From assembly GCA_022226955.1 (NCBI GenBank), contig CP092079.1, forward strand, positions 2,569,043 to 2,633,042: a DNA stretch of 64,000 bases, in the 5' to 3' direction. The position numbers and the translations under genes are program-made. The notes under the pieces were generated by a model. The model had not been told where the DNA came from, made no database searches, and saw only the letters and a program-made list of their open reading frames with translations. The DNA is from Nitrospira sp. (lineage in GTDB: Bacteria > Nitrospirota > Nitrospiria > Nitrospirales > Nitrospiraceae). This document shows positions 1-64,000 of this stretch, in pieces. Numbering within the stretch: position 1 is the first letter of the stretch; the number at the start of each line of letters is the position of its first letter.

Positions 1-1235
1 GTTGTCTGCAAAGTGGGGAAGAGCCTGCTGCTCCCTCTACAGTGCTGGTCTTTAAGCATGGGAAACTATCCGGTGACGCGACGGTCTTACCGAGTTTGCT
101 CCGTGAGTTTGAGCTACGTCATCCCGGCCTGATTGTTCGCGAAGAACTCTTGCCTGCGTCGTCGGACCGGCAGCATCAATATTATGCGATGAATTTAGAT
201 GGAGGAAATGCGCCATTCGATCTGTTGGCCATCGATACCGTCTGGGTGCAGGAGTTTGCCAAGGCGGGTTGGATTGGCCGGCTGGACGGCATTGTGCCGG
301 CTGGCGAACGAGAGGCCTTTTTCCCGAGTGCGATCAAGGCGGCCACATTTGAAGGGCGACTCTATGCCGCGCCTTGGTATATCGATGCGGGCATGCTGTA
401 CTACCGGCGCGACCTGCTCGACCGCTATGGGCTCCAGCCTCCTTCGACCTGGGAGGATCTGGTCCATGCGGCAACGGTGATCGTGGATGCGGAGCAGGAT
501 CGCCGGTTGTCGGGATTTGTGTGGCAGGGCAAGCAATACGAGGGATTACTCTGCATGACGCTCGATGTGCTCAGAAGTTATGGCACGGACTTGTGGACCG
601 GCGACCTCGATCGGGCCGAGCGCGGCCTCCGGTTTTTGCGCGATACGATTTCAACGCACAAGGTGAGTCCCCTATCGACCAGCATGGCCGATGAGGAATC
701 GACTCGCCACATCTTCGGCGCCGGCCGGGCGGTGTTCATGCGCAATTGGCCCTATGCGTGGCCGTTGCTGCAACGCCAGGGCTCTCCCGTCCGCGGAAAG
801 ATCGGTATGGTGCCTCTTCCGTCTGCGTCTGGTTATACCGGTGCGCCGGTTCTAGGTGGATGGTTGCTGGCGGTGGCGGAGAAGTCTCCTCGACGAGAAG
901 CCGCCGGTGAGCTGATTCGCTTCCTGACCTCACCGGATATTCAACAGATGATCGCCGTCAAGCTTGGATATAACCCGGCGCGCCAGGCCTTGTATTCGGA
1001 TGCACAGGTGCTCGAAGCCAGGCCTGAACTGACGGCCCTCTATTCGACGCTTCTTCAGTCGCAGCCTCGTCCGGTGACACCCTCGTACATCATGTTATCT
1101 CAAGCCGCGCAGCCAGAAATCAGCGCTCTCGTCGTGGGGCGAAAAACTCCGCGAGAGGTATTGAGCGCAGTTCGCCGCCAGGCCGACCGGTACATGAGCG
1201 GCGAATTCGCTTCAGCCATTGGAGCAGCGCAGTGA
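1..1235 (+). CDS. Sugar ABC transporter substrate-binding lipoprotein (5' truncated by window edge)
   Basis: Extracellular solute-binding protein of the carbohydrate (UgpB/MalE-like, family 1) type, which delivers a sugar or sugar derivative to the two permeases encoded next. The first in-frame GTG is at 42, but the frame is open to the left edge. Its first complete codon (3-5) is Cys, followed by a short Ser/Pro/Ala/Glu-rich linker, as in a mature lipoprotein. The real start with signal peptide therefore probably lies outside the window. About 410 codons are visible, the usual size once the signal is added. The stop overlaps the GTG start of the downstream permease, so the four genes form one operon. 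The substrate cannot be read from the sequence. Confidence 0.88.
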   Translation, partial: CLQSGEEPAAPSTVLVFKHGKLSGDATVLPSLLREFELRHPGLIVREELLPASSDRQHQYYAMNLDGGNAPFDLLAIDTVWVQEFAKAGWIGRLDGIVPAGEREAFFPSAIKAATFEGRLYAAPWYIDAGMLYYRRDLLDRYGLQPPSTWEDLVHAATVIVDAEQDRRLSGFVWQGKQYEGLLCMTLDVLRSYGTDLWTGDLDRAERGLRFLRDTISTHKVSPLSTSMADEESTRHIFGAGRAVFMRNWPYAWPLLQRQGSPVRGKIGMVPLPSASGYTGAPVLGGWLLAVAEKSPRREAAGELIRFLTSPDIQQMIAVKLGYNPARQALYSDAQVLEARPELTALYSTLLQSQPRPVTPSYIMLSQAAQPEISALVVGRKTPREVLSAVRRQADRYMSGEFASAIGAAQ

Positions 1236-2170
1236 CAGGGCCGAACTCGACAGGGGCAGGAGGGGTGCGGCACCTGGGCCGCTTGTCGGAGCGAGCCTGG
1301 GGCTATCTCTTGTCGGCTCCGGCATTTGTATTGCTTGGGTTTGTGGCGCTCGCTCCGATCGGAGCCGCTCTGTGGTTGAGTCTGTATCGCCGCATGCCGG
1401 TCTTTGGCGTGGATGAATTTATCGGCGCGGCACATTACATCCAGTTATGGAGCGACGAGCGGTTTTGGGCCGCGTGCCGAGTCACGCTGTATTTTACGGC
1501 GCTCTCGGTCGCCGCCGAATTGGTGGTGGGGTTTGGGCTGGCGCTCTTGCTGGATCGGCTCACGAACCGATCTGGGCAATCTTCGCCGTGGGAGCAAGCG
1601 ATGATCCTCTTACCCTGGGCGGTTCCAACCGTGGTGTCGGCTCAAATCTGGAAGTGGCTCTACCAACCGGATTATGGGCTGCTCAACTACCTGCTGCTTC
1701 AGTTCGGATTGATCGCCGCCCCGATCGATTGGCTTGCCGATCCGGATTGGGCGATCCATGCGGCTGTTGTCATGGATGTTTGGAAAACGACGCCGTTTGT
1801 GACCTTGTTATTGTTGGCGGGACTGAAAGCGTTGCCCCAAGATCTCTACGCCGCGGCCAAAGTCGATGGCGCGGGGTCGTGGGAACAGTTTCGCCGGATC
1901 ACGCTTCCGCTGCTGATGCCCATCGTCCTGATCGTGCTGGTATTTCGGACGATGGATGGGGTGCGTGTATTCGACGCGGTGTTCGTGCTGACGAGCGGTG
2001 GCCCTGGCAACACGACTGAAACGCTATCGATTTATGCGTACAAAACTTTGTTTCAGACGTTGCAATTTGGATATGGCTCCGCGTTGGCCACGGCGATGTT
2101 CATCCTCGTGGCGGGACTTTCCGCGCTGTATGTCGTGCTGTTGCGACGCCATTTTCAAGAGAGTGCCTGA
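1232..2170 (+). CDS. Sugar ABC transporter permease, MalF/UgpA type
   Basis: Inner-membrane permease (312 aa) of a carbohydrate ABC importer. Hydrophobic segments alternate with short loops. The ATPase-docking EAA loop is recognisable around residues 205-225 (YAAAKVDGAG followed by the RRITLPLL helix), and the C-terminal half carries the VFDAVFVLTSGGPGN stretch typical of MalF/UgpA proteins. It starts with GTG overlapping the stop of the binding-protein gene, and its TGA shares a base with the ATG of the next permease, which implies translational coupling. It should form a heterodimer with the 2170-3030 product. Confidence 0.92.
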   Translation: MTGPNSTGAGGVRHLGRLSERAWGYLLSAPAFVLLGFVALAPIGAALWLSLYRRMPVFGVDEFIGAAHYIQLWSDERFWAACRVTLYFTALSVAAELVVGFGLALLLDRLTNRSGQSSPWEQAMILLPWAVPTVVSAQIWKWLYQPDYGLLNYLLLQFGLIAAPIDWLADPDWAIHAAVVMDVWKTTPFVTLLLLAGLKALPQDLYAAAKVDGAGSWEQFRRITLPLLMPIVLIVLVFRTMDGVRVFDAVFVLTSGGPGNTTETLSIYAYKTLFQTLQFGYGSALATAMFILVAGLSALYVVLLRRHFQESA

Positions 2171-3030
2171 TGTCGGATGTGACAGAGGATCGACCGCTCG
2201 GCAATGTAAGAACTCTGCGGCGGATTGGTATGAGACTGTGCATCCTTCTGTCGGTGGGGCTCTTCTGTCTTGGGCCGATTCTCTGGCAGGCGGTGACGTC
2301 GGTCAAGCTCGATCAGGACCTCGTACGGCTGCCGCCGATCTTCCCAGAGCAGATGACGCTCTCCCATTATGGGCGGGTTCTATTCGAATCCCCCATCGCG
2401 CAGTCGCTAATGAATAGTCTGATTGTGGCGGTCAGCGCCACTACGGTCTCTATTGTGGTGGGGACGCTGTGCGCCTTTGCCTTGGCGCGATTGCCGATTG
2501 CCGGCAAGCCGATCATTCTTGGGTTGATTCTGTCGACCTCGATGTTTCCGCCGATTGCCGTGATCAGCCCCTTGTACTTGTTGATGCGCGAGTTCGGCCT
2601 TCGGGATACGCTGATGGCCGTGGGATTGACCCATGCGGTGTACTCGCTGCCTCTCGCCGTCTGGCTTTTGACGAGTTTCTTCCGGCAATTGCCCGCGGAA
2701 CTGTACTACGCCGCGCGCGTTGACGGGTGCACGCCGCTTCGCGCGCTGTTCACGATCTTTTTCCCGTTGGCGCGCCCAGGTCTCGCGGTCGCGGCATTGT
2801 TGGTGTTTATTTATTCATGGAACGAATTCATGTTTGCGTTAACCCTCACGGCCAGCGATGCCACGCGAACCGCCCCGGTTGCTGTCGCCCTGTTTCCAGG
2901 GCTCTATGAAATTCCCTGGGGCGATATCGCGGCCGCCTCCCTTGTGGTGACGCTTCCCGTAGGAGCCTTGGCGATTCTGTTCCAACGGCACATTGTGGCT
3001 GGATTAACGGCCGGGAGTGTGAAGGGGTAA
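2170..3030 (+). CDS. Sugar ABC transporter permease, MalG/UgpE type
   Basis: Second permease of the importer (286 aa). It has about six hydrophobic segments and a MalG-type EAA loop (YYAARVDGCTPLRALFTIFFPLARPG region, near residues 177-202) that contacts the ATPase. The ATG overlaps the last base of the preceding permease stop, and the ATPase gene follows after 6 bp. The pairing of MalF-like and MalG-like subunits with one MalK-like ATPase is the standard carbohydrate-uptake architecture. Nothing appears truncated. Confidence 0.92.
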   Translation: MSDVTEDRPLGNVRTLRRIGMRLCILLSVGLFCLGPILWQAVTSVKLDQDLVRLPPIFPEQMTLSHYGRVLFESPIAQSLMNSLIVAVSATTVSIVVGTLCAFALARLPIAGKPIILGLILSTSMFPPIAVISPLYLLMREFGLRDTLMAVGLTHAVYSLPLAVWLLTSFFRQLPAELYYAARVDGCTPLRALFTIFFPLARPGLAVAALLVFIYSWNEFMFALTLTASDATRTAPVAVALFPGLYEIPWGDIAAASLVVTLPVGALAILFQRHIVAGLTAGSVKG

Positions 3031-3036
3031 AGCGCG

Positions 3037-4152
3037 ATGGCGGAAGTGCGATTGGACCATCTCTCGAAACGGTATGGCACGACGAACGTGCTTCCCGACG
3101 TGACGTTGACGATCAATGAAGGCGAGCTGTTTGCAATCGTTGGCCCTTCGGGATGCGGGAAGTCGACGCTACTGAACCTCCTCGCCGGGTTGGAGCGACC
3201 GACAGCCGGGCGCATCTTGTTCGACGGAGAAGATGTGACCGGCTTGGAACCGGGAGCGCGCGACATCGCACTCGTTTTTCAGAGCTACGCGCTCTACCCG
3301 CACATGACGGTGCGCGGCAATCTTGCGTTTCCCCTTCAAGTGACGAAGCGCAGGCATGGGTTCGATCGACGCCGCATCGAAGAAGAGGTTCAGAAAGTGG
3401 CCGGCTTTCTTGGCTTGGGCCCGTTGCTCGATCGGCGTCCGCGCGAGTTGTCTGGCGGCCAGCGGCAACGGGTGGCGCTCGGTCGGGCGCTCATCAGAAA
3501 ACCTCGGGTCTTTTTGATGGATGAACCGCTGTCGAATCTCGATGCGAAACTGCGGGCATCGATGCGGGCAGAGCTGCGACGACTGCACGAAGAGCTGAAG
3601 ATCACCACGATCTATGTGACGCACGATCAGACGGAAGCGATGACTTTGGCCGACCGGTTGGCGGTATTTAATCGTGGAGAAGTGCAACAAATCGATCATC
3701 CACATGAGGTTTATGCGCGTCCCGCCAACGTGTTTGTCGCCGGATTCATGGGGTACCCGTCGATGAACCTGTTTGACGCGCATCATGAGGGCCACACGCT
3801 TCGAGCCGGGCCGATTCAGCTTTCTCTATCGGAAATGGGAGTGCCGGATCTTCCCGGTCAACTCCTCACTATGGGAATCAGGCCGGAAGCCGTGGCTGTT
3901 ATGTCTGCTCAAACGATACGAGAGGAAACTGTGTCGGGGATCGTTCGATTAGTTGAGCCATCGGGAGCTGGCATGTGGGTGACGGCGGATCTTCAAGATG
4001 CCCAAGACTTGACGGTCATCGGATTAACGGAGGCCGGCTTTATTCCGAATGTGGGCGACAGGGTTGCGCTGTCGGTACGCCGGGCGCCGATTCATCTCTT
4101 CGATCGGGCGACCGGACGGAGAATCGAGTCAGCGGCCGGATCTGTTCCATAA
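3037..4152 (+). CDS. Sugar ABC transporter ATP-binding protein, MalK/UgpC type
   Basis: Cytoplasmic ATPase (371 aa) that energises the importer. Walker A GPSGCGKST is at residues 36-44, the Q-loop at FQSYALYPHM (81-90), the signature LSGGQ at 138-142 and Walker B RVFLMDEP at 157-164, with the H-loop in VTHDQTEAMTLADR. The C-terminal third is the MalK-type TOBE/OB-fold regulatory region, in which a GIRPEAVAV stretch is visible. Last gene of the operon. Downstream sequence changes character, marking the left edge of an accessory patch. Confidence 0.93.
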   Translation: MAEVRLDHLSKRYGTTNVLPDVTLTINEGELFAIVGPSGCGKSTLLNLLAGLERPTAGRILFDGEDVTGLEPGARDIALVFQSYALYPHMTVRGNLAFPLQVTKRRHGFDRRRIEEEVQKVAGFLGLGPLLDRRPRELSGGQRQRVALGRALIRKPRVFLMDEPLSNLDAKLRASMRAELRRLHEELKITTIYVTHDQTEAMTLADRLAVFNRGEVQQIDHPHEVYARPANVFVAGFMGYPSMNLFDAHHEGHTLRAGPIQLSLSEMGVPDLPGQLLTMGIRPEAVAVMSAQTIREETVSGIVRLVEPSGAGMWVTADLQDAQDLTVIGLTEAGFIPNVGDRVALSVRRAPIHLFDRATGRRIESAAGSVP

Positions 4153-4177
4153 TCGGTGAATGGATTGACGACAACCA

Positions 4178-4207
4178 TAGGAGAACATTGTAATGGCTCA
4201 ACCACAA
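4178..4207 (+). repeat. Short decayed copy of the DUF5069-gene leader and first codons
   Basis: About 30 bases (Shine-Dalgarno GGAGA, ATG at 4193, then codons for MAQPQ and a stop) closely resemble the ribosome-binding site and first codons of the intact DUF5069 gene at 6936 and of the truncated copy at 5008. Similarity ends at the TGA (4208-4210). The remaining sequence to 4381 shows no gene. Probably a remnant of duplication or deletion. Confidence 0.5.
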
Positions 4208-4381
4208 TGAGATCTAGTTGGAGGAATAGGGACTTGCCTAAGTTTTGGGGAGTAGATGGACGGACAAGGTGGGCTTATTTCGGTGTATAGACTTCTATTG
4301 CATGAGCCAGTAGACTTGCTTCCGAGGGGGTGTTGACGCTGCTCTCATTGCGTGTGACAGGAGATGTTATCGGAGGTGTCC

Positions 4382-4600
4382 ATGGAAGCCCAATACCTCA
4401 GTCGTGATCCGGAAATCATGAGTGGCGCTCTCTGTTTTACGGGCACGCGTGTGCTGGTTCAGGCCCTGTTTGACTACCTAGAGGGAAGTTCGTCTTTGGA
4501 AGATTTCCTGGATGATTTTCCTTCGGTCTCTCGTGAAGCGGCCATTGCAGTGCTCGAAGTGGCCAAGGAACGTCTCTTCGCTCATGCGTCTGCTGCTTGA
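4382..4600 (+). CDS. DUF433 antitoxin-like protein
   Basis: Small protein (72 aa) of the DUF433 family, a helix-turn-helix antitoxin-like family commonly paired with DUF5615 PIN-like proteins. Family features visible are the IMSGALCFTGTRVLV segment at the start, then a helical LFDYLEGSSSLEDFLDDFP segment and the terminal AAIAVLEVAKERL. An earlier in-frame ATG exists at 4364, but a GGAGG sits just before the ATG at 4382, which decides the start. Its 3' end overlaps the toxin-like gene by 17 bp, the expected arrangement for antitoxin then toxin. Confidence 0.85.
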   Translation: MEAQYLSRDPEIMSGALCFTGTRVLVQALFDYLEGSSSLEDFLDDFPSVSREAAIAVLEVAKERLFAHASAA

Positions 4601-4904
4601 CGAATCGGTGCCTCGCCGTTTTCGCCAGTCACTGCCAGCCCATTCTGTAACAACCGTGGTTGAAATGGGGTGGAGTGGCGTAAAGAACGGCAAGTTGTTG
4701 GCGCTGGCTGCTGCGGAGTTCGAGGCGTTCATCACCGTCGATCAAAACCTTTCTTACCAGCAGAATATTGCGACTCTTCCCATAGCGGTTGTTGTGTTGG
4801 TGGCACGGTCCACTGAGCTTCAGGCTCTCCTTCCCCTTGTGCCACGTCTAGAGGAAGTGCTCTCAACGCTGCAACCACGATTACTTGTTCAGGTCGGGGC
4901 ATGA
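4584..4904 (+). CDS. DUF5615 PIN-like toxin
   Basis: A 106-aa protein of the DUF5615 (PIN-like) family. The N-terminus MRLLLDESVPRRF has the characteristic early acidic LLDE motif. FITVDQNLSYQQN follows in the middle, where the family has a conserved TxDxxF-like acidic motif. In TA pairs this family is thought to act as an RNase, and the DUF433 partner upstream is its presumed neutraliser. The ATG at 4584 lies inside the antitoxin gene. The reading frame extends upstream, but only within the DUF433 gene. Toxicity is inferred, not shown. Confidence 0.85.
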   Translation: MRLLLDESVPRRFRQSLPAHSVTTVVEMGWSGVKNGKLLALAAAEFEAFITVDQNLSYQQNIATLPIAVVVLVARSTELQALLPLVPRLEEVLSTLQPRLLVQVGA

Positions 4905-5007
4905 CCGGACAGAATAAGTGAGGATGGGGTTCTATTCGTTGACGGCGGACCACTCGTGTTACGGATGCCTGTTAGAATTGATCGACTCCAACACTGGAGA
5001 ATGTTCA

Positions 5008-5115
5008 ATGATTCAACAACAATATCCCAGCAGCCCCAAAGCTTTCCTCGGCGGCATTGCCCACCTGGGGAGGTTTATAGACAAGGTCAAGCTCCGCAAT
5101 GGCGGCTGGGATTAA
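5008..5115 (+). pseudogene. Truncated DUF5069 gene copy
   Basis: A 35-codon frame whose first ~31 residues nearly match the N-terminus of the intact DUF5069 protein at 6936 (shared QQQYP, SPKA, LGGIAHLGRFID and KLxxxG). It then ends in a stop, where the intact protein continues for more than 110 residues. The upstream GGAGA is also conserved. It is a fragment left by duplication or recombination and should not be functional. Confidence 0.8.
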
Positions 5116-5195
5116 TCAGTATCTGCAAGCGGGGAAGTTGGCGAGGAAGTCGGCTTCCTAAAGCGTTCTCTCGTTCAAATCTTCCAGCCAACCTA

Positions 5196-5266
5196 GTTAA
5201 TCCCCTGTGCTCGCGGAACGCGCGGCCTCGGAAGGCCCTCGTTCGACGCGCGCAGTGAGGATTAAC
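5196..5266. repeat. 71-bp imperfect palindrome
   Basis: Outer arms GTTAATCC (5196) and GGATTAAC (ending 5266) are perfectly complementary. Inner GAACG/CGTTC and GGCC/GGCC pairs sit around a short centre. The sequence could fold into a long stem-loop in DNA or RNA. It lies in non-coding sequence of the accessory patch, close to the partial palindromic repeat at 5303. No neighbouring terminator-like T tract is seen. Confidence 0.65.
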
Positions 5267-5302
5267 CAGGCCGGCCATCAAACCTTCTACGGCCAGGATA
5301 AA

Positions 5303-5356
5303 CGCCTCGAGTCTTCGCTTGCTGCGGCCTTGCTGAAAGGCTGTGTGAATAGCCTG
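5303..5356 (+). repeat. Partial copy (right half) of the 123-bp palindromic repeat
   Basis: This segment aligns with the right half of the complete palindromic repeat at 13830-13952. It contains an exact 16-base match (TGCTGCGGCCTTGCTG) plus flanking CGCCTCG and TCTTCGC blocks, then diverges in the terminal arm. The left half is absent. Indicates a dispersed repeat family in this genome. Confidence 0.65.
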
Positions 5357-5372
5357 GGCAAAGCCTATGTCA

Positions 5373-5401
5373 TTGACAAGATTATGTGTGGAAAGTAGCT
5401 T
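5373..5401 (+). promoter_or_regulatory. Weak candidate sigma-70 promoter
   Basis: TTGACA at 5373-5378, then 17 bases, then TAGCTT at 5396-5401. The -35 is perfect but the -10 matches only half of the consensus. It is correctly placed for the membrane-protein gene at 5455. Low confidence. Confidence 0.3.
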
Positions 5402-5454
5402 GTCTATGGCCCCAGGACCTATTCGCACCGATTTTCAGAACTGTTGGGTTTTCA

Positions 5455-6279
5455 ATGGCTGAAACAACATCGTCATCCACTGCAGTTTCTGACAAAGTTG
5501 TTGTGCCATCCGCCCCTGTGTCAGAGCCTGCCCCAGCACCTCAGGAAGCCGTCAGCAAGATTGTAGAAGTTCCACCACCGCAATATTTTGCAGATAGTAT
5601 TAAGCCTTTCACGCCTGACGCGCTCGCTAGCGGATTTTCTACACTTGTAGGTGCACTCGTCGGAGCAATGCTCGCTTACTCCTTGCAGCGGAGATTTCAG
5701 CGTTCTCTAGATCATAGGAATGCATTAACCTCGGGTCACAAGTTAATGTTTGTACTGCTCCAGCAAATCAATACTATAGTTCTCATTCAGCGCGATTACG
5801 TATATCCCGAATTGAATAACTCTGGGCGATTCCTTTCTATTCCAGCAATGCCACAGTTCGACACCGAAAAAAATATTCTCGAGCTTCCTGAGTTAGCATT
5901 TCTTCTAGATAGGCGGGATGGAAGGGCCATTCTCTATGATTTCTACTTGGCACAACAAAATTATATTGAGGCATTAAACCAATGGAATTTACGTTCCGCG
6001 TTGCATCTAGAGAAGGTACAGCCTGCGCTTGCTTCGGCTGGTATATCTAATGGGTCGAATATAACGGAAGAACAATTAAGGAAAGTCTTGGGAGATCACT
6101 TGTTTGGTCACATCATCAACTCGACTGACAACTGCATTCAATCATTAGGTCGAGCATTCGATAAGCTCTCAAGAGTCAAAATCCGAGCTCGAGAATACTT
6201 AGTTGGCCGATTTGAGACCAATGATTTTACGGATTTTGACTATCCTGATACCTATGGGTTGAGAGGCGGGCAAACTTGA
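5455..6279 (+). CDS. A+T-rich hypothetical membrane-anchored protein
   Basis: A 274-aa protein I do not recognise. The Ser/Pro/Val-rich N-terminal 60 residues precede one clear hydrophobic segment (GFSTLVGALVGAMLAYSL). A mostly helical C-terminal region of about 190 residues follows and should be cytoplasmic. The frame opens at 5386, but the residues before the ATG at 5455 look non-coding. Codon and base use are visibly more A+T-rich than the surrounding chromosome, which suggests acquisition by transfer. It stands alone, flanked by repeats and gene remnants. A phage-defence or stress role is possible from the setting, but nothing in the protein itself shows it. Confidence 0.7.
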   Translation: MAETTSSSTAVSDKVVVPSAPVSEPAPAPQEAVSKIVEVPPPQYFADSIKPFTPDALASGFSTLVGALVGAMLAYSLQRRFQRSLDHRNALTSGHKLMFVLLQQINTIVLIQRDYVYPELNNSGRFLSIPAMPQFDTEKNILELPELAFLLDRRDGRAILYDFYLAQQNYIEALNQWNLRSALHLEKVQPALASAGISNGSNITEEQLRKVLGDHLFGHIINSTDNCIQSLGRAFDKLSRVKIRAREYLVGRFETNDFTDFDYPDTYGLRGGQT

Positions 6280-6735
6280 GGGGAGATTTACGGATTAGGT
6301 TGTTAGGTCGTTGCTGTGACCACTATATGCCTTGTAGCGTTCTCAACTTGGCTGTCTGTTCCCGTTTAGGAGGAACACGATAACTGTGCAAGCATTAGCT
6401 CTTCAAGACCGAGTTTGGAAGTTGCCAGTCACGGAACTAGAGCGGTTGGCAGAACGAGGGTTTGTTCAGTGACGCACGAATCCCTCACGGCTGTAGGCGA
6501 AGCTTTGATTGCAGAGGCTGAGAAGTGGGAATGAAAGGCGACCAAGGCGATGTCTGCGCATACGGCCCTGCGTGAGATCCGCGAAGAGCTTTGTCATTGA
6601 GGGTCCGCCTTGCTCTCTTGTTATTGCAGTAGCATCAAAGTTCACTCCTTCATTTACCTGCATAGGCTGACATTATTGCTTCCCTTAGGACGCGTACGTA
6701 TGATCGTGCATGCCCACGCTCATGCTGGAGGCGTC
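6280..6735. other. Non-coding stretch with gene remnants
   Basis: No convincing gene. A strong Shine-Dalgarno (AGGAGG near 6369) precedes a GTG frame of 29 codons (6386-6475), and another short frame ends in ALREIREELCH. Both look like degraded pieces of small accessory genes, such as antitoxins, interrupted by stops. Consistent with a decaying accessory patch. Confidence 0.4.
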
Positions 6736-6930
6736 ATGCGCACGGATGTTTTGATCGATGACGACCTCATGAGACAGGCGATGCAGGCGCCGCGGCTTCC
6801 TACTAAAAAAGCGGTGATCGAAGAAGGGCTACGTTTGCTCATCAAGGTAAAAGGACAAGAAAGCGTGCGGCGTCTTCGCGGCAAGATTGTATTCGATGGT
6901 GGTTCTCGTCAAATGGAAAAAGGAGAGTAG
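6736..6930 (+). CDS. VapB-family antitoxin (DUF2191), no adjacent toxin
   Basis: A 64-aa protein matching the VapB/DUF2191 pattern. MRTDVLIDDDLM is the DNA-binding strand and first helix. KKAVIEEGLRLLIKVKGQES and RRLRGKIVFDGG follow, the segment that normally wraps the VapC toxin. The frame opens earlier, but the ATG at 6736 gives the canonical MRT start. A VapC PIN-domain gene normally follows within a few bases. Here the next gene, 5 bp away, is the unrelated DUF5069 gene. It may be an orphan antitoxin or one that responds to a toxin elsewhere. Confidence 0.8.
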   Translation: MRTDVLIDDDLMRQAMQAPRLPTKKAVIEEGLRLLIKVKGQESVRRLRGKIVFDGGSRQMEKGE

Positions 6931-6935
6931 TTGTA

Positions 6936-7373
6936 ATGACTCAACAACAATATCCCCGCAGTCCCAAAGCCTTGCTCGGTGGCATTGCCCACCTGGGGCG
7001 GTTTATCGACAAGATCAAGCTCCACCATGCCGGGCAGATTCAGGACTACAACTACATCACGGTGGGGTTCGACAAGTACTTGGTCGATTTTTTGGCGATC
7101 GATCCGAAGGCCTTCGAACAGAAGGTGCTCGCTGGCAGTTCCGATGAGCAATTGCTGGCCTGGGTGGTGGCGAACGGCAAGCCGCATTCGCATGAGGAGA
7201 TCGCGCAGTGGTCGCAGGGGCTCCTCTCTTCAGGCCCCAAAGATGATGCGACGCGCGCGCGGTTGCAAAGTCGGCTTCAGGATGTGGCCGCCAAGCGCGG
7301 TGTGCCGGTGAGTGCTCTCCCGCTTGCGACGACGTGGGTGGATGCGATCGAGTTAGATGAGGGACGGCTCTAG
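6936..7373 (+). CDS. DUF5069 domain-containing protein
   Basis: A 145-aa soluble protein of the DUF5069 family, function unknown. Visible features are the N-terminal SPKALLGGIAHLGRFIDKI segment, a DYNYITVGFDKYLVDFL block, and a helical region. It starts at the ATG after a GGAGA Shine-Dalgarno that overlaps the end of the vapB gene. The same leader and N-terminus appear as fragments at 4178 and 5008, so this gene or its 5' end has been duplicated. Full length for the family as far as can be judged. Confidence 0.85.
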   Translation: MTQQQYPRSPKALLGGIAHLGRFIDKIKLHHAGQIQDYNYITVGFDKYLVDFLAIDPKAFEQKVLAGSSDEQLLAWVVANGKPHSHEEIAQWSQGLLSSGPKDDATRARLQSRLQDVAAKRGVPVSALPLATTWVDAIELDEGRL

Positions 7374-7527
7374 CCTGTTGTCCTGGCGGCTGCGCCGAAC
7401 ATATCCGCTAAAAGATCTTTCGGAAACTAAGTTTCTTGTTGGCGCTAAGGGGGCTGTGTGGTTAGGTATGGGGTCCGAGAAGGATGGGCCTTCGTATCGG
7501 ATAGACGATTTCTGGATGGAGGATAGC

Positions 7528-7974
7528 ATGAAGAAGACGGTCTCGATGATAATGGCGGTGGCCGTGTTTGCGGCTTATACCCAGGTGCTCGCGCAGGCGC
7601 CGGCGGCTGATCCGGCTGCGGTTCCTGCTCCGACTCCAGTCCCGGCTCCCGCTTCCCAAGCCACGCCACCGGCTTCTGCGCCGGCTTCGGCACCGGCCGT
7701 TGAAGGCGAGAAGAAGAAAGATCGTTACGAGGGGGAAGACGAGCAGGAAGGGAAGGGCAAAGGAAAGGGCAAGAGGAAAGGCAAAGGCAAGGGGCACGGA
7801 AAAGGGCATGGCAAGAAGCATGGCTTGGATCGGGCCGACGAAGCGGCCGGTGCGCACGGGAAGCACGGCCGTGACAATGCTCGGGGCCGCGGCAAGCATG
7901 GCGACCGTGAGAAGCACGGCGATCGCGACAAGCATGAGGAGACGGACAAGCACGAGGGCGGCGACAAGCAGTAA
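7528..7974 (+). CDS. Secreted Lys/Gly/His-rich low-complexity protein
   Basis: A 148-aa protein with a signal peptide (MKKTVSMIMAVAVFAAYTQ, then VLAQA). A Pro/Ala-rich linker of about 40 residues follows, then a strongly charged C-terminal half dominated by Lys-Gly, Gly-His and Lys-His repeats. The ATG at 7528 follows a clear GGAGGA Shine-Dalgarno. The upstream in-frame extension to 7357 lacks one and would bury the signal peptide. Periplasmic or secreted location is likely. The many His and Lys residues suggest metal, nucleic-acid or polyanion binding, but no domain is recognised. A terminator follows at 8013. Confidence 0.75.
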   Translation: MKKTVSMIMAVAVFAAYTQVLAQAPAADPAAVPAPTPVPAPASQATPPASAPASAPAVEGEKKKDRYEGEDEQEGKGKGKGKRKGKGKGHGKGHGKKHGLDRADEAAGAHGKHGRDNARGRGKHGDREKHGDRDKHEETDKHEGGDKQ

Positions 7975-8012
7975 TCGGATGCCCTGCCTTGGCAGGAGCG
8001 CAGCGTGACCAG

Positions 8013-8043
8013 GCGGTCGGTTCGAAAGAGCCGGCCGCTTTTT
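8013..8043 (+). terminator. Rho-independent terminator
   Basis: An 11-bp stem (GCGGTCGGTTC with GAGCCGGCCGC, including two G-U pairs), a GAAA tetraloop and a TTTTT tract. It lies 38 bp after the stop of the Lys/His-rich protein gene and ends its transcript. Confidence 0.85.
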
Positions 8044-8085
8044 ATTTGAGGACGGTCAGGGGGGGATTGATGTAAATGCGGGGCG

Positions 8086-8517
8086 CTAGACCGCAGGAAG
8101 GGTCAGGAGCTTTTTCATCTCGCAATGTGCCATGACGACTTCGGGAGCGCGCTGCAGCGCTTCATAGTAGCTGCGTTCAAATCCATCGCCCAATTCAGAG
8201 GGGCGGATCATGCCGCGGACCTCCGTGAGGATCTGCGCGACATCCTCCAGGGATAGGACGCACTCTCCATCCAGCAGCTCATCGATGCGGACCACCACAT
8301 TCGACAGCGGGTGCAGCCAGGTGAACCAGGGATCGTTCATGACGAGTTGCAGCAACTGGCCGGTCGAATCCACGCGGCCGTAGATCCGTTCGAACGTGAG
8401 CTGCTCCGCCACAATCAGGGCTTTGTGGAGCCCCAACAGTCCATGACGCACGTCGGTCAAGGTTCGCCGCAGTGGATCGGTTTTTTGTATTGCGGATGGT
8501 TGCGATGACGTAGCCAT
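8086..8517 (-). CDS. Conserved-looking hypothetical protein
   Basis: A 143-aa soluble, mainly helical protein without signal or membrane segment, not assigned to a named family. It has a regular pattern of amphipathic helices and a WFTWLHPLSNVVVRIDELLDG stretch in the middle. Codon use matches the chromosome. It starts with ATG at 8517, and upstream is a 120-bp gap to the next minus-strand gene. I recall similar proteins in Nitrospira-type genomes, but that is memory, not a comparison. Confidence 0.7.
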   Translation of the reverse strand: MATSSQPSAIQKTDPLRRTLTDVRHGLLGLHKALIVAEQLTFERIYGRVDSTGQLLQLVMNDPWFTWLHPLSNVVVRIDELLDGECVLSLEDVAQILTEVRGMIRPSELGDGFERSYYEALQRAPEVVMAHCEMKKLLTLPAV

Positions 8518-8639
8518 AGAGAAACTCTAGCAGGGTTTTTAAATTTTGCAGGCGATCGATCCCTGATCGCTCCGGTCTCGACTCGTTATCATTATCGGCA
8601 GGTGCGTGGGCTCACTGTAGTCTTGCTCAACCCCTATCG

Positions 8640-8954
8640 CTAGCGCCCGAATCGACCGGTTCCTTGTGGAGGAGGCTGGTACGGAGGGGCAGGGGTGGGG
8701 GATAGGGCGCGATTCGGATTGAAGGGGAGGACTGGCGCCGGAGTCAAACGATTGGGCGGCGGGGGAGTGCCGAAAGTGGAACGGTTCCCACTTTCAACCT
8801 CGCCAAGTGGTTGCCTATTCGGAGGGCCCTCCGTTCCCGGCTTGGCGATGGTGCCGTCTCGCTTGTGGATGGCGTCGTTCTCGGCCAAGCTGAGTCCTGC
8901 AAGCAGGATCAGACCTGCGGTGCCGACGGTGAGCGCTGCGAGGACTCGGTGCAT
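8640..8954 (-). CDS. Secreted proline-rich hypothetical protein
   Basis: A 104-aa protein with an N-terminal signal peptide (MHRVLAALTVGTAGLILLAG followed by LSLAEN). The mature part is rich in Pro, Asn, Gly and Arg with repeated PPPPNR and PAPP motifs and no folded domain. Probably periplasmic and unstructured. It lies just downstream of the NlpC/P60 gene on the same strand (79 bp), so it may be the last gene of that operon. Function unknown. Confidence 0.6.
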   Translation of the reverse strand: MHRVLAALTVGTAGLILLAGLSLAENDAIHKRDGTIAKPGTEGPPNRQPLGEVESGNRSTFGTPPPPNRLTPAPVLPFNPNRALSPTPAPPYQPPPQGTGRFGR

Positions 8955-9033
8955 CAGGACCTCATGGCCACCGTAGAATACGCGACGTCTCGATCGAATG
9001 TTCTGCCAGCATGTACTTGTTCAGCGGGAGACG

Positions 9034-9777
9034 TTATTGAGCCAGCCGAGTTCCATAGAATGTGAAGAGCTCGCCGGCCAGATGCCCCATCTCTTCCGGA
9101 TCGGTCGGCCGTTTGCGGCGGATGTAGTCGTTCACGGTGCGTCCGTCGGCGGTTTTATGGACGTGGGGGAGCGCCAGATTCATGCGGTAGCGTTGGATGG
9201 CTTCCGCGACGCGGCTGATAAATACCACCGTGCCGTCCGATTCGACCCGTTCCACCACGCCGACGTGGGTCAGCGGATCGTTCAACTTGCCGTCGCCGTT
9301 GAAGTCCCAAGTATTGTCGAAGAAGACCAGATCGCCGGGTTGCACCGCCGGGCCCTGGTGGATTCGTCCGTGCTGCCGTAGGTGGTTGTAGATCAGTCGA
9401 ACGCCGTTGGCCCGTCGATCTGCCGTGCTGCTGGCATATAGGTCGATGCCATGTTCGAGGAAAATAGCGCGGGTCACACCGGCGCAGTCATAGGCGACAC
9501 GCTTCCCGTTGCTTTCAATCAGTCTGGCGCCGAGGAGCGTGGTGGCTGTGTGGACGATTCCGGTTCTGGTGGCAGTGGAGGAAGGCGATTTCTGGACCGG
9601 CGTCACCTCGGAACGAGAGGTGGGTACGTGGACCGCCGGTGTGCTGGAGCAGCCGGCCAGCGCCATTGTGACGGCCGTTGTTCCGATAAGCGCGAGGCGC
9701 AGGCTTGGGTATGGCGAGCCTCCGAGTGAAGCGAGAACGTCGCGGGCGGATTGCTTCAGCACCCTGCTAGCGGACAT
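9034..9777 (-). CDS. NlpC/P60-family lipoprotein (putative cell-wall peptidase)
   Basis: A 247-aa outer- or inner-membrane lipoprotein: a lipobox LAGC (Cys at residue 43) follows a hydrophobic stretch, so the annotated N-terminus may be somewhat long. The C-terminal domain fits NlpC/P60 cysteine peptidases. YDCAGVTRA at 96-104 supplies the catalytic Cys (98), and LTHVGVVE supplies the catalytic His (171). A DFNGDGKLND loop just before it looks able to bind a metal. Such enzymes cut peptidoglycan peptide stems. The gene overlaps the end of the AAA+ ATPase gene by 11 bp, so the two are co-translated. Confidence 0.8.
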   Translation of the reverse strand: MSASRVLKQSARDVLASLGGSPYPSLRLALIGTTAVTMALAGCSSTPAVHVPTSRSEVTPVQKSPSSTATRTGIVHTATTLLGARLIESNGKRVAYDCAGVTRAIFLEHGIDLYASSTADRRANGVRLIYNHLRQHGRIHQGPAVQPGDLVFFDNTWDFNGDGKLNDPLTHVGVVERVESDGTVVFISRVAEAIQRYRMNLALPHVHKTADGRTVNDYIRRKRPTDPEEMGHLAGELFTFYGTRLAQ

Positions 9778-11329
9778 TCACGAAACGGCCCTGCGCCGTC
9801 TCCCTGAGTCGATCGATATCTTCCCGGCGTGTAACCGAGAGCGGCATCGTGTGGGTCAATTCCTCGATCAGTACATCGGTCGTGAGCGGTGTCTTTTGGT
9901 GAAGGGCCCGATACAAGGCGGCGACCACGGCCTGTTCGATCTCCGAGCCGCTGAAGCCGTCGCTGGCGCTGACAATTTTTACCAGATCGAACCGCGCGCG
10001 GTCTTGTTTGCGGAGTTCCAGGTGAATCTTCCAGATCGCTTCCCGCTCGCCGTCATCCGGCAGGTCGACGAAAAAGATTTCATCGAACCGGCCTTTGCGA
10101 AGAAGCTCCGGCGGCAGCAGCGCGAGATTATTGGCGGTCGCGATGACGAACACCTCCTGCTTCTTTTCCTGCAACCAGGTGAGAAATGCGCCGAAGAGCC
10201 GGCGGCTCAAGCCCGCGTCGGCCTCGCCGCTTCCGCCGCCCGCCGCCATGGCTTTCTCGATTTCATCGATCCAGAGCACGATGGGCGAGAGGGATTCGGC
10301 CATGTCGATCGCTTTGCGAAAATTCTTTTCCGATTCCCCGACGAACTTGTCGAACAGCCGGCCGGCATCCAGCTTGAGCAACGGGAGCTGCCATTCGCGC
10401 GCGATGGCTTTGGCTGCGAGCGATTTGCCGCAACCCGGCACGCCAACCAGCATGATGCCGCGCGGCGGAGTCAGGTTGAGCGCTTTGGCCTCGGCGGTGA
10501 ACCCGACTCGCGCGCGCTCCAGCCAGGACTTCAAATTCGTGAATCCGCCCAACTCGAACCGGTTGTCTTCAAGCGGGTAGTATTCCAGCAGTCCGCCGTC
10601 TTTGATGGCCTGTACCTTCCGCTTCAAGATCACCTGGATGTCGGCGGCGGACAATGTGCCGTCTTCGACGACGCATTGCGTGATGACTTGTCGGGCCTGG
10701 TGCAGAGTCAGCCCCCGCAGGGAGTGAAGAATCGCCTCGCGCCCCTCTGTTGAGAGACCGGCGTCGGCCGGCTTGGTTTCAGAGAGAGAGCCGAGGATGC
10801 TCTGTGCAATGGTTGTGGAGCGTGGCCGGCGAGGCGCGGTTCTGGTCCCGAGTGAGGAGAGGACGCTCCGGAGCATCGTGTGCAGCTCCGTGCGATCCGG
10901 CAATTGGAGATCGAGGCGGACCGCCATGGTTTCAAGATCCGGCGGCAGGATAATCGGATGTCCGGTCAGGATGCAGGTGGCTCTGGACCGGCTATAGGCG
11001 GCCGCCACTTCGCGCAATTGCCGGATGACGGCGGCGTCCTGCAAATGCGGGGCAAGATCTTTCAGCCAGAAGACTGCTTCGACGGTCAGGCCGTTCAGGT
11101 GTTGCAGCAGCGCCAGCGGAGTGGCCGTCATCTTGCTGAGGGAGGGGCCGTCGTCGGCGCGTGTGAGTCCTTTGGTGATGGACCATTCGAACAGCGGCAT
11201 GCGTTCTTGCGCCGCCACGGATTGCAGCAGGGCCAGCACGCGCTCCTCCTCGACCGTCTCGATCACGATCAGGGGATGGCAGGAGCGGATCAGGGTGCGG
11301 AGATCGTGGACGCTGGTCGCCAAGGCCAT
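9767..11329 (-). CDS. Ycf46-like AAA+ ATPase
   Basis: A 520-aa cytoplasmic protein. Residues 1-250 form an N-terminal region typical of Ycf46-type proteins (a degenerate P-loop-like domain starting HDLRTLIRSCHPLIVIET). The C-terminal AAA+ module has Walker A GVPGCGKS at 296-303, Walker B IVLWIDEIEKA near 350-360, sensor-1 IATANN near 396-401 and the arginine finger in RKGRFDE. The pore loop KFVGESEKN is also visible. The family is widespread in cyanobacteria and plastids with a poorly defined role. Position between a SUMF1-fold gene and an NlpC/P60 lipoprotein gene suggests a shared envelope-linked task. Confidence 0.88.
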   Translation of the reverse strand: MALATSVHDLRTLIRSCHPLIVIETVEEERVLALLQSVAAQERMPLFEWSITKGLTRADDGPSLSKMTATPLALLQHLNGLTVEAVFWLKDLAPHLQDAAVIRQLREVAAAYSRSRATCILTGHPIILPPDLETMAVRLDLQLPDRTELHTMLRSVLSSLGTRTAPRRPRSTTIAQSILGSLSETKPADAGLSTEGREAILHSLRGLTLHQARQVITQCVVEDGTLSAADIQVILKRKVQAIKDGGLLEYYPLEDNRFELGGFTNLKSWLERARVGFTAEAKALNLTPPRGIMLVGVPGCGKSLAAKAIAREWQLPLLKLDAGRLFDKFVGESEKNFRKAIDMAESLSPIVLWIDEIEKAMAAGGGSGEADAGLSRRLFGAFLTWLQEKKQEVFVIATANNLALLPPELLRKGRFDEIFFVDLPDDGEREAIWKIHLELRKQDRARFDLVKIVSASDGFSGSEIEQAVVAALYRALHQKTPLTTDVLIEELTHTMPLSVTRREDIDRLRETAQGRFVNVR

Positions 11330-11382
11330 AAGAACGCCATGCTAGCACGTGAGGGGCGCGCCACCAAGAGAACGGATGTTTG

Positions 11383-12288
11383 CTACTTGGAATCGGGCGC
11401 CGGTTCCGGTGTCGATTTCGCGCAGCGAAAACCGATTGTCGCTGAGCCTTGTGCCGGGAGCGAGCCGCTGCGAGTGGCAGTGCGGAGCATGATCACTTTG
11501 CTTTTCCACGATCCACCGCGGACACTCCGGTAGCGGCCGCTTGTCGGCCCAGGCGGATTTTTTTCTGTCATGTAGGCGTAGTAATCGAAGCCGAACCAGT
11601 CCTGTACCCACTCGGCGACGTTGCCGGCCATATGATGCAATCCATAGGGGCTGCGCCCGTCCTCCAGCGAATCGACCGGGGCAAGGATTGGAATCTCATG
11701 CACGTGATGTTGCCCGAACATCGCCAGGTTTGAGTTGGGAGCCGTTTCTCCCCAAGGGAACAGGCTTCCCTCCGTTCCACGCGCCGCCTTTTCCCATTCG
11801 GCTTCAGTGGGGAGCCGCTTGCCTGCGGCATGGCACAGGTCCTGCGCGTCTTTCCACGTGACGTAGAGCGCCGGCCAGCGCGAGAGGGTCTTATCGGTGA
11901 CGGAATGGACGGTGATGACATGCCAGATCAATTTCTGCAGCTCGCCGGAGGGCGGGGTTTTTCGCTGTTGCAGGAAGGCAAGATATTCTCCCAGACTGAC
12001 TTCATCGCGATCCATCTCGAAGGCATCGAGCCAAATACGATTTTGCGGGAGTTCGGTATTGTCGAACTGTGTCCCGATGCCGTAGGGATCATCGTCGATG
12101 CGGTTGCTTCCGAGGAGAAATGAACTGGCGGGAATTGTAATCAGGGGCGCCGGTTTTGCCAGGGCTGCAATGTTCGCGAGGTGGCGGGCCAATTCCTGCG
12201 ATGGTTTGGGCGCGGGGGTAGCGCCCGATGCCGTGGTCGAGAGGGCGAAGAGGAGGAGAGTTGTGGAGAGCAGGCGAAGAGCTGGCAT
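11383..12288 (-). CDS. SUMF1/FGE-fold exported protein
   Basis: A 301-aa protein with a signal peptide (MPALRLLSTTLLLFALSTTASGA). One formylglycine-generating-enzyme-like domain follows: ITIPASSFLLGS near the start, then RLPTEAEWEKAARG, HHMAGNVAEWVQDWF and the C-terminal RSVRGGSW and GFRCAK signatures. In true FGE enzymes two Cys residues follow the GGS motif. Here the equivalent stretch (GGSWKSKVIMLRTATR) has none, so formylglycine synthesis is unlikely and a binding or structural role is more plausible. Its ATG shares a base with the stop of the upstream lipoprotein gene. Confidence 0.85.
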   Translation of the reverse strand: MPALRLLSTTLLLFALSTTASGATPAPKPSQELARHLANIAALAKPAPLITIPASSFLLGSNRIDDDPYGIGTQFDNTELPQNRIWLDAFEMDRDEVSLGEYLAFLQQRKTPPSGELQKLIWHVITVHSVTDKTLSRWPALYVTWKDAQDLCHAAGKRLPTEAEWEKAARGTEGSLFPWGETAPNSNLAMFGQHHVHEIPILAPVDSLEDGRSPYGLHHMAGNVAEWVQDWFGFDYYAYMTEKNPPGPTSGRYRSVRGGSWKSKVIMLRTATRSGSLPAQGSATIGFRCAKSTPEPAPDSK

Positions 12289-13037
12289 CAGGTCTTGCCC
12301 GGAGCTTCCAACGCTTTGTGGATTTCCCCGATCAGGCGCCGTTCGATCTCCGCGGTCTCTTCCTGGCTCACGCTCAGAATGCGTCCGCCCTGCGCGACCT
12401 TCTCAAACTCGGCACGGACGCCGAGCCTGGTCGTATTGGCGGGAAGGGCTTGCAGGGTGATGAGGTACTGATTGCGAAAGCCGGCCACTTCGAGCGAGGC
12501 AGGATTCGAGATCTTGCGTTCAGTCACGTAGACCGCCTTCTGATCGCTTTTGAAGCTGACCTTGATGGGATAGCCGTTCTTGGCCAGCGAGTCTTCGACG
12601 ATTTTGGAGACGGCCGCCAGCGGCCGCGGCAGCGTCTCGATTTGCGCGCCCTTCTCCTCAATGCGCAGTTGTTGCGCTGCCTGCGCCGCGGCGGTTTTGA
12701 CGGCCTCGGCACTCGCGCGTTTCGCTTGGACGAGCTGCGCATTCAGTTGATCGGTCAGCTGGCCCATCTCGGCCTTGGCCGATCCCGTGGCCTTCTTCGC
12801 ATCGCGCAGTTCCTGATTCAGCAGATCGATCTGCTGCTGCATGACCTTGTTGCCGTCCTGCAAGGACGAGAGGAGAGATTCCTGCTTCGTCACCTGTTTT
12901 TTCAAGGCTTCGTTCTCAGCCTTGAAGGGTGAATCGTCGGGCTTGCATCCGGCGGTCGTCAGACCCCAAGCCAGCAGGCCGATCCATGCCATATTGGAAA
13001 ACGTCGTTGCTACGCGCCACTCCCTGTGAATCTTCAT
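12288..13037 (-). CDS. Coiled-coil lipoprotein
   Basis: A 249-aa protein with a hydrophobic N-terminal segment ending in a lipobox-like TAGC (Cys near residue 31). A long coiled coil (residues ~38-130, many Gln/Lys/Glu heptads) follows, and a C-terminal ~100-residue globular part with a predicted mixed alpha/beta pattern. No named family is recognised. First gene of a minus-strand operon followed by the SUMF1-fold, AAA+ and NlpC/P60 genes. Its stop is coupled to the next ATG. Probably an envelope scaffold or adaptor for that system. Confidence 0.72.
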   Translation of the reverse strand: MKIHREWRVATTFSNMAWIGLLAWGLTTAGCKPDDSPFKAENEALKKQVTKQESLLSSLQDGNKVMQQQIDLLNQELRDAKKATGSAKAEMGQLTDQLNAQLVQAKRASAEAVKTAAAQAAQQLRIEEKGAQIETLPRPLAAVSKIVEDSLAKNGYPIKVSFKSDQKAVYVTERKISNPASLEVAGFRNQYLITLQALPANTTRLGVRAEFEKVAQGGRILSVSQEETAEIERRLIGEIHKALEAPGKT

Positions 13038-13139
13038 CCGGCGATTATCTACGGTTCACGCGAGGTTGTCCACGCGGATTTGCTGGCGGATGGAGCGGTC
13101 GAATTGACCGGTCTTCGGCCTGGCGGCTATGCTGCAGGC

Positions 13140-13799
13140 ATGCACCGTACGATTGTTCTGTTGCTGACTCTGTTGAGCGTCGCGATGACGTGGCCGGCCG
13201 TTGGATCGGCTGGGGAGGGGACTGTCGCCGCGATTCCGCTCGAAGACTATGCGCGCTACGATCAGATTGTCGCAAGCAAGTTTCTCAGCTCAGAGACGCA
13301 GCTGGTATTGCTCGAACGCAAGACCGCGACGCAGATCTCGCCGGAGCAAGAAGGACCGCTGACAGCGGAGTGGTTCCATAAACAGGGATACTTCGATGGC
13401 ACATTGCCCGCCGAACTGATCCACGACTTCGTCGCGGTCAATCAGGATGCTGTCAGGCTGGAGGGGCGGTTTCAGTTCGGGACGCGCTATCGCTTCGTCT
13501 CCGGCAATGCCGTCGAAGAGCCGGAAGTATCGCTGGCGCGGCCGGCTTTTGTGGCCTGGGTCAAACCGGTGCAGGCCTTGCCGGTGCTGGACCGGCTGGT
13601 GTTTTCCCGCATGGGATACAATCTCCGCCAAACCCAAGCCTTGGCCTATGTCGGCAATCCGCGTCCCGATGGTTCTGGCGCCGGGTTTCTCGTATGGCTC
13701 AAGCGGCAAGGAACCGCCTGGTCGATTTGGGACACGGAAGTGATCTGGACGGTCCGTATCGAGCCAGAGTTGGATGGCGGGCCGCTGCTTGCACCGTGA
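13140..13799 (+). CDS. Exported hypothetical protein
   Basis: A 219-aa protein with a signal peptide (MHRTIVLLLTLLSVAMTW, ending near VGSAGEG). The mature region is soluble, with mixed strands and helices and no recognised motif. The frame continues upstream to 13026, overlapping the divergent lipoprotein gene start. The ATG at 13140 gives a proper signal peptide and is preferred. It is divergent from the coiled-coil lipoprotein operon. Followed by the palindromic repeat. Confidence 0.7.
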   Translation: MHRTIVLLLTLLSVAMTWPAVGSAGEGTVAAIPLEDYARYDQIVASKFLSSETQLVLLERKTATQISPEQEGPLTAEWFHKQGYFDGTLPAELIHDFVAVNQDAVRLEGRFQFGTRYRFVSGNAVEEPEVSLARPAFVAWVKPVQALPVLDRLVFSRMGYNLRQTQALAYVGNPRPDGSGAGFLVWLKRQGTAWSIWDTEVIWTVRIEPELDGGPLLAP

Positions 13800-13829
13800 T
13801 TCAACTCAGGAGTAGCATGCGCGCGCCTG

Positions 13830-13952
13830 CAGGATGCTGAAAAAGTCCGCCAGCTGCGTTCTCGCGCTGCTCAGAGGCTCAACGTACGACAAGTGTACGC
13901 CTCGCCTCTTCGCGTGCTGCGGCCTTGCTGGGCGGTCTTTTTGAGCATCCTG
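13830..13952. repeat. Complete 123-bp palindromic repeat element (MITE/REP-like)
   Basis: Terminal arms of about 25 bases (CAGGATGCTGAAAAAGTCCG at the left, its near-complement ending CATCCTG at the right) enclose a second inverted pair (AGGC...CGTAC / GTACG...GCCT) around a GACAAGT loop. Its right half recurs at 5303-5356. No open frame and no transposase. The arrangement fits a non-autonomous, mobilisable or REP-type repeat located between genes. Confidence 0.8.
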
Positions 13953-14015
13953 TGAGATCCCTCTGTTGTGCTTATGAATGAGAGGTTGCCGTAATCAGTT
14001 TCCCTGTAGTCTGCT

Positions 14016-14657
14016 ATGCCGACACTCATCCGCAAAACTTTTTCTGTTCCACCGCTCGGATGCAATTGCTCGATCATCGGCGATCCGGTGACGAAGCAGG
14101 CCATCGTGGTCGATCCTGGCGGCGCGCCGGACCGGATCCTTCGCGAGGTTGAGCAGCTGGGTCTGACTGTCCGCCACATTCTTCACACACATGCCCACTT
14201 CGATCATTTTCTTGCTTCCGGCGAAATGCGCCGGTTGACCGGCGCGACTTTGTGCCTGCATCAGGACGATCTCGATCTCTGGACCAATCTAGACGTGCAA
14301 TGCCGGATGTTCGGCGTGCCCTATGTGGCGGTGCCGTTGCCGGAATATTGGATCAAGGACGAAGAGCGCATCATGGTCGGCGGGGTGACGGTGGTGGGAC
14401 TTCATACGCCCGGGCACACACCCGGTTCGATGAGCTTTCATGTTCCCGATGAATGCCTCGTGCTGGCGGGGGATACCTTATTCCGCGGCAGCATCGGCCG
14501 GACCGATTTGTGGGGCGGGGATTTCGATACGATTGAGCGGTCGATCCGCGAACGGCTCTATACGCTCGCCGACGAGACGACGGTGGTGACGGGGCACGGA
14601 CCGGAAACGGAAATCGGAATCGAGAAGGAGTCGAACCAGTTTTTTCGCGTCTCGTGA
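14016..14657 (+). CDS. MBL-fold metallo-hydrolase (glyoxalase II-like)
   Basis: A 213-aa cytoplasmic metallo-beta-lactamase-fold hydrolase. The HTHAHFDH zinc motif is at residues 57-64. HTPGHTPGS and LAGDTLFRGSIGRTD further along supply the remaining His and Asp ligands, and a terminal TGHGPETEIG supplies the last His. The size and compact form match the short YcbL/glyoxalase II-like group that cleaves thioesters such as S-lactoylglutathione or related substrates. Single gene, convergent with the next minus-strand gene 9 bp downstream. Confidence 0.88.
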   Translation: MPTLIRKTFSVPPLGCNCSIIGDPVTKQAIVVDPGGAPDRILREVEQLGLTVRHILHTHAHFDHFLASGEMRRLTGATLCLHQDDLDLWTNLDVQCRMFGVPYVAVPLPEYWIKDEERIMVGGVTVVGLHTPGHTPGSMSFHVPDECLVLAGDTLFRGSIGRTDLWGGDFDTIERSIRERLYTLADETTVVTGHGPETEIGIEKESNQFFRVS

Positions 14658-14665
14658 CGCGGGGG

Positions 14666-14971
14666 CTATTCCTTCGCCATGCGTTCTTTCAGGCGGACGA
14701 GGCGCTTCTCGGTCGATTGCTTGATGAAGGTCATATTCTCGGAGAGATGCTGCTGCGCGTTGATCTTCCCTTCCTCGCGGCGTTTTAATTGATCGAGGCC
14801 GAACTGGGCGATAGCCGTGCCGTCTTCCTTATTCAGTTCCTTCCAGATGACCAGACAGCGGGCTTGCTTCGCCGGTGGGTAGGCATCGCACGGCGGATCG
14901 ATGGCTGCTCCTGCCATGACTGTTGACGACAGGCTGATTGCCGCCGCATAAGCGAATATCGATAATTTCAT
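14666..14971 (-). CDS. Small exported hypothetical protein
   Basis: A 101-aa protein. The signal peptide (MKLSIFAYAAAISLSSTVMA) defines the start at 14971. The longer upstream frame (to 15106) would bury it. The mature part has two Cys residues (PPCDAY and ARCLVIW) that could form a disulfide, then a charged helical tail rich in Lys, Arg and Glu. No family recognised. Likely periplasmic. Confidence 0.65.
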   Translation of the reverse strand: MKLSIFAYAAAISLSSTVMAGAAIDPPCDAYPPAKQARCLVIWKELNKEDGTAIAQFGLDQLKRREEGKINAQQHLSENMTFIKQSTEKRLVRLKERMAKE

Positions 14972-15117
14972 GGCGAGCCGGTTCCTCGTCTCTTCATTTA
15001 TGACGGTGAAGTGCGAGCGGCACCATATCACAAGTCGCCATGTCGGATGGCTATGTTGTGGAATCTGAACGTCACCGCGAGGCGCGATGGGCGCGAGAAT
15101 ATCCAAATATAGAGCGG

Positions 15118-15531
15118 CTACTTTGCGGGTGTTGGCTCGGCTGTCTGGCGGTCGAGCGTAAAGTAGATCTTGTCGTCGAAGGTGTAATACCCGCCCTCGT
15201 CGATGTCATGCATGATGCAGAGCGGCGAGAAGATAATCGCGCAGGCGAACACATCGCCCACCACCCACCAGGACCAGGTTCGCTTAATCGTGTACGTGGC
15301 AGAGTCATAGCCGTTTTTGGCGAACGTGGCGCGATGGTCGGCTTTGCGGCTGAGAGTGATGGTGCCAGGCGCGAGCATATGTACTACGTCGTCGACGACG
15401 ACGTTGGTATCTGCCGGAGTGGTAAAGAGCGTGACTGATTGATGGTCGCCATGCATCCAGGTGCCGCAGCCGGTCAGTACTCCGGTCGCTAGAATGGTGA
15501 GCGCGCCAAGCCAATGTCGAGTCCGCGTCAT
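15118..15531 (-). CDS. PEGA-like lipoprotein
   Basis: A 137-aa lipoprotein: signal MTRTRHWLGALTILATGVLT, then the lipobox LTGC. It continues with SVTLFTTPADTNVVVDD and LAPGTITLSRKADHRATF, a pattern typical of PEGA-type beta domains found on bacterial surface proteins. A short hydrophobic segment (WSWWVVGDVFACAIIFSPLC) follows. The start at 15531 gives the proper signal. An upstream extension to 15600 has no support. Envelope protein of unknown role. Confidence 0.7.
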   Translation of the reverse strand: MTRTRHWLGALTILATGVLTGCGTWMHGDHQSVTLFTTPADTNVVVDDVVHMLAPGTITLSRKADHRATFAKNGYDSATYTIKRTWSWWVVGDVFACAIIFSPLCIMHDIDEGGYYTFDDKIYFTLDRQTAEPTPAK

Positions 15532-15665
15532 GAAAGCCTCTTGTGCGCTGGTTTGGAAGGGGTCGTCCAGCGTGGTCTGATGGTGAACCGCTGCCGGCAT
15601 TTTTTCACGCCTACGACTATTCCTCTAACATTTTCCTGAATCTCGCAAGGTGAGAGTGTAGGCCG

Positions 15666-16661
15666 CTAGATCTTCATCGCCTCGTTCACTTCGGCGAGGG
15701 TTGCTTTGGCGATTTTTTCGGCGCGCGCGCTGCCGTCCTGTACGATCTCGTCGATGCGCGAGGGGTGGCTCATCAATGAGGCGCGGGCATCCCAGATGGG
15801 CATCATGCGCGCGACGATCTTATCCGCAACCTGTTTTTTGCAGTCGATGCAGCCGATGGCGGCGGTGCGGCAGTCCCGGTCGATCTGCGCCTGCACATCC
15901 GGCGGCGAGTAGATCTTGTGGAATTCATAGACAGGGCAGACGTCGGGGTTGCCGGGGTCGGTGCGGCGCACGCGCGCCGGGTCGGTGACCATGGTTTTGA
16001 GTTTTTGCCGAACCACCGGCTCCGTATCTGAAAGATTGATCGTGTTGCCGTAGCTCTTGCTCATCTTCCGTCCGTCGGTGCCCAGCACCTTGGGAAATTT
16101 GGTGAGGTGTTCCTTGGGCTCAGGGAAGACCGGCTTCTTATAGATATCGTTGAAGCGCCGGGCGATCTCTCGCGTCAATTCAAGGTGCGGCAGTTGGTCT
16201 TTGCCCACGGGCACGAAGTCCGGCTTGTAGATCAAGATGTCGGCGGCTTGGAGCACGGGGTAGCCGAGAAAGCCGTAGGTGCTGAGGTCCTTTTCTTTGA
16301 TCTCGTCCTGCTTTTCTTTGTACGTGGGATTTCGTTCCAGCCACGAGACCGGTGTCATCATGGAAAACAGCAGGTGCAGGATCGCGTGCTCGGGAATGCG
16401 CGACTGCACAAAGACGGTGGAGCGGTTCGGGTCGATGCCGGCGGCCAGCCAGTCGATCAACAGCTCCCGCACGAATTCGCGGAGGCGGCCGGTGTCGGCG
16501 TAGTTCGTCGAGAGGGCATGCCAGTCGGCGACGAAGAAGAAGCACTCGTAGTCTTCTTGCAGGGCCTTCCAGTTTTCCAGGGCGCCGAGATAGTTGCCCA
16601 AATGCATCAAGCCGCTGGGTTGCATGCCGCTGAGAACGCGCTTGCGGGGTGCGGTAGTCAT
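15666..16661 (-). CDS. trpS: Tryptophanyl-tRNA synthetase
   Basis: Class I aminoacyl-tRNA synthetase (331 aa) charging tRNA-Trp. The ATP-binding HIGH-type motif HLGN is at residues 20-23, in the TrpS context SGMQPSGLMHLGNYLGAL. KMSKS is at 199-203. The length is the usual bacterial TrpS size. Its ATG overlaps the TGA of the upstream site-2 protease gene by 4 bases, so it is the second gene of that transcript. Confidence 0.97.
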   Translation of the reverse strand: MTTAPRKRVLSGMQPSGLMHLGNYLGALENWKALQEDYECFFFVADWHALSTNYADTGRLREFVRELLIDWLAAGIDPNRSTVFVQSRIPEHAILHLLFSMMTPVSWLERNPTYKEKQDEIKEKDLSTYGFLGYPVLQAADILIYKPDFVPVGKDQLPHLELTREIARRFNDIYKKPVFPEPKEHLTKFPKVLGTDGRKMSKSYGNTINLSDTEPVVRQKLKTMVTDPARVRRTDPGNPDVCPVYEFHKIYSPPDVQAQIDRDCRTAAIGCIDCKKQVADKIVARMMPIWDARASLMSHPSRIDEIVQDGSARAEKIAKATLAEVNEAMKI

Positions 16662-17398
16662 TGCGAGGCTCCTGTACTGAGGCCCAGCGCCGCCGACAAG
16701 ATCGTGCCGGACAGCGCGCTGGCGAATGTGCTGGTAATGGTGTGGATGACGCGGAGTTCCTTGTCGAAGACGATTAATCCCAGAAGAATCATCATGCCGT
16801 AGGGCTCCAGCCGCGCGAGCGCGAGCGCCGGCGCCGGGGGCAGCAGACAGGTCAGGATGCGTCCGCCGTCGAGCGGCGGGATCGGGATCAAATTGAAGAG
16901 CGCCAGAAAGACGTTGATCATGACCGAATAGAGGGCCATGACGCTGATGGGCAGCAGGATCATAGTGGCCAGGCTTGAGGGCTCGCTATCGGCGTTGCCG
17001 GGTCGCTTGGCCAGCAGGGATGGGTCGAAGGCGAAGAGTCCCGCGACGATCAGCGCGCCGATGACCGCTAGCGCGAGGTTCATCCCCGGTCCTGCGGCGG
17101 CGACGAGGGCCATGTCGCGCCGCGGCTGCCGCATGTTGTTCGGGTTGACCGGAACCGGCTTGGCCCAGCCGAGGAGGAAGCTTCCCGGCAGCAGAAGGCA
17201 GAGCAGCGGCAGAATGATGGTGCCGAGCGGGTCGATGTGGGCCAGAGGATTGAGCGTCAGGCGGCCTTGCAACTTTGCCGTCGGATCGCCGCATTTGTCG
17301 GCGGCCCATCCGTGCGCATATTCATGCAGCACCATGGCGAAGAGGAGCGGGAGGCCCATATACGAAATCTTATGGAGAATCGGAGCGAGGGTGTCCAT
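16658..17398 (-). CDS. Site-2 protease family (M50) membrane metalloprotease
   Basis: A 246-aa polytopic membrane protein. The zinc-binding HEYAH is at residues 25-29, in the first transmembrane segment, and NLIPIPPLDGGRIL in a later segment carries the Asp ligand. The short form without a PDZ domain is the one widely found next to trpS in bacteria and usually annotated as a site-2 protease. Role unknown. ATGA overlap with trpS indicates coupling. An upstream LppC-like gene ends 13 bp from its start in the same direction. Confidence 0.92.
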   Translation of the reverse strand: MDTLAPILHKISYMGLPLLFAMVLHEYAHGWAADKCGDPTAKLQGRLTLNPLAHIDPLGTIILPLLCLLLPGSFLLGWAKPVPVNPNNMRQPRRDMALVAAAGPGMNLALAVIGALIVAGLFAFDPSLLAKRPGNADSEPSSLATMILLPISVMALYSVMINVFLALFNLIPIPPLDGGRILTCLLPPAPALALARLEPYGMMILLGLIVFDKELRVIHTITSTFASALSGTILSAALGLSTGASQ

Positions 17399-17410
17399 GC
17401 CATGATCCGG

Positions 17411-19369
17411 TTAGTCGAGTTGGACGAATTTTCCGTGTTTAACCTGGAGCAATGCAAGGGGGCGTTGGAGGGTGCCTTCAGGTCCGAATCCGGCCGGTCC
17501 CATCAATGTAGGAAGATCGTGTTGGGCGGTTAGGAGCTCACGAACGGCGTCTCCCGAGGTGGCTCCCCGTCGGATCGCTTCCAGCACCAGCCTGGCGGCA
17601 TCGTAGCCCTGCATGGTGAACAGGGTGGGAGTGCCTTGAAAACGCCTCTGGAAGCGCTGGACAAAATCCTGAACGGCGGTATTGGCGCTTTCCACGAAGA
17701 ACGCATCCACAAAGACGGCCCCATCCGCTGTGCGATCGGCTGTGCGCAGGAAGTCCGGCGAGTTCCATCCGTTGGTTCCCAGGAGCGGGGCTTTGATGTC
17801 GTGAAAGGCGAGCTGCGCCGCCAGCAGGCCGATTTCATTGGCGCGGCTGGGGATGAAGATCGCGTCGAACCCCGGTGTGTAGAGTACCCGCTTGTCGGTT
17901 TTGCTGAGAGGCTTTCCCGCCGGTCGCGAGGGATCGTAAGGCACTGCGAGGCCGTATTTCTTGAGGTCTTCGGCTTTGAGTTTTTTGATTTGCGAAGAGA
18001 AGTCCGAGTCGCCTTCTTTGAACGATTCCATGGCGATGATTTCGCCCTCATGCTGCCGGACTTCTTGCGCGAAGAGCCGCGCCTGCTCGCGGCCATAGGT
18101 GGTATCGGGATACAGAATGCAAAATCGACGGTAGCCTTGTTCGCCGGTGGCATAGCCGGCGATTCGCTTGGCTTGAAGGGCATAGGTCAGGGTGGTGCTG
18201 AACACGAAGCTTCCCAGCCGCCGGACGTTGGGGAATGTGGCGGCTGGAGTAATCAGCGGGACTTTGGCGTGTTCGGCCATCTCGGCCATGACCGGGAGAT
18301 TTTTTGAGAGCATCGGTCCGATGACGGCCAATGGGCGGTCCTCGTTCAGCAGCGTGGCGTGGTCTTCGAGGAACGACGGTTTATCCGACTCGTTGTCTTT
18401 CACGATCAGCCCGACAGGAGGCATCCCCGGCTGTTCGCGCGCGCGCTCGATTGCCAGCTGAATGCCTTCCAGCACTTCATTGGCGAACGGCGCGAGGCGC
18501 CCGGACAGCGGTAGGACTGTGGCGATGAAAAATTGGTTCGCCTTCAGTCTGGTCTTGAGCAGCGCCAGTGTCTCAGTTGCCTTTGGGATGTAGGGGTGCT
18601 CGGGAAACTGCGTGAGGAATTGTTGAATCTGGCGCTCGGCCAAGTGGTCTTCTCCACGGCCGGTATAGAGCTCGATCAAACGGATGGCGGCCAGGTCGCC
18701 GGGAAACGATTTCGGATAGAGGTCGTGCAGGCGCGTGAGCGCTTTCTTATCCAGCTTTTCGTTGATGAATTCGCGGATCTGCGCGCGCGTTTCCGCCAGG
18801 TGTTCTTCGGTGCCGGCGGCGCTTTCCTGAAGCAAGGCTTCGATGGCTCGGACATACTCTTTTTTCTGCACCAGAAATTCGGCGGTGAGTCTGAGCGCTT
18901 CGTGCTTCGTATCGTCGGCGGCCGTGCTGGTGCGCAGTTGCGTGAGCAGGGGGAGCGCTAAATCGATATTCCCCATGGCCGCGTGGGTGCGCGCCAGTAA
19001 AATCTTCCCGCGCTCGCCGACATCGGACGCGGGGAATTCAGTCTGCAGCTGGTTTAAGTATTTAATGGCTTCGGGGTATTCCCTCATGCCGTACAGAGCG
19101 GCTCCGAGCAACAGATAGGTGTCGTCCAAATGCTCCGGACGCGGGGAGGTTGCGAGAAACCGCCGAAGGACCGTGGCGGCGGACTCGGCCTCGCCTTTAT
19201 CGAGCAAGCGTTTGGCTTGAGACAGCACCGGGGGATCGGGCAGCGGCGCCTTGAATTCGATCGCCGTCGCTTGCTGAGGGTGGCCTGTCACTCCTGCCAG
19301 GCTCAATGCCAGAACGACGATCAAGCGGCGGCAGGCAAGCAGTCGTGCGTATGTGCGCGGAAGACCCAT
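17411..19369 (-). CDS. TPR / LppC-LpoA-like periplasmic binding protein
   Basis: A 652-aa exported protein. A signal peptide precedes a TPR-rich half (residues ~50-270, repeats such as DDTYLLLGAALYGMREYPEAIKYL). A C-terminal type-1 periplasmic-binding domain follows (FIATVLPLSGRLAPFANEVLEGIQLA, VIGPMLSKN, GTNGWNSPD, MQGYDAARL). This domain order is that of LppC/LpoA, the outer-membrane activator of penicillin-binding protein 1A, and of branched-chain amino-acid receptors. Start set at the ATG at 19369. A TTG 12 bases upstream is less likely. First gene of the trpS operon. Confidence 0.85.
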   Translation of the reverse strand: MGLPRTYARLLACRRLIVVLALSLAGVTGHPQQATAIEFKAPLPDPPVLSQAKRLLDKGEAESAATVLRRFLATSPRPEHLDDTYLLLGAALYGMREYPEAIKYLNQLQTEFPASDVGERGKILLARTHAAMGNIDLALPLLTQLRTSTAADDTKHEALRLTAEFLVQKKEYVRAIEALLQESAAGTEEHLAETRAQIREFINEKLDKKALTRLHDLYPKSFPGDLAAIRLIELYTGRGEDHLAERQIQQFLTQFPEHPYIPKATETLALLKTRLKANQFFIATVLPLSGRLAPFANEVLEGIQLAIERAREQPGMPPVGLIVKDNESDKPSFLEDHATLLNEDRPLAVIGPMLSKNLPVMAEMAEHAKVPLITPAATFPNVRRLGSFVFSTTLTYALQAKRIAGYATGEQGYRRFCILYPDTTYGREQARLFAQEVRQHEGEIIAMESFKEGDSDFSSQIKKLKAEDLKKYGLAVPYDPSRPAGKPLSKTDKRVLYTPGFDAIFIPSRANEIGLLAAQLAFHDIKAPLLGTNGWNSPDFLRTADRTADGAVFVDAFFVESANTAVQDFVQRFQRRFQGTPTLFTMQGYDAARLVLEAIRRGATSGDAVRELLTAQHDLPTLMGPAGFGPEGTLQRPLALLQVKHGKFVQLD

Positions 19370-19467
19370 TAGCGGCAGCAACAGAGATGCGGATGGTTAG
19401 TAGGCAACACATTGTGACTAGTATCGGAAAGGGTGCGGAAGTGTCAAGGAGAACTGCGGTTGGTTCG

Positions 19468-19496
19468 TTGAGTTCACCTGGTGAGTTGGCTATAGT
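19468..19496 (+). promoter_or_regulatory. Sigma-70 promoter of xerD
   Basis: TTGAGT at 19468-19473, a 17-base spacer, then TATAGT at 19491-19496. Placed 71 bases before the xerD ATG in the gap between divergent genes, with close consensus. Confidence 0.65.
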
Positions 19497-19567
19497 TTAT
19501 TGCTACGACAGGCCGCGGTGTGTGCGGTGCCGCCGGTTTCCTTGTCTCTCATCATCGACTTTCTCGT

Positions 19568-20497
19568 ATGGCGATATCGACCGATCAGATTCTCGATCCG
19601 CTGGCAGAACGATATCTAGGACATCTTCGCGTTGAAGGCGGGTTGTCGATCAACACGCTGGAAGCCTATCGGCGCGACTTGATCAAGTTGCAGGTCTTTC
19701 TTGCTCGCCATCGGGTAGCAATGGGGAAGGCGATTGCGCCGCAACAGCTCACCGAGTTTCTCGCATCGCTGAAAGAGCATCGTCTGTCTTCGGCGTCGAT
19801 GGCGCGCACGCTGTCGTCGTTGCGCGGCTGGTTTCGATTCCTTGTGCGCGAAGGGTTGCTGCCTGCCAGCCCGATGCAGGATCTATCGGTGGCTCGACGG
19901 ACCGTGCGGCTGCCCAAAACGCTGACGATGGCAGAGGTCACGGCTCTCCTAGATTTGCCGCCGTTGCCAGCATTGGAGGATCGGCGCGATCGCACGATGC
20001 TGGAGTTGATGTATGCGTCGGGATTGCGGGTGTCGGAGCTGGTTTCGGTGGAACTGGTCCGTCTCGATCTCGGGGCGGGTTGTCTGCGGATTCTCGGAAA
20101 GGGCTCAAAGGAGAGGCTTGTGCCGATCGGCGAAGTTGCGAGAGAAGCCTTAGCGCACTATATCGAGCAGGTTCGTCCCGCCATTTTGAATCGGCGGGTT
20201 TCGCGAGCGCTGTTTGTTTCTCGGCGCGGAGGCCCGTTAACCAGGCAGGCCTTTTGGAAAATTGTCAGCCTGCGCGCGCAGCGCGCGGGTATTGCCAAGC
20301 CGATTTCTCCGCACATGTTGCGGCATTCATTCGCCACGCATTTACTTGAAGGCGGCGCCGATTTGCGCGCGGTGCAGGCAATGCTGGGCCATGCGGATAT
20401 TGCCACGACGCAAATCTACACCCATGTTGAACGGGGCCGGCTAAAACAGGTGCATCGTCAATTTTTTCCCAGGCAAGCGCGAAGTCTTAAGAAATAA
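19568..20497 (+). CDS. xerD: Tyrosine recombinase XerD
   Basis: A 309-aa site-specific recombinase that, with XerC, resolves chromosome dimers at dif. It has an N-terminal SAM-like core-binding domain (residues 10-95) and a C-terminal catalytic domain with the full RKHRHY set: Arg in SGLRVSELV (about 154), Lys in GKGSKERL, HMLRHSFATHLLEGG (His 249, Arg 252), GHADIATTQIYTHV (His 275, Tyr 284). Start at the ATG at 19568. The longer frame from 19520 lacks support. Intact and housekeeping-like, not phage-associated. Confidence 0.92.
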   Translation: MAISTDQILDPLAERYLGHLRVEGGLSINTLEAYRRDLIKLQVFLARHRVAMGKAIAPQQLTEFLASLKEHRLSSASMARTLSSLRGWFRFLVREGLLPASPMQDLSVARRTVRLPKTLTMAEVTALLDLPPLPALEDRRDRTMLELMYASGLRVSELVSVELVRLDLGAGCLRILGKGSKERLVPIGEVAREALAHYIEQVRPAILNRRVSRALFVSRRGGPLTRQAFWKIVSLRAQRAGIAKPISPHMLRHSFATHLLEGGADLRAVQAMLGHADIATTQIYTHVERGRLKQVHRQFFPRQARSLKK

Positions 20498-20577
20498 GGA
20501 CTTTGCCGCTCCCGAGTTGTGGCGAATAAGGTGATTGCAAGAGGTCAAGAAAACTGCAAGAAGAGTGCGAGAATCGG

Positions 20578-20606
20578 TTGACAAGGCCGGATGGACTTGA
20601 TAGCAT
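20578..20606 (+). promoter_or_regulatory. Sigma-70 promoter of the tRNA-Val/tRNA-Asp unit
   Basis: Perfect TTGACA (20578-20583), 17-base spacer, TAGCAT (20601-20606), with transcription expected about 17 bases before tRNA-Val. Fits a strong stable-RNA promoter. Confidence 0.75.
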
Positions 20607-20629
20607 CCGCCCACGTTGCTAAGAAAAAC

Positions 20630-20705
20630 GGGCGGATAGCTCAGTTGGTAGAGCGCCACCTTTACACGGTGGATGTCGCAGGTTCGATCCCTGTTCCGCC
20701 TACCA
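20630..20705 (+). tRNA. tRNA-Val (anticodon TAC)
   Basis: A 76-nt cloverleaf with acceptor GGGCGGA/TCCGCCT, a standard D arm, the anticodon stem CCACC/GGTGG with loop TTTACAC (anticodon TAC, reads GTA-type valine codons), T arm GGTTCGATCC, and an encoded CCA at 20703-20705. Preceded by a strong promoter and followed after ~130 bp by tRNA-Asp. Confidence 0.97.
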
Positions 20706-20834
20706 GAGGTAAGCCGGTGCGGTAGAGGCCGGTTGAAAAAGGAAGAGAGCATTATTTCTGATTTCGGGACTTGAGCGGCTGCCCTGTCAATCGTCTTGTC
20801 GTTCCGATCCATCCGCCGCATAGAAGAATCGCGA

Positions 20835-20911
20835 GGGGCCGTCGTTCAGCTGGTTAGGACGCCAGATTGTCAATCTGGAGGTCGCGGGTTCAAATCCCGT
20901 CGGCCCCGCCA
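20835..20911 (+). tRNA. tRNA-Asp (anticodon GTC)
   Basis: A 77-nt cloverleaf with acceptor GGGGCCG/CGGCCCC, anticodon stem CCAGA/TCTGG with loop TTGTCAA (anticodon GTC), T arm GGGTTCAAATCCC, discriminator G and encoded CCA (20909-20911). Same strand as tRNA-Val, likely co-transcribed. The tol genes follow 75 bp later. Confidence 0.97.
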
Positions 20912-20985
20912 TTTTTCTTCAGAGTCGAGTACACTCCATTGCACTACGGTGTGTCATGAATAGAGGAGGGAGACGCTAGCGTCCT

Positions 20986-21681
20986 ATGTTCCAGTCAGGT
21001 CCCATGGCTCTCATTGGATCACTGGGCGTGGTGTCGAAAGTCGTTCTCTTTCTTCTCCTCCTGCTGTCAGTCGTCTCCTGGGCCGTAATTCTCCTCAAGT
21101 TGAAAATCTTCAAATCCGCCGACGCAGAAGATCGGCGGTTTATGACTGTTCTCTTAAAGGCCAAGGATGTCGATGAAGTGATGCGGCATGCCCAGCGTTC
21201 GACCGGCAGCCCCTGCGCCAAGGTTTTCCATGGCGTGGTGGACCGCGTGGGGATGGGGCGCGATTTTCAGGACGGCGGTGGCGTGCTTTCCGTAGACCGG
21301 CACGTTATGGAGCGCACCGCGCAGCATATCGCGCAGGGGCAGCTCTCGCATCTGGAGTCGTATCTGCCCTTTCTCGCGACGACGGGCAATATCAGCCCGT
21401 TTATCGGGTTGCTGGGGACCGTGATGGGGATCATCGATTCGTTCAGAGAAATCGGTTCGCAGGGAACGGCTAGTATCGCCGCGGTGGCGCCAGGCGTGTC
21501 CGAAGCCCTCGTGGCAACGGCGGCAGGACTTTTTACGGCGATTCCTGCGGTGATGGCCTACAACTACTTCTTGTCCCGCATTCGCGACACAGCGTTCCGC
21601 ATGGATACGGTGACGGTTGAGCTGCTGACGCTGATGGCGCCAAAGACTGCGTCGGCCCCTTCTGTAGGGACCAAGGGATGA
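20986..21681 (+). CDS. tolQ: TolQ/ExbB proton-channel protein
   Basis: A 231-aa inner-membrane protein of the MotA/TolQ/ExbB family, the stator that uses proton-motive force to power the Tol-Pal complex. An N-terminal membrane segment (GVVSKVVLFLLLLLSVVSWA) is followed by a cytoplasmic loop, then two membrane segments containing YLPFLATTGNISPFIGLLGT and VATAAGLFTAIPAVMAYN, the family signature. It overlaps tolR by 4 bases. Position at the head of tolR-tolA-tolB-pal fixes it as TolQ rather than ExbB. Confidence 0.93.
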   Translation: MFQSGPMALIGSLGVVSKVVLFLLLLLSVVSWAVILLKLKIFKSADAEDRRFMTVLLKAKDVDEVMRHAQRSTGSPCAKVFHGVVDRVGMGRDFQDGGGVLSVDRHVMERTAQHIAQGQLSHLESYLPFLATTGNISPFIGLLGTVMGIIDSFREIGSQGTASIAAVAPGVSEALVATAAGLFTAIPAVMAYNYFLSRIRDTAFRMDTVTVELLTLMAPKTASAPSVGTKG

Positions 21682-22121
21682 TTCTCGAAACGCGTCAGCG
21701 CCGGTTCATGGCGGAGATCAATATTATCCCACTGGTCGATGTCGTGCTGGTGTTGCTGGTCATTTTTATGGTGACTGCGCCGATGCTGTACCGTGGCATG
21801 GATATCAAGTTGCCGGTGTCTGCGTCGAACACGATCAAGCCGGAGATTCGCGCGGTGCTGACGATTGAGAAGGATCAACGCTTATATCTCGATAAGGACC
21901 AGGTCAGCGCGATTCAATTGGAGCGCAAGCTGAAGCTTTTGAAGGAAGAACATGCCGATGTGTCGGTCTATCTCAGGGCCGATCGCGAGGTGCCGTATGG
22001 CGTGGTGATTCAGGTGATGGATGGGGTGAAGAAGGCCGGGATTGAAAAGCTGGGGATGGTGACTGACCCTACCGGGCCTGAACGGGTGGCGGACCTGGCG
22101 ATTCCTGGTCGAACGAAATAG
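21678..22121 (+). CDS. tolR: TolR/ExbD protein
   Basis: A 147-aa inner-membrane protein with one N-terminal transmembrane helix. INIIPLVDVVLVLLVIFMV carries the conserved membrane Asp that senses the proton flow. The periplasmic domain ends in the YGVVIQVMDGVKKAGIEKLG segment typical of ExbD/TolR. The ATG overlaps the end of tolQ and the tolA-like gene begins 9 bp later. Confidence 0.93.
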   Translation: MILETRQRRFMAEINIIPLVDVVLVLLVIFMVTAPMLYRGMDIKLPVSASNTIKPEIRAVLTIEKDQRLYLDKDQVSAIQLERKLKLLKEEHADVSVYLRADREVPYGVVIQVMDGVKKAGIEKLGMVTDPTGPERVADLAIPGRTK

Positions 22122-22129
22122 GACATCGG

Positions 22130-23203
22130 TTGGCCATGGTACAGGTTGCAGCGCACTCCAGGGCTTGGCTGGACGAGAGACTGCAGGGCCAGTTGACCCA
22201 CCGCTTAAAGCGCGCGATGGTGTGGTCCGTAGCGCTTCACCTGGGCGTCTTTATTCTCGTCACCTGGGTGCGGTTACCGCAGCAGGGTGAGCGGCCGCTG
22301 GCATCCATCGAAATATCGCTGGCCAGTCTGCCGACCCCTCCGGTCAAGGCGGCTGAACCTGTCAAAACGGTCGAGCCGGTGAAAGTGCCGGCGAAACCGG
22401 TTGAACCAGTGAAGACGCCGGTGAAGCAGGTGGCGACTCCCGTGCCGGCGCCTCCGGTGAAGGAGGCTCCAGTGGCGCCGCCCGTTGTGCAGCGGGAAGC
22501 TGTGGCTCCTTCCAAGGCCGCGCAAAATCCGATGCACGATTTGTTGAAGGATCTTGAGTTGCCTCCCGACGCCCCGAAGTTTGGCGATTACAGTCCGGCC
22601 GACAAGCCGAAAAAAGTTCAGGAGCCTGCGGTTGCAAATGTGCCTAAGCTCAAATTGCCGGATGTTCCGGTGATTTCCGAAGCAAAGCCCGTGGCTAAAA
22701 AGCCAGCGGAAACGAAGTCCCGGCCGTCTCTGACCGAGGATCTCAACCGGGAGCTGGACGAAGAGCTCAATAAGATTAAAAGACTGGAGCTGCCGAAAGA
22801 GTCCAAGCCGGCTCCTGCGGAATCTCAGCCCGCGCCGACTCCGCAGCTCGAGACGAGGGCGCCGAGTGTGAAAGCGGTAGACACGGCATTGAAAGTTCCT
22901 GGGATGGCTCCGGGATCCAATGCTTATTTGGCGCAAGTGCGCCGCAAGATCAGCAGCATGTGGACGGCGCCTCCGGTCGATGTGACGGCGCAAGTATATA
23001 GTGTTGTGGTGAAGTTTCGATTGCATCGAGATGGGAGTGTGAGCGGCGTGGCGGTCGAGCAGTCGTCTGGGAATGAGTATTTCGATTTGGCTGGGAAACG
23101 GGCGGTGGTAACGGCCCATCCTCTGCCGGTATTTCCCGCGGATCTCACCGAATCCTACTTCGATGCGCATTTCACTTTTACAGTCGGCGAGCAAAACGGG
23201 TAA
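22130..23203 (+). CDS. tolA: TolA-like TonB-family energy transducer
   Basis: A 357-aa protein with one membrane helix near the N-terminus (MVWSVALHLGVFILVTWVRL). A very long Pro/Lys/Val-rich spacer follows, then a C-terminal TonB/TolA domain (RKISSMWTAPPV, VVVKFRLHRDGSVSGVAVEQSSGNEYFDLAGKRAV). It spans the periplasm to couple TolQR motion to TolB-Pal. TTG at 22130 is possible, but an ATG two codons later (22136) serves equally well. Assigned TolA by position between tolR and tolB. Confidence 0.85.
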   Translation: MAMVQVAAHSRAWLDERLQGQLTHRLKRAMVWSVALHLGVFILVTWVRLPQQGERPLASIEISLASLPTPPVKAAEPVKTVEPVKVPAKPVEPVKTPVKQVATPVPAPPVKEAPVAPPVVQREAVAPSKAAQNPMHDLLKDLELPPDAPKFGDYSPADKPKKVQEPAVANVPKLKLPDVPVISEAKPVAKKPAETKSRPSLTEDLNRELDEELNKIKRLELPKESKPAPAESQPAPTPQLETRAPSVKAVDTALKVPGMAPGSNAYLAQVRRKISSMWTAPPVDVTAQVYSVVVKFRLHRDGSVSGVAVEQSSGNEYFDLAGKRAVVTAHPLPVFPADLTESYFDAHFTFTVGEQNG

Positions 23204-23206
23204 CCC

Positions 23207-24529
23207 ATGACATTCAGAACGTGGTGCCTAGTGGGCTGTGTGGGGCTGATCGGGCTTGTCGGGATCATCGAGTCCGGTGCGACCGATGTGTTTCTCGAAG
23301 CGACCAGGCCCGATTTTCAAAAGATCCCTCTGGGCGTGATCGGAATTCAGAATACGAATGGCCCGGAGTGGCTGGGAGGGCGGCTTGAAGAGGTGTTGAA
23401 GGCCGACATCAGGCGGTCGCTCGTCTTCTCGCTGGTGGATCTTCCCAGTATCGGGATCAAAGTGCGCGATGTAGGCACCGGCCCACACCCGGCGTTCAAG
23501 CAGGCGAAGGAAAATGGGGTGTCGGTGTTGGTGTGGGGAAAGGCCGGCGCGAAAGATGGCAGCAAGGACGCCGATGTGAGCATGGACGGATTCGTCTATG
23601 ACGGCGAATCGGATGAAATTGTCGGGGGAAAGCGTTATGTCGGATCGTCCTCAGTTGTGCGCCTGATGGCACATCGATTTGCAGACGAGTTAGTGTTTCG
23701 GTATACCGGCGAGCCAGGCATTGCCCGCACGAAAATTGCTTATGTGTCTGAGCAGGGGTCGGCGCGGGAGCTGTTCGTGATGGACTACGATGGGTATGAG
23801 CCGCGCCAGCTGACATCGGACGGTTTTTTGAATCTGATGCCGCGCTGGTCGCCGGATCGCCGGTTTCTGGTGTTTACGGCCTATCGCAATCGCAACACGC
23901 AGGATATCGATATGATCGAATTAGCCACCGGAAAGCGGTGGACGATTGTATCGCTGCCGGGGTTGAACATTACGCCGGCCTTGTCGCCCGATGGGAATTT
24001 TTTGGCATTTGCGTCGAGCCATGAGGGCAATTCAGAGCTCTATAAGCTTGATACCAGAACTAAGGCTATGCAGCGCATGACGACGCATGCATCCGGAGAT
24101 CTCTCGCCGTCTTGGGCTCCGTCTGGGCGGGAACTGGCGTTTGCGTCCGATCGGAGCGGGGGGCCTCAGATATTTCTCATGAGCGCCGATGGCACGAATG
24201 TGCGCCGTCTCACGTTTGAGGGGGACTACAATGCGGCGCCGACCTGGTCACCCAGAGGAAACTGGATTGCGTATGTGTGCCGGACGCCCAAGAAAGAGTA
24301 TAAGTTGTGCCTCATCACGCCGGACGGGCAGAAGCGGGTGCAGCTTACGGCGGGGCCTGGGGTGGAAGATTCGCCGTCCTGGTCTCCGGACGGCAGGCAT
24401 CTGGTCTTCAGTTCGACGATCGACGGGAAGAGCCAGATTTATATGATTAACGCAGACGGAAAAGATTTGGAACGGATCACGTTTACAGGCACGCACAATA
24501 GCGCGCCGGCCTGGTCGCCGGCGTCGTAA
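23207..24529 (+). CDS. tolB: Tol-Pal system beta-propeller protein TolB
   Basis: A 440-aa periplasmic protein. An N-terminal hydrophobic signal-like segment precedes the TolB N-terminal domain (DFQKIPLGVIGIQN...). Repeated propeller blades follow with the motifs PRWSPDRRFLVFTAYR, PALSPDGNFLAFASSHEGN, PSWAPSGRELAFASDRSG and PTWSPRGNWIAYV. It bridges TolA and Pal in maintaining the outer membrane during division. It lies 3 bp after tolA and is complete. Confidence 0.95.
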   Translation: MTFRTWCLVGCVGLIGLVGIIESGATDVFLEATRPDFQKIPLGVIGIQNTNGPEWLGGRLEEVLKADIRRSLVFSLVDLPSIGIKVRDVGTGPHPAFKQAKENGVSVLVWGKAGAKDGSKDADVSMDGFVYDGESDEIVGGKRYVGSSSVVRLMAHRFADELVFRYTGEPGIARTKIAYVSEQGSARELFVMDYDGYEPRQLTSDGFLNLMPRWSPDRRFLVFTAYRNRNTQDIDMIELATGKRWTIVSLPGLNITPALSPDGNFLAFASSHEGNSELYKLDTRTKAMQRMTTHASGDLSPSWAPSGRELAFASDRSGGPQIFLMSADGTNVRRLTFEGDYNAAPTWSPRGNWIAYVCRTPKKEYKLCLITPDGQKRVQLTAGPGVEDSPSWSPDGRHLVFSSTIDGKSQIYMINADGKDLERITFTGTHNSAPAWSPAS

Positions 24530-24615
24530 TTCACTGGGTCGAACACACGATCACACATTAGACGATGTTTTGCCGGATAGGCCGGAAGATGTCTCTAGCA
24601 GAAGGAGCGAATCTT

Positions 24616-25350
24616 ATGAGCGCGACGTTGTCACAATGGTCAATTCCGATGCTGGCCGGGCTGTTGCTGGTCACGATGCCGGGCTGTTCGAAGAAGTCCG
24701 TGCAATCAGGCGGAGACACTCAGTCTTCACAGGCGGGCATGGCCAAGGGAACTCCCGGCGCCGGTGGGTCCGGCGAATTGTCTGGACCGCTCGGATCTGC
24801 CGGGTCAGCCGGATCGGCTGATGGCGGAGTCAGCTCCAATTTCCCCGATACTTCGTTGGCGGGCCGCGATGGATCGGGCGGGTTGCGTGGGCTCGACAAG
24901 AATCCCGGCGAGGAGCGTGTGAACGGCGGGACGATGATGGCGAAGCTTGATCCTTCCCAGAGCGGCCGTCAGATGGATGAAATGCGGTCCGAGCAAGCTG
25001 CCGCCGATGCGGCCGGTTTGCGGGATGTGTTCTTCGGGTACGATAGCTTTGCGATTTCGGAAGAGGGCCGCCTGGCGCTCTCCCGCGATGCCGAGTGGAT
25101 CAAGGCGAACCCGGGATCTCAGTTGAAGATCGAAGGGCATTGCGACGAGCGCGGCACGTCAGCCTATAACCTGGTGCTGGGTGAAAAGCGCGCGAAGTCT
25201 GCCCGGAATTATTTGGTCGAACTCGGCGTGAGCGCCAATCGTTTGGGCGTGGTGTCGTACGGGAAAGAGCGGCCGTTTTGCAAAGACCATAGCGAAGCCT
25301 GCTATGCGCAGAATCGCCGCGGCCATGTGGTCGTGAAGTCAGGAAAGTAG
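24616..25350 (+). CDS. pal: Peptidoglycan-associated lipoprotein Pal
   Basis: A 244-aa outer-membrane lipoprotein. The ATG at 24616 follows an AAGGAG Shine-Dalgarno. Signal peptide and lipobox LVTMPGC give the acylated Cys. A Gly/Ser-rich linker is followed by the C-terminal OmpA-like peptidoglycan-binding domain (VFFGYDSFAISEEGR, IEGHCDERGTSAYNLVLGEKRA). Frame continuation to 24565 has no support. Completes the core Tol-Pal operon. Confidence 0.93.
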   Translation: MSATLSQWSIPMLAGLLLVTMPGCSKKSVQSGGDTQSSQAGMAKGTPGAGGSGELSGPLGSAGSAGSADGGVSSNFPDTSLAGRDGSGGLRGLDKNPGEERVNGGTMMAKLDPSQSGRQMDEMRSEQAAADAAGLRDVFFGYDSFAISEEGRLALSRDAEWIKANPGSQLKIEGHCDERGTSAYNLVLGEKRAKSARNYLVELGVSANRLGVVSYGKERPFCKDHSEACYAQNRRGHVVVKSGK

Positions 25351-25356
25351 CCTCGA

Positions 25357-26907
25357 ATGTTTGGGAGCGCTGCACGGATGACGAGAATGGATCGGGATCA
25401 TCTCCAGCAAGTGAGGTGTGTCGTGGCTGTCGTTCTAGTCATGCTCTTCACGCTGTTGTCCGGCTGTGTAGCGCAGCAAGCCGATCTCAAACAAACCGAG
25501 CGGACTCTGAATCAGAGGCTTAAGCAGCAGGACGATCAGTTTTCCCAGACGCGCGCTCGGCAGAGCCAAGAGATTTCCAATCTGCGCGAGCAAGATCTGC
25601 CGCAACTTCGCGGGGAGCTCGAAAAAGCTCGCCACCAAGCGGAGGAGCTTCAGTCCAAGCAGGAAGACCTGAAGCATCGTTCGGCGCAGTTGGAACTGCA
25701 AACAAGGAAGCTGGAACAGCTGGCGGCCAAGCTGGAGACGGATACCAACACCCGGTATGTCTGGCTGCAAAAGAGCCTTGAAACGCAAGACACCAAGGTG
25801 AATACGCGCCTCGACGAATTATCCCGGGCAGTCAGCAAGGCAACGGAAGACCTCAAGCGCGACGTGTTGATGGCCGTGAAGCAGAGCAATGAGGTGTTGG
25901 ATCGAAAAGTCGTCGAGCGCCTCGATGGGCAACGGAAAGAGCTGGAAGCCGGTCAGCAGAGCTTGGATCAGAAAATGACTCAGAATCTGACCCAGTTCAA
26001 CCAGTCGCTCACGGGGTTTAAGACGGCCTTCACTAGCTTGAACGATCGCGTCGCACAGGGCGAGCAGGAATCTCGGTCGATCGCAGGAAAGGTCGATGCC
26101 GAGAATAAGGCGGCGGTGTCTCATATCAACGAATCCAATCGGACCATGAGCGGCCACCTCGACGGGGTGAACAAGAGTGTGGCCTCGGTTGTCAAGACGC
26201 TGGAATCCGTCAGCCAAAAATTCGCCGCGCGGTTTGATGAGCAGGATCATCGAATGGATTCATTGGGCCGGTCGTTAGAACAAGTGAGCCAAAAGAACGG
26301 GGCGCGGACGCAGAATCTCAATCAGCCACAGCGGGCGGCTCTTTCTCCTGCACCGGAAGCTCTTGCATCTGAACGGCAAGGGCAAGAGGCTGAGTCTGCG
26401 TCGTCATCGTACCAGCCGCAGCAGGCTTCATCAGAAGAGAGCGAGAATTCCTCAGCCCCGGTGGCGCCGATTCCTGCTCCAGTGGAAACTCCGGTTGCCG
26501 CGGCCGTTCATCCGGCCGATATTGCCGCAGATCGCGGACAATATGAACGAGTGTTAGCCCTATTCCGTGACGGCGATTTAGACGGCGCGCGGCGGGGGTT
26601 TTCGGCGTTCCTCGCCAACTATCCGAACTCGGATCTTGCGCCGAACGCTCGCTATTGGCTTGGAGAAGCCTATTACGGGTCCAAAGATTTCAAACGCGCG
26701 ATCGACGCATACGACAAGGTTGAGACGGATTATCCGCGGAGCGAGAAAGTGCCTGCCGCCATTTTGAAAAAGGGATACGCCTATCTTGCGCTGAAGGATA
26801 AGAAACGGGCCTCGTCGGCATTTAAACAAGTGGTCACGCTGTATCCGAGAAGCCCGGAAGCTGGAAAAGCCTCCGATAAGCTGGTGCAGTTGAGGGAGGG
26901 TCGATAG
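25357..26907 (+). CDS. CpoB/YbgF-like coiled-coil TPR lipoprotein (first copy, long)
   Basis: A 516-aa envelope lipoprotein. A hydrophobic signal ends in the lipobox LLSGC. Residues ~40-320 form a long coiled coil. A Ser/Glu/Pro-rich linker follows, and the last ~120 residues are a TPR domain (DLDGARRGFSAFLANYPNSD, APNARYWLGEAYYGSKDFKRAIDAYDK) like that of CpoB/YbgF. Alternative ATGs at 25378 (preceded by GGGAG) and 25387 are possible starts. CpoB couples peptidoglycan synthesis to Tol during division. This protein is much longer than usual, and a second CpoB-like gene follows 5 bp later. Confidence 0.82.
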   Translation: MFGSAARMTRMDRDHLQQVRCVVAVVLVMLFTLLSGCVAQQADLKQTERTLNQRLKQQDDQFSQTRARQSQEISNLREQDLPQLRGELEKARHQAEELQSKQEDLKHRSAQLELQTRKLEQLAAKLETDTNTRYVWLQKSLETQDTKVNTRLDELSRAVSKATEDLKRDVLMAVKQSNEVLDRKVVERLDGQRKELEAGQQSLDQKMTQNLTQFNQSLTGFKTAFTSLNDRVAQGEQESRSIAGKVDAENKAAVSHINESNRTMSGHLDGVNKSVASVVKTLESVSQKFAARFDEQDHRMDSLGRSLEQVSQKNGARTQNLNQPQRAALSPAPEALASERQGQEAESASSSYQPQQASSEESENSSAPVAPIPAPVETPVAAAVHPADIAADRGQYERVLALFRDGDLDGARRGFSAFLANYPNSDLAPNARYWLGEAYYGSKDFKRAIDAYDKVETDYPRSEKVPAAILKKGYAYLALKDKKRASSAFKQVVTLYPRSPEAGKASDKLVQLREGR

Positions 26908-26912
26908 ATTTC

Positions 26913-27686
26913 ATGCAAGCCTACATGACTTCGTATGTGACGGCGATCGGCGTGGCGGGTTCGTTGCTGATCTTGCCGGGATGCGCCAAACACGCAGATT
27001 TTGTTGAACTGCGGGATCAACTCTCGACAGTGTCGCGCTCCCAAGAGCAGGACCATCAGCGGGTCGATGCGGCCTTGAGGCGTCTCGAATCGGTCGAACG
27101 GGTCAAGGATGTCGAGTCGGGAAAGCCGCGGATCGACGAGCTGGCCTCGCGTCTTCAAAAGCTGGAGGCGAAGCTGGCTAAACTCGAAGATAGTGCAGGC
27201 CTGGCCTCCATGCGGGCCGACATCGCTGTGCCTGAAGTGCCGAAAACGGCGAAGCCGGGCAAGTCCGCGGGGCAGAGCGAGAGTGTCCCGATTGTCTCCG
27301 GCATGCCTGGAATTACTCCGACCTCCGCCTTCAATCTCGCCTACAACGATTTTCTGAACGGCAAGTACGATCTGGCGGTGTCGGGATTTCAGCGGTTCAC
27401 CAAGGATTTTTCCGGGACGTCGCTGACGCCCAACGCCCATTATTGGCTGGGGGAGTCGCTGTATAACCAAAAGGACTATGCGCGCGCTACGACCACGTTC
27501 GAGTATCTTGTCGCAGAATACCCTGGGAATGAAAAGGTCTCAGCGGCTCTCTACAAGCTTGGGTTGGCCACGGCGGAAACCGGTGACTTAGTGAAGTCCA
27601 GAAAATATCTCAAGCGGGTCATCGAGGAGTTCCCTGCTTCGGATGAAGCCAAGCTTGCAAAGAATAAACTCGCCGATATTCGGTAA
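26913..27686 (+). CDS. cpoB: Tol-Pal system protein CpoB/YbgF (second copy)
   Basis: A 257-aa lipoprotein. Hydrophobic signal with lipobox LPGC, a short coiled coil (residues ~30-90), a linker, and a C-terminal TPR region (SAFNLAYNDFLNGKYDLAVSGFQRFTKDF, APNAHYWLGESLYNQKDYARA-like pattern). This is the standard YbgF/CpoB layout and size. Last gene of the tol operon. It shares its TPR architecture with the larger gene just upstream, so the two are tandem paralogues. Confidence 0.88.
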   Translation: MQAYMTSYVTAIGVAGSLLILPGCAKHADFVELRDQLSTVSRSQEQDHQRVDAALRRLESVERVKDVESGKPRIDELASRLQKLEAKLAKLEDSAGLASMRADIAVPEVPKTAKPGKSAGQSESVPIVSGMPGITPTSAFNLAYNDFLNGKYDLAVSGFQRFTKDFSGTSLTPNAHYWLGESLYNQKDYARATTTFEYLVAEYPGNEKVSAALYKLGLATAETGDLVKSRKYLKRVIEEFPASDEAKLAKNKLADIR

Positions 27687-27755
27687 CGGCCGCGGGCGCG
27701 CGATTTCCTGCCTCACGCAGTCAGCCTTCGTCGAGATGTTCTGGAGTATCGTGTT

Positions 27756-29555
27756 GTGCTGACGACTAGTTCAAACGGAACAATTCGCATTTTGCCAGGA
27801 GACGTCGTGAGCCGGATCGCCGCCGGCGAAGTCGTCGAACGTCCCGCCGCCGTCGTCAAAGAGCTCATCGAAAACAGTCTGGATGCACAGAGCAAGACCA
27901 TTTCCATCGAGATTAAAGACGGAGGTCTGGCGAGTATTCGTGTGACGGATGATGGCGAGGGCATGAGCCGGGCCGATGTGCCGCAAGCCTTCGAGCGTCA
28001 TGCCACCAGCAAGCTGCGGTCCGATCAGGATTTATGGTCTATCCGCACGATGGGATTTCGTGGGGAAGCCCTGCCGAGCATTGCGTCGGTCTCGCAGGTG
28101 CGCCTTGTAACAGCCAGGTCGTCGGATTCGGTCGGCACCGAGTTGCAGATGCGAGGCGGGGCGGCGCCACAGCTGAGCGACGCGCCTCCGATCGCAGGGA
28201 CACGCATCGAAGTCGCCGATCTTTTCCACAATCAGCCGGCGCGTAAAAAATTTCTCAAATCGGTTCCGACGGAATCGTCCCATATCACGCGCGTCGTGCA
28301 GCAGGCGGCGCTGGCCTGGGCTGGGGTGCATTTCAAATTGATCTGCAATGGACAGGAGACATTGAATTATCCCGCAGTGGCGGCGGACCGGGACCGTATC
28401 GGCCAGGTTTATCCCCGGTTCCTGCTCGATCAGACGGTGCCGGTAGAGGCCGGGCAGCCGGGGGCCAGAATCACCGGGATGATTGTCGATCCGAACCATG
28501 CAAAGGCCTCGCGAACGCCACAAGAGCTTTTCGTCAATCGCCGCCCGGTTCGGAGTGCGGCAGTGTCCCATGCGATTGTCGAAGGCTATGGGTCGTTTCT
28601 CCCTAAAGGGCAGCAACCGCAGTTCGTCTTGTTTTTAGACGTCGATCCGGATCGCGTGGATGTGAATGTGCATCCCGCGAAGCGCGAAGTTCGTTTTGCG
28701 GAACAGGAAGCGATTCATCAGCTGGTTCGGCGCGCGGTGAGGCAAGCGCTCAGCCGAAATGAGCCGGCTGCTGGCGAATCCGTCGTTACGCGGGGGCCGG
28801 GAGAGCCGGTCGTTACCAAGGAATTGTCGCGAGTGTGGTTTCCCGCTCAGGCGATAGCGCCTTTGGCGGGAACAGGCCAGGCAGACCCTCAGGCTATCGG
28901 CAGCACTCCGACGTCAGCTGACCAGCTCGCGTTTGTCAATGAAGCGGCTGAGCCGTATGTGCGTGTTCCTTCGTCGGAGGTGGTGGCTTTCGGACAGTTG
29001 CATCACACGTATTTGGTCGTGCAGGTGGGCGGTGCGTTGACCGTCCTCGATCAGCATACGGCGCATGAGCGCGTCTTGTTCGAGCGGTTGTATCGAGCCT
29101 GGGCCGCGCGCGGGATGGCCTCGCAACCCTTACTAATCCCTGAGGCCGTGGAACTGTCCGCGCCTCACGCAGCTCTGTTGCAGCGGTACCAAAGCGATCT
29201 TGCGAATCTGGGGCTCGAACTCGAACCGTTCGGCCTTTCGACGGTGCTGGTGCGGAGCGTACCGCTTGGAGTTGGCGCGATCGATGCTCAGGCGTTTCTG
29301 CAAGACTTGCTGGACGACCTAAGTCTTTGGGGGCAGGCGTCCAGCCTTGAAGCGCGCGTGCGTCCCGTGCTGGCTTCGTTGGCCTGTCACAGTGCGGTGC
29401 GGGCGGGCCGGTCGATGGGGCTTCCGGAGATCCAGCAATTGACCGAGGACTGGCTTGCCGAGGGAGAAATCCAAACGTGCCCGCATGGCAGGCGGACGGT
29501 CTTTCAATTGACTGGGGACGAACTTGAGAAGCTATTTGGCCGGGTTGGGTGGTAG
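27756..29555 (+). CDS. mutL: DNA mismatch repair protein MutL
   Basis: A 599-aa mismatch-repair protein. The N-terminal GHKL ATPase has ELIENSLDAQ (residues 36-45), DDGEGM and MGFRGEALPSIASV. The C-terminal dimerisation domain carries an endonuclease-type metal motif DQHTAHERVLFE (consensus DQHAxxExxxxE with Ala replaced by Thr), ACHSAVRAG and CPHGRRT. This suggests a nicking-competent MutL of the type found in bacteria without MutH. GTG start at 27756. miaA follows 24 bp downstream, a common mutL-miaA pairing. Confidence 0.95.
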   Translation: MLTTSSNGTIRILPGDVVSRIAAGEVVERPAAVVKELIENSLDAQSKTISIEIKDGGLASIRVTDDGEGMSRADVPQAFERHATSKLRSDQDLWSIRTMGFRGEALPSIASVSQVRLVTARSSDSVGTELQMRGGAAPQLSDAPPIAGTRIEVADLFHNQPARKKFLKSVPTESSHITRVVQQAALAWAGVHFKLICNGQETLNYPAVAADRDRIGQVYPRFLLDQTVPVEAGQPGARITGMIVDPNHAKASRTPQELFVNRRPVRSAAVSHAIVEGYGSFLPKGQQPQFVLFLDVDPDRVDVNVHPAKREVRFAEQEAIHQLVRRAVRQALSRNEPAAGESVVTRGPGEPVVTKELSRVWFPAQAIAPLAGTGQADPQAIGSTPTSADQLAFVNEAAEPYVRVPSSEVVAFGQLHHTYLVVQVGGALTVLDQHTAHERVLFERLYRAWAARGMASQPLLIPEAVELSAPHAALLQRYQSDLANLGLELEPFGLSTVLVRSVPLGVGAIDAQAFLQDLLDDLSLWGQASSLEARVRPVLASLACHSAVRAGRSMGLPEIQQLTEDWLAEGEIQTCPHGRRTVFQLTGDELEKLFGRVGW

Positions 29556-29579
29556 TCGCGCAGACGCGAGATTCTCATC

Positions 29580-30587
29580 ATGCCCACTCAATCCGATATG
29601 ATGGCCGACTCGATTCGCCGGCATCGGCCTCTTGTCGTGTTGCTGGGGCCTACGGCGACAGGAAAAAGTGCGGTCGGAGTGCAGGTGGCTCAGCGCTACC
29701 ATACCGAGATTCTGACGGCCGATTCCCGCCAGGTCTATCGCGGGATGGACATCGGCACGGATAAACCGTCGTTGCAAGAGCGGCAGGGTATTGCACATCG
29801 GTTGATCGATCTTGTGAATCCCGATGAACCCTATAACGCCGGGCGCTATCAGCGGGAGGCCTTGGGAGAAATCGATCGGGTGATCGAGGCCGGCCGTCTT
29901 CCCTTCGTCGTCGGTGGAACAGGGTTGTACATACGCGCATTGATTCGAGGGATTTGCGACGCGCCGGAGGCCGATGCGGGTATTCGGCAGGAGCTGATGG
30001 CGTTGGTGGCCGCGCAGGGGCGCGACGGTCTCTATGCTGAGCTTGTGCGAGTGGATCCTGTCACCGCGGCGCGGCTGCATCCCAACGATGAATCGAAAGT
30101 GATTCGGGCGCTGGAAGTCTATCGTCTGGCAGGTTGTTCACTCGCATCCTTGCACGCCCGTCATCAGTCGCAAGCGGCGGCATTTCCCACCTTGCTGATC
30201 GGCTTGCAGCGTCCGAAAGAAGCGCTCTATCGGCGGATCGAAGCGCGGATCGATTGGCAGCTGACGCATGGCATGGTAGAAGAGACGCGGGCGTTGCTGG
30301 TGCGCGGGTATGGCCGGACGCTGGGATCGATGAAGGGGTTGGGATACCGGCATCTCGCCGCGCAATTCGCCGGCGAGTACGATGCGGATGAAATGATCCG
30401 GCGGTTCAAACAGGATACCAGGCATTTTGCGAAACGGCAGATGACCTGGTTTCGAAAGGAACCGGGCATTACGTGGTTGACGATCGATGCCCAAGAGTCG
30501 ACAAATCACACTGCCGAGCGAGTCGCTGTGCTGATTGAGCGATTCATCGCATCGCTCGGCACAGGGCGGGCGCAATCTGTTTCGTGA
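29580..30587 (+). CDS. miaA: tRNA dimethylallyltransferase MiaA
   Basis: A 335-aa enzyme adding a dimethylallyl group to A37 of tRNAs reading UNN codons. P-loop GPTATGKS at 23-30, DSRQVYRGMDIGTDKP and a VGGTGLYIRALIRG active-site segment are visible, with the C-terminal FKQDTRHFAKRQMTWFRK motif of the family. ATG at 29580, with alternative ATGs at 29598 and 29601. Directly after mutL in the same operon. Confidence 0.95.
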   Translation: MPTQSDMMADSIRRHRPLVVLLGPTATGKSAVGVQVAQRYHTEILTADSRQVYRGMDIGTDKPSLQERQGIAHRLIDLVNPDEPYNAGRYQREALGEIDRVIEAGRLPFVVGGTGLYIRALIRGICDAPEADAGIRQELMALVAAQGRDGLYAELVRVDPVTAARLHPNDESKVIRALEVYRLAGCSLASLHARHQSQAAAFPTLLIGLQRPKEALYRRIEARIDWQLTHGMVEETRALLVRGYGRTLGSMKGLGYRHLAAQFAGEYDADEMIRRFKQDTRHFAKRQMTWFRKEPGITWLTIDAQESTNHTAERVAVLIERFIASLGTGRAQSVS

Positions 30588-30612
30588 GCGGCGTAACCGG
30601 GAGTAAGAGCGT

Positions 30613-31512
30613 ATGGCAAGCACGCGCAGCGGGTCACAGGCTTCGGTAGGAGTCATCGGCGGGAGCGGGTTGTACGACATTGAGGGATTGAAAGGCGTGC
30701 GCGAGGTGCGGGTTCGTACGCCGTTCGGTTCGCCGTCTGACGCGATTCGCGTGGGACGGTTGGACGGCCGGTCTATTGCGTTTCTGTCACGGCATGGCCG
30801 GGGTCATCGATTGAATCCCGGAGAAATTAACTATCGCGCGAATATCTATGCGATGAAGTCGCTGGGTGTGCAACGAATCATTTCGGTCAGCGCGGTCGGG
30901 AGCATGAAGGAATCGATTGAGCCCGGCGATGTGGTGATCCCCGATCAATTCATCGATCTCACGAAGCGGCGCGCCTCCACATTTTTCGAAGGGGGCATTG
31001 TGGCGCATGTTGCGTTTGGCGAGCCGATTTGTCCGTCGCTGGCGCAAGCGCTGGCCGTCGCGGGCGAAGAGGTGGGCGGGACGCTCCATCGCGGCGGCAC
31101 GTATCTGTGCATGGAGGGGCCGCAGTTTTCGACCAAGGCGGAGTCGAGGCTGTATCGGCAATGGGGCGTGGACGTGATCGGAATGACGAATATGCCGGAG
31201 GCGAAGTTGGCGCGCGAAGCGGAGCTCTGTTACGCGACGCTGGCGCTCGCCACCGACTACGATTGCTGGCATGAGACGCAGGAAGCGGTGACGGTGGAGG
31301 CGATCCTGGCCACGCTTCACAAGAATGTGGCTTTGGCAAAACAGATTCTCAAGGCGGTGGTGCCGTCCGTGGCGGACGCTCCAGCTTGTCCCTGCCAGCG
31401 GGCGCTGGACAATGCGATTGTGACGGCTCCAACGAGTGTCTCGGCGGCAGTCCGAAAGAAGTTCGGGATTCTCACGCGGCGTGTCTTCGGACCAAAGAAG
31501 GGAGCGCGGTAA
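30613..31512 (+). CDS. mtnP: S-methyl-5'-thioadenosine phosphorylase
   Basis: A 299-aa phosphorylase of the PNP/UDP family that splits methylthioadenosine into adenine and methylthioribose-1-phosphate in methionine salvage. Visible motifs: GVIGGSGLYDIEG, the phosphate-binding SRHGRGHRLNPGEINYRAN, the GPQFSTKAESR segment and WGVDVIGMTNMPEAKLAREAE, the purine-binding loop. Followed after 3 bp by the PfkB-type kinase gene, so the two are probably one transcript. Confidence 0.93.
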   Translation: MASTRSGSQASVGVIGGSGLYDIEGLKGVREVRVRTPFGSPSDAIRVGRLDGRSIAFLSRHGRGHRLNPGEINYRANIYAMKSLGVQRIISVSAVGSMKESIEPGDVVIPDQFIDLTKRRASTFFEGGIVAHVAFGEPICPSLAQALAVAGEEVGGTLHRGGTYLCMEGPQFSTKAESRLYRQWGVDVIGMTNMPEAKLAREAELCYATLALATDYDCWHETQEAVTVEAILATLHKNVALAKQILKAVVPSVADAPACPCQRALDNAIVTAPTSVSAAVRKKFGILTRRVFGPKKGAR

Positions 31513-31515
31513 ACC

Positions 31516-32430
31516 ATGGGGAAATTATTAGTGGTGGGATCGGTTGCGCTCGATACGGTGAAGACGCCGTTTGGAGAGGGAACCGATATTCTTGGAGGAT
31601 CCGCGACGTATTTCTCGACGTCGGCCAGTTTTTTTACGTCGGTCGCGCTGATTGCTGTCGTGGGCGAAGATTTTCCCGCTCAGCATATGGCGTTTCTCAA
31701 GAGTCGTGGAATCGATTTAACCGGGCTGGAGCAACGGCCTGGGGCAACCTTTCGGTGGAAGGGGGAATATTCGCATCAGCTGAATGAGGCGAAGACGCTC
31801 GACACGAAGCTCAATGTATTCGAAACGTTCCGCCCAAAGATCCCGGAGGCGTATCGGTCGCCGGATGTGTTGTTCTTGGGCAACATCGATCCCGAGCTGC
31901 AACTCGATGTGTTGCAAAAGGTCGAGCGGCCGGGCCTGGTTGCGTGCGACACGATGAATTTCTGGATCAATGGGAAGCGCGATGCTCTGTGGAAGGTCCT
32001 AGAGAAAATCGATATTCTGATTATCAATGACGGGGAGGCCCGCGCGTTGGGGCAAGACTCCAATCTGGTGAAGGTGGCGAAACAGGTGTTGGCGCGAGGG
32101 CCCAAGCACCTCATTATCAAGCGCGGGGAGTATGGCGTGCTGATGTTCAATGGCACGCAGGTCTTCGGCGCTCCTGCGTTTCCTCTGGAGGATGTGCGGG
32201 ATCCCACCGGCGCTGGCGACACGTTTGCGGGAGGTTTCTTGGGCTATCTTGCCGCCACGGGAAATCGTTCTCCCGAGGCGATGAAGCAAGCCATTATTTT
32301 CGGCAGCGTGATGGCGTCATTTACCGTGGAGTCCTTTAGTCTTGACCGTTTACGCATCCTGGATTACAAAGAGATTCAATCGCGGTTCCGGGAGTTCAAG
32401 CGATTGACTCATTTTGAGGATATCTCGTAA
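31516..32430 (+). CDS. PfkB-family sugar/nucleoside kinase
   Basis: A 304-aa ribokinase-like kinase. The N-terminal GGSATYFSTSASFF substrate lid region and the C-terminal anion-hole motif DPTGAGDTFAGG (229-240) containing the catalytic Asp are present. The substrate is not evident. Adjacency to mtnP suggests a methylthioribose-phosphate or nucleoside salvage role, which is inference. Its stop shares a base with the next gene's ATG. Confidence 0.88.
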   Translation: MGKLLVVGSVALDTVKTPFGEGTDILGGSATYFSTSASFFTSVALIAVVGEDFPAQHMAFLKSRGIDLTGLEQRPGATFRWKGEYSHQLNEAKTLDTKLNVFETFRPKIPEAYRSPDVLFLGNIDPELQLDVLQKVERPGLVACDTMNFWINGKRDALWKVLEKIDILIINDGEARALGQDSNLVKVAKQVLARGPKHLIIKRGEYGVLMFNGTQVFGAPAFPLEDVRDPTGAGDTFAGGFLGYLAATGNRSPEAMKQAIIFGSVMASFTVESFSLDRLRILDYKEIQSRFREFKRLTHFEDIS

Positions 32431-33122
32431 TGCCTGATGGGGAACAGCGCTGTGGGCAATGGGGAGCGCGGGCGCTGCAGTGCGGACGCAGTCTATTGGT
32501 GGGAGGCTGTCTGTTCATCAGCGCCTGTGCCGCTACAGAAGAGTCGGTTCAAAAGTCTCAAGGCCATTACCAGGAAGGTATTGCAACGCTCAGCGGGGAT
32601 CGCCAGAAAGCGTTTGTCTCGTTTCAGAAAGCGGTGCAGCTGAATCCGAAAAATAAAGAGGCGCGCTACGGCCTTGGTCATGTCTATGCCATCCAAGGGA
32701 AGTTAGCCCTGGCTGAAGAAGAGCTGCAAGCGGCTATTCAGATTGACGATGCTTATTCAGAAGCGCATACCTATTTAGGGCAGGTTTTGGCAAGCCAGGG
32801 GAAGTGGGATGAGGCGATCAAGTCCTACCGGGCTGCGCTGGCGAATCCCTTGTATGCCACTCCGGATTTGGCGCGGTTTCATTTAGGCCGAGCATTGGCC
32901 CAACGAGGAGACTTCCAAGGGGCGATGGAGTCGCTGGAGGACGCGGCGGCGGCCAGTCCTGCCAGCGTGCCTCCGGCATTGACCCATCTCGAGCTGGGAC
33001 GGGTGTATGCCAAGCTGGGGTATGTCGTGAAGGCGCGAGAGACGCTCGGCAAGGTGAAGGCGATGGATAAGGGCGGCGAGTACGCAACGGCAGCAACAGA
33101 ACTTTTGGCTCGGTTAAAGTAG
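32430..33122 (+). CDS. TPR-repeat lipoprotein
   Basis: A 230-aa envelope protein. Signal and lipobox FISACAAT precede five or so TPR helices (GDRQKAFVSFQKAVQLNPKN, EARYGLGHVYAIQGKLALAEEEL, AHTYLGQVLASQGKWDEAIKSYRAAL, FHLGRALAQRGDFQGAMESL). Similar to PilF-type pilotins and cell-division TPR lipoproteins, but no family can be fixed. Coupled to the kinase gene upstream, and the RodZ-like gene starts 10 bp later. Confidence 0.82.
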   Translation: MPDGEQRCGQWGARALQCGRSLLVGGCLFISACAATEESVQKSQGHYQEGIATLSGDRQKAFVSFQKAVQLNPKNKEARYGLGHVYAIQGKLALAEEELQAAIQIDDAYSEAHTYLGQVLASQGKWDEAIKSYRAALANPLYATPDLARFHLGRALAQRGDFQGAMESLEDAAAASPASVPPALTHLELGRVYAKLGYVVKARETLGKVKAMDKGGEYATAATELLARLK

Positions 33123-33132
33123 TCGAGGGCGT

Positions 33133-34050
33133 ATGGAATCGGTTGGTGAATTCTTTCGGCAGGTTCGTGAGACTAAGGGGCTGACCGTCGACGAAGTCGC
33201 GGCGAAGACGCGCATCCGGTCAGATTTTGTTAAAGCGCTGGAAGATGGGAACTTTGCCAAGCTGCCGGATCAGGTGTTTGCGAGAGGGTTTGTCCGATCC
33301 TACGCGCGATCCCTGGGCCTCGACGAAGAAGATGCCATTCACCGGTTTGTTCAGTCGGCCGGCGCGTTTTATGACAAGCAGGACGAGCGAGAGCGGCTGA
33401 AGGTTCGCCAGGTTGAAGAAGAACGCAAGCGTCAAGCCAACAGAAAAGCGGTGGCGGTGGCGATCGGGATCGCGGTGGTGACGCTCATTTTCCTGCTGAG
33501 CCGTGAGCAATCGTCGGTCTTGCGACGCGGCACCTCCGAGCTGACATCGAACAAGCGCACTTCTCAAGCGGTAAAAGAAACCGTCGAGCCAAGCGCCCAT
33601 CAGGATCCTGAGCCTATTCCAGCCAAGTCGAGTGATGTTGTACCGCCGGCCCCCAAACCCGTAGCGGAGGGGCGTGCAAGTGAACCAGCGGGAGGCCAGG
33701 CGCCGGTGGTTGCCGCGAAGCCCGAGCTGGATCTTGCTTCGACGGTGCTGCCTAGCGCAGATGGTCCACTCGGTGGCATTTCAATCGAGGGCATCGGGCC
33801 GGCTTCTGACGGACAATTAGTACTGGATCTTGAGGCTAGTGAATTGAGTTGGGTGGTGGTTCAGATCGACAACGGCAGCCCGCAGGAAGCGCTGCTGCGT
33901 CCTGGCGAAAAGGCGCATTGGAAAGGGCAAGACCAGTTCGTGCTGACGCTGGGGAATGCCGGGGGAGTGAAAGCGGAGCTCAATGGGAAGCCTTTGAAGC
34001 CATTCGGTCCGAGCGGGAAAGTCGCTCGCGATGTAGTGATCAAACGGTAA
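33133..34050 (+). CDS. RodZ-like cell-shape protein (HTH + DUF4115)
   Basis: A 305-aa protein. The N-terminal Cro/CI-like helix-turn-helix (FFRQVRETKGLTVDEVAAKT, ALEDGNFAKLPDQVFARGFV) is cytoplasmic and in RodZ binds MreB. One membrane helix follows (KAVAVAIGIAVVTLIFLLS), then a Pro/Ala-rich periplasmic linker and a C-terminal DUF4115 domain (LVLDLEASELSWVVVQIDN, ALLRPGEKAHWKGQ). This domain order defines RodZ. Last gene of the mtnP-started operon. Confidence 0.87.
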   Translation: MESVGEFFRQVRETKGLTVDEVAAKTRIRSDFVKALEDGNFAKLPDQVFARGFVRSYARSLGLDEEDAIHRFVQSAGAFYDKQDERERLKVRQVEEERKRQANRKAVAVAIGIAVVTLIFLLSREQSSVLRRGTSELTSNKRTSQAVKETVEPSAHQDPEPIPAKSSDVVPPAPKPVAEGRASEPAGGQAPVVAAKPELDLASTVLPSADGPLGGISIEGIGPASDGQLVLDLEASELSWVVVQIDNGSPQEALLRPGEKAHWKGQDQFVLTLGNAGGVKAELNGKPLKPFGPSGKVARDVVIKR

Positions 34051-34411
34051 GGGTATCGTCTCGTTTCCTTCGGCCTTTTCTCAATCGATGGCCGATCCAT
34101 CAAGTTCACTCACGCTCAAAGCCGTTGTCCGCTATTGGCTGCAATGCTCACAGGAACTGGTAGATTGCCGGCCTTGAGATTCATTCGCCCCCGCATGGGG
34201 CAACAATGAAAATTTGTGGCGCAAAGGTGTCACGATAAAGCCTTGTCGAGGGTCTCATCTGGATTGATCGCTATAAGTGGCCTAAATAAGGCCCTTCTCG
34301 ATTCAATTGCCTATGGCACGCCCTTTGATACATGGGTAAGGTGAGGCAGGCGGAGATATGATGTCAGGTGACTGAGCCATTCCTGGAGATCGCAGCCAGA
34401 GGACGGATTTC
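34051..34411. other. Gene-free stretch with a small inverted repeat
   Basis: No coding frame is credible here. It holds a small inverted repeat GGCCT-AAATA-AGGCC (34279-34293) that might be an operator or the stem of an RNA, and otherwise nothing recognisable. It precedes the cytochrome c promoter at 34412. Confidence 0.45.
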
Positions 34412-34441
34412 TTGACAAGAATTGAGCGTGGTTGCTATAGT
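34412..34441 (+). promoter_or_regulatory. Sigma-70 promoter of the cytochrome c gene
   Basis: Perfect TTGACA (34412-34417), 18-base spacer, TATAGT (34436-34441), about 100 bases before the cytochrome ATG. Confidence 0.75.
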
Positions 34442-34539
34442 CCGCCCGTTTTAGCGATTTCTTTGTATTCGGTATCATGATGGCAGCGGCCTGAGGCCGA
34501 CTTCATGGGTGGTGGGTTCAACACAAAGGAGGACGTGCG

Positions 34540-34986
34540 ATGGGTTACTTCTCGAAGTTCTTGGGAATCACTGCAGCCCTGATGCTGATGTCTGTGACGG
34601 TGGTGGGAGCCGCGGAAAAAGATCCGCTCAAGCCCCGCGTTCCAGCCGATCAGATGAGCGATGCAAAGGCGATGAAGAATCCGGTTGCCTCGTCTCCGGA
34701 GAGCATTGCCAAGGGTAAGGCGTTGTTCGAGGGCAAGGGTACTTGTTTCAATTGCCACGGTAAGGAAGGCAAGGGCGATGGACCGGCCGGCGCGATCTTG
34801 GATCCGAGCCCCCGGGACTTCACCAATTGCAAGTTCCACAAGAAGCGGAAAGATGGCGAGCTGTTCTGGGTCATCAAGAACGGCAGCGCGGGAACCGGCA
34901 TGGTGTCGTTGATCCCTGCCGCGATCAACGAGGAAGAAGCCTGGCACATCATCAACTACGAGCGGAGCTTCTGTAAGGGCGAGTAA
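34540..34986 (+). CDS. Periplasmic monohaem cytochrome c
   Basis: A 148-aa exported electron carrier. Signal peptide (MGYFSKFLGITAALMLMSVTV, cleavage after VGA-AE). A single haem-binding CFNCH is in the centre, and a downstream SAGTGMVSL segment offers a Met that could be the sixth iron ligand. Cytochrome c class I-like fold is implied. An excellent AAAGGAGG Shine-Dalgarno at 34525 and its own strong promoter and terminator suggest a highly expressed single-gene unit. It could feed nitrite-oxidation or terminal oxidase chains, but this is inference. Confidence 0.9.
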   Translation: MGYFSKFLGITAALMLMSVTVVGAAEKDPLKPRVPADQMSDAKAMKNPVASSPESIAKGKALFEGKGTCFNCHGKEGKGDGPAGAILDPSPRDFTNCKFHKKRKDGELFWVIKNGSAGTGMVSLIPAAINEEEAWHIINYERSFCKGE

Positions 34987-35013
34987 TCCCCTTCAGAGAT
35001 CGCGGTGCTGAGA

Positions 35014-35053
35014 GAGAGGGGTGGGAGGCAATCTCCCACCCCTCTCGTTTTTT
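35014..35053 (+). terminator. Strong rho-independent terminator
   Basis: A perfect 14-bp stem (GAGAGGGGTGGGAG / CTCCCACCCCTCTC) with a five-base loop, followed by GTTTTTT. It ends the cytochrome c transcript. Confidence 0.93.
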
Positions 35054-35099
35054 AGTGAGGCTGTTAGCTTTTGATGTATGGCTTCGGCCGAGCAGAGGG

Positions 35100-35924
35100 T
35101 CAGCGGCAAAGGAGTTTGTTTGAGGTACGGGACGCAGATTGGAATGGTGAGAGGGCGTCTCGCATTGCAAAAGGTGAATAATATCCGTTGGCGGCATTTC
35201 GGCGAATAATGCTGAACTCGCGGAGAATGGCGATACTATCCCGACCAAGCCGTACTTTTGATCCTGGCCGGTCTGTCCAATTCACGGGTACTTCTGTTAT
35301 CCGGTAGCCGCGTTGTTGGGCGATGAACAGCAGTTCAATGTCAAAGCCATATCCGTTAATGGTCGAGACGGAGAAAAGATCGCGAGCGACAGATTGCTCG
35401 AATAGCTTGAACCCGCATTGCGTGTCGCCTATTCCCCGAATCCCTCCCAAACGAACCAATGTATTAAAACAGCCGCCCAGGATGCTCCTATACCACCGGG
35501 TTTTGACCGTGAAGCCTTGCTGCTGTGAGGCCAGGCTTCGTGATCCGATGGCCATGTCGGCGCCGTTTCTGATGGCCTGCTCAAGCCGGTCGAGTTCTGT
35601 AATCGCGGTAGCCCCGTCGGCGTCGGTGAATAACTGCAGTTGGCCGCGCGCGGCGAGCATCCCCTGCCTCACCGCGCCGCCTTTTCCCATGCAGGTTGGC
35701 AAGGGAATAAGCCTCGTATTGGGTTCAGTTTTGGCAAATTCACGGACTATTTTAATCGTGTCGTCCTGGCTGCCATCATCGACGACAATGATTTCGTAGG
35801 AGCGATCTTGCCGTGAAAGGAAATCGTGGATTGAGTGGAGATAGGGAAGGATGCGAGAGGCTTCGTTATGCGCGGGGATGACAACGGAGAGATCCAGTAT
35901 TCTGCACAATTCTTCCTGCGTCAC
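35100..35924 (-). CDS. Family 2 glycosyltransferase (DPM1/DolP-mannose-synthase-like)
   Basis: A 274-aa GT-A-fold transferase. LSVVIPAHNEASR (residues ~12-24), EIIVVDDGSQDDT, GKGGAVRQGML and the DXD-type FTDADGAT metal site are all clear, and the C-terminal GYGFDIELLF, PVNWTDRPGSKV match polyprenyl-phosphate glycosyltransferases that load lipid carriers. No membrane helices, so it is of the cytoplasmic type. Stands alone between the cytochrome c gene (convergent) and htrA (divergent). Confidence 0.9.
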   Translation of the reverse strand: MTQEELCRILDLSVVIPAHNEASRILPYLHSIHDFLSRQDRSYEIIVVDDGSQDDTIKIVREFAKTEPNTRLIPLPTCMGKGGAVRQGMLAARGQLQLFTDADGATAITELDRLEQAIRNGADMAIGSRSLASQQQGFTVKTRWYRSILGGCFNTLVRLGGIRGIGDTQCGFKLFEQSVARDLFSVSTINGYGFDIELLFIAQQRGYRITEVPVNWTDRPGSKVRLGRDSIAILREFSIIRRNAANGYYSPFAMRDALSPFQSASRTSNKLLCR

Positions 35925-36180
35925 CGGATCTTCCTCCTCGCGTCCTGCGTGGAAGTGCCCCTAAAGTGACGCCACGGTAAATGACTCTGTGACCGATTTC
36001 AAGTGGGGCCGATTGCCCCTGGAAAGACTGTGCAGATGCGTGGAAGAGTGAAGGTGTGAGGCAGCAATCAATCAATCGGCTGGTAGATGGATGGAGTCAG
36101 TCGTTCGCTCCTGCGGGTTACCTCAGCCTGCCCCTTCACAATGCGAAAGGAAGGCTATTTTGATGGAGGACTTTTCCTCT

Positions 36181-36210
36181 TTGAAGCCCAAGGAATGATT
36201 AGTGTAAGAT
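36181..36210 (+). promoter_or_regulatory. Candidate promoter of htrA
   Basis: TTGAAG (36181-36186), 18 bases, TAAGAT (36205-36210), 83 bases before the htrA ATG. Moderate match. The preceding 250 bases (from 35925) contain no gene. Confidence 0.35.
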
Positions 36211-36292
36211 GTCCCGTTCGGTCGGCTGGCGCGAGCCGATTGCCGATCAATGTGAGGCGTATGGTGAGTTCAACCGTCGGGAGGAACTGAGC

Positions 36293-37813
36293 ATGGTCTA
36301 TCGGCGTCAGCAGGCGGCCAAGTTTATTATTGGTTGCGGGCTTGTCTTTGCGGGCACGGTCGCAGGCGGGTTGATCGGGGATCCTGCCATATCGGCGGCA
36401 GGTGTTCCTCCGGCATTCACCCAAGGGTTTTCTGAGATTGTGAAGAAAGTGACACCCGCCGTAGTGAATATTGCCGTGACGGGCGGTGGTGGTGAAGGTG
36501 GCCGCCGCCGTGGCGGACTTCCTCCCGGCCCATTCGGTGGACCTCCAGGCGGCGGCGACGAGCCAGGCGGAGGAGATCTTCCGACGCCGCCTCCGATGCC
36601 GCCAGGGCCTCCAGGGGGGCATGGCCGGCCCGATCAAAGTGCTGGATCAGGGGTCATTTTCGATTCCAACGGCTATATCGTGACGAATAACCATGTGGTG
36701 GAAGGCGCCACGCAGATTACCGTTACGCTCAGCGATCGGCGGGAGTTTACCGCGAAGACGATCGGCACCGATCCCAAGACGGATTTGGCGGTGATTAAAA
36801 TCGAGGCGAAGGATTTGCCTTCGTTGAAGTGGGCCGATTACGACAAGCTCGCCGTAGGCGATTTGGTGCTGGCCGTCGGCAGTCCGTTCGGGCTGAGCTC
36901 CACGGTGACGATGGGCATCATCAGCGCATTGGGTCGTGGAAACGTCGGCATCGCCGATTACGAAGACTTTATTCAGACCGACGCGGCGATCAATCCGGGC
37001 AACTCCGGTGGCGCACTGGTGAACATGAACGGCGATTTGATGGGTATCAATACTGCCATTTTTTCCCGCACTGGCGGGTCGGAAGGAATCGGCTTCGCCA
37101 TTCCTAGCAGCATTGCGGTGGATATTGTCGACAGCCTTCAGAAAACCGGCAAAGTCGTCCGTGGCTGGATGGGCGTGGCGATTCAGGAGATTACGCCGGC
37201 CCTAGCCAAGTCGTTTAAGTTGCCGGAGCAGCGCAAGGGCGTGCTCATCAGCGATGTGAATGAAAACGGCCCGTCGCATGCCGCGGGTGTGAAACGGGGC
37301 GATGTGGTCATTGCTTTCAATGGTAAAGAAGTGCAGAGCGTGAGCCAGTTGCGTAATCTGGTCGCGCGGACCATGGTAGGCAAGGATGCCCAGGTGAAAG
37401 TGCTGCGCGATGGGAAAGAACAAACCATCTCGGTGAAGGTTGCGGAACGGCCGTCCGACGAGTTGCTGGCAAAGAAGGAAGCGGCGCCGCCCAAAGAACA
37501 GGGTGAGACGATCAAGCCTCCGGACAATGTGCTGGCATCGCTCAAGATTCAAGCCTTGGACAATGCGATCATGAGCCAGCTGAACATCCCTGCGAAGACG
37601 ACCGGCGTGGTTGTGACCGGTGTGGAACCGGGCGGCCAGGCGGAAGCGGCGGGATTACAGCGCGGGGACATCATTCAGGAAGTGAATCATGAGACCGTGA
37701 AAACGGTGGATGAATACCTGAAGGCTGCGAACAAGATCAAGAAAGACGAGTTGGCCGTATTGCTGGTCAACCGCCAGGGCAACAGCTTGTTCGTAGCAGT
37801 CAACCCGAAGTAG
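36293..37813 (+). CDS. Periplasmic serine protease HtrA/DegP family
   Basis: A 506-aa envelope protease/chaperone. N-terminal hydrophobic signal/anchor, then a Gly/Pro-rich segment (residues ~64-114). The trypsin-like domain has His in TNNHVVEG (about 134), Asp in KTDLAVIK (about 164) and Ser in GNSGGAL (about 238). Two PDZ domains follow (GWMGVAIQEI..., and GVVVTGVEPGGQAEAAGLQRGDII). Start at ATG 36293 with Shine-Dalgarno GGAGG. The frame runs upstream to 36209 without support. It degrades or refolds misfolded exported proteins. tatC follows downstream. Confidence 0.95.
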   Translation: MVYRRQQAAKFIIGCGLVFAGTVAGGLIGDPAISAAGVPPAFTQGFSEIVKKVTPAVVNIAVTGGGGEGGRRRGGLPPGPFGGPPGGGDEPGGGDLPTPPPMPPGPPGGHGRPDQSAGSGVIFDSNGYIVTNNHVVEGATQITVTLSDRREFTAKTIGTDPKTDLAVIKIEAKDLPSLKWADYDKLAVGDLVLAVGSPFGLSSTVTMGIISALGRGNVGIADYEDFIQTDAAINPGNSGGALVNMNGDLMGINTAIFSRTGGSEGIGFAIPSSIAVDIVDSLQKTGKVVRGWMGVAIQEITPALAKSFKLPEQRKGVLISDVNENGPSHAAGVKRGDVVIAFNGKEVQSVSQLRNLVARTMVGKDAQVKVLRDGKEQTISVKVAERPSDELLAKKEAAPPKEQGETIKPPDNVLASLKIQALDNAIMSQLNIPAKTTGVVVTGVEPGGQAEAAGLQRGDIIQEVNHETVKTVDEYLKAANKIKKDELAVLLVNRQGNSLFVAVNPK

Positions 37814-37820
37814 ACCGAGT

Positions 37821-37858
37821 ATGCGGTGCCGGTGATCGTCTGCGATCCGGCGCCGCAT
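37821..37858 (+). terminator. Hairpin between htrA and tatC (no T tract)
   Basis: A 12-bp stem (ATGCGGTGCCGG / CCGGCGCCGCAT, with one G-U) with a 14-base loop, 8 bp after the htrA stop. It lacks a run of T, so it may be an attenuator or mRNA-stabilising stem rather than a terminator. Confidence 0.45.
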
Positions 37859-37880
37859 CGTTCTGTACGATGAGGGCGCA

Positions 37881-38819
37881 GTGCTGAACGATTTGAACCG
37901 GTGGCTACAGGACTCGGTCTTCAAGCCGCTGGAAGACAAAAAAATGCCGGTCATGGAGCACCTTGTGGAGCTCCAGGTCCGGCTGACGCGCGCCGTCATC
38001 GTGACGGCGATTGTCTTTGTCATCACGTTTTTCTATGCCGATGCCCTTGTGAAATGGCTCCGCATCCCCCTCCAAAATATGTTTGTCCCCAGCACGCTGT
38101 CGTGGGAGCCGACGGATCTTCCGACGGTGCCGTTTGTCTTTCTGGCGCCGGGCGAAGCTTTGTGGCAGAACGTGAAAGTGGCTGGGTTGTTCGCCGTGGT
38201 CTTGGCGACGCCCTATATTTTGCTGGAGTTTTGGCAGTTTGTTGTGCCGGGCCTGCATGTGCAGGAGCGCCGGTTTGTCGGCCCCTTTGTGATGTTGAGC
38301 ACATTGGCGTTTCTCACGGGCGTGACCTTTTCCTTTTTCTTTGTCCTCCCCTTTGCCTTGAATTTTCTCATTTCCTACGGCGTGAATGCCGGCTTTATTC
38401 CGCAGCTCTCGATTGCGCAGTACGTCGGGTTTGCGCTGTGGTTTCTTCTTGTGTTTGGATTGATCTTTGAAGTGCCGCTGGCCATTACGTTGATGGCTAA
38501 GCTGGGCTGGGTCGATGCGCCGTTTCTGCGGCGCTATCGGAAGTGGGCGTTATTGGGATCGTTCATTGTCGCTGCTATTTTGACACCGACGCCCGATCCG
38601 TTTAACCAGTGCCTGATGGCGCTGCCGATGTATATCTTTTATGAAGTGGGCATTATCAGCGCGGGCTTCTTCAACAAGAAGAAGCCGGTGCAGGAAGAAG
38701 CCGATGCGGCGGATGCGCCGCCGCTGACTCCGGCAACCGCGGCCGCCGGCGCCGCACGGATGGCGAAATCCGGCGACAGCGAGTATGTGGGGGTGCCGAC
38801 CGGAACCCCCCGTCGATAA
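37881..38819 (+). CDS. tatC: Sec-independent protein translocase TatC
   Basis: A 312-aa inner-membrane protein with six membrane helices, the receptor of twin-arginine signal peptides. Signature segments: the cytoplasmic MEHLVELQVRLTRAV, the VPGLHVQERRFVGPF loop and ILTPTPDPFNQCLMALPMYIFYE. A charged Ala/Pro-rich tail of ~40 residues follows the last helix. Starts with GTG at 37881. It precedes the Mrp-MoeA-MobB-cytochrome genes, fitting export of folded, cofactor-loaded enzymes. No tatA is in the window. Confidence 0.93.
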   Translation: MLNDLNRWLQDSVFKPLEDKKMPVMEHLVELQVRLTRAVIVTAIVFVITFFYADALVKWLRIPLQNMFVPSTLSWEPTDLPTVPFVFLAPGEALWQNVKVAGLFAVVLATPYILLEFWQFVVPGLHVQERRFVGPFVMLSTLAFLTGVTFSFFFVLPFALNFLISYGVNAGFIPQLSIAQYVGFALWFLLVFGLIFEVPLAITLMAKLGWVDAPFLRRYRKWALLGSFIVAAILTPTPDPFNQCLMALPMYIFYEVGIISAGFFNKKKPVQEEADAADAPPLTPATAAAGAARMAKSGDSEYVGVPTGTPRR

Positions 38820-38887
38820 CCGAGACTCAGGCGATATATTACCCCCGTACGCCGGCATGGCGTGCGAATACGATAGAAGGACACACC

Positions 38888-39841
38888 ATGGCTCGCGAAC
38901 TGAATGTTATCCAAACGCCAACCTCCGGGGGAAGCGATGCCTGCACCTATATGTGGGCCTGCGCCATCTGCGACGAAAACGAATCCTGTCAGAAAGACAA
39001 GGAAGGCCATAGCCGATGGCTTGTCGCCAAGCGGATGGAGCGCATCGAATATAAAGTCCTCATCATGAGCAACAAGGGCGGGGTGGGGAAGAGCACCTGC
39101 ACGACCAATCTGGCGGTCAGTCTTGCGCTCAAGGGCTGGCACGTCGGCATCTGCGACATGGACATTCACGGCCCGAATATTCCGAAGATGGTTGGCGCGG
39201 AAGGGCAGAAGCTCAAGATCAGCACGTCCGGAGGCATCATTCCGTTCCAAGCGTATAACTTGAAAATCGCCTCCATGTCGTTCCTGCTCCAGAACCCGGA
39301 CGATCCCATCATCTGGCGTGACGCATACAAGTATGAATTCATTAACCAGCTGCTGGGCGGAGTGGAATGGCAGGATCTGAACTTCTTGTTTATCGACTTG
39401 CCGCCAGGCACCGGCAACGAATCGGTGACGACGATCGACTTGCTCGGCAATGTCAGCGGCGCGGTGATCATTACGACGCCACAGGAGGTTGCATTGCTGG
39501 ATTCGCGCAAGTCGGTGACCTTCTGCAAAGACAGTGAAGTGCCGATCATCGGCATTGTCGAGAACATGAGCGGGCTGGAATGTCCGCATTGTCATAAGGA
39601 CATCGAGGTGTTCCGCAAAGGAGGGGGGGAAGCCTCCGCCAATGGCATGGGTGTGCCGTTCCTGGGACGAATTCCGCTCGATCCGGATGTCGTGATGCAG
39701 TCGGATGCGGGTGAGCCGTTTGCGATGTTCAATTCGGATACGGCGACGGCGGAGTGCTATCACAACATTGCCAATCAGATTGAGGCGTTTTGCAAGAAAA
39801 GCGGGTCGCTGGTCAAAGTGGCGCCGCGTCACGCACATTGA
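38888..39841 (+). CDS. Mrp/NBP35-family Fe-S cluster carrier ATPase
   Basis: A 317-aa P-loop ATPase. Walker A KGGVGKST at 63-70 is followed by DMDIHGPNIPKM. The conserved CPHC near the C-terminus binds the bridging 4Fe-4S cluster of Mrp dimers. The first ~35 residues carry four Cys (19, 25, 28, 34) in an MWACAICDENESC arrangement, an NBP35-like N-terminal cluster site not found in the short E. coli form. It delivers Fe-S clusters to apoproteins. It ends 1 bp before moeA. Confidence 0.9.
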   Translation: MARELNVIQTPTSGGSDACTYMWACAICDENESCQKDKEGHSRWLVAKRMERIEYKVLIMSNKGGVGKSTCTTNLAVSLALKGWHVGICDMDIHGPNIPKMVGAEGQKLKISTSGGIIPFQAYNLKIASMSFLLQNPDDPIIWRDAYKYEFINQLLGGVEWQDLNFLFIDLPPGTGNESVTTIDLLGNVSGAVIITTPQEVALLDSRKSVTFCKDSEVPIIGIVENMSGLECPHCHKDIEVFRKGGGEASANGMGVPFLGRIPLDPDVVMQSDAGEPFAMFNSDTATAECYHNIANQIEAFCKKSGSLVKVAPRHAH

Positions 39842-39842
39842 A

Positions 39843-41153
39843 ATGGGAGCGATTGTGAAGGCACCTGACGCAACAGACGGACTCACGCGGCTCGAAGAGG
39901 CGCAGCGGATTGTCTTGGAGGCTACTCCAACACTGGGCTTGGAGAAAGTGTCCATCCTCGACGCGCTCGGCCGTGTGTTGGGCGAGGATATCGTGGCCGA
40001 GCGGGATAATCCGCCGTGGAACAATAGCGCGATGGACGGATTCGCCGTGCGCTGGGACGATATCAAGCAGGAACATGCGGTCGAAAAGACGGTCACGCTC
40101 ACTATCATTGAAGATGTGCCGGCGGGGAAAATGCCGACGAAGTCGGTCGGCCCGGGCCAGGCGATTCGCATTATGACCGGCGCGCCGATCCCGCAAGGGG
40201 CGGACACCGTGTTGAAAGTGGAAGACACAGAGCATACGCCCGATTCCGTTCGTGTCTTCAAGCCTGAATCACGCGGCGCCAATATCCGTCCACAGGGCGA
40301 AGATGTGAAGAAGGGCGAATGCATTATCGCCAAGGGGACGCAGATTCGCCCTGGCGACGCCGGCATGCTGGCGATTCTCGCCAAGTCGTTCGTCTTTGTG
40401 TATCAGCGTCCGCGCGTGGCGATTCTCTCCACCGGCGATGAGCTGGCCGATTTGGATGAGCGATTCAGCGAAGAGAAGATCATCAACTCGAACAGCTACG
40501 GAATCGCGGCGGCGGTGCAAGAGGCCGGCGGCATTCCATTTCTGCTGGGGATCGCCCGCGATACTCCCGCCGCGCTGAAGGAAAAGATTTCCCATGGGTT
40601 GACGGCGGATGTCTTGGTGTTGTCCGGCGGTGTGTCGATGGGAGATTACGATTTTACGAAGGCGGTGTTCCGCGAATTGGGCGCCGAGATGAATTTTTGG
40701 AAGCTGGCGATCAGGCCGGGGCAGCCGCTGGCGTTCGGCAAGATCCAGGGCAAGCTGGCTTTCGGTTTGCCGGGGAACCCCGTTTCATCGATGGTGACCT
40801 TCGAGCAACTGGTGCGGCCGGCTATCTTGAAGATGAACGGGCACCGGAGCTACGGCCGGCCGCTCGTGCAGGCGGTCATCCAGGAAAAGTTTTCGAAACG
40901 GACGGACCGCCGGCATTTTCTTCGCGGGGTGCTGACGCGGGAAGGCGGGGTCTTCAAGGTGCAGACGACCGGCGCGCAGGGATCTGGGATTCTCACCTCA
41001 ATGGTGAAGGCGAATTGCCTGATCGATATTCCCGTCGAAGTGGAACGGGTGAATCCGGGCGATCTGGTGACGGTGCAATTACTGAGCGGAGAGGCCTGGA
41101 AAACGCAGGCCGAGCCGATTCACAGCACCGGGCATAAGACGTCCTGTTGTTGA
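39843..41153 (+). CDS. moeA: Molybdopterin molybdenumtransferase MoeA
   Basis: A 436-aa enzyme that inserts molybdate into molybdopterin-AMP. Characteristic blocks: DNPPWNNSAMDGFAV, IMTGAPIPQGADTVLKVED, RVAILSTGDELADLDER, SGGVSMGDYDF, and LPGNPVSSMVTFEQ. A longer frame reaches 39705 but overlaps the Mrp gene. The ATG at 39843 gives the standard start. The C-terminal CC (TSCC) is unusual. Directly in front of mobB, so it is a cofactor-assembly operon. Confidence 0.95.
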   Translation: MGAIVKAPDATDGLTRLEEAQRIVLEATPTLGLEKVSILDALGRVLGEDIVAERDNPPWNNSAMDGFAVRWDDIKQEHAVEKTVTLTIIEDVPAGKMPTKSVGPGQAIRIMTGAPIPQGADTVLKVEDTEHTPDSVRVFKPESRGANIRPQGEDVKKGECIIAKGTQIRPGDAGMLAILAKSFVFVYQRPRVAILSTGDELADLDERFSEEKIINSNSYGIAAAVQEAGGIPFLLGIARDTPAALKEKISHGLTADVLVLSGGVSMGDYDFTKAVFRELGAEMNFWKLAIRPGQPLAFGKIQGKLAFGLPGNPVSSMVTFEQLVRPAILKMNGHRSYGRPLVQAVIQEKFSKRTDRRHFLRGVLTREGGVFKVQTTGAQGSGILTSMVKANCLIDIPVEVERVNPGDLVTVQLLSGEAWKTQAEPIHSTGHKTSCC

Positions 41154-41174
41154 GTGTGGAAAGGGACTGAGCCC

Positions 41175-41687
41175 ATGGCCGTGCCTATCGTATCGTTTGT
41201 CGGCCGGTCGAACAGCGGCAAAACCACGTTGATCGAGCGTGTGATTCCCGAGCTGGTGCGGGCGGGGTATCGCGTGGCGACGGTGAAACATGCCGGTCAC
41301 GGATTCGATCTCGATACCGAAGGGAAAGACAGCTGGCGCCATAAACGGGCGGGAGCCAGCAGTGTTGTCGTGATGTCTCGCGGCAGCCTGGCGATGTTCG
41401 CCGATGTGCCGGAGGAAATGAAGGTCGAGGAGATTCGCGACCGGTTTCTCGATGCGTCCTACGATCTCATTATCGCGGAAGGCTGGAAGAGCGAGGGGTA
41501 TCTCAAGATCGTCGTGATTCGCGAGCAGGTCGGCGAAGTGCCGGTCTCTCCCGATGGGCTGCTGGCGGTGGTGTCCGATAAACCAGTCGATCTTCCTGTG
41601 CCGGTGCTCGATTTGAACGATGTTACGGGTGTCGCGGCCCTCATCATCAAGCAGTTTCCTCGCGTCACGCATGAATTGGAACCGTAA
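41175..41687 (+). CDS. mobB: Molybdopterin-guanine dinucleotide biosynthesis protein MobB
   Basis: A 170-aa GTPase-like partner of MobA. P-loop VGRSNSGKTTL at the N-terminus, TVKHAGHGFDLDTEGKDS, and an IAEGWK-containing segment are family marks. ATG at 41175, with a GTG at 41154 less likely. It binds molybdopterin and GTP for MGD cofactor formation. The last 17 bases overlap the start of the cytochrome gene, so translation is coupled. Confidence 0.93.
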   Translation: MAVPIVSFVGRSNSGKTTLIERVIPELVRAGYRVATVKHAGHGFDLDTEGKDSWRHKRAGASSVVVMSRGSLAMFADVPEEMKVEEIRDRFLDASYDLIIAEGWKSEGYLKIVVIREQVGEVPVSPDGLLAVVSDKPVDLPVPVLDLNDVTGVAALIIKQFPRVTHELEP

Positions 41688-42381
41688 AGCGACGCTGATA
41701 TTCGCGCTGATCGCCGGCGCCTTCGCGTTCGGCGGGATCGCAATCCCCCTGACCAATCATCCGAAGTTCTGTGCCAGTTGCCATACCATTACTCCGTCGT
41801 ATGACAGCTGGGCGGTGTCGTCTCATAAAGAGGTGACCTGTGTGGCCTGTCATGTTCGTCCCGGCGTGGAAGGATGGCTCCATGACAAAGCGTGGAACGG
41901 GACGAAGGATTCCATGATTCATCTGTTCGGCACCCCGACGGATTCCCACAATCTCCAGGCGAAGGTGGAGTCGGATGTGTGTCTGGGGTGTCACCGCCAT
42001 ATCTTGAGAGTGTCCGAGATCGCCGAGCGGGATCTGCCCGCGCCCGTGAAGGATGTGGGACTGGTGATGAGCCATCGTGCGCATATGGAGGCGTTTGGCG
42101 AGAGAGGGCAGGGCGAGGGATGCACGACCTGCCATTCCGGTGTGGTGCACGACAAGCCGATCAAGGGCTATCCGATCGTGATTCCGCGCGGGCATGTGGC
42201 GGCGGACAGCCAGCCGTGGCATCCTGACCACCCCGAAGGATCGTACCTCCGCACCAGGGCGCTTTCCGACTGTTTCCGTTGTCATGATGGCAAACAGGAA
42301 TACAAGGGAAAGCCGGTCAGCCGGAAGTGCGAGACCTGTCATCTGTCCGACAAAATCGGCGCGGCCTTATTGTTCAATTGA
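41671..42381 (+). CDS. NapC/NirT-type multihaem cytochrome c (six haems)
   Basis: A 236-aa membrane-anchored cytochrome. The N-terminal helix (LIFALIAGAFAFGGIAIP) precedes six CxxCH motifs at 34-38, 57-61, 104-108, 151-155, 201-205 and 220-224. The first two, in the HPKFCASCHTI and EVTCVACHVRPG contexts, resemble NapC/NrfH/NirT quinol dehydrogenases, which have four haems. The last two extend it. Start at 41671 overlaps mobB by 17 bp. Likely transfers electrons between the quinone pool and a periplasmic partner, perhaps a molybdoenzyme, which would explain its location. Confidence 0.9.
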   Translation: MNWNRKATLIFALIAGAFAFGGIAIPLTNHPKFCASCHTITPSYDSWAVSSHKEVTCVACHVRPGVEGWLHDKAWNGTKDSMIHLFGTPTDSHNLQAKVESDVCLGCHRHILRVSEIAERDLPAPVKDVGLVMSHRAHMEAFGERGQGEGCTTCHSGVVHDKPIKGYPIVIPRGHVAADSQPWHPDHPEGSYLRTRALSDCFRCHDGKQEYKGKPVSRKCETCHLSDKIGAALLFN

Positions 42382-42388
42382 TACCGGG

Positions 42389-43126
42389 ATGCTGTTGATG
42401 TCGTCGCCCGTTCTTGAAGTCCGCACATTGACCAAGCGGTTCGGCGATTTTACCGCCGTGAACGGTATTTCATTCGCGCTGCAACCCGGGGAGATTCTCG
42501 GGGTCTTGGGGCCGAATGGCGCGGGCAAGACGACGACCATGCATATGCTGCTCGGCCTTATTACGCCCACGTCCGGCACGATCTCGATGTTTGGCATGGA
42601 TCTGGAGACTCATCGAGAGGCGATTTTACAGCAGGTCAATTTTTCCTCGACCTACATGTCGATGCCGCAATCGCTCACGGTCGAGGAAAATCTCTGGGTG
42701 GTTGCCCGGCTCTATGGCTTGCCAGATGTGCAACGGAGGATTGATGACATTGTGATGAAACTGGAGATGGGGGAGTTCCGGCACAAGGTCACGCGCAAGT
42801 TGTCGTCGGGACAGATGACCAGACTGGCATTGGCCAAGGCGTTTTTGACGGAGCCGAAGATTCTGTTTCTGGATGAGCCGACCGCCAGTCTGGATCCCGA
42901 TATCGCACATAAGATCAGGGCTCTGCTGAAGGATGAGCGGCGGGCCTCAGGGTTGAGTGTCCTCTATACTTCGCACAATATGCGGGAAATGGAAGAAATG
43001 TCCGACCGCATTATTTTTCTCCAGAAGGGCAACCTTGTGGCGGAGGGGACGGCCGCTCAAATTGTGTCGCGCTTCGGGCAAACGGACCTCGAAGATGTCT
43101 TTTTGAAGCTGGCCAGAGAGTCATAG
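42389..43126 (+). CDS. ABC transporter ATP-binding protein (ABC-2 type)
   Basis: A 245-aa ATPase with Walker A GPNGAGKTT at 41-49, signature LSSGQ, and Walker B KILFLDEPTAS. The Q-loop and H-loop (YTSHNMREME) are complete. Belongs to the group that pairs with ABC-2 exporters, such as the one at 43577. The ATG at 42389 and a further ATG at 42398 are both possible. It follows the cytochrome stop by 7 bp, so it is in the same operon. Substrate unknown. Confidence 0.9.
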   Translation: MLLMSSPVLEVRTLTKRFGDFTAVNGISFALQPGEILGVLGPNGAGKTTTMHMLLGLITPTSGTISMFGMDLETHREAILQQVNFSSTYMSMPQSLTVEENLWVVARLYGLPDVQRRIDDIVMKLEMGEFRHKVTRKLSSGQMTRLALAKAFLTEPKILFLDEPTASLDPDIAHKIRALLKDERRASGLSVLYTSHNMREMEEMSDRIIFLQKGNLVAEGTAAQIVSRFGQTDLEDVFLKLARES

Positions 43127-43162
43127 CGGTTCCCGCTTGGGAAGGAATGGAGCGGTTCGATC

Positions 43163-43570
43163 ATGCTGGAGACAGCCATCTCGTTTGTGTTGGGGCTGGT
43201 GCTGGGCGGGTTCGGAGTGAGCGCCGGGTGGGGGCTCTTCTGGTCGGTGTTTGCTCTCGTGGGTGTGGCGCGCGGCACGAGTAAGTGGCAAGTGGTGCGG
43301 GCCAGCCTCACTGCAGGCCTCATTCCTCTCCTCATGGCGGTGGCGGTGGTATGGGCGATGGATGGCGCGCGTCTAGGCACCTGGCCATTTCTGCTGGGAG
43401 TGGCGGGAGTTCCAGTGACGCTGCTCGGGTTGGGCCTGAGGAAATTGCCGGATGGCACGCGTGTCGGCGAGCGGCTCGTGGGCGGAGCCCAGACGATGAT
43501 GGATACGATGTTGGGACGGCATGCGGACTGCGGGGGATGCGGAGGGTGCGGCGAGGAGCATCGCCACTAG
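43163..43570 (+). CDS. Small membrane protein with C-terminal Cys/His cluster
   Basis: A 135-aa protein: about three membrane segments (AISFVLGLVLGGFGVSAGWG, ASLTAGLIPLLMAVAVVWAM, LGTWPFLLGVAGVPVTLLGLG). A short cytoplasmic or periplasmic tail ends in CGGCGGCG followed by EEHRH. Cys 123, 126, 129 and His 120, 133, 135 form a dense metal-binding candidate. Lies between an ABC ATPase and its ABC-2 permease, 7 bp before the latter. No family recognised. A metal-handling role in cytochrome or molybdoenzyme maturation is conceivable but only inference. Confidence 0.8.
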   Translation: MLETAISFVLGLVLGGFGVSAGWGLFWSVFALVGVARGTSKWQVVRASLTAGLIPLLMAVAVVWAMDGARLGTWPFLLGVAGVPVTLLGLGLRKLPDGTRVGERLVGGAQTMMDTMLGRHADCGGCGGCGEEHRH

Positions 43571-43576
43571 GATTCC

Positions 43577-44368
43577 ATGAAACTCCACCGGATTACCGCC
43601 ATCGTGTTCCGTCACCTCTATCTCTATCGCCGGAGCTTGCCTCGGATTATGGAGATCTTCTACTGGCCGTTTTTGGATTTGGTCATCTGGGGTTTCATCA
43701 CGCTCTATCTCGCGCGGTATCAGACGCAGGTGCCTGGCTTCGTGACGTTTTTCCTCGGCGCGCTGATTCTCTGGGACATTCTGTTTCGGGCTCAGCAGGG
43801 GATCACTATTTCCTTTCTGGAAGAGCTCTGGTCGAGAAACTTGATGAATCTATTCGCGAGCCCGTTGAAACCGAGCGAGTTTCTTGCCGCGACCATGGTC
43901 ATGAGCATCTTCAAGGTGGTTTGTGTGTCGCTGGTGATGGGGCTCTGCGCCTGGCTGTTTTACGATTACAGTATTTTCATTATCGGACTCTGGCTCTTTC
44001 CTTTTGTGCTGAATCTGGTCGTGACCGGGTGGGTTATCGGCGTCTTCACCACCTCCTTGATCATGCGGTTTGGCCAGGAGGCCGAGGTGTTAGCCTGGAG
44101 CATGGTGTTTCTCTTTCAACCGATCTCCTGCGTGTTCTATCCAATAGACGTCTTGCCGGTCTGGCTGAAGCCGGTGGCCTGGGCCAATCCTGCTGCGCAT
44201 GTGTTCGAAGGCATGCGGAAGGTCCTCAGCCAGTCTGGTCAGCCGCTTGAGCATCTGGGTTGGGCGGTCGGGCTGAACCTTCTGTTTTTAATGGCGGTAA
44301 TTGCCTGGTTTCACCGGACGTTTGCCTATTGCCGGAACCAAGGACTGCTGGTCCGGGTGGGAGAGTAG
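43577..44368 (+). CDS. ABC-2 type permease
   Basis: A 263-aa inner-membrane permease with six hydrophobic segments, of the ABC-2 exporter superfamily. Segments include WPFLDLVIWGFITLYLA, FVTFFLGALILWDILF, and LVVTGWVIGVFTTSLIMRFG, with an N-terminal amphipathic coupling region (RITAIVFRHLYLYRRSLPRI). Pairs with the ATPase at 42389. Downstream: a short leader region, then the RRM gene. Complete. Confidence 0.88.
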   Translation: MKLHRITAIVFRHLYLYRRSLPRIMEIFYWPFLDLVIWGFITLYLARYQTQVPGFVTFFLGALILWDILFRAQQGITISFLEELWSRNLMNLFASPLKPSEFLAATMVMSIFKVVCVSLVMGLCAWLFYDYSIFIIGLWLFPFVLNLVVTGWVIGVFTTSLIMRFGQEAEVLAWSMVFLFQPISCVFYPIDVLPVWLKPVAWANPAAHVFEGMRKVLSQSGQPLEHLGWAVGLNLLFLMAVIAWFHRTFAYCRNQGLLVRVGE

Positions 44369-44587
44369 CGTTGAATTCACCTAACCTCTGTGTTAGGCTA
44401 CGGTAACTCATCGCCAGGGCCTCGCGATGAATCGTCACAATAAAGCAGGCCCGCAACGATGTTGCCTTGCCCGGGAATTTCGTTGGAAGTCAGACCTGAG
44501 TCGCCGCATTGATCGCGTCTTCGGCCCGCTCCTTCCTCCGTCGCTCGAGTCCAAGACAATGTCATCTTTTTCAAAGGAGGAACCCAC

Positions 44588-44938
44588 ATGGGTTCGAAGA
44601 TCTACGTCGGTGGGTTGCCCTATGCGGCGACCGAACAGCAACTCAGTGAACTGTTTGCCACGCATGGGGCTGTCGAGTCCGCGCGTGTGATCACGGACAA
44701 GTTCACCGGCCAGTCACGGGGCTTCGGCTTCGTGGAGATGGCGTCAGACTCTGAAGCACAATCGGCAATTACGGCGTTGAATGGCGCCGATTTCGGCGGC
44801 CGGACTTTGACCGTCAATGAAGCGCGCCCGCAGGAGCCCCGCACTGGCGGTGGTGGCGGCGGCCGTGGCGGATTTGGTGGCGGCGGCGGTCGTGGCGGCA
44901 ACGGTGGTGGCGGCGGCGGAAAGCGCGACCGCTGGTAA
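44588..44938 (+). CDS. Glycine-rich RNA-binding protein (RRM)
   Basis: A 116-aa RNA-binding protein. A single RRM with RNP2 IYVGGL (5-10) and RNP1 SRGFGFVE (43-50) is followed by a Gly/Arg-rich tail, as in cyanobacterial Rbp proteins involved in cold shock. The Shine-Dalgarno AAAGGAGGAA is strong. The 219-base leader from the preceding stop contains a small CCTAAC/GTTAGG hairpin at 44380-44397 and no gene. Likely cytoplasmic RNA chaperone. Confidence 0.93.
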   Translation: MGSKIYVGGLPYAATEQQLSELFATHGAVESARVITDKFTGQSRGFGFVEMASDSEAQSAITALNGADFGGRTLTVNEARPQEPRTGGGGGGRGGFGGGGGRGGNGGGGGGKRDRW

Positions 44939-44963
44939 TAGATTCCGTTTAGTCTGGTTTGAA

Positions 44964-44997
44964 GAGGGGGCTGCCACCGTGAGGTGGCGGCCCCCTC
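44964..44997 (+). terminator. Rho-independent terminator of the RRM gene
   Basis: A 15-bp stem (GAGGGGGCTGCCACC / GGTGGCGGCCCCCTC, one G-U) with a GTGA loop, but only GGCGTTT follows. Weak T tract, still a very stable hairpin 25 bp after the stop. Confidence 0.75.
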
Positions 44998-45093
44998 GGC
45001 GTTTCAAAGGCGGTCCGGTCTTGTCATTCCCAAGAAGAGGATGCTAAGACAGCTTCATCGGATGGCCGGTTCGTTGATGCAAGGAGGAAGAGG

Positions 45094-45768
45094 GTGGAAA
45101 GTCTGGGAACAGTGCCTTCGGCGACGGTGTCGCTCTCGGATCTACAGACGTTTTCATTTCTCCGGAGCCCGGTGCTGGTCGTGGAGAACTTTTGGTCGGC
45201 CGACGAACGGCAGTATTTTCGCGATGCGATGAATCAGGCGGCCTGGAAGAGTTTGTTGGATCTTCCCAAGGTGCGAGAAGACTTTCCACAGTCCGGCAAT
45301 TGGGCCAAAGCGGAGATCGGAGCGTCTCAGGGGAATCGATTCCTCTCCAGATTGCAGTTGCCTTGCATCCAGGAACATATGGAGTCGTTTCCGAACATCA
45401 TTGGCCGTCATATGGGGTTCAGCTACTATTCGTATTCGGCCGGAGATTGTCTGCTCACGCATGACGATACGAGCCAGGGGCAACCGATGGGAGGCCGGCC
45501 GGCGCCGTTGCGGCGAATCGCGCTAGTGAGTTATTTCCATGAGGAGTGGCAGTCGGATTGGGGCGGGGAGTTGATTGTGTATGAGACCCGTTCGACTCAT
45601 ACGACAGAGAAGCCGTCGTTATCCGTCACGCATTGTATCGAGCCGCGTCCCGGTTCTCTGGTCATGTTCACGGTGCCCAGATTTCACCGCGTGTGCCGGG
45701 TCGATCAAACCGCCGGCCAGCACCGCCGGCTCTCTATTGCCGGCTGGTTCATGACAGAGCATGCCTAG
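45094..45768 (+). CDS. 2-oxoglutarate/Fe(II)-dependent oxygenase
   Basis: A 224-aa oxygenase-fold protein. The iron site HxD is at HDD (His 123, Asp 125), the distal His is in FHRV (198), and the 2-oxoglutarate-binding Arg is in HRRLSIAGWF. Middle strand WGGELIVYE matches prolyl-4-hydroxylase-type families. Probably a soluble hydroxylase, substrate unknown. Its ATG follows a GTG-preceded GGAGG-like region at ~45080. Monocistronic, with a minus-strand response regulator next. Confidence 0.85.
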   Translation: MESLGTVPSATVSLSDLQTFSFLRSPVLVVENFWSADERQYFRDAMNQAAWKSLLDLPKVREDFPQSGNWAKAEIGASQGNRFLSRLQLPCIQEHMESFPNIIGRHMGFSYYSYSAGDCLLTHDDTSQGQPMGGRPAPLRRIALVSYFHEEWQSDWGGELIVYETRSTHTTEKPSLSVTHCIEPRPGSLVMFTVPRFHRVCRVDQTAGQHRRLSIAGWFMTEHA

Positions 45769-45827
45769 TCTTCTCACCTAGGTTGAAGGCGCACTCCGTG
45801 CCGATTGGGTTCTGGTCAAGTAAAGGA

Positions 45828-46343
45828 TTACCCGAACCAGTCGATGTCGCTCGCCGATTTTCCCGGCTGCAAATTAAGTGTCGGAGGAGGACTCTGCAGG
45901 ACTGCGTGAATGAGCTGAATCAGCGTGGATTTCTCAAAGGGTTTTTGCACGAATGGCAGCGCGCCTCGCTTGATGCCGTGGCTGGCGAGTTCTTTGTCAG
46001 GATTTCCCGACATCAGAATGATTCTGAGCCCCTGGCGGATCATGGCGGCGCGTTTGGCGAGCTCATGCCCGTGAACATGGGGAAACTCGTTGGTTCCTGA
46101 CGCAAGCTGAAATCCAGGCGGTGGGAGCACTAAGTCGGTCAGTAACAGATCGATCTGGCCCTCATGCTTTGAGCAGATCTTCAGGGCTTCTGAGCTTCCG
46201 TCGGCCTCAAGGATGGTGAATCCCTCCGGCTGGAGAAGCGCCCGGCACAGGTTGACGATCGAGGGTTCATCGTCCACGACAAGGATGGTCGCTGATGTTT
46301 GGCTGGATGGTTGATTGGGCGTAGATAGTGTCATAGTTGTCAT
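45828..46343 (-). CDS. Response regulator receiver protein with a loop insertion
   Basis: A 171-aa single-domain CheY-like receiver. The acidic pair is in VVDDEPS (24-26), phospho-acceptor Asp is in LLLTDLVLP (70), conserved Ser in MSG (112) and Lys in QKPF (134). About 13 extra residues (PPGFQLASGTNEF...) sit just after the phospho-Asp, compared with a usual receiver, so the loop to helix 3 is long. The C-terminal tail lacks an output domain. It is not beside a histidine kinase in this window. Confidence 0.85.
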   Translation of the reverse strand: MTTMTLSTPNQPSSQTSATILVVDDEPSIVNLCRALLQPEGFTILEADGSSEALKICSKHEGQIDLLLTDLVLPPPGFQLASGTNEFPHVHGHELAKRAAMIRQGLRIILMSGNPDKELASHGIKRGALPFVQKPFEKSTLIQLIHAVLQSPPPTLNLQPGKSASDIDWFG

Positions 46344-46434
46344 ATAAGACGGTTACGTATTCGGATGAATATAATCTATTCTTGAGTCATTGTCGGTGCC
46401 AATGAATAAGTATTTTGTGCTGGGTTGTCCATAA

Positions 46435-47916
46435 CTAAGACGGCGATGTTGCCGTCGCGGGCTTGGACCATCCTCCTCCCAACGCTTTGAATAGACTGAC
46501 CATATCCGTCAATCTGGCCCGTTCAGTCAGAACCACCTGCGTCTCCGCGGTGAGGACGCTTCGCTGAGCATCGAGGACGTCCAGGTAATTCACCAGGCCT
46601 TTGCGGTAGCGAACGGTGGCCAGCGTCATAGCCGACTGGGCGGCGGTGAGCTGTTCCCGCTGGCGGGCCAGTTGTTCGGCTCTCGTGTGCAAGGACACCA
46701 GCAGATCGGCGACTTCTCGGAACGCTTGCAGGATCGTCTGCTGGTAGCTCTCCAGCATTTGCCGGTAACGCGATTCTGCCTGATCGAGCCGGGCCACGTT
46801 GGTTCCGCCAAGGAAGATCGGCAGTGTGATCGAAGGGCCGATGCTATAGTTCCAGCTGTTTCCTGAAAACCAATTGGCAAATTCGGCGCTCTGGAGGCCG
46901 CCCTGGCCGGTGATGGACAGTGTTGGAAAAAAATAGGCGCGAGCCTGCCCGATACGTGCATTGGCGGCGATCAATGTGGCTTCCGATTGAAGAATGTCTG
47001 GCCGCCGCTCCAGTAACTGGGATGGAAGGCCGACGGGGATCTCCGGATGAGTCACCGCCGCGTTCAGGGTTTTCTCGGAGAGCGCGAGTGAGCCCGGCGC
47101 GGAACCGGTGAGGACTTCGAGTCGGTGCAGTTCCAGCGCCCGGCTTCTGGTCAGATCGGGAATCGATCCGGCGGCCTCTGCCACCAGCACGTCGGTTCTG
47201 GCCACATCCAGGTCGGACGCGAGGCCGGCCGCCGCCCGCGTTTTGATGATCTCGAGCGACTCTTGCCGGACCGCCAGGGTTCTCCTGGCGATCTCAAGTT
47301 GCTCGTCGAGCTCGCGAATACGGAAATAGGACTGTCCGAGATCGCCGATCAAGGAGAGTGCGATGGCCCGCGCGTCCTGCTCATTCGCGCCGACTTCCGC
47401 GAGCGCCGCTTCTTCGCCGCGGCGGATGCGGCCCCAGAAATCCAGCTCCCAGCGAAGATCCATGGATCCGCTCCAAAGATTGAACGTGCTGCCGGGGGTG
47501 GCGAACACTTGCGGCCCCGGTTGTCCGCCACGCGCGAGTCCCAGGCCCGCCAAGGTATTTTTCGATACAGACAGGCTGCTGTAGCTGCCTTGCAGGTTGA
47601 CCTGCGGATAGAGCCCCGCTGCCGCGGACATGACGGCCGCCCGGCCTTCCAGCACCCGCGCGACGGCGCGTTTCACATCGTGATTCTGCTGCAAGGCCCG
47701 TTCGATGAGACCGGTAAGCTCGTCGTTTCCGAACGCGCGCCACCATTCGGCATCGGGCTGTTGATCGGCGGGAAACTGCGCCGGATCTGCCGCCGCGATC
47801 TGCGACCACTTGTTCGGGACATCGATGGTCGGGCGCTCATAGTTTTGTCCCTGCACGCAACCGGCGAGCGTCAGCGCGATCGATGCGAGTGCGAGTAGAG
47901 GCGATGGCCGTGTCAT
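46435..47916 (-). CDS. Outer-membrane efflux factor, NodT/TolC family lipoprotein
   Basis: A 493-aa outer-membrane channel. Signal and lipobox TLAGC. Two TolC-type repeats with RLAPIFFQ... opposite-strand shadows excluded. Helical segments with YFRIRELDEQLEIARRTLAVR and VRYRKGLVNYLDVLDAQRSVL match NodT/OprM-like factors, and EAALAEVG, RPDILQSEATLIAANARIGQA are typical. ATGA overlap with the HlyD adaptor gene upstream makes it the last gene of the efflux operon. Confidence 0.92.
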   Translation of the reverse strand: MTRPSPLLALASIALTLAGCVQGQNYERPTIDVPNKWSQIAAADPAQFPADQQPDAEWWRAFGNDELTGLIERALQQNHDVKRAVARVLEGRAAVMSAAAGLYPQVNLQGSYSSLSVSKNTLAGLGLARGGQPGPQVFATPGSTFNLWSGSMDLRWELDFWGRIRRGEEAALAEVGANEQDARAIALSLIGDLGQSYFRIRELDEQLEIARRTLAVRQESLEIIKTRAAAGLASDLDVARTDVLVAEAAGSIPDLTRSRALELHRLEVLTGSAPGSLALSEKTLNAAVTHPEIPVGLPSQLLERRPDILQSEATLIAANARIGQARAYFFPTLSITGQGGLQSAEFANWFSGNSWNYSIGPSITLPIFLGGTNVARLDQAESRYRQMLESYQQTILQAFREVADLLVSLHTRAEQLARQREQLTAAQSAMTLATVRYRKGLVNYLDVLDAQRSVLTAETQVVLTERARLTDMVSLFKALGGGWSKPATATSPS

Positions 47917-48905
47917 GGCGCCGGTTCCTGTTGGCGCGCAGCCGCAGGCTGTGGCGTTGGTGCAGCCGGACTTGCGGGATGGCGCTGGATGAAGACATCG
48001 ACCTGTTGGCCGGCATAGACGGGGAACGGCGGCCGGTCGAACCGATAGATGATTTGGAGCACTCTGGTATCGACCCGCTCGCTATTGTCGCCGGTCAGCG
48101 ATTTCTTAGGCACCACATAGGGGTCAATGCGGACGAAGGTCAGAGGAATTGGGGATCCGGCCATGGATTTCAGCGAGGCGACTCCCGATGCCTGCGGGGC
48201 GACCAGCGGCGCATTCACTTCGTCGACATCGGCGCGCACTTGAAGACGCTGGGTATCGCCGAGCAGCATGAGCGGCTCGCTTGCTCCCGTGGTGGCGTAC
48301 TCGCCCGCGCGCACATTGACCTGCAAGATCGTTCCCTCGCGTGGAGCCCGAACCGTCAGCCGGTCGAGCAGGATGGTGGCTTCCTCGCGCTGGGCGATCG
48401 CCTGTTTCAAATTGGCTTCAAGGCGCAGCAGCGCGCGCTTGGCCACTTCGAGGGCATACCAGGTGCGTTTGAGGTCGTCTTCGCTGACGGCGCGTTCATC
48501 GTGCACGGATTTAAGGCGGCGCAGCTGCGTGTCGAGATCGCCGATGCGGTATTTTTGCTCGTCGATCTGGGCCTGCAAGGGCGGAATGGCCGCGTCGCGG
48601 ATCAGCAGTTGAGCCCGCAGCTCCCGGTCGTCGAGCTGGAAGAGCGGCGCCTGGTCTTTCACCTGATCGCCGACGGCCACGAACAGTTGGGTAATCAGGC
48701 CGGCGGCCGGCGGCGCGATGCGAACGTTCTCGTTCACGGCTTCAATGATGCCCGATGCCGCGACCGTGTGCTCATAGGGGGAACGGGGCGGTTCTGCAAT
48801 CGGCGTCGGCATCGGCTCGGTTTTATTGGCGCCCATCAGAGCCCAGGCCGCAAAGACGGTTCCGGCCAGGGCAGCCCAGACGCTGAGGCGTTTGAAGATA
48901 ATCAT
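47913..48905 (-). CDS. HlyD-family periplasmic adaptor
   Basis: A 330-aa membrane-fusion protein. N-terminal membrane anchor (SVWAALAGTVFAAWALMG), then a biotinyl-lipoyl-like domain (GIIEAVNENVRIAPPAAGLI) and coiled-coil hairpin (QIDEQKYRIGDLDTQLRRL). The RAPREGTILQVNVRAGEY strand completes the lipoyl part. A Pro/Ala/Gln-rich C-terminus ends the protein. It links the ABC permease at 49639 with the outer-membrane factor. Overlaps the ATPase and outer-membrane genes by ATGA on both sides. Confidence 0.92.
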   Translation of the reverse strand: MIIFKRLSVWAALAGTVFAAWALMGANKTEPMPTPIAEPPRSPYEHTVAASGIIEAVNENVRIAPPAAGLITQLFVAVGDQVKDQAPLFQLDDRELRAQLLIRDAAIPPLQAQIDEQKYRIGDLDTQLRRLKSVHDERAVSEDDLKRTWYALEVAKRALLRLEANLKQAIAQREEATILLDRLTVRAPREGTILQVNVRAGEYATTGASEPLMLLGDTQRLQVRADVDEVNAPLVAPQASGVASLKSMAGSPIPLTFVRIDPYVVPKKSLTGDNSERVDTRVLQIIYRFDRPPFPVYAGQQVDVFIQRHPASPAAPTPQPAAARQQEPAP

Positions 48906-49633
48906 GCGGTCCCCTCCCTAGCAATCGCTTCGATGCTGACGATCCGTCCGTCCGTGAGATTGGCCATGCGGTCGCCGAAGTGAAAGATCCGGCTGTCGTG
49001 GGTGACAATGACGACGCAGCGGTCCGGCGCGCGGCCCACCTCGCGCAACAGCTCCATCACTTTTTGCCCGTTCGGCCCATCCAGCGCGGCGGTCGGCTCA
49101 TCGCAGATGAGGAGGCGCGGCTCATTGACGAGCGCTCTGGCGATCGCCACGCGTTGCTGCTGGCCGCCGGAAAGATTTTTCGGCAGAAAGTCAGCCCGGT
49201 CGCCCAGCCCCACGCGCTCGAGCAGGACTCGCGCGCGCTGCAGGGCTTCAGCGCGGGCGATCTTCTGGATGAGGAGCGGCACCGCGACATTCTCGGCGGC
49301 CGTCAGCGCCGGCAGCAGATTGAATTGCTGGTAGATGAATCCCATTGTCTGGCCTCGAAAGGTTGTGCGTTTCGCGGCCGGCAGCTCGCTCAGCGGCACG
49401 CCGAGCACGTCGATGGCGCCGTCATCGATGTCGAGGATTCCGGCGATGGCGGACAGCAAGGTGGTTTTCCCGCCGCCCGATTCGCCGACGAGCAACAGGA
49501 TCTCCCCCAAATAGATATCGAGATCGATCCCTCGGAGCACGGTCACTTTGGTGTCGCCGGTGCCAAAGGATTTCACGATGCCGCGAAGGCTGACTGCTGC
49601 CGCTGGTGTTTGCTGTTCTGTGGAATGATCCAT
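48902..49633 (-). CDS. ABC exporter ATPase (MacB/LolD/DevA type)
   Basis: A 243-aa ATPase. Walker A GESGGGKTT, signature LSGGQQQRVAIARAL, Walker B RLLICDEPTAALD, and the H-loop VTHDSR are complete. The family serves FtsX-fold permeases such as the one at 49639. The start is set at ATG 49633, 6 bases after the permease stop. The longer frame to 49708 overlaps the permease gene without support. Confidence 0.93.
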   Translation of the reverse strand: MDHSTEQQTPAAAVSLRGIVKSFGTGDTKVTVLRGIDLDIYLGEILLLVGESGGGKTTLLSAIAGILDIDDGAIDVLGVPLSELPAAKRTTFRGQTMGFIYQQFNLLPALTAAENVAVPLLIQKIARAEALQRARVLLERVGLGDRADFLPKNLSGGQQQRVAIARALVNEPRLLICDEPTAALDGPNGQKVMELLREVGRAPDRCVVIVTHDSRIFHFGDRMANLTDGRIVSIEAIAREGTA

Positions 49634-49638
49634 CCTGT

Positions 49639-50769
49639 TCACCGGAAGACCACGGCCGGTTCGAGCCGCGCGAGTTTGACGATACTGATCAAGGCTGAGA
49701 ATGTGCAAATGGCCAGCAGCGCGATCAGCACCAGCAAGAGCAATTGCCAGGTTTCGGCGAAGGGCAGTCCTCCGCTTCTGGCCGTCAAGAAACCGAACGC
49801 TGTCGCCAGTCCGATCCCAAGGCCGTAGCCGGTGAGCCCGACGGTAAAGGCTTGCAAGAGAATCATTCGCGCCAGGGTGAATGTCGAGGCGCCCATGGCT
49901 TTCAGCGCGCCGAACTGCCGGAGATTCTCGACGGTGAACAGATAAAATGTTTGCCCGGCGATGGCCATGCCGACGATGAAGCCCAGAAAAATGGTCGTGC
50001 CGAAGTTGATGCCGATGCCGGTATTTTTGAGAATCCAGCCGATGGTTTTCCAGCCGAAGTCGTCGGCGGTGAATGCGCCGAGGCCGGTTTCTTTGTGGAT
50101 GCGCCGGATGACCTCTGCAACGGGCACGTCGTCTTTCGCTTTGGCGAGGACATAAGAGAGGGTCCGGCGCTCACGAGGCACGTAGCGGAGGGCGCGTTCG
50201 TAGGTGGTGTACACCACGGGGATATTGGTAAAACTTTTCTGTGTCTTGGCGATGGCGACGACGCGGGCCAGCTTGTCGTTCAGCTCGAAAATCGTGCCGA
50301 TCTTGATCGCGGAAGGCCCGCCCATGCGCTCCACGGCCCATTGGTCCAGCACGACGGCATCAGGCTGCAAGATATCTTCGAACCGGCCTTCCAGGACTTC
50401 GGCCGGCCGGCCGATGAGGGTTGAGGATTCGAGGCCGGTGAGTGTGATCTGATGGTAGTCCCCATTGGAGAGTCGCGCACGGAGCAGGCCTTTGTAAAGC
50501 GGGACGGCCCATTCCACGCCAGGCACACTACGCACACGGTCTACGGCGGTGTCGGCGATCGGTTTCACCTCATCGACCTGCGCGATGCCAGGATCCGTGA
50601 CCCAGATCGGCACATTCAAATTGCTGACGCTGGATTGGGACCACAACATCAAGCCCCAGAAGATCGAGCCTTGCTGGACGATCAGCATCACGGCGAAGGT
50701 TAAGCCGCACAGCAGCATGAGGTATTTCGCGCGGTCGCCGAACAGCATTTTGAGCGCCACGTAGTTCAT
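49639..50769 (-). CDS. FtsX-fold ABC permease (DevC/MacB-like)
   Basis: A 376-aa membrane protein with one N-terminal helix (LMLLCGLTFAVMLIVQQGSIFWG), a large periplasmic domain (residues ~45-250), and three helices at the C-terminus (FGTTIFLGFIVGMAIAGQTFYLF, LTGYGLGIGLATAFGFL, LLLVLIALLAICTFSALIS). This is the FtsX topology of DevC-like permeases. Together with HlyD and TolC-type partners it forms a tripartite exporter, of glycolipid, peptide or toxin substrate. ATGA overlap with the upstream unknown gene. Confidence 0.92.
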   Translation of the reverse strand: MNYVALKMLFGDRAKYLMLLCGLTFAVMLIVQQGSIFWGLMLWSQSSVSNLNVPIWVTDPGIAQVDEVKPIADTAVDRVRSVPGVEWAVPLYKGLLRARLSNGDYHQITLTGLESSTLIGRPAEVLEGRFEDILQPDAVVLDQWAVERMGGPSAIKIGTIFELNDKLARVVAIAKTQKSFTNIPVVYTTYERALRYVPRERRTLSYVLAKAKDDVPVAEVIRRIHKETGLGAFTADDFGWKTIGWILKNTGIGINFGTTIFLGFIVGMAIAGQTFYLFTVENLRQFGALKAMGASTFTLARMILLQAFTVGLTGYGLGIGLATAFGFLTARSGGLPFAETWQLLLLVLIALLAICTFSALISIVKLARLEPAVVFR

Positions 50770-51185
50770 GCCGGCTCTTCCGTATCGGGTTCCGGATAGT
50801 CGATGGGATACGCGATCACTTGGGGTGGTTGCGGCAGCGCCACCTGGTCATGGCGGTGAAAAAAATAGGTGCAGAGACGGGCGATGGGGCAGCCATGGTC
50901 CAGTGCCATCGTCCAGAATCGGCGAATATGCCGGCCGTCCGCCAGCCGATCTTCGTCCATCAGCCGGAATGGGCCAGGGAATGCTTTGCTAAACGTTATG
51001 CCGCGCGCTGCCAATCGTTCCGCCAGCCCTTCCGTGAGATATTCCAGCACATCGCCGCACCAGGACAGCCGTGTTCCGTCTTTGGTCTGTTCGCCGGAAG
51101 GAAGCAGCCAGGTCTGTCGCTCAGCAAAGTATTCTTCAATGGTTCGGCTGAGATGCTCTGGAGTCAGACGCTTGGGTGAATTCAT
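50766..51185 (-). CDS. Unknown protein leading the efflux operon
   Basis: A 139-aa soluble protein, family not recognised. No membrane helix or signal. It has an aromatic-rich C-terminal part (FWTMALDHGCPIARLCTYFFHRHDQ) and an acidic tail. ATG at 51185 is preferred over the in-frame TTG at 51197. Its stop overlaps the permease start by 4 bases, so it is translated with the exporter and should act in the same task, perhaps substrate-linked. The sigma-54-type promoter at 51198-51214 would give a transcript beginning only two or three bases before this ATG. Confidence 0.7.
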   Translation of the reverse strand: MNSPKRLTPEHLSRTIEEYFAERQTWLLPSGEQTKDGTRLSWCGDVLEYLTEGLAERLAARGITFSKAFPGPFRLMDEDRLADGRHIRRFWTMALDHGCPIARLCTYFFHRHDQVALPQPPQVIAYPIDYPEPDTEEPA

Positions 51186-51197
51186 GCCGGAGCACAA

Positions 51198-51214
51198 AGC
51201 AGGGACAGTGCCAG
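51198..51214 (-). promoter_or_regulatory. Sigma-54 (-24/-12) promoter of the efflux operon
   Basis: On the minus strand the 17 bases read CTGGCACTGTCCCTGCT. They match the sigma-54 consensus YTGGCACGRNNNTTGCW at all but two fixed positions, with correct GG to GC spacing. Located in the gap between the sigma-54 activator and the efflux operon, oriented toward the latter. The expected transcript start lies 2-3 bases before the ATG at 51185. Confidence 0.68.
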
Positions 51215-51313
51215 GCCGATGGGAACGGAGCGATGGCTGCGGAAGTCTGCGATGAAATAGGAAGAACTGCGAGAACGGCCTTATCGAGTCGTCAATCGAT
51301 CAGTATGAAAATG

Positions 51314-51329
51314 TGCCGATGGGCTGGCA
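51314..51329 (-). promoter_or_regulatory. Candidate activator-binding site A (TGCC-N8-GGCA)
   Basis: TGCCGATGGGCTGGCA. It shares the TGCC-N8-GGCA ends with the sites at 51345 and 53384. About 130 bases upstream of the predicted sigma-54 start, a normal distance for an upstream activating sequence. Confidence 0.5.
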
Positions 51330-51344
51330 GGATAGGACGAAGGC

Positions 51345-51360
51345 TGCCGATATGCGGGCA
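51345..51360 (-). promoter_or_regulatory. Candidate activator-binding site B (TGCC-N8-GGCA)
   Basis: TGCCGATATGCGGGCA. It matches the site at 53384 in 14 of 16 bases and is spaced 31 bases (about three helical turns) from site A, as expected for two dimers of an enhancer-binding protein. Sits just behind the activator's stop codon. Confidence 0.55.
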
Positions 51361-51362
51361 CA

Positions 51363-53408
51363 TTATTTTTTCCGGCGCGGGGGGCGGCTGATTCCGAGTT
51401 TCTTCATCCGATGTTGCAGTGTCGATCGTTTCATCCCAAGACGGGTGGCGGCGCCCTGCTTGCCGGCCAGCACCCAGTTTGTTTGGCTTAAGATCTGGAC
51501 GATGTGCGTGCGTTCTGCCTCGGCCAATGTCAGCGGGGTTTCTTTCTCGCCGGCATTCTTTGCGGTCGGATCCAGGTCGTCGATGATTAGGGCAGGGCCT
51601 TGGCTGACGATCACGGCCCGTTCGATCACATGTTCGAGTTCGCGCACATTGCCTGGCCAGTCGTATGAAACCAGCGATTTCACGGTGACGCCCCCGATGC
51701 GCGTTACCTGTTTGCGATGGCGTTCGCTGTATTTTTTCACAAAGTGTCGTGCGAGCATCGGAATGTCCTCGCGGCGGTTTCGGAGCGGGGGAATGCGAAT
51801 CGGAAACACGTTGAGCCGATAGAAGAGATCGGATCGAAAGTGTCCCTGCTTGGCCGCCTGCTCGATATCGACGTTGGTGGCGGCCAGCACGCGGACATTC
51901 AGCTTGATCGAGTGCGTTCCTCCGACGCGCTCTAATTCCTGGGCTTCGAGCACCCGCAGAAATTTGGCTTGGAGATCGATCGGGAGCTCGCCGATTTCGT
52001 CCAGGAAGATGGTGCCGCCGTTCGCGAGTTCGAAGCGGCCGATCTTGCGCGCCGTCGCGTTCGTAAACGCGCCTTTCTCATGGCCGAACAGTTCCGACTC
52101 GATTAACGTCGGCGGCAGCGCGGCGCAGTTCACCGTGATCAACGGATGGTCTTTTCGCGATGAGAGGTGGTGAATGGCTTGCGCGACGAGTTCTTTGCCT
52201 GTTCCGGTTTCTCCCGTGATGAGCACCGTGGAATCGGTCGGCGCGACTTTCTCGATGGCCTTCAGCGTTTTTTGCAGCGCCGGACTTTCTCCAACCAGGG
52301 TCTTGAAGTCGACCGACGCCTTCATCTCATCGCGCAGATAGACGTTCTCCTGTTCGAGTTGCTCCTTCAGCGCACGGATTTCTTCATAGGCCGTGAGGTT
52401 CGCAATAGCTTGCGACAAGTGGAACCCGATTTGCTCGGCAAAGGCGAGATCCCGCTCGGAAAAGGCGTTGCGCCGTTTGCTGCCGATGGCCAGGAATCCA
52501 TAGGGGGCGCTTCGCACAATGAGAGGGCAGAGGATGAACGACAGGATGCCGATCGATTCGATATAGTCGCGCTCTGGAAAACGCTCAAGACTGTGGCCGG
52601 TGATCAAGAGCGGCTTTCCAGTGGCCATCATTTTAGCGGGCGCCATGCGCTCGAAGGGGAATCGGCGCAGGTGTTCCAGATCGATGTGTGCGCTCTCGCG
52701 GTAGAGAATGTCGAACCATGGCCCCTGCGGCGATTGAATGAATCGCACCAATCCAGTCATGTCTTGCCGCACGACGCGATGGAGCATGCCGCGCACGACC
52801 GGCATGAGTTGTTCGAGTGTCATGGTGCCGACGACGACCTGGCTGTTGATCGCCATCAACGCATCGCGCTCCTCGGCAGCCATAATGTGGTGAAGCACCG
52901 GGGCAAGCTGGAGGCCGAGAGTTTCGAGAAACAGCCGGTCTTCTTCGGTGAAGGCGTTGGCGCGGCCGATCGCGATCACGCTCATGGCGGCGATGGGTTG
53001 GGGGTGTGGCGCCGCCGCCATGAGCGGCGCCGTTATCACGGAGGCGGTTTTGAAAGAAACGGACTCCAGTACGGCGGATTCGGCCCAGGAGGAGCGGGCG
53101 ACGTCATGTTCCAGAATTGCTTGGCCCTGTCGGATTGCCGCTTCTTTCATGGTTCCGGCTGCCGGCATCTGGCCGATGAGATAGCCGGGGCAGTCGGGAT
53201 CAATCAGTTGCTTGGAGATAGGAGTAAAGGACTTGGCGGTCGCACTATATAAATAAAACCCGATAAGGTCGCACTTCAGGAGCCTGATGAGTTCATGACC
53301 CAATGCCTGCTCGAACTCGTGGAGGCCCTTGCAGGCAATGAGCGTCCCGATGATTCGCAAGGCGTCCGGAGTTGGTGAAGCTGTGCCCATATGTGGGCAC
53401 TCTAGCAT
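51363..53408 (-). CDS. Sigma-54-dependent transcriptional activator (GAF-AAA-Fis)
   Basis: A 681-aa enhancer-binding protein. Two GAF-like sensor regions (about 17-176 and 183-340), then the AAA+ domain (370-600) with Walker A GETGTGKE (399-406), Walker [11 protein letters not shown] (465-474), and the loop GAFTNA (446-451). That loop is GAFTGA in most family members and touches sigma-54. The C-terminal Fis-type helix-turn-helix ends in [19 protein letters not shown]. The domain layout is that of FhlA-type activators without a receiver. Start at ATG 53408, though the ATG at 53390 is also possible. It lies upstream of the efflux operon, in the same direction. Confidence 0.93.
53384..53399 (-). 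promoter_or_regulatory. Candidate autoregulatory site over the activator start
   Basis: A palindrome TGCCCATATGTGGGCA (7-bp arms when extended to 53383-53400) at the first codons of the activator gene. If the ATG at 53390 is used, it straddles the start. Same motif as the two sites in the efflux promoter, so the activator may control its own gene. Confidence 0.5.
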
Positions 53409-53450
53409 GAGGAGAGAACATTAGGAAAGATGCGGCAAAATCCAGATCGA

Positions 53451-54896
53451 TTACTCCTGAGCTGAGCGGGTCTTGAGTGCGTCCAATCGCTTCTTGTCCA
53501 GACTGATATGAAGCGACTTCTCTTGTGTCACCGTCACGGCGCCTGGCGCCTGGCCTTTGGCTTTCTTGACCCATTTACGACGAGTGTAGATCACGTCGCC
53601 CTTGCCGCTTTTCTTCAGATCGCTATACAGCAAGGCCAAGGTGGCGGCGTCCCGGATGGTTTCCGGCGGCGGGTCGCTGCCTTTTTCCAGGCGTACGACC
53701 ACGTGCGAGCCCGGTGTTCCACGGGCGTGAAGCCAGAGATCGTCGCTCTTTGCAAGGCCAAACGTGAGTTCATCGTTCTCCCGCGCGTTTCGTCCCACGA
53801 AAATCGGGAGTCCGTCGGAAGAGGTGAAGCGGCGGAATGGGCCGCGCCGTTCGTCCGGTCGATTGCTCGATGTCGCGCGATTTTTCCGCCTGGTGGGCGA
53901 ATGAACGGATGTATCCGGCGGCGCTGGCAGCCAGGTGTCTTGTTCAATGGAGTGCAATTCCCGGCGTAACGCATCGATCTCGGCTTCTCCCTGCGCGATG
54001 CGAGGGAGCAGTTCGCGCTCAGCGGTATCGTGTTTTCGCTGTTTCCGAAAGTAGTCGTCCATATTGCCTTGAGCGGATTTCGTCGGATCGAGCGGGATTG
54101 TAATGTGGGGCAACGCTTCGTCGAAATAGTCGACAACGACGACCGACTCCAGTCCCTTCTTGATGGCGCCCAGATTTGCCTTCACCAATTCTCCGTAGCG
54201 GGCATAGTTCCGATACTTTTCGGCCTTGGCGAGATCGTTCCGCCAGGCCTCCACGCGCCGGCCCTGTTTCTTGATCGCTTTCTTGAGATGGTGCGCGCGC
54301 GCTTCTTTCTGGGTGGCAAACCTGTCCGTCGATTCCTTCTCATCGTAATGCGACTCAATCGCTGCAGACAGGCCGAAGGGGTCTTGGCGATTGGGTGTGA
54401 AACGAACCTCTCGTTCGCGCTGTGCAAGGCCGGCTGGCAGGGCAGGCAGCTGATATGGCTTGCCATAGAGGTCTTGTGAGCGATTCAGGTCTCGCAGCAA
54501 ATGTCGTTCCGCATCCAGCACCAGAAAATTGGCGCGGTTGCCGGTCAATTCGCCAATTAATTGACGGGGGCCTGCGCTGGTCGTCAGCTCGATTGAGACG
54601 ATACGGTCAGAACCTTCCTGGCGAAGATTATCGATGCGCGCGCCGTGGAGATGGGCTCGGAGGTATTGGCAAAAAGCTGGTGGCGCCGGCGGATTCTGCA
54701 ACGCACGAGTGGCCAGGTGAATGCGGGTCGATGCGGGATGGGCGGAGAGCAGCAGGCGCTGGGTGCGTCCAGGCGTTCGGATTTCCAGCACGATCGTTCG
54801 CGCGGTCGGTTGATAGGCTTTTTGGATCCAGCCGCCTATCAGCGCCGACGCTATTTCCGCCACGACGTTGGTAATTTCTGTCGCTGTCAGCGCCAT
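53451..54896 (-). CDS. NFACT-family protein, RqcH-like
   Basis: A 481-aa cytoplasmic protein of the NFACT (Rqc2/RqcH/Tae2) family. The N-terminal NFACT-N domain has PPAFCQYLRAHL and the Asp97-Arg98 pair (EGSDRIVSIEL) that in RqcH contacts tRNA. The middle is a coiled coil (KKQGRRVEAWRNDLAKAEKYRNYARYGELVKANL) and the C-terminal NFACT-R domain has LWLHARGTPGSHVVVRLEKG. RqcH adds C-terminal Ala tails to nascent chains on stalled 50S subunits. Complete and solitary. Confidence 0.9.
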   Translation of the reverse strand: MALTATEITNVVAEIASALIGGWIQKAYQPTARTIVLEIRTPGRTQRLLLSAHPASTRIHLATRALQNPPAPPAFCQYLRAHLHGARIDNLRQEGSDRIVSIELTTSAGPRQLIGELTGNRANFLVLDAERHLLRDLNRSQDLYGKPYQLPALPAGLAQREREVRFTPNRQDPFGLSAAIESHYDEKESTDRFATQKEARAHHLKKAIKKQGRRVEAWRNDLAKAEKYRNYARYGELVKANLGAIKKGLESVVVVDYFDEALPHITIPLDPTKSAQGNMDDYFRKQRKHDTAERELLPRIAQGEAEIDALRRELHSIEQDTWLPAPPDTSVHSPTRRKNRATSSNRPDERRGPFRRFTSSDGLPIFVGRNARENDELTFGLAKSDDLWLHARGTPGSHVVVRLEKGSDPPPETIRDAATLALLYSDLKKSGKGDVIYTRRKWVKKAKGQAPGAVTVTQEKSLHISLDKKRLDALKTRSAQE

Positions 54897-55180
54897 CGTG
54901 TATCTCGGTCACTCTGCGGCCGCACGACGCGGCTGCGCCGGTCTTTCTCCATTTGTGTCGCATGGGGCCAATTCGGTCACATTTCCTCGGCCACAAGCGC
55001 GTCCCCAGCCAGCACACTCTACGATCCGACGAAGAAACCCGCAAGAGCGTGAGAATGGATGACTGGCATCCAGCTTGCTTTATTCACGAGCAGGCAAGAT
55101 TTCGGCAAGCTGCTAGGCTCTGTATAGCGCGGTGCCGGATGAGCGAGTGGGTGAACATCATTCGTGATGAGGAGGGCGCT

Positions 55181-55408
55181 ATGAAGTGCACACGATGTGA
55201 AGGCCTCATGGTGGTCGACAATCTGATCGATCTACAGGAAAGCGGCATCCCCATGTGGATGCGCGGTTTGCGCTGCGTGTCCTGCGGCAATATCGTGGAT
55301 CCGATGATTCTGCGTCATCGCAGAAGTCAAAAGTTAGGAACGATGCGATTGCTGAAACCCGGTGTCCTGGTTCCTGAGTTTGCAAGACAGCTCAAAGCGA
55401 CGGCGTGA
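55181..55408 (+). CDS. Small zinc-ribbon protein
   Basis: A 75-aa protein with two CxxC motifs (MKCTRCEG at the N-terminus and LRCVSCGN in the middle), which together can form a zinc ribbon, then a basic C-terminal tail. The ATG at 55181 follows the Shine-Dalgarno GGAGG. The longer frame upstream is non-coding. Possibly an RNA- or DNA-binding regulator. I have the impression that such proteins are common in Nitrospira-like genomes. Function unknown. Confidence 0.7.
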   Translation: MKCTRCEGLMVVDNLIDLQESGIPMWMRGLRCVSCGNIVDPMILRHRRSQKLGTMRLLKPGVLVPEFARQLKATA

Positions 55409-55520
55409 CTGAGATGGCGTAGGGTTTTCACTACGGGTTGCTACAATCCGCCTGCCGCGCAGACCGGCTCATTGGCATGATCCCCGGCAGGCTCCGGCTG
55501 TATTCTGCCTCGGTTCCTTC

Positions 55521-55549
55521 TTGCAGGCCTGTCCCTCCTAGGCTACAGT
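55521..55549 (+). promoter_or_regulatory. Weak candidate promoter of the HExxH gene
   Basis: TTGCAG (55521-55526), 17 bases, TACAGT (55544-55549), 41 bases before the GTG at 55590. Both boxes are imperfect. A good GGGAGG Shine-Dalgarno precedes the start. Confidence 0.3.
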
Positions 55550-55589
55550 CTCTCGTGTTTCATTGTGATTCTTAAGGGAGGCTGCACAG

Positions 55590-57155
55590 GTGCTTCTATT
55601 CGATACTCCATCTTTGCTTGCGCTGACTCGTGAGTTCCAGTTGTCCATGCGGCGGCTACTCCAGGAGCTTTGCCGAGAGTTGCAGGACGATTATAGTGAA
55701 CTGGCCACGCAGCTTGCGTTTCCGACAGATGCTGTGCAAGCCCTGAGTCGCAGGCTGAAAGTCGAGGACTTATCCAATTGGAAAGTGGTCGGATGGATCG
55801 AGTCGCTGAACGACTTTGTCTACTTCTTGGATATTTGGCAGCAATGGCGGACAGAGTCGAACCGGCGGGAATTTGCCGAGCAACTATTTACCGAGTGCCA
55901 GGAAAAGTTTTTCGAAAACAGTTATCTCGACGAGTTATTTCCCAAAGGGAAACCGCAAGTCAGTGGCTTGGACGGCAGGCTTTCGCGCCTGTGCAAACGA
56001 CTGACTCAGGACATTGCGCAAGAGGCATTGTGGCTCGATCCCGCTGTGGCAACGGCCTGGTGTCGTACGCGCCAGGCCGTTTCGTGGCCTGTGCCGGGTA
56101 GTCTGGCGCAGAACTTTGAGAAGGCGGAAGAGGCCGGTGCCGTGCCGCTCGGAGTGGCCGGGGATCAATGCGAAGCGCCACCTGCAGTAAAGCGTGTGCT
56201 GACGCGCGCAAAGGGTCGGGCGGCCTTTCTGGTCGATGAGGCAGGGATTGCATTGAAAGCCGGACGCCTGCGTGTTCCGGTCTGGACCGTTGTCGACGGG
56301 CAGGCGCAATGGCATTGGGCTGTGCGTCCAACAGCTGAAGTGCTGTGTACGTCTTATGGCGCAGTGACGGTCGGTTCCACCCTTGTCTATGGCAAAGACC
56401 GTCAGCCGAAAAAGGTGGTTCCGACAGATCCCAAACAAGCCGCCCGTATCAGGCGGGCTTGGGAAACCATTCATCTTGTGTGGCCGGAAGGGCATGAGGT
56501 TTTGGCGCTGTTGACCTCGCGAATTATTCCGCTCAATGCCAAAGGCGTCGTCAGCTTCAGCTACCGCCATCGTCCAGGCCTCTCCTTCATCAACTGTTTC
56601 GACCGGGACAATCTCGATCTCATCGACGATCTGATTCACGAGAACAGCCATCATCACCTGAATTTGCTCCTGCGCAAGCACGTCATGTATCACGGCGATC
56701 GCAATCAACAGATTTTCTACTCGCCCTGGCGGCGGAGCCTGCGACCGCTACGTGGCATCCTCCATGCGACCTTTACGTTTACGATGGGCGCACTGTTGTT
56801 CGAGCGATTATCGTCGTGGGCTGAAACGAAGCAGGGGATGCAGCAATGGAAAGCCGCCGGGCTGACACAGCGCGATCTTCTGCGGGCGCGGTTCCGTTGC
56901 CTCGAAGAGATCGAATCTGTCCGCTATTCTATTCAAGACCTGGAATATGCAGGCAGTCATCTGAAGTGGCTGACCGGTTCAGGCGCACGCCTAGTGAGGC
57001 AGTTGGAAGAACAGATTGGGAATGCGGAAGCGCGCATCGTCCGCCACCGGGAAGCGGTCCTCAGCTCCACCTTCGGTCCTGCCCTCCGCCGTCATATCAA
57101 AGAGCTTCACCAGGCCAGGCAGGTTTTGGGGCCGGTGAGATTGGGGGAGGTGTAG
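55590..57155 (+). CDS. HExxH-motif protein resembling 2-oxoglutarate peptide beta-hydroxylases
   Basis: A 521-aa cytoplasmic protein starting with GTG. Residues 350-354 are HENSH, preceded by DLIDDLI and followed ~25 residues later by YSPWRRSLRPLRGILHATFTF. That combination (HExxH, YSPWR, RPLxGxLHAxYxF) marks the group usually annotated as HEXXH-motif putative peptide-modification proteins, some of which are Fe(II)/2-oxoglutarate beta-hydroxylases of RiPP pathways. Coiled segments fill the N-terminal 180 residues and the C-terminus. No precursor peptide or RiPP partner is seen in the flanks, so the substrate is unknown. Low similarity to classical metalloproteases makes peptidase activity less likely. 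Confidence 0.82.
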   Translation: MLLFDTPSLLALTREFQLSMRRLLQELCRELQDDYSELATQLAFPTDAVQALSRRLKVEDLSNWKVVGWIESLNDFVYFLDIWQQWRTESNRREFAEQLFTECQEKFFENSYLDELFPKGKPQVSGLDGRLSRLCKRLTQDIAQEALWLDPAVATAWCRTRQAVSWPVPGSLAQNFEKAEEAGAVPLGVAGDQCEAPPAVKRVLTRAKGRAAFLVDEAGIALKAGRLRVPVWTVVDGQAQWHWAVRPTAEVLCTSYGAVTVGSTLVYGKDRQPKKVVPTDPKQAARIRRAWETIHLVWPEGHEVLALLTSRIIPLNAKGVVSFSYRHRPGLSFINCFDRDNLDLIDDLIHENSHHHLNLLLRKHVMYHGDRNQQIFYSPWRRSLRPLRGILHATFTFTMGALLFERLSSWAETKQGMQQWKAAGLTQRDLLRARFRCLEEIESVRYSIQDLEYAGSHLKWLTGSGARLVRQLEEQIGNAEARIVRHREAVLSSTFGPALRRHIKELHQARQVLGPVRLGEV

Positions 57156-57203
57156 TAGGACTGTCTGTGCCGTTCGTTGTGTTCGGGTGGGGAGTGGGGT
57201 ATC

Positions 57204-57383
57204 ATGGCACCTATGAAAAGTACTGCTCTCAAAGCAAAGAAGCCTGCCGTGCGTAAGCCAAAAAAGGACGGCCTTTCTGAGTCTGCCGCAATGCAGCGCA
57301 AGGTAAAGCAAAGCTTTGCCGAGCAGATCGATGCGTTTATCGACCGGTATCGCCCTGCCCTAGAAGCCCTCGCCAAGCGGTGA
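57204..57383 (+). CDS. Presumed antitoxin of the Doc pair
   Basis: A 59-aa protein, basic in the N-terminal half (MAPMKSTALKAKKPAVRKPK) and helical in the C-terminal half (QSFAEQIDAFIDRYRPALEALAKR). Start at ATG 57204. The ATG at 57213 is possible. Its TGA overlaps the GTG start of the Doc gene by 4 bases, which is typical of antitoxin-toxin order. It is not of the Phd type. A shortened second copy lies at 57777. Confidence 0.72.
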   Translation: MAPMKSTALKAKKPAVRKPKKDGLSESAAMQRKVKQSFAEQIDAFIDRYRPALEALAKR

Positions 57384-57775
57384 TTTACCTCAGTGTCGAG
57401 CAGGTCCTCTTTCTTCACGATCGTCTGATCGAAGAGACGGGAGGTCAGCACGGAGTCCGTGACCTTGGCGGCCTGGATTCTGCCTTGGCTCGTCCGCAGG
57501 CTGCCTTCGGTGACACAGAGTTTTATCCCGATGTGTTCAGCAAAGCGGCTGTTCTGCTGGATGGGTTGACGCGGAACCATCCGTTCATCGACGGGAACAA
57601 GCGAATCAGTATTTCGACGGCTGCGTTATTCTTGCAGACCAATGGTTATCGCCTGACCGCGACGAATCACGACCTGGAAGAATTTACCCTGCATGTGACG
57701 ACGATGAAGCCGGGCCTCGATCAGATCGCCGATTGGTTCAAGGGGAAGACAGTTCGACGGCCCAGCGGTAGGTAG
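57380..57775 (+). CDS. doc: Doc/Fic-type toxin
   Basis: A 131-aa death-on-curing family protein. The Fic signature HPFIDGNKR is at residues 67-75 and the rest (YLSVEQVLFLHDRLIEETGGQHGVRDLGGLDSALARPQ) matches Doc, which phosphorylates EF-Tu and halts translation. It has the full expected length. GTG start overlaps the antitoxin stop. Complete, so it should be active unless neutralised by the preceding product. Confidence 0.92.
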   Translation: MIYLSVEQVLFLHDRLIEETGGQHGVRDLGGLDSALARPQAAFGDTEFYPDVFSKAAVLLDGLTRNHPFIDGNKRISISTAALFLQTNGYRLTATNHDLEEFTLHVTTMKPGLDQIADWFKGKTVRRPSGR

Positions 57776-57776
57776 A

Positions 57777-57914
57777 ATGAACTGCTTCATAATAGCGCCG
57801 ATGAAAAAGAACATGCTCAAAGCTAAAGTTGGAATAGGAGAGGCGAGTATCAAGGCCGCTATCCAGGACCTGCGCAAACAATACGGCCCGATGCTCAAGC
57901 GGCTAGCAAAGTAA
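57777..57914 (+). pseudogene. Shrunken second antitoxin copy
   Basis: A 45-codon frame starting one base after the doc stop. It repeats the pattern of the antitoxin before doc: APMK-xx-LKAK at the start and (Q)YGPMLKRLAK at the end align with APMKST-LKAK and YRPALEALAKR. The central ~15 residues are missing. It may be a degraded duplicate, or a minimal antitoxin of its own. Confidence 0.55.
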
Positions 57915-58113
57915 GCTTAGGATAGAGCCGACACAGCTCGGCGTTTTCCTCCACCACGCGCTTTGTTGCGGCCCGGAAGGATTCGTCGGGTTGGCCGATG
58001 AAGTTGCTGATACCGAGGCGGACCACCTGTTCGATCGTCAAGCCCTCGCGCTTACTCAGTTCTTGCGGTCGGCGCATTTCTTCATTGGAGAGGGAGACTG
58101 TGACGGTGGTCAT
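57895..58113 (-). CDS. Ribbon-helix-helix (CopG-like) antitoxin without toxin
   Basis: A 72-aa protein starting MTTVTVSLSNEEMRRPQEL, the strand and first helix of a CopG/RHH DNA-binding domain. LTIEQVVRLGISNFIG is the second helix. A flexible C-terminus follows. No toxin gene lies next to it on either side on the minus strand. Its 3' end overlaps the tail of the second antitoxin copy on the other strand. Confidence 0.72.
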   Translation of the reverse strand: MTTVTVSLSNEEMRRPQELSKREGLTIEQVVRLGISNFIGQPDESFRAATKRVVEENAELCRLYPKLTLLAA

Positions 58114-58442
58114 GATTGGCGACTCCTATGCGGTGAGCTTAAAGCTGATTCAGTACATGGAAAATTTTGGTAAGGGCAAATAATGCAAGTCAGACGAAGT
58201 CAGCTCAGTTCAGCTCCGTCTCATTCGCCAGATGCAGTCTGAGGAGTTTGTATAGCTAGGTAGTATTTCAGAGGTCTTTCCCGAATGTGCTTTGAAAAAG
58301 TAGAATGTTTCTGTTGTTTTCTCCAGATGTCCGTAGTCCGTGTTCGCGAACTGCAGGGGTGTAATATATGGCCAGAAAATGGCGGATCAAGTTTTGTGTA
58401 GATCAGCCTAAACATAAGGCTGGATCATTGACGATATAAGAG
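58114..58442. other. Gene-free stretch, A+T rich
   Basis: No credible gene. A small imperfect hairpin (GATCAGCCT with AGGCTGGATC) lies at 58401-58426, just before the next start codon. The base composition is lower in G+C than the chromosome. Confidence 0.4.
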
Positions 58443-58853
58443 ATGAAACGTCCTACGATTGACACAACCACCCTCTTCCACGCACTCTCAGTATGCATTG
58501 GGCTTATCTCGGTATTTGTTCTTGGGCGCGGTGGTTTCGCTGTGTCACCGAAGCAGATGGCGGAGCTAGCTTCAACAAAATGGGATTATAACTCCGAAGC
58601 TCTTGCCGCTCTCGCGGGTCAAGCTGTAGATACGCGAGTCGGAACAGTGCTCGTAGTACTCAGTGTTCTGCTAGATCTGTGGTCCCTTCGGCAACGCATA
58701 TCGGACACAGCGAGAGCCAGCAAGCGCAACGCGGTGTTACTTGCCCTTGGTCTTTCCATAGTAGTCTGGATGTTCGCGGACTGGTACGCATCTGCAGCCT
58801 CTCAGGCTATGGTCGTGCAAACAAAAGCCGTTCTAGAAACGCAGAAAAAGTAA
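58443..58853 (+). CDS. Hypothetical membrane protein, probably acquired
   Basis: A 136-aa protein with membrane segments near residues 12-30 (FHALSVCIGLISVFVLGRGG), 66-82 (VGTVLVVLSVLLDLWSL) and 95-115 (AVLLALGLSIVVWMFADWY). No recognised domain. A+T-richer than flanks and directly beside an insertion sequence, 26 bp downstream. Function unknown. Confidence 0.6.
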   Translation: MKRPTIDTTTLFHALSVCIGLISVFVLGRGGFAVSPKQMAELASTKWDYNSEALAALAGQAVDTRVGTVLVVLSVLLDLWSLRQRISDTARASKRNAVLLALGLSIVVWMFADWYASAASQAMVVQTKAVLETQKK

Positions 58854-58878
58854 GGCCTGGGGGTGTGCATCGTTGTTA

Positions 58879-59649
58879 GGGCGTGTCATCAATTAAGCCA
58901 CGTGAGTGAAGCGGCGAGATAGATCGCGCCGAGGAAGTTAACAGCCCGTTTGTCGTAGCGCGTGGGATGGTTCTGTTGGCTTTGGGGGGAATGACGATGA
59001 CCTTGCCCGCTTGTTGCAGCGGCTGGATCACCCGTTCATCGGCATCAAAGGCCTTATCAGCAAGGATCATGTCCGCCTCAAGGCCAGGCAGCAGGGCATC
59101 GGCTCCGTCAAGGTCATGGGCTTGTCCTGGCGTGAGGTGAAACCCGGTGGGATTGCCCAGCGCATCGCAGGTCGCGTGGATTTTGGTCGTCAAGCCCCCC
59201 TTTGACCGTCCGATGCATTCCGTGTCCTGGTCCCCCCTTTTGCACCCGCGCTGTGCTGGTGGGCACGGACAATGGTGGAATCGATCATCGCGTATTCATT
59301 GTCGAGATCCTCGGCGAAATGCTCGAACACTCGCTTCCAGACCTCGCGTCGACTCCAGCGCGTATGACGCGTGTGAATCACTCGGAAATCTCCGAACCGC
59401 TCCGGTAGATCTCGCCACGGGATCCCGGCGCGATACCGGTACAACACGGCTTCGACAAACAACCGGTTGTCCTTCGCCGTCACGCCTACGGTCTCTTCGC
59501 GGCCTGGCAGCAGATGCTCAATCTTCTCCCACTGGTCATCACGCAACCCGTACCGTCTCACCATCCGCAGGCCCCTCCCTCGGCCTGTGACGGAGTGAAT
59601 CACAACACGATGGCTCTGTGAACCCAGAAAATTAATTGATGACACGCCC
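58879..59649 (-). mobile_element. IS5-family (IS427-like) insertion sequence, internally deleted
   Basis: A 771-bp element bounded by perfect 20-bp inverted repeats when the flanking TA is counted (TAGGGCGTGTCATCAATTAA at 58877-58896 and its exact complement at 59632-59651). TA on both sides fits a 2-bp target duplication. It carries a transposase on the minus strand. Lacks the ~25-30 codons before the C-terminus, so it cannot move by itself. Confidence 0.92.
58889..59564 (-). pseudogene. IS427-type transposase, frameshift-dependent and truncated
   Basis: The N-terminal part (MVRRYGLRDDQWEKIEHLLP, YRYRAGIPWRDLPERFG, MIDSTIVRAHQHSAGAKGG) carries the first DDE Asp. The second frame continues from an AAAAGGGGGG slippery run (near 59240-59250) with GRSKGGLTTKIHATCDALGN and the second Asp region (ADKAFDADE), as normal for -1 frameshift transposases. 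The next segment should hold the catalytic Glu but is deleted after PPKANR. A different frame then resumes (HPTRYDKRAVNFLGAIYLAA...) to the native stop at 58889. Inactive. Confidence 0.9.
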
Positions 59650-59746
59650 TAGAGAGGAAGATAAAGTGTGCGGGGGTCCTTATTTAAGTGCTAGGTAGTT
59701 CAAATCAGCAGGGAGCGGACCCAGCGAGCCTTATTCACCACGTTTG

Positions 59747-60847
59747 TTACGGCTCCACCACCACATCCACAAATGTCGGCAGGCTGTCTGCGCCCTTCTT
59801 GTCGGTGACGCGGAGTTTGAAGCGATAGAGCCTTGGCTCCGACACGGTTGGGGCGAGGAAGGAGGCTTCGGGGCCGTTCACGTCCAGCAGGGGCACTTTG
59901 CTGCCGCGGATTTGGCTCCAGGAATAGTAGAGCGCTTCGCCTTCAGGATCGCGGCTTTTTAGGCCGCTCAGCTTTACCTTCGTGCCAGTCTTCGCCGTTT
60001 TATTTTTGCCTGCATCGGCAACCGGCGGTTCGTTCGGCTCGTCGTTCACGGTCACGTTGACGTCGAGCGAGGCTTGCTTGCCTCGATTCGTCACGGTGAG
60101 AATCGCTTTGCCATTACCGACGATCTGCAACATGCCATTGCTCAGGACTTTGAGCACCTTGGAGTCAGAGCTCTGATAGCTCGTGCCGCTAGCCGGCGAG
60201 GCAATGGGACGCACGACGCCATCCGCAAATTCGCCGACAACCGGCAGTTCGAAGACCTTGCCCATAGAATCCACATGTCCGAAGGCGGAGGATTGTCCGG
60301 TGCGCCCCAGTTGCAGCGGCTTCTCTGTTTCAAAGGCGATGGCCTGCAGGGCGGCATCCGGTTCCACATTCACCATCACTTCGTCGAAGACGGTTCTGGT
60401 GCCAAGGCGTCCTCTGGAAATTTCGGCCACGGCCAGCAGGCGCATCGGTCCGACTGCTTCCTTGGGGACGTTCAGGGAACCGCCGAAGGGCGGGATCTGG
60501 TCGGACCCTGACGAGAGTGCGGCGACGGCAACCACCGGCGCGCCGGAGATGCTGTCTTTCTGAGAGAAGCGCGCATCGCTTAACGAATCTTGTGACGGCA
60601 TAATCGAAGAGGTAGAGTCGTCTTGCTGCACCAGCGTCTCGGCCTGTTCCCCATACCAGTAGTAGCGAACTTTTACGATGCCGCTATCCGCCCCGAGGTC
60701 GACGCGGACGGTGATGGTCTGGCCGGATGTAATGGTTGATCCATCGGCCGGCGCCACGATTTTGAATGCGAAGGCCTGCTGTGTCGAGAGAGCAAGGCAG
60801 CAGGCCGCGGTGATGAGGGCCTTGCACAGCCATAGGTGATGCTTCAT
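59747..60847 (-). CDS. Exported PKD/Ig-like domain protein
   Basis: A 366-aa protein: signal peptide (MKHHLWLCKALITAACCLAL, cleavage after AFA), then an Ig-like N-terminal domain (IVAPADGSTITSGQTITVRV) with WYGEQAE, a middle domain with BIG2-like pattern (SYQSSDSKVLKVLSNGMLQIVGNGKAILTV), and a C-terminal PKD/cadherin-like domain (NEPPVADAGKNKTAKTGTKVKLSG, DPEGEALYYSWSQ). Probably a periplasmic or surface adhesin or binding protein. Start set at 60847. An upstream frame to 61000 lacks support. Directly after the KimA-like gene. Confidence 0.8.
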   Translation of the reverse strand: MKHHLWLCKALITAACCLALSTQQAFAFKIVAPADGSTITSGQTITVRVDLGADSGIVKVRYYWYGEQAETLVQQDDSTSSIMPSQDSLSDARFSQKDSISGAPVVAVAALSSGSDQIPPFGGSLNVPKEAVGPMRLLAVAEISRGRLGTRTVFDEVMVNVEPDAALQAIAFETEKPLQLGRTGQSSAFGHVDSMGKVFELPVVGEFADGVVRPIASPASGTSYQSSDSKVLKVLSNGMLQIVGNGKAILTVTNRGKQASLDVNVTVNDEPNEPPVADAGKNKTAKTGTKVKLSGLKSRDPEGEALYYSWSQIRGSKVPLLDVNGPEASFLAPTVSEPRLYRFKLRVTDKKGADSLPTFVDVVVEP

Positions 60848-60849
60848 GG

Positions 60850-62673
60850 CTACCTCGTCAGGTGGTAGGGCACGTCGGTCAACACGACACGATCTTTGAA
60901 GAGCAGCGCTCCTTTTAAGAGCAGGGCTCGCTGGTTGTGGAGAATATTCTGCCACCATCGGGCCGGCAAGATCTCCGGAATGATGACGGTGATCCAGCAC
61001 TCGGGATCTTTCTGCCGGAGATCCTCAATGTAGTCGAGGATCGATCCGAGAATGGAACGGTAGGGCGAGGGCAGCACCACGAGCGGAACACCACAGCCCC
61101 ACTGCGCCCACTTAATCTCGACAAGGGCCGTTTCTTCTTTATCGACATCGACCAGAATGGCGCGAATTTCTCCGCCCCAGCTGCGGGCATAGTCCACGGC
61201 GCGCACGACTGAGCGATTGACTCCTCCGATCGGCATAATCACGAGATTGCGGCGGGGCCGTGGCGGACGCGAGTCCCGGGTGAGCGTCACTTGTTCGGAG
61301 ACCGCTTTGTAATGTGAGCGAATCCCTCGGAACATCAGAATAAGGATGGCGACAAGCAGGAAGACGATCCACGCGCCCTGCATAAACTTCGTCATCGCAA
61401 TGATCACGGTGGCCACGCCGGTGGTGACGGCGCCGATTCCATTGACCACGAGTTTTTTTCGCCAGTGCAAACCCCTCTTGACCAGCCAGCGTTTGACCAT
61501 GCCGGCTTGGGATAGGGTGAAGGAGACGAAGACGCCGATGGCATACAGCGGGATCAGCGCGTGGGTGTCGCCGTGGAAAATGACAAGCAGCAGGCAGGCG
61601 AAAAACCCGAGAATGAAAATGCCGTTGGAAAACACGAGCCGGTCGCCGAAGCTGGCCATTTGATGCGGCATATATCCGTCGCGAGCCAGAATCGACGAGA
61701 GATGCGGGAACCCTGCGAAGGCGCTGTTGGCCGCCAGGACCAGCAGAAGCATGGTGCCGATTTGAACCGCATAGTATGCGATGCCGGTCCCGAAGGTAAG
61801 GCGGGCCAATTGCGAGACGACGGTTTCATCTTCCTTGGCGAGGATGCCGTAGTGGTAGGCCATCCAGCTGATGCCCATGAAGAGGCAGGCGAGGATGGCC
61901 GACATCCAGACCATCGTTGTGGCGGCGTTCTTGGGTTCCGGCGCGCGGAAGGCTTGCACGCCGTTCGAGATGACTTCCATTCCGGTGACCGCCGAACAAC
62001 CTGCGGCAAAGGCGCGCAGAATCAGAAACAGCGTCACCCCGTCCAGGCCGTCTTGGGCCGCTGTGAGGGGAGGCGCTACGGGCACCGCTCCTGGCCCGAC
62101 CAGGGATTGGATCGTCCCAATGATGACGGTCAGCCCGAGTGCGCCGATGGCAAAATAGGTCGGGACCGCGAAGAACTTTCCGGACTCGCGCACGCCGCGG
62201 AGATTCATGAGGATAATGAAAATGATCGCGGTCAGTCCCAGGGCTTCGCGGTGCGGAAACAGAGATGGAACGGCCGAGGTGAGGGCGGCAATACCGGCGG
62301 CTGTGCTGACCGCGACCGTTAAAATATAGTCGATCATGAGGGCGCCGGCCGCAATCAGCGCCGGGAGCTCGCCAAGATTCGAGCGAGCGACGATATAGGC
62401 GCCTCCTCCCGCAGGATATTCATAGATGATTTGGCGGTAGGAGATGGTCAGGATCAGGGTCAAAATCAGAATGGCGATGCTGACGGGGATCGACCAGGAG
62501 ACGGCGGCGGAGCCAGCCAGAATCAGGACGAGAAGGATTTCTTCCGTGGCATAGGCCACCGAAGAGATCGCATTGGAAGAAAAAATGGCTAGCGCCAGCG
62601 TTTTGGAGAGCCGTTCATGTGCCGCTTGTGCCGTCTTGAGCGGGTCGCCGACGAGCCAACGTTTCAGAAGCAT
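60850..62673 (-). CDS. KimA-like potassium uptake transporter (APC superfamily)
   Basis: A 607-aa protein, the same length as Bacillus KimA. Twelve membrane segments occupy residues ~25-450, including AIFSSNAISSVAYATEEILL, YPAGGGAYIVARSNLGELP and CSAVTGMEVISNG, and the ~150-residue C-terminal soluble domain (NLVIMPIGGVNRSVVRAVDYARSWGGEIRAILVDVD) is a universal-stress-like fold that in KimA senses cyclic-di-AMP. It imports K+ with protons. Clear ATG start at 62673. Alternative: a general amino-acid permease of the same superfamily. Confidence 0.82.
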   Translation of the reverse strand: MLLKRWLVGDPLKTAQAAHERLSKTLALAIFSSNAISSVAYATEEILLVLILAGSAAVSWSIPVSIAILILTLILTISYRQIIYEYPAGGGAYIVARSNLGELPALIAAGALMIDYILTVAVSTAAGIAALTSAVPSLFPHREALGLTAIIFIILMNLRGVRESGKFFAVPTYFAIGALGLTVIIGTIQSLVGPGAVPVAPPLTAAQDGLDGVTLFLILRAFAAGCSAVTGMEVISNGVQAFRAPEPKNAATTMVWMSAILACLFMGISWMAYHYGILAKEDETVVSQLARLTFGTGIAYYAVQIGTMLLLVLAANSAFAGFPHLSSILARDGYMPHQMASFGDRLVFSNGIFILGFFACLLLVIFHGDTHALIPLYAIGVFVSFTLSQAGMVKRWLVKRGLHWRKKLVVNGIGAVTTGVATVIIAMTKFMQGAWIVFLLVAILILMFRGIRSHYKAVSEQVTLTRDSRPPRPRRNLVIMPIGGVNRSVVRAVDYARSWGGEIRAILVDVDKEETALVEIKWAQWGCGVPLVVLPSPYRSILGSILDYIEDLRQKDPECWITVIIPEILPARWWQNILHNQRALLLKGALLFKDRVVLTDVPYHLTR

Positions 62674-62741
62674 GGCGCATTATCGCACAACCGTGAGAAG
62701 GAAAGGAAAGGTGGGGTCGGCGCTAGATGCGGCGATGGGAA

Positions 62742-62987
62742 CTAGTGCCGCCCGTAGGTGGTCGCCAGGGCGTAGCCGGTCTTGCAGGCAGTGCAATAGG
62801 AGGGAGAAAACACGACCTGCTGAGGGTGGAGGCGGTGCCGAGCCACATAACCATGGAGCTGGGTCCAGACGCATGCGCGGCCGGAGTCTGTCCCATGGTC
62901 ATAGACTCGCCGGCAGAGTTCGCACATGGGGACAATTCGAACGAGGGAAGAGGGATCAGGCATGGTCGGTGTGCTCGTTCCCTCCAT
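62742..62987 (-). CDS. Small CxxC protein next to response regulators
   Basis: An 81-aa protein with CELC (in VPMCELCRRVYDHG) and a second YCTACK motif, plus aromatic WTQLHGYVARHRL. The pattern resembles the small CELCKxxRDDxGxW...H proteins or tails that occur beside signalling genes. Start probably ATG at 62987. An ATG at 62963 is alternative. It overlaps nothing and follows the receiver protein by 10 bp, so the two are one operon. Zinc binding is likely. Confidence 0.65.
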   Translation of the reverse strand: MEGTSTPTMPDPSSLVRIVPMCELCRRVYDHGTDSGRACVWTQLHGYVARHRLHPQQVVFSPSYCTACKTGYALATTYGRH

Positions 62988-62997
62988 GAAGATGGTG

Positions 62998-63414
62998 TTA
63001 CCGGCGTGACAGGGTGGGGAGCGTTGTCGGGTGCTGAATTCGCTCGCCACGCAAGATTCGCGTCAGCAGGTTTGTCAGATCAGGGGTCCGTTGTTTGACA
63101 AGAAAGCCGGACGCTCCCGCCTCAAACGCCGCGGCGGCATAGGCGGCATCGTCATGGGTTGAAAAGAAAACAATTTTGGTTGCCGGAAGTTCCTGGAAGA
63201 GCTGTCGGCTCGCGGCGGCGGCGTCTCCGAACGAGGGTGTGAAGTCGAGCAGGGCCAGCGCAGGCCGGTACCGGTGTGCGGCCAGCACAAGCGACTCACC
63301 GTCCATGAGGCTGGCTACGACGTCAAAGGTGCCATGTACCAGGGTTTCCGTGAGAGCCAGCATGGCGCGCGATGAGTCGCCGATGACGATGGTGGGGCGA
63401 GCGGTTGGCATCAT
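62998..63414 (-). CDS. Stand-alone response regulator receiver
   Basis: A 138-aa receiver domain. Phospho-acceptor Asp in LALLDFTP, Thr in FFSTHDDA, Lys in FLVKQRT. The N-terminal acidic pocket reads VIGDSS, with one acidic residue where most have two. No output domain follows. It lies between the LuxR-type regulator and the CxxC protein, all on the minus strand, and may modulate or compete with the LuxR regulator. Confidence 0.82.
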   Translation of the reverse strand: MMPTARPTIVIGDSSRAMLALTETLVHGTFDVVASLMDGESLVLAAHRYRPALALLDFTPSFGDAAAASRQLFQELPATKIVFFSTHDDAAYAAAAFEAGASGFLVKQRTPDLTNLLTRILRGERIQHPTTLPTLSRR

Positions 63415-63545
63415 GGTCCCGGCCCTCTGAGTTTCAACCTATGAATAGGGAGCGAACTATAGCCAGGAAATAGGGAAGAAGGCACCGGTAAGATTACTGG
63501 ACACCTGAGAAAAATTCTCCTGGGGTATCGGCAGGGGCAACCCGG

Positions 63546-64000
63546 CTACGATAGGCGCGCCAGCCCGTGTGTCAGGGCAAACTTTATCAGCTCAACGGTG
63601 CTATGGAGACCCAGTTGCTGCATGAGCTGGGCTTTATGAAACTCGACCGTTCGATGTGAAATATTCAGTCGCAGAGCGATGTCTTTTGCTGACAGCCCGT
63701 CGACAATGAGCGGCAAGATTTCCTGCTGCCGCACGGTGAGTTCAACGAGAGGCCGTGTGTTGCCGCGTCGCATGCCGTCGACGACATCTTTGGCAATCAG
63801 CGGGGTCACGTAAGTTTGTCCTTGCAGAACGGTCTGGATGGCCTGGGATAACTCGTTGCCCAGCGACTGCTTGAGGATATACCCGGATGCGCCGGCTTGA
63901 AAGGCCGCGCGAATATAGGCGGGGTCTGCGTGCATGGTCACAAACACCAGTTTCATCGAAGGAAACTGGGCTTGCAGAGCATGGGCCGCTTCGATTCCGT
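63546..64000 (-). CDS. LuxR/NarL-type response regulator (5' truncated by window edge)
   Basis: A DNA-binding response regulator. The frame is open to the right edge, where the upstream codons read GIEAAHALQAQFPSMKLVFV, so the receiver with its phospho-Asp continues outside. Visible are the ASGYILKQSL end of the receiver and a C-terminal HTH (LTVRQQEILPLIVDGLSAKDIALRLNISHRTVEFHKAQLMQQLGL). The internal Met at 63956 is not the start. Confidence 0.88.
   Translation of the reverse strand, partial: GIEAAHALQAQFPSMKLVFVTMHADPAYIRAAFQAGASGYILKQSLGNELSQAIQTVLQGQTYVTPLIAKDVVDGMRRGNTRPLVELTVRQQEILPLIVDGLSAKDIALRLNISHRTVEFHKAQLMQQLGLHSTVELIKFALTHGLARLS

Follow-up and report, generated by a model that had tools for sequence, protein, structure and literature searches.

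The AAA+ protein p97/Cdc48 has an N-domain followed by a D1-D2 layout, and its C-terminal AAA domain, like that of Vps4, carries all catalytic motifs. Ycf46 (Slr0374), which occurs in cyanobacteria and in the plastids of red algae, is about 500 amino acids long and has one live AAA domain. A published account (PMC7496141) places ycf46 of Synechocystis in a stress operon, induced or altered by a lack of iron or sulphur as well as by other stresses, and reports that loss of the gene lowers the activity of the carbonic anhydrase EcaB; another (PMC4284462) describes a Synechocystis gene cluster formed by DUF2997, ycf35 (DUF1257) and fed7. No paper joining ycf46, ycf35 and an AAA ATPase was found in the openly accessible literature searched. 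The phage proteins of PHROG 8638 have no known function.

Several envelope proteins also provide points of comparison. BamC of the BAM complex and Flpp3 of Francisella are lipoproteins with a helix-grip fold, and BamC has two such domains. The formylglycine-generating enzyme (FGE, SUMF1) shares its fold with the lipoprotein PorK/GldK, and its catalytic cysteine pair is Cys336/Cys341 in the human enzyme. NlpC/P60 and CHAP hydrolases have a Cys-His motif. Proteins that resemble members of these groups are encoded by adjacent genes in Nitrospira.

Organization of the locus

The window is the whole stretch of DNA that was analysed, 64,000 nucleotides in length. It belongs to a single contig of 3.6 Mb, the closest named relatives of which are Nitrospira. 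All five open reading frames described in the first-pass annotation were confirmed on the minus strand where it had placed them, and a sixth gene and a promoter-like site flank them:

13044..13072, minus strand: promoter-like site (TGGACA-17-GATAAT) just before Lipo, a consensus match only
12288..13037, minus strand: Lipo, a coiled-coil lipoprotein (open reading frame, lipobox Cys31, structure model)
11383..12288, minus strand: SUMF, a predicted exported protein of the FGE-sulfatase fold without the catalytic cysteine pair (Pfam match)
9767..11329, minus strand: AAA, a p97-like AAA+ ATPase of the PHROG 8638/Ycf46-like kind (motifs, model)
9034..9777, minus strand: NlpC, an NlpC/P60-CHAP lipoprotein (Pfam matches, invariant Cys98 and His171)
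8640..8954, minus strand: Pro-rich protein, predicted to be exported, weakly conserved (open reading frame)
8086..8517, minus strand: conserved 143-amino-acid protein downstream of the Pro-rich gene, possibly the last gene (open reading frame)

The cluster is operon-like, with the coupled stops and starts previously ascribed to it. The TGA of Lipo and the ATG of SUMF overlap by 1 nt (TGATG), a gap of 53 nt separates SUMF from AAA, and the AAA stop overlaps the NlpC start by 11 nt when the latter is taken as annotated at 9777. The true start of NlpC is unsure, as most relatives start about 25 residues later and there is an in-frame GTG at 9762. The Pro-rich gene lies 79 nt beyond NlpC and is present in only five of 80 related loci. 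The 143-amino-acid protein has no Pfam or NCBIfam match. Promoter-like sites number three across the region against 1.1 in shuffled sequence. Co-transcription of the cluster genes appears likely.

The proteins predicted to be exported

Lipo has a lipobox cysteine, Cys31, that is invariant in 20 aligned rows and a near-invariant coiled coil at about residues 37-123, and its earlier designation as a coiled-coil lipoprotein is borne out. The structure model, of moderate confidence (pLDDT 72.1, pTM 0.42), predicts a BamC/Flpp3-like helix-grip fold for the C-terminal domain (residues ∼128-249). It aligns with the BamC N-domain (Z 13.1, rmsd 2.7, 109 residues) and with Flpp3 (Z 12.4, rmsd 2.2, 95 residues); START-like folds score lower, with Z near 9-10. 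No sequence match between Lipo and BamC was found, and comparison of the Lipo profile with PDB sequences gave nothing useful. In contrast to the two helix-grip domains of BamC, the Lipo model shows one, plus the long coiled coil.

SUMF matches the FGE-sulfatase domain PF03781 with 154.4 bits against a cut-off of 23.3 (E = 5.6e-45). The stretch aligned to the FGE cysteine site reads KSKVIML, and the cysteine pair is found neither in the window protein nor in any of 11 aligned rows. Thus SUMF has the SUMF1 fold without the FGE cysteines, as had been proposed, and a role as a sulfatase-activating enzyme is ruled out by the missing pair. Assignment to the type 9 secretion protein GldK/PorK was also rejected: SUMF shares the fold but scores 89.7 bits with the NCBIfam equivalog model, far under its 350-bit cut-off.

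NlpC narrowly passes the curated cut-offs for CHAP (26.9 bits against 26, E 6.7e-6) and NLPC_P60 (23.2 bits against 23, E 6.8e-5), and Cys98 and His171 are invariant in 13 aligned rows. These properties are consistent with the putative peptidoglycan peptidase of the first-pass annotation. No PDB chain matched the NlpC profile at E 0.01. NlpC is a lipoprotein too, with a lipobox LAGC at Cys43, a property absent from the earlier description and shared with NlpC/P60 and CHAP hydrolases. It differs from these hydrolases by an EF-hand-like insert before the histidine. The EF-hand is a calcium-binding motif, and the loop (D158-N160-D162-G163-N166-D167, D-x-N-x-D-G-x-x-N-D, spanning D158-D167), invariant in the 13 rows, probably binds calcium, to judge from its residues.

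The AAA+ protein

AAA matches the Pfam AAA domain with E = 6.6e-32. Its C-terminal AAA domain is intact, with Walker A (296-303), Walker B (351-356), N400 and the arginines R411 and R414. In an alignment of 25 diverse rows the catalytic residues are invariant in the C-terminal half only, and the Walker A pattern GxxxxGK[ST] is absent from the N-terminal half. The C-terminal domain has all the catalytic motifs of p97/Cdc48 and Vps4, and the predicted layout is the D1-D2 one of p97, with a first domain that lacks Walker A. Over residues 4-520 the model can be superposed on p97 210-768, which covers D1 plus D2 (Z 22.9, rmsd 19.1, 446 residues); the high rmsd reflects a different relative orientation of the halves, and the D2 half alone gives Z 22.4 and rmsd 2.8 over 248 residues. 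The p97 N-domain is missing, the alignment starting at about p97 residue 210. Model confidence is moderate (pLDDT 67.8, pTM 0.43).

PHROG 8638 matches AAA over its full length (residues 7-515, E 5.9e-119); AAA differs from these phage proteins in its chromosomal location in Nitrospira and in its neighbours. A PHROG 8638 search also matched 14 of 14 control genomes, which is ascribed to the AAA domain and makes it uninformative as a test of presence. The likeness to Ycf46 comes from the description of that protein and from full-length homologues on cyanobacterial plasmids (36-37% over 97-98%); unlike Ycf46, AAA has no Ycf35 (DUF1257) neighbour in Nitrospira. Identity with the anti-phage ATPase IetA/IteA was rejected (91.6 against 510 bits for the NCBIfam equivalog model, the AAA domain alone matching).

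No signal peptide or membrane helix was seen on inspection of the AAA sequence. AAA is accordingly predicted to be cytosolic, and Lipo, SUMF and NlpC are predicted to be exported. An interaction between AAA and the lipoprotein, as suggested by the first-pass annotation, is unlikely from this topology.

Conservation of the cluster in Nitrospiraceae

The sample consisted of 120 Nitrospiraceae genomes at least 90% complete, and a cluster was defined by one strand and gaps below 2.5 kb. At presence cut-offs of E 1e-60 (AAA and SUMF), 1e-10 (Lipo) and 1e-20 (NlpC), AAA is found in 78 genomes, Lipo in 105, NlpC in 105 and SUMF in 114. All four genes cluster in 19 of the 120, and Lipo-AAA-NlpC with SUMF elsewhere is seen in 28. 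A further 20, all from one genus (g11), have a Lipo-SUMF pair, with AAA at one other place and NlpC at another; in this genus AAA is apart from the other cluster genes in 20/20 AAA-bearing genomes. Without any AAA, seven genomes have a Lipo-SUMF-NlpC cluster and nine have Lipo-NlpC; the remaining patterns are scattered. In one N. defluvii locus (L043) AAA adjoins genes for a DnaJ-ERCC4 protein and a TPR protein.

Of the 77 genomes that hold both Lipo and AAA, 52 have the pair on one strand and no more than 2.5 kb apart; for AAA and NlpC the figure at this distance is 52/76, and the two are often within 10 nt or overlapping. Corresponding values are 56/101 for Lipo-SUMF, 45/100 for Lipo-NlpC, 29/102 for SUMF-NlpC and 23/77 for SUMF-AAA. 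When the 80 Nitrospira-related AAA loci are restricted to the 59 with at least 3 kb on each side of AAA, Lipo plus NlpC accompany it in 25, all three genes in 11, Lipo only in five, NlpC only in three, SUMF only in two and none in 13. SUMF is also upstream of AAA in deep family members (L076, L083, L232-L234). Together with the tight AAA-NlpC spacing, this indicates an old linkage and possibly selection for co-expression. Gene order in this lineage is thus more consistent than chance would give, and many close relatives have the genes side by side, the test that the first-pass annotation had set. The linkage is real and old in Nitrospiraceae, yet it is loose for AAA. The full cluster in 19/120 genomes and the separate AAA of g11 do not fit a conserved unit of four families.

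Among the 42 genomes without AAA at 1e-60, Lipo is kept in 28, NlpC in 29 and SUMF in 37. Sixteen of the 42 hold Lipo and NlpC within 2.5 kb, which argues against a need of the envelope genes for AAA, and in nine of these 16 no SUMF lies between the two and the gap is 145-817 bp, too short for AAA. AAA-bearing genomes have Lipo in 77/78 and NlpC in 76/78 (Fisher p 9e-7 and 2e-5 against the AAA-less genomes, uncorrected for ancestry). An obligate partnership of AAA with Lipo was rejected, as AAA is lost or moved while the other genes stay.

These data bear on whether the operon is a functional unit, a single envelope-biogenesis machine in which AAA would act in the cytosol on not yet exported precursors of the lipoprotein or hydrolase, or on an inner-membrane partner. 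The close or overlapping genes, the frequent Lipo-AAA adjacency and the single AAA-bearing genome without Lipo speak for such a machine, the last subject to confounding by shared ancestry. The retention of the other genes where AAA is lost or moved, and the existence of the AAA family without envelope genes in other phyla, phages and plasmids, make it unlikely.

The AAA family outside Nitrospiraceae

Full-length relatives of AAA are encoded by 61 plasmid records (at least 80% coverage) and by 37 phages, and 464 stretches of viral contigs encode relatives, of which the best 80 make up the viral loci. Within a Nitrospirota sample, 84 of 295 genomes match AAA at 1e-35; 20 of these loci were fetched, three from Nitrospiraceae and 17 from outside the family. 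Neither Lipo nor NlpC is near AAA in any of the 17, one of which has a distant SUMF-like gene (32%). None of the three envelope genes is near AAA in 101 virus, plasmid and phage loci (viral, best 80 of 464). The neighbours are therefore not conserved across the AAA family. Since AAA is also often lost, moved or without them in Nitrospiraceae, the proposal that the neighbours provide a function for the family is not sustained.

Other genes do recur. DUF1257 (Ycf35) and/or DUF2997 is beside AAA in 39 of the 80 viral loci (best 80 of 464) and in 13 of 21 plasmid/phage loci. The profiles match three of the 20 deep Nitrospirota AAA loci and none of the 80 Nitrospira loci. Both are absent from 79 control viral loci with FGE-fold relatives, which were used because a metallo-hydrolase query in viral contigs found one locus only. 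In the viral loci DUF1257 is on the AAA strand in 35/35 cases (median gap 1185 bp) and DUF2997 in 34/34 (893 bp). Profile-free clustering of open reading frames within 4 kb of AAA in the 101 loci gave top neighbour clusters of 44 loci (example member a DUF2997 protein) and 40 loci (a DUF1257 protein); both are tagged DUF1257 because the first also contains an open reading frame that matches the DUF1257 profile. A Fer4_12/radical-SAM family, its Pfam name resting on two examples, ranks sixth with 16 loci. One viral protein (L108) has DUF2997 at its C-terminus and an N-terminal half whose start is DUF1257-like by eye, a DUF1257 domain not being called there by Pfam. The earlier statement that the ATPase has no known partner overlooks these recurrent viral and plasmid neighbours, and DUF1257/DUF2997 is a better partner lead for the AAA family than the Nitrospira neighbours.

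A hidden DUF1257 partner elsewhere in Nitrospira was rejected: PF06868 gave one weak match and none over cut-off in 39 Nitrospira-related genomes, and among 14 control genomes Synechococcus elongatus alone was over cut-off. In a FastTree of 132 AAA rows, the Nitrospiraceae proteins fall into a single clade. Next to it are other Nitrospirota AAA that have no DUF neighbour, and the group so formed adjoins one with actinobacterial plasmid and viral DUF-bearing rows (support 91). The tree is a quick one with a long-branch warning.

It is possible, if somewhat doubtful, that Ycf46-type ATPases constitute one family, found on chromosomes as well as in viruses and plasmids, whose working partners are Ycf35, DUF2997 and a small iron-sulphur protein of the Fer4_12/radical-SAM type, the Nitrospira version having lost these partners and become a passenger in an envelope operon. 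That AAA was domesticated from a mobile AAA-DUF1257-DUF2997-Fe/S module, with partners lost or replaced in Nitrospira and an iron-sulphur or stress-related substrate, is quite improbable: the neighbour counts against controls, the DUF1257 search in the 39 genomes, the adjoining DUF-bearing clade and the iron/sulphur response of the ycf46 operon (PMC7496141) agree with it, but the 80 Nitrospira loci have no DUF neighbour, 41 of the 80 viral relatives (best 80 of 464) also lack one, and the tree is silent on root and direction of change.

Proposed organization and significance

The reading that appears fairly probable is that of an exported peptidoglycan/outer-membrane module carrying a self-contained cytosolic p97-like AAA+ cassette. 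What speaks against it is the near-constant presence of Lipo and NlpC in AAA-bearing genomes, the old and often tight linkage of the genes, the moderate confidence of the AAA and Lipo models and the missing sequence matches of Lipo to BamC and of the NlpC profile to PDB chains. There would be two modules in one transcription unit, the first (Lipo, SUMF and NlpC) exported and the second consisting of AAA. Lipo is probably anchored in the outer membrane, its long coiled coil extending into the periplasm with the BamC-like domain at the end. SUMF may be a non-catalytic periplasmic scaffold of the FGE fold, and NlpC a lipid-anchored NlpC/CHAP hydrolase with a calcium-binding loop. Together the three would most likely hold and control a peptidoglycan hydrolase at the interface between outer membrane and wall. 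AAA would be a p97-like unfoldase, probably hexameric, in which only the second of the two AAA rings is live and the first is dead, and would act on a cytosolic substrate of its own. It may have arrived as a cassette, by inheritance or insertion, and have been lost or moved repeatedly since, leaving the first module intact.

A function assigned from the neighbours in a single genus would be the wrong one for a widespread ATPase family. What the Nitrospira operon does offer is an envelope module not characterised before, which includes a BamC-like coiled-coil lipoprotein and a second lipoprotein, of the NlpC/CHAP kind, that has an EF-hand-like loop. The view from viruses and plasmids points to DUF1257/Ycf35 and DUF2997 as a specific, testable partner set for the ATPase, and this is relevant to ycf46 and ycf35, two plastid genes whose role is unknown. 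If the Ycf46-type ATPases do work with these partners and the Fer4_12/radical-SAM protein, Ycf46 and Ycf35 would belong to a single machine, ATP-driven and iron-sulphur-linked, which phages also carry.

Further genes beside the cluster

Three further open reading frames lie beside the minus-strand cluster that encodes the coiled-coil lipoprotein, the FGE-fold protein (SUMF), the AAA+ ATPase (AAA) and the NlpC/CHAP lipoprotein:

8086-8517, minus strand (that of AAA), 143-aa protein, no Pfam or NCBIfam match
13140-13799, plus strand, exported-looking protein, divergent from the coiled-coil lipoprotein gene, no Pfam match
7426-7974, plus strand, Lys/Gly/His-rich low-complexity protein with Pro/Ala repeats, exported-looking

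In 54 of the 80 Nitrospira-related AAA loci, the 143-aa protein is encoded near AAA and in the same orientation. The divergent exported-looking protein is kept in 38 of these 80, and the low-complexity protein is present in 11.

Variation in the position of AAA

Two loci from deep Nitrospiraceae members, L076 (4717-9491) and L083, have two genes between SUMF and AAA, one for a DUF2062 protein and the other for a DUF748/AsmA-like one. After AAA, their opposite strand carries what appear, from a reading of the sequence, to be glutamate synthase genes. In loci of the N. defluvii type, L043 (6858-7718, 9747-11582) and L016, AAA is displaced from the cluster and has two other neighbours, one a DnaJ-ERCC4 fusion and the other a TPR protein.

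AAA relatives on plasmids and phages

The closest plasmid relative of the window AAA (40%) is from a Treponema plasmid and is flanked by a Fer4_12 protein on one side and a phage baseplate V protein on the other.

Three relatives, one from a satellite phage of Streptococcus and the others from two plasmids of proteobacteria (L090, L099 and L101), form one clade in a quick, unrooted FastTree of 132 AAA rows that carries a long-branch warning. The two proteobacterial plasmid loci of this clade have upstream runs of open reading frames that are alike by size.

Follow-up and report, generated by a model that had tools for sequence, protein, structure and literature searches.

Why should a gene of an enzyme family known from RiPP pathways stand alone on a Nitrospira chromosome? 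The question is raised by an open reading frame in the window, the whole 64,000-nucleotide stretch of Nitrospira sp. contig CP092079.1 analysed here, that combines a HExxH motif with the signature of the aKG-HExxH oxygenases. We took it up by asking what the protein is, how widely and in what manner the gene is inherited, and what is encoded beside it in relatives.

The protein, its fold and its conserved residues

The frame begins at a GTG codon and codes for 521 residues. Against TIGR04267 (NCBIfam, aKG-HExxH peptide beta-hydroxylase; IPR026337), for which the curated cut-off is 40 bits, it scores 72 bits (E 5.7e-20), and 75 bits when the model is run on the genome. The gene and its parts are as follows.

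55590..57155, + strand: aKG-HExxH family protein, 521 aa (ORF, TIGR04267, fold match, family core gene)
55574..55581, + strand: AAGGGAGG, read from the sequence as the likely ribosome-binding site; 8 nt separate it from the GTG
55590..56084, + strand: N-terminal helical region, residues 1-165 (model secondary structure)
56085..56420, + strand: beta-rich middle region, residues 166-277 (model secondary structure)
56451..56834, + strand: TIGR04267 match, residues 288-415 (NCBIfam profile)
56637..56651, + strand: HENSH, residues 350-354, with two His as putative metal ligands and the Glu by family analogy (H350, E351, H354 invariant)
56718..56767, + strand: YSPWRRSLRPLRGILHA, residues 377-393, comprising YSPWR (377-381) and RPLRGILHA (385-393) (alignment conservation)

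Comparison with solved structures gave the same assignment. In a phmmer search of PDB sequences the frame matched ChlH (8s5f, E 1.2e-10) and, more weakly, SjiH (22nu), and a search with the family profile returned both at E 2.3e-20 and 5.2e-10, respectively. A first structure model, with 25 orthologues in the alignment, reached a pLDDT of 83 and had a weak loop at residues 363-385, which was fixed in a second model based on 39 more diverse sequences (pLDDT 93.4, pTM 0.91). The second model matches the HExxH domain of ChlH with Z 24.5 (rmsd 3.1, 293 of 320 residues aligned; Foldseek E about 4e-8) and SjiH (22ob) with Z 21.3 over 375 of 409 residues, whereas among the remaining chains compared, all of them Foldseek's own matches, the next best is a helical bundle at Z 9.8 and the M1 aminopeptidases reach Z values of about 5-6. 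The alignment to ChlH 394-718 and SjiH 15-417 takes in the helical N-terminus, which is therefore part of the family fold.

HExxH is the classical zinc-peptidase motif. No Pfam model covers the frame, however, and no Pfam peptidase model matches it at E values up to 1; with a TIGR04267 score well over the cut-off and a likeness to ChlH and SjiH far above the next chain compared, the protein is a member of the aKG-HExxH family and most probably not a metalloprotease look-alike. The first-pass annotation, made from the letters alone, had read HENSH followed by YSPWR and RPLxGxLHA and had placed the product with HExxH peptide-modification proteins, naming a grouping with some non-RiPP metalloprotease family as the contrary outcome. 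All of these motifs are present, the placement is upheld by the sequence model, by the sequences of solved structures and by the predicted fold, and no such grouping appeared in these comparisons.

Residues H350, E351, H354, P379, W380, R381, R385, P386 and G389 are invariant in an alignment of 39 sequences that takes in two distant copies from radical-SAM gene clusters, as is E440. The same residues, E440 aside, were also identified in ChlH and SjiH, giving a HExxH and PWR..LRP motif common to all three proteins. This conservation is compatible with iron and 2-oxoglutarate ligands: R381 and R385 are candidates for binding 2-oxoglutarate, and H392 is the obvious candidate for the third metal ligand, although an uncertain one, as the position varies within the family (H in the core copies, ChlH and the copy L212; D in the copy L211; Q in SjiH). 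D370 was considered for the same part and dropped because, while invariant in the genus set, it is lost in L206 and L216.

Distribution, inheritance and the RiPP-type copies

The complete 3.64 Mb genome from which the window comes has one TIGR04267 gene. We surveyed 395 Nitrospirota genomes, counting by hand, of which 110 belong to the same family (which we took to be Nitrospiraceae) and 285 to others. The gene is present in 108 of the 110, nearly always as a single copy, comprising 54/54 genomes of the genus among the matches listed and 54/56 genomes of the other genera; outside the family, matches over the cut-off occur in 4/285 genomes. A separate profile search of 295 genomes gave an agreeing distribution. 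Nearly every genome of the genus has a full-length orthologue with 58-90% identity, and both the dN/dS of the core gene (about 0.07-0.10) and the dN of its catalytic region between near relatives (about 0.01-0.02) point to strong purifying selection. In the tree, the core copies form one clade that a long branch parts from the two distant copies; because the branches of these two are very long, only their separateness was used. Near-universal presence in the family, almost always as a single copy, descent in one clade and low dN/dS together show a vertically inherited core gene rather than a mobile one, and tblastn found no plasmid relatives. Among the matches listed by a GTDB-wide pattern scan, the 80 loci are Nitrospira-type by title, one of them titled Nitrosospira; the patterns were so narrow that they would pass over distant relatives standing alone in other phyla.

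Two genomes of the family, G237 and G224, gave no TIGR04267 match in the survey. G237 has lost the HExxH gene while its NFACT and zinc-ribbon neighbours (described below) are still in place, and the gene is therefore not strictly essential. G224 also has no NFACT over the cut-off, so that a missing contig is a possible explanation there.

A link with nitrite oxidation was considered, and none was seen. Three genomes of the same order (G036, G050 and G052) have NxrA-sized molybdopterin enzymes, as judged with a model that stands in for NxrA only distantly, without a core HExxH copy: TIGR04267 matches are absent from G036 and G052, and the one in G050 is of the RiPP type. The complete genome of the window, which has the core gene, in turn contains no NxrA-sized type-II DMSO-reductase-like frame (best match 48 bits), such as most relatives have; this Nitrospira may lack nitrite oxidoreductase, or the part of the sequence in question may be masked.

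The four copies from outside the family (L064, L210, L212 and L219) have a different setting. Each has a radical-SAM protein beside it, the two being separated by a frame of 2OG-Fe(II) oxygenase type, and in the two loci that were scanned (L064 and L212) the cyclophane maturase YhhB and the oxygenase YhhC are matched over the cut-off. These loci, with radical-SAM YhhB, 2OG oxygenase YhhC and aKG-HExxH enzyme side by side (L064:5497-8327; L212:6860-9431), are probable RiPP clusters of related families. The end of the radical-SAM gene in L064 is overlapped by a 61-aa frame that terminates in YNRTYNRHNR and may encode the precursor. Inside the family, distant second copies occur in G246 (L211:6886-9736) and G018 (L218:2911-7027), both next to SPASM radical-SAM proteins, PapB-like and HxsB-like, in genomes that keep the core copy too. 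Like the core gene, the RiPP-type copies match TIGR04267 over the cut-off and, in those read, have the same catalytic motif; unlike it, they are shorter, about 20-24% identical, patchy in occurrence and adjoined by radical-SAM maturases of YhhB/YhhC type or PapB- or HxsB-like. With the outside and second copies beside such maturases and the core copy alone, the lineage therefore has both kinds, the patchily distributed copies of RiPP loci as well as a single core copy that stands by itself.

Neighbours of the core gene and the roles they suggest

Conserved frames of at least 25 aa were sought in 69 loci, up to 3.5 kb from the core gene. Only four genes proved to be conserved, encoding an NFACT protein, the zinc ribbon, a downstream PKD-domain protein and an amino-acid permease, and the other conserved frames are overlaps of these four in other frames. 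The neighbour set as a whole adds Fic and transposase genes and, in one clade, MBL and BFN genes. Besides the zinc ribbon, no conserved small precursor-like frame of this size was found in the 69 loci, and none of them has a RiPP enzyme, exporter, transporter or peptidase beside the gene. The core gene is thus solitary and lies outside any RiPP cluster context. For the window this had already been remarked in the first-pass annotation, which had advised a search for short conserved peptides near the gene in relatives; the remark is confirmed across the 69 loci, and the search brought to light no such peptides of at least 25 aa other than the zinc ribbon. The solitary setting also supports its suggestion that the enzyme's target may be a distant peptide or a cellular protein. 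The neighbours and the further gene that the following argument needs are these.

53451..54896, - strand: NFACT / RqcH-like protein, 481 aa, divergent neighbour (NFACT_N 1.9e-65; RqcH 7as8 4.1e-65)
55181..55408, + strand: zinc-ribbon protein, 75 aa, a neighbour judged to be a non-partner (CTRC and CVSC; distribution)
G000:C1:58522-59277 (locus L222:4944-6557, - strand; G000 being the genome of the window): solitary MNIO-like gene (PF05114)

Downstream, the window has a Fic/Doc-family gene (57380-57775, +; PF02661, 1.9e-19) with a 65-aa frame overlapping its start, likely a toxin-antitoxin pair, which is sporadic in relatives. Further on, two adjacent frames (58876-59645, -) look by eye like one split IS5-type transposase, and relatives differ in how long the locus is on this side.

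Every characterised member of the enzyme family acts on a RiPP precursor (PMC12636437, PMC13060819, PMC12707348), and for this reason a trans-encoded precursor has to be weighed. The protein would then be a solitary tailoring enzyme for a RiPP shared across the family, hydroxylating a precursor from an unlinked locus, a role that we regard as unlikely. Scattered pathways are possible, and a second RiPP-type iron oxidase family is used outside obvious RiPP clusters in these bacteria: a divergent MNIO of 500-540 aa (PF05114, bufferin-maturase-like, 43-68 bits) is encoded by a solitary gene, adjoining dihydrouridine-synthase-like and Maf-like genes, in 15/15 family genomes tested. That the core gene has no precursor, transporter or peptidase near it at any of the 69 loci argues against a RiPP role, however, as does its near-universal occurrence at low dN/dS, which is unlike that of the patchy RiPP copies of the same phylum. 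A SPASM radical-SAM protein that occurs throughout the family was considered as a RiPP partner, but proved to be NirJ/AhbD-like (heme type) and not a peptide maturase.

The NFACT gene raises the idea of a part in ribosome quality control, in which the enzyme would modify stalled nascent chains or C-terminal tails together with the divergently encoded RqcH-like protein. NFACT is the most constant neighbour, lying divergently upstream in 59/69 loci (30/32 in the genus, where the other two are cut by contig ends, and 29/37 elsewhere), and outside one clade it adjoins the gene in all but one of the loci where the contig reaches; it aligns well to B. subtilis RqcH, and oxidation of Ala with cutting of the backbone is possible for the family member PflC (PMC12636437). 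Nevertheless, we consider this role improbable. The link is broken in L174 and in one well-supported clade of 10 loci from 6 genera, in which the HExxH gene mostly follows a gene for an MBL-fold hydrolase and a BFN-domain gene and NFACT is mostly found at another place in the genome (G212 has none over the cut-off), and related families have NFACT without a core HExxH copy. As the PKD-domain protein (52/69 loci) and the permease (50/69) on the opposite side are almost as constant, plain synteny is enough to account for the association, which may be nothing else, and the case for NFACT as an obligate partner is weakened accordingly. The window's NFACT protein aligns to RqcH at both ends with about 100 middle residues missing (RqcH 141-269 against 136-175) and keeps the D-R motif.

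Hydrolysis instead of oxidation at the HExxH site, as in a zinc metalloprotease, is very improbable. PflC without its leader peptide also shows proteolysis (PMC12636437), which means that a measure of hydrolytic capacity persists in the family; the lack of any matching Pfam peptidase model, a fold far closer to the aKG-HExxH oxygenases than to the M1 peptidases and the invariance of the PWR..LRP arginines of the oxygenases all speak for oxidation in the window protein.

That the zinc-ribbon protein (a weak TFIIB-type match, below the Pfam cut-off) might be the enzyme's partner or substrate, as the first-pass annotation had wondered, is barely credible and finds no support in its distribution, which largely refutes an obligate partnership: it lies directly upstream on the same strand at 39 of the 69 loci scanned but is missing from most of the others, where the HExxH gene stays, it has 5 to 15 paralogues (small CxxC...CxxC proteins) in most family genomes, its close copies in G118 and G191 stay with NFACT while the HExxH gene is elsewhere, and in G237 it has outlasted that gene.

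A probable stand-alone hydroxylase beside the characterised members

We therefore favour, as the probable reading, a stand-alone Fe(II)/2-oxoglutarate HExxH hydroxylase of peptides or proteins, whose substrate is encoded elsewhere and is probably endogenous. By analogy with characterised members, the two His of HENSH would hold Fe(II) and the arginines of PWR..LRP would bind 2-oxoglutarate, a cosubstrate that the family binds by basic residues (PMC12614342). A bound peptide or protein substrate would trigger oxygen activation, and one of its side chains would be hydroxylated or oxidatively cleaved. Near-universal occurrence in single copy, strong purifying selection and the absence of RiPP neighbours make a conserved endogenous substrate likelier than a precursor, and a conserved cellular protein or peptide more probable than a secreted natural product. 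The core distribution of a solitary gene likewise suggests a housekeeping role in hydroxylating proteins or peptides. A more specific proposal, that the gene represents a branch of the aKG-HExxH oxygenases with a housekeeping task outside RiPP pathways, a family-wide Nitrospira-type hydroxylase of an endogenous protein possibly engaged in translation or ribosome quality control, is put forward tentatively, at somewhat less than even chances.

The aKG-HExxH family is already known; of its solitary, family-wide core branch we found no description in the open-access papers searched, nor did we find, in the open-access literature, papers linking Nitrospira with the family. If the reading is true, an enzyme class known from RiPP pathways also serves basic cell physiology, and a form of protein hydroxylation new to bacteria takes place in environmentally important nitrifiers. 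For genome mining, the locus is a caution against reading a TIGR04267 match by itself as the sign of a RiPP cluster.

Those family members that have been characterised, namely PflC, PosC and ChlH (PMC12636437) and PesO (PMC13060819), are Fe/aKG hydroxylases. PflC and PosC from Pseudomonas and PesO from Peribacillus belong, by description, to the same family as the window protein and carry out Fe(II)/2-oxoglutarate-dependent beta-hydroxylation, of Gln/Asn by PflC and PosC and of Pro by PesO (PMC12636437, PMC13060819); their genes belong to RiPP clusters that also encode a precursor, an MNIO and transporters, whereas the window gene does not. SjiH (22ob, 22nu), on which we found no publication in the open-access literature, is matched by the model over its full length at 16% sequence identity, and differs in having Q at the position of H392. 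ChlH shares the fold, the HExxH and the PWR..LRP..G.LHA motif. Its aKG-HExxH domain (8s5f; Morishita et al. 2024, as cited in PMC13060819) is, however, part of a fusion with a radical-SAM maturase, and its substrate is a cyclophane RiPP precursor, while the window protein, free of RiPP neighbours, is larger and stands alone.
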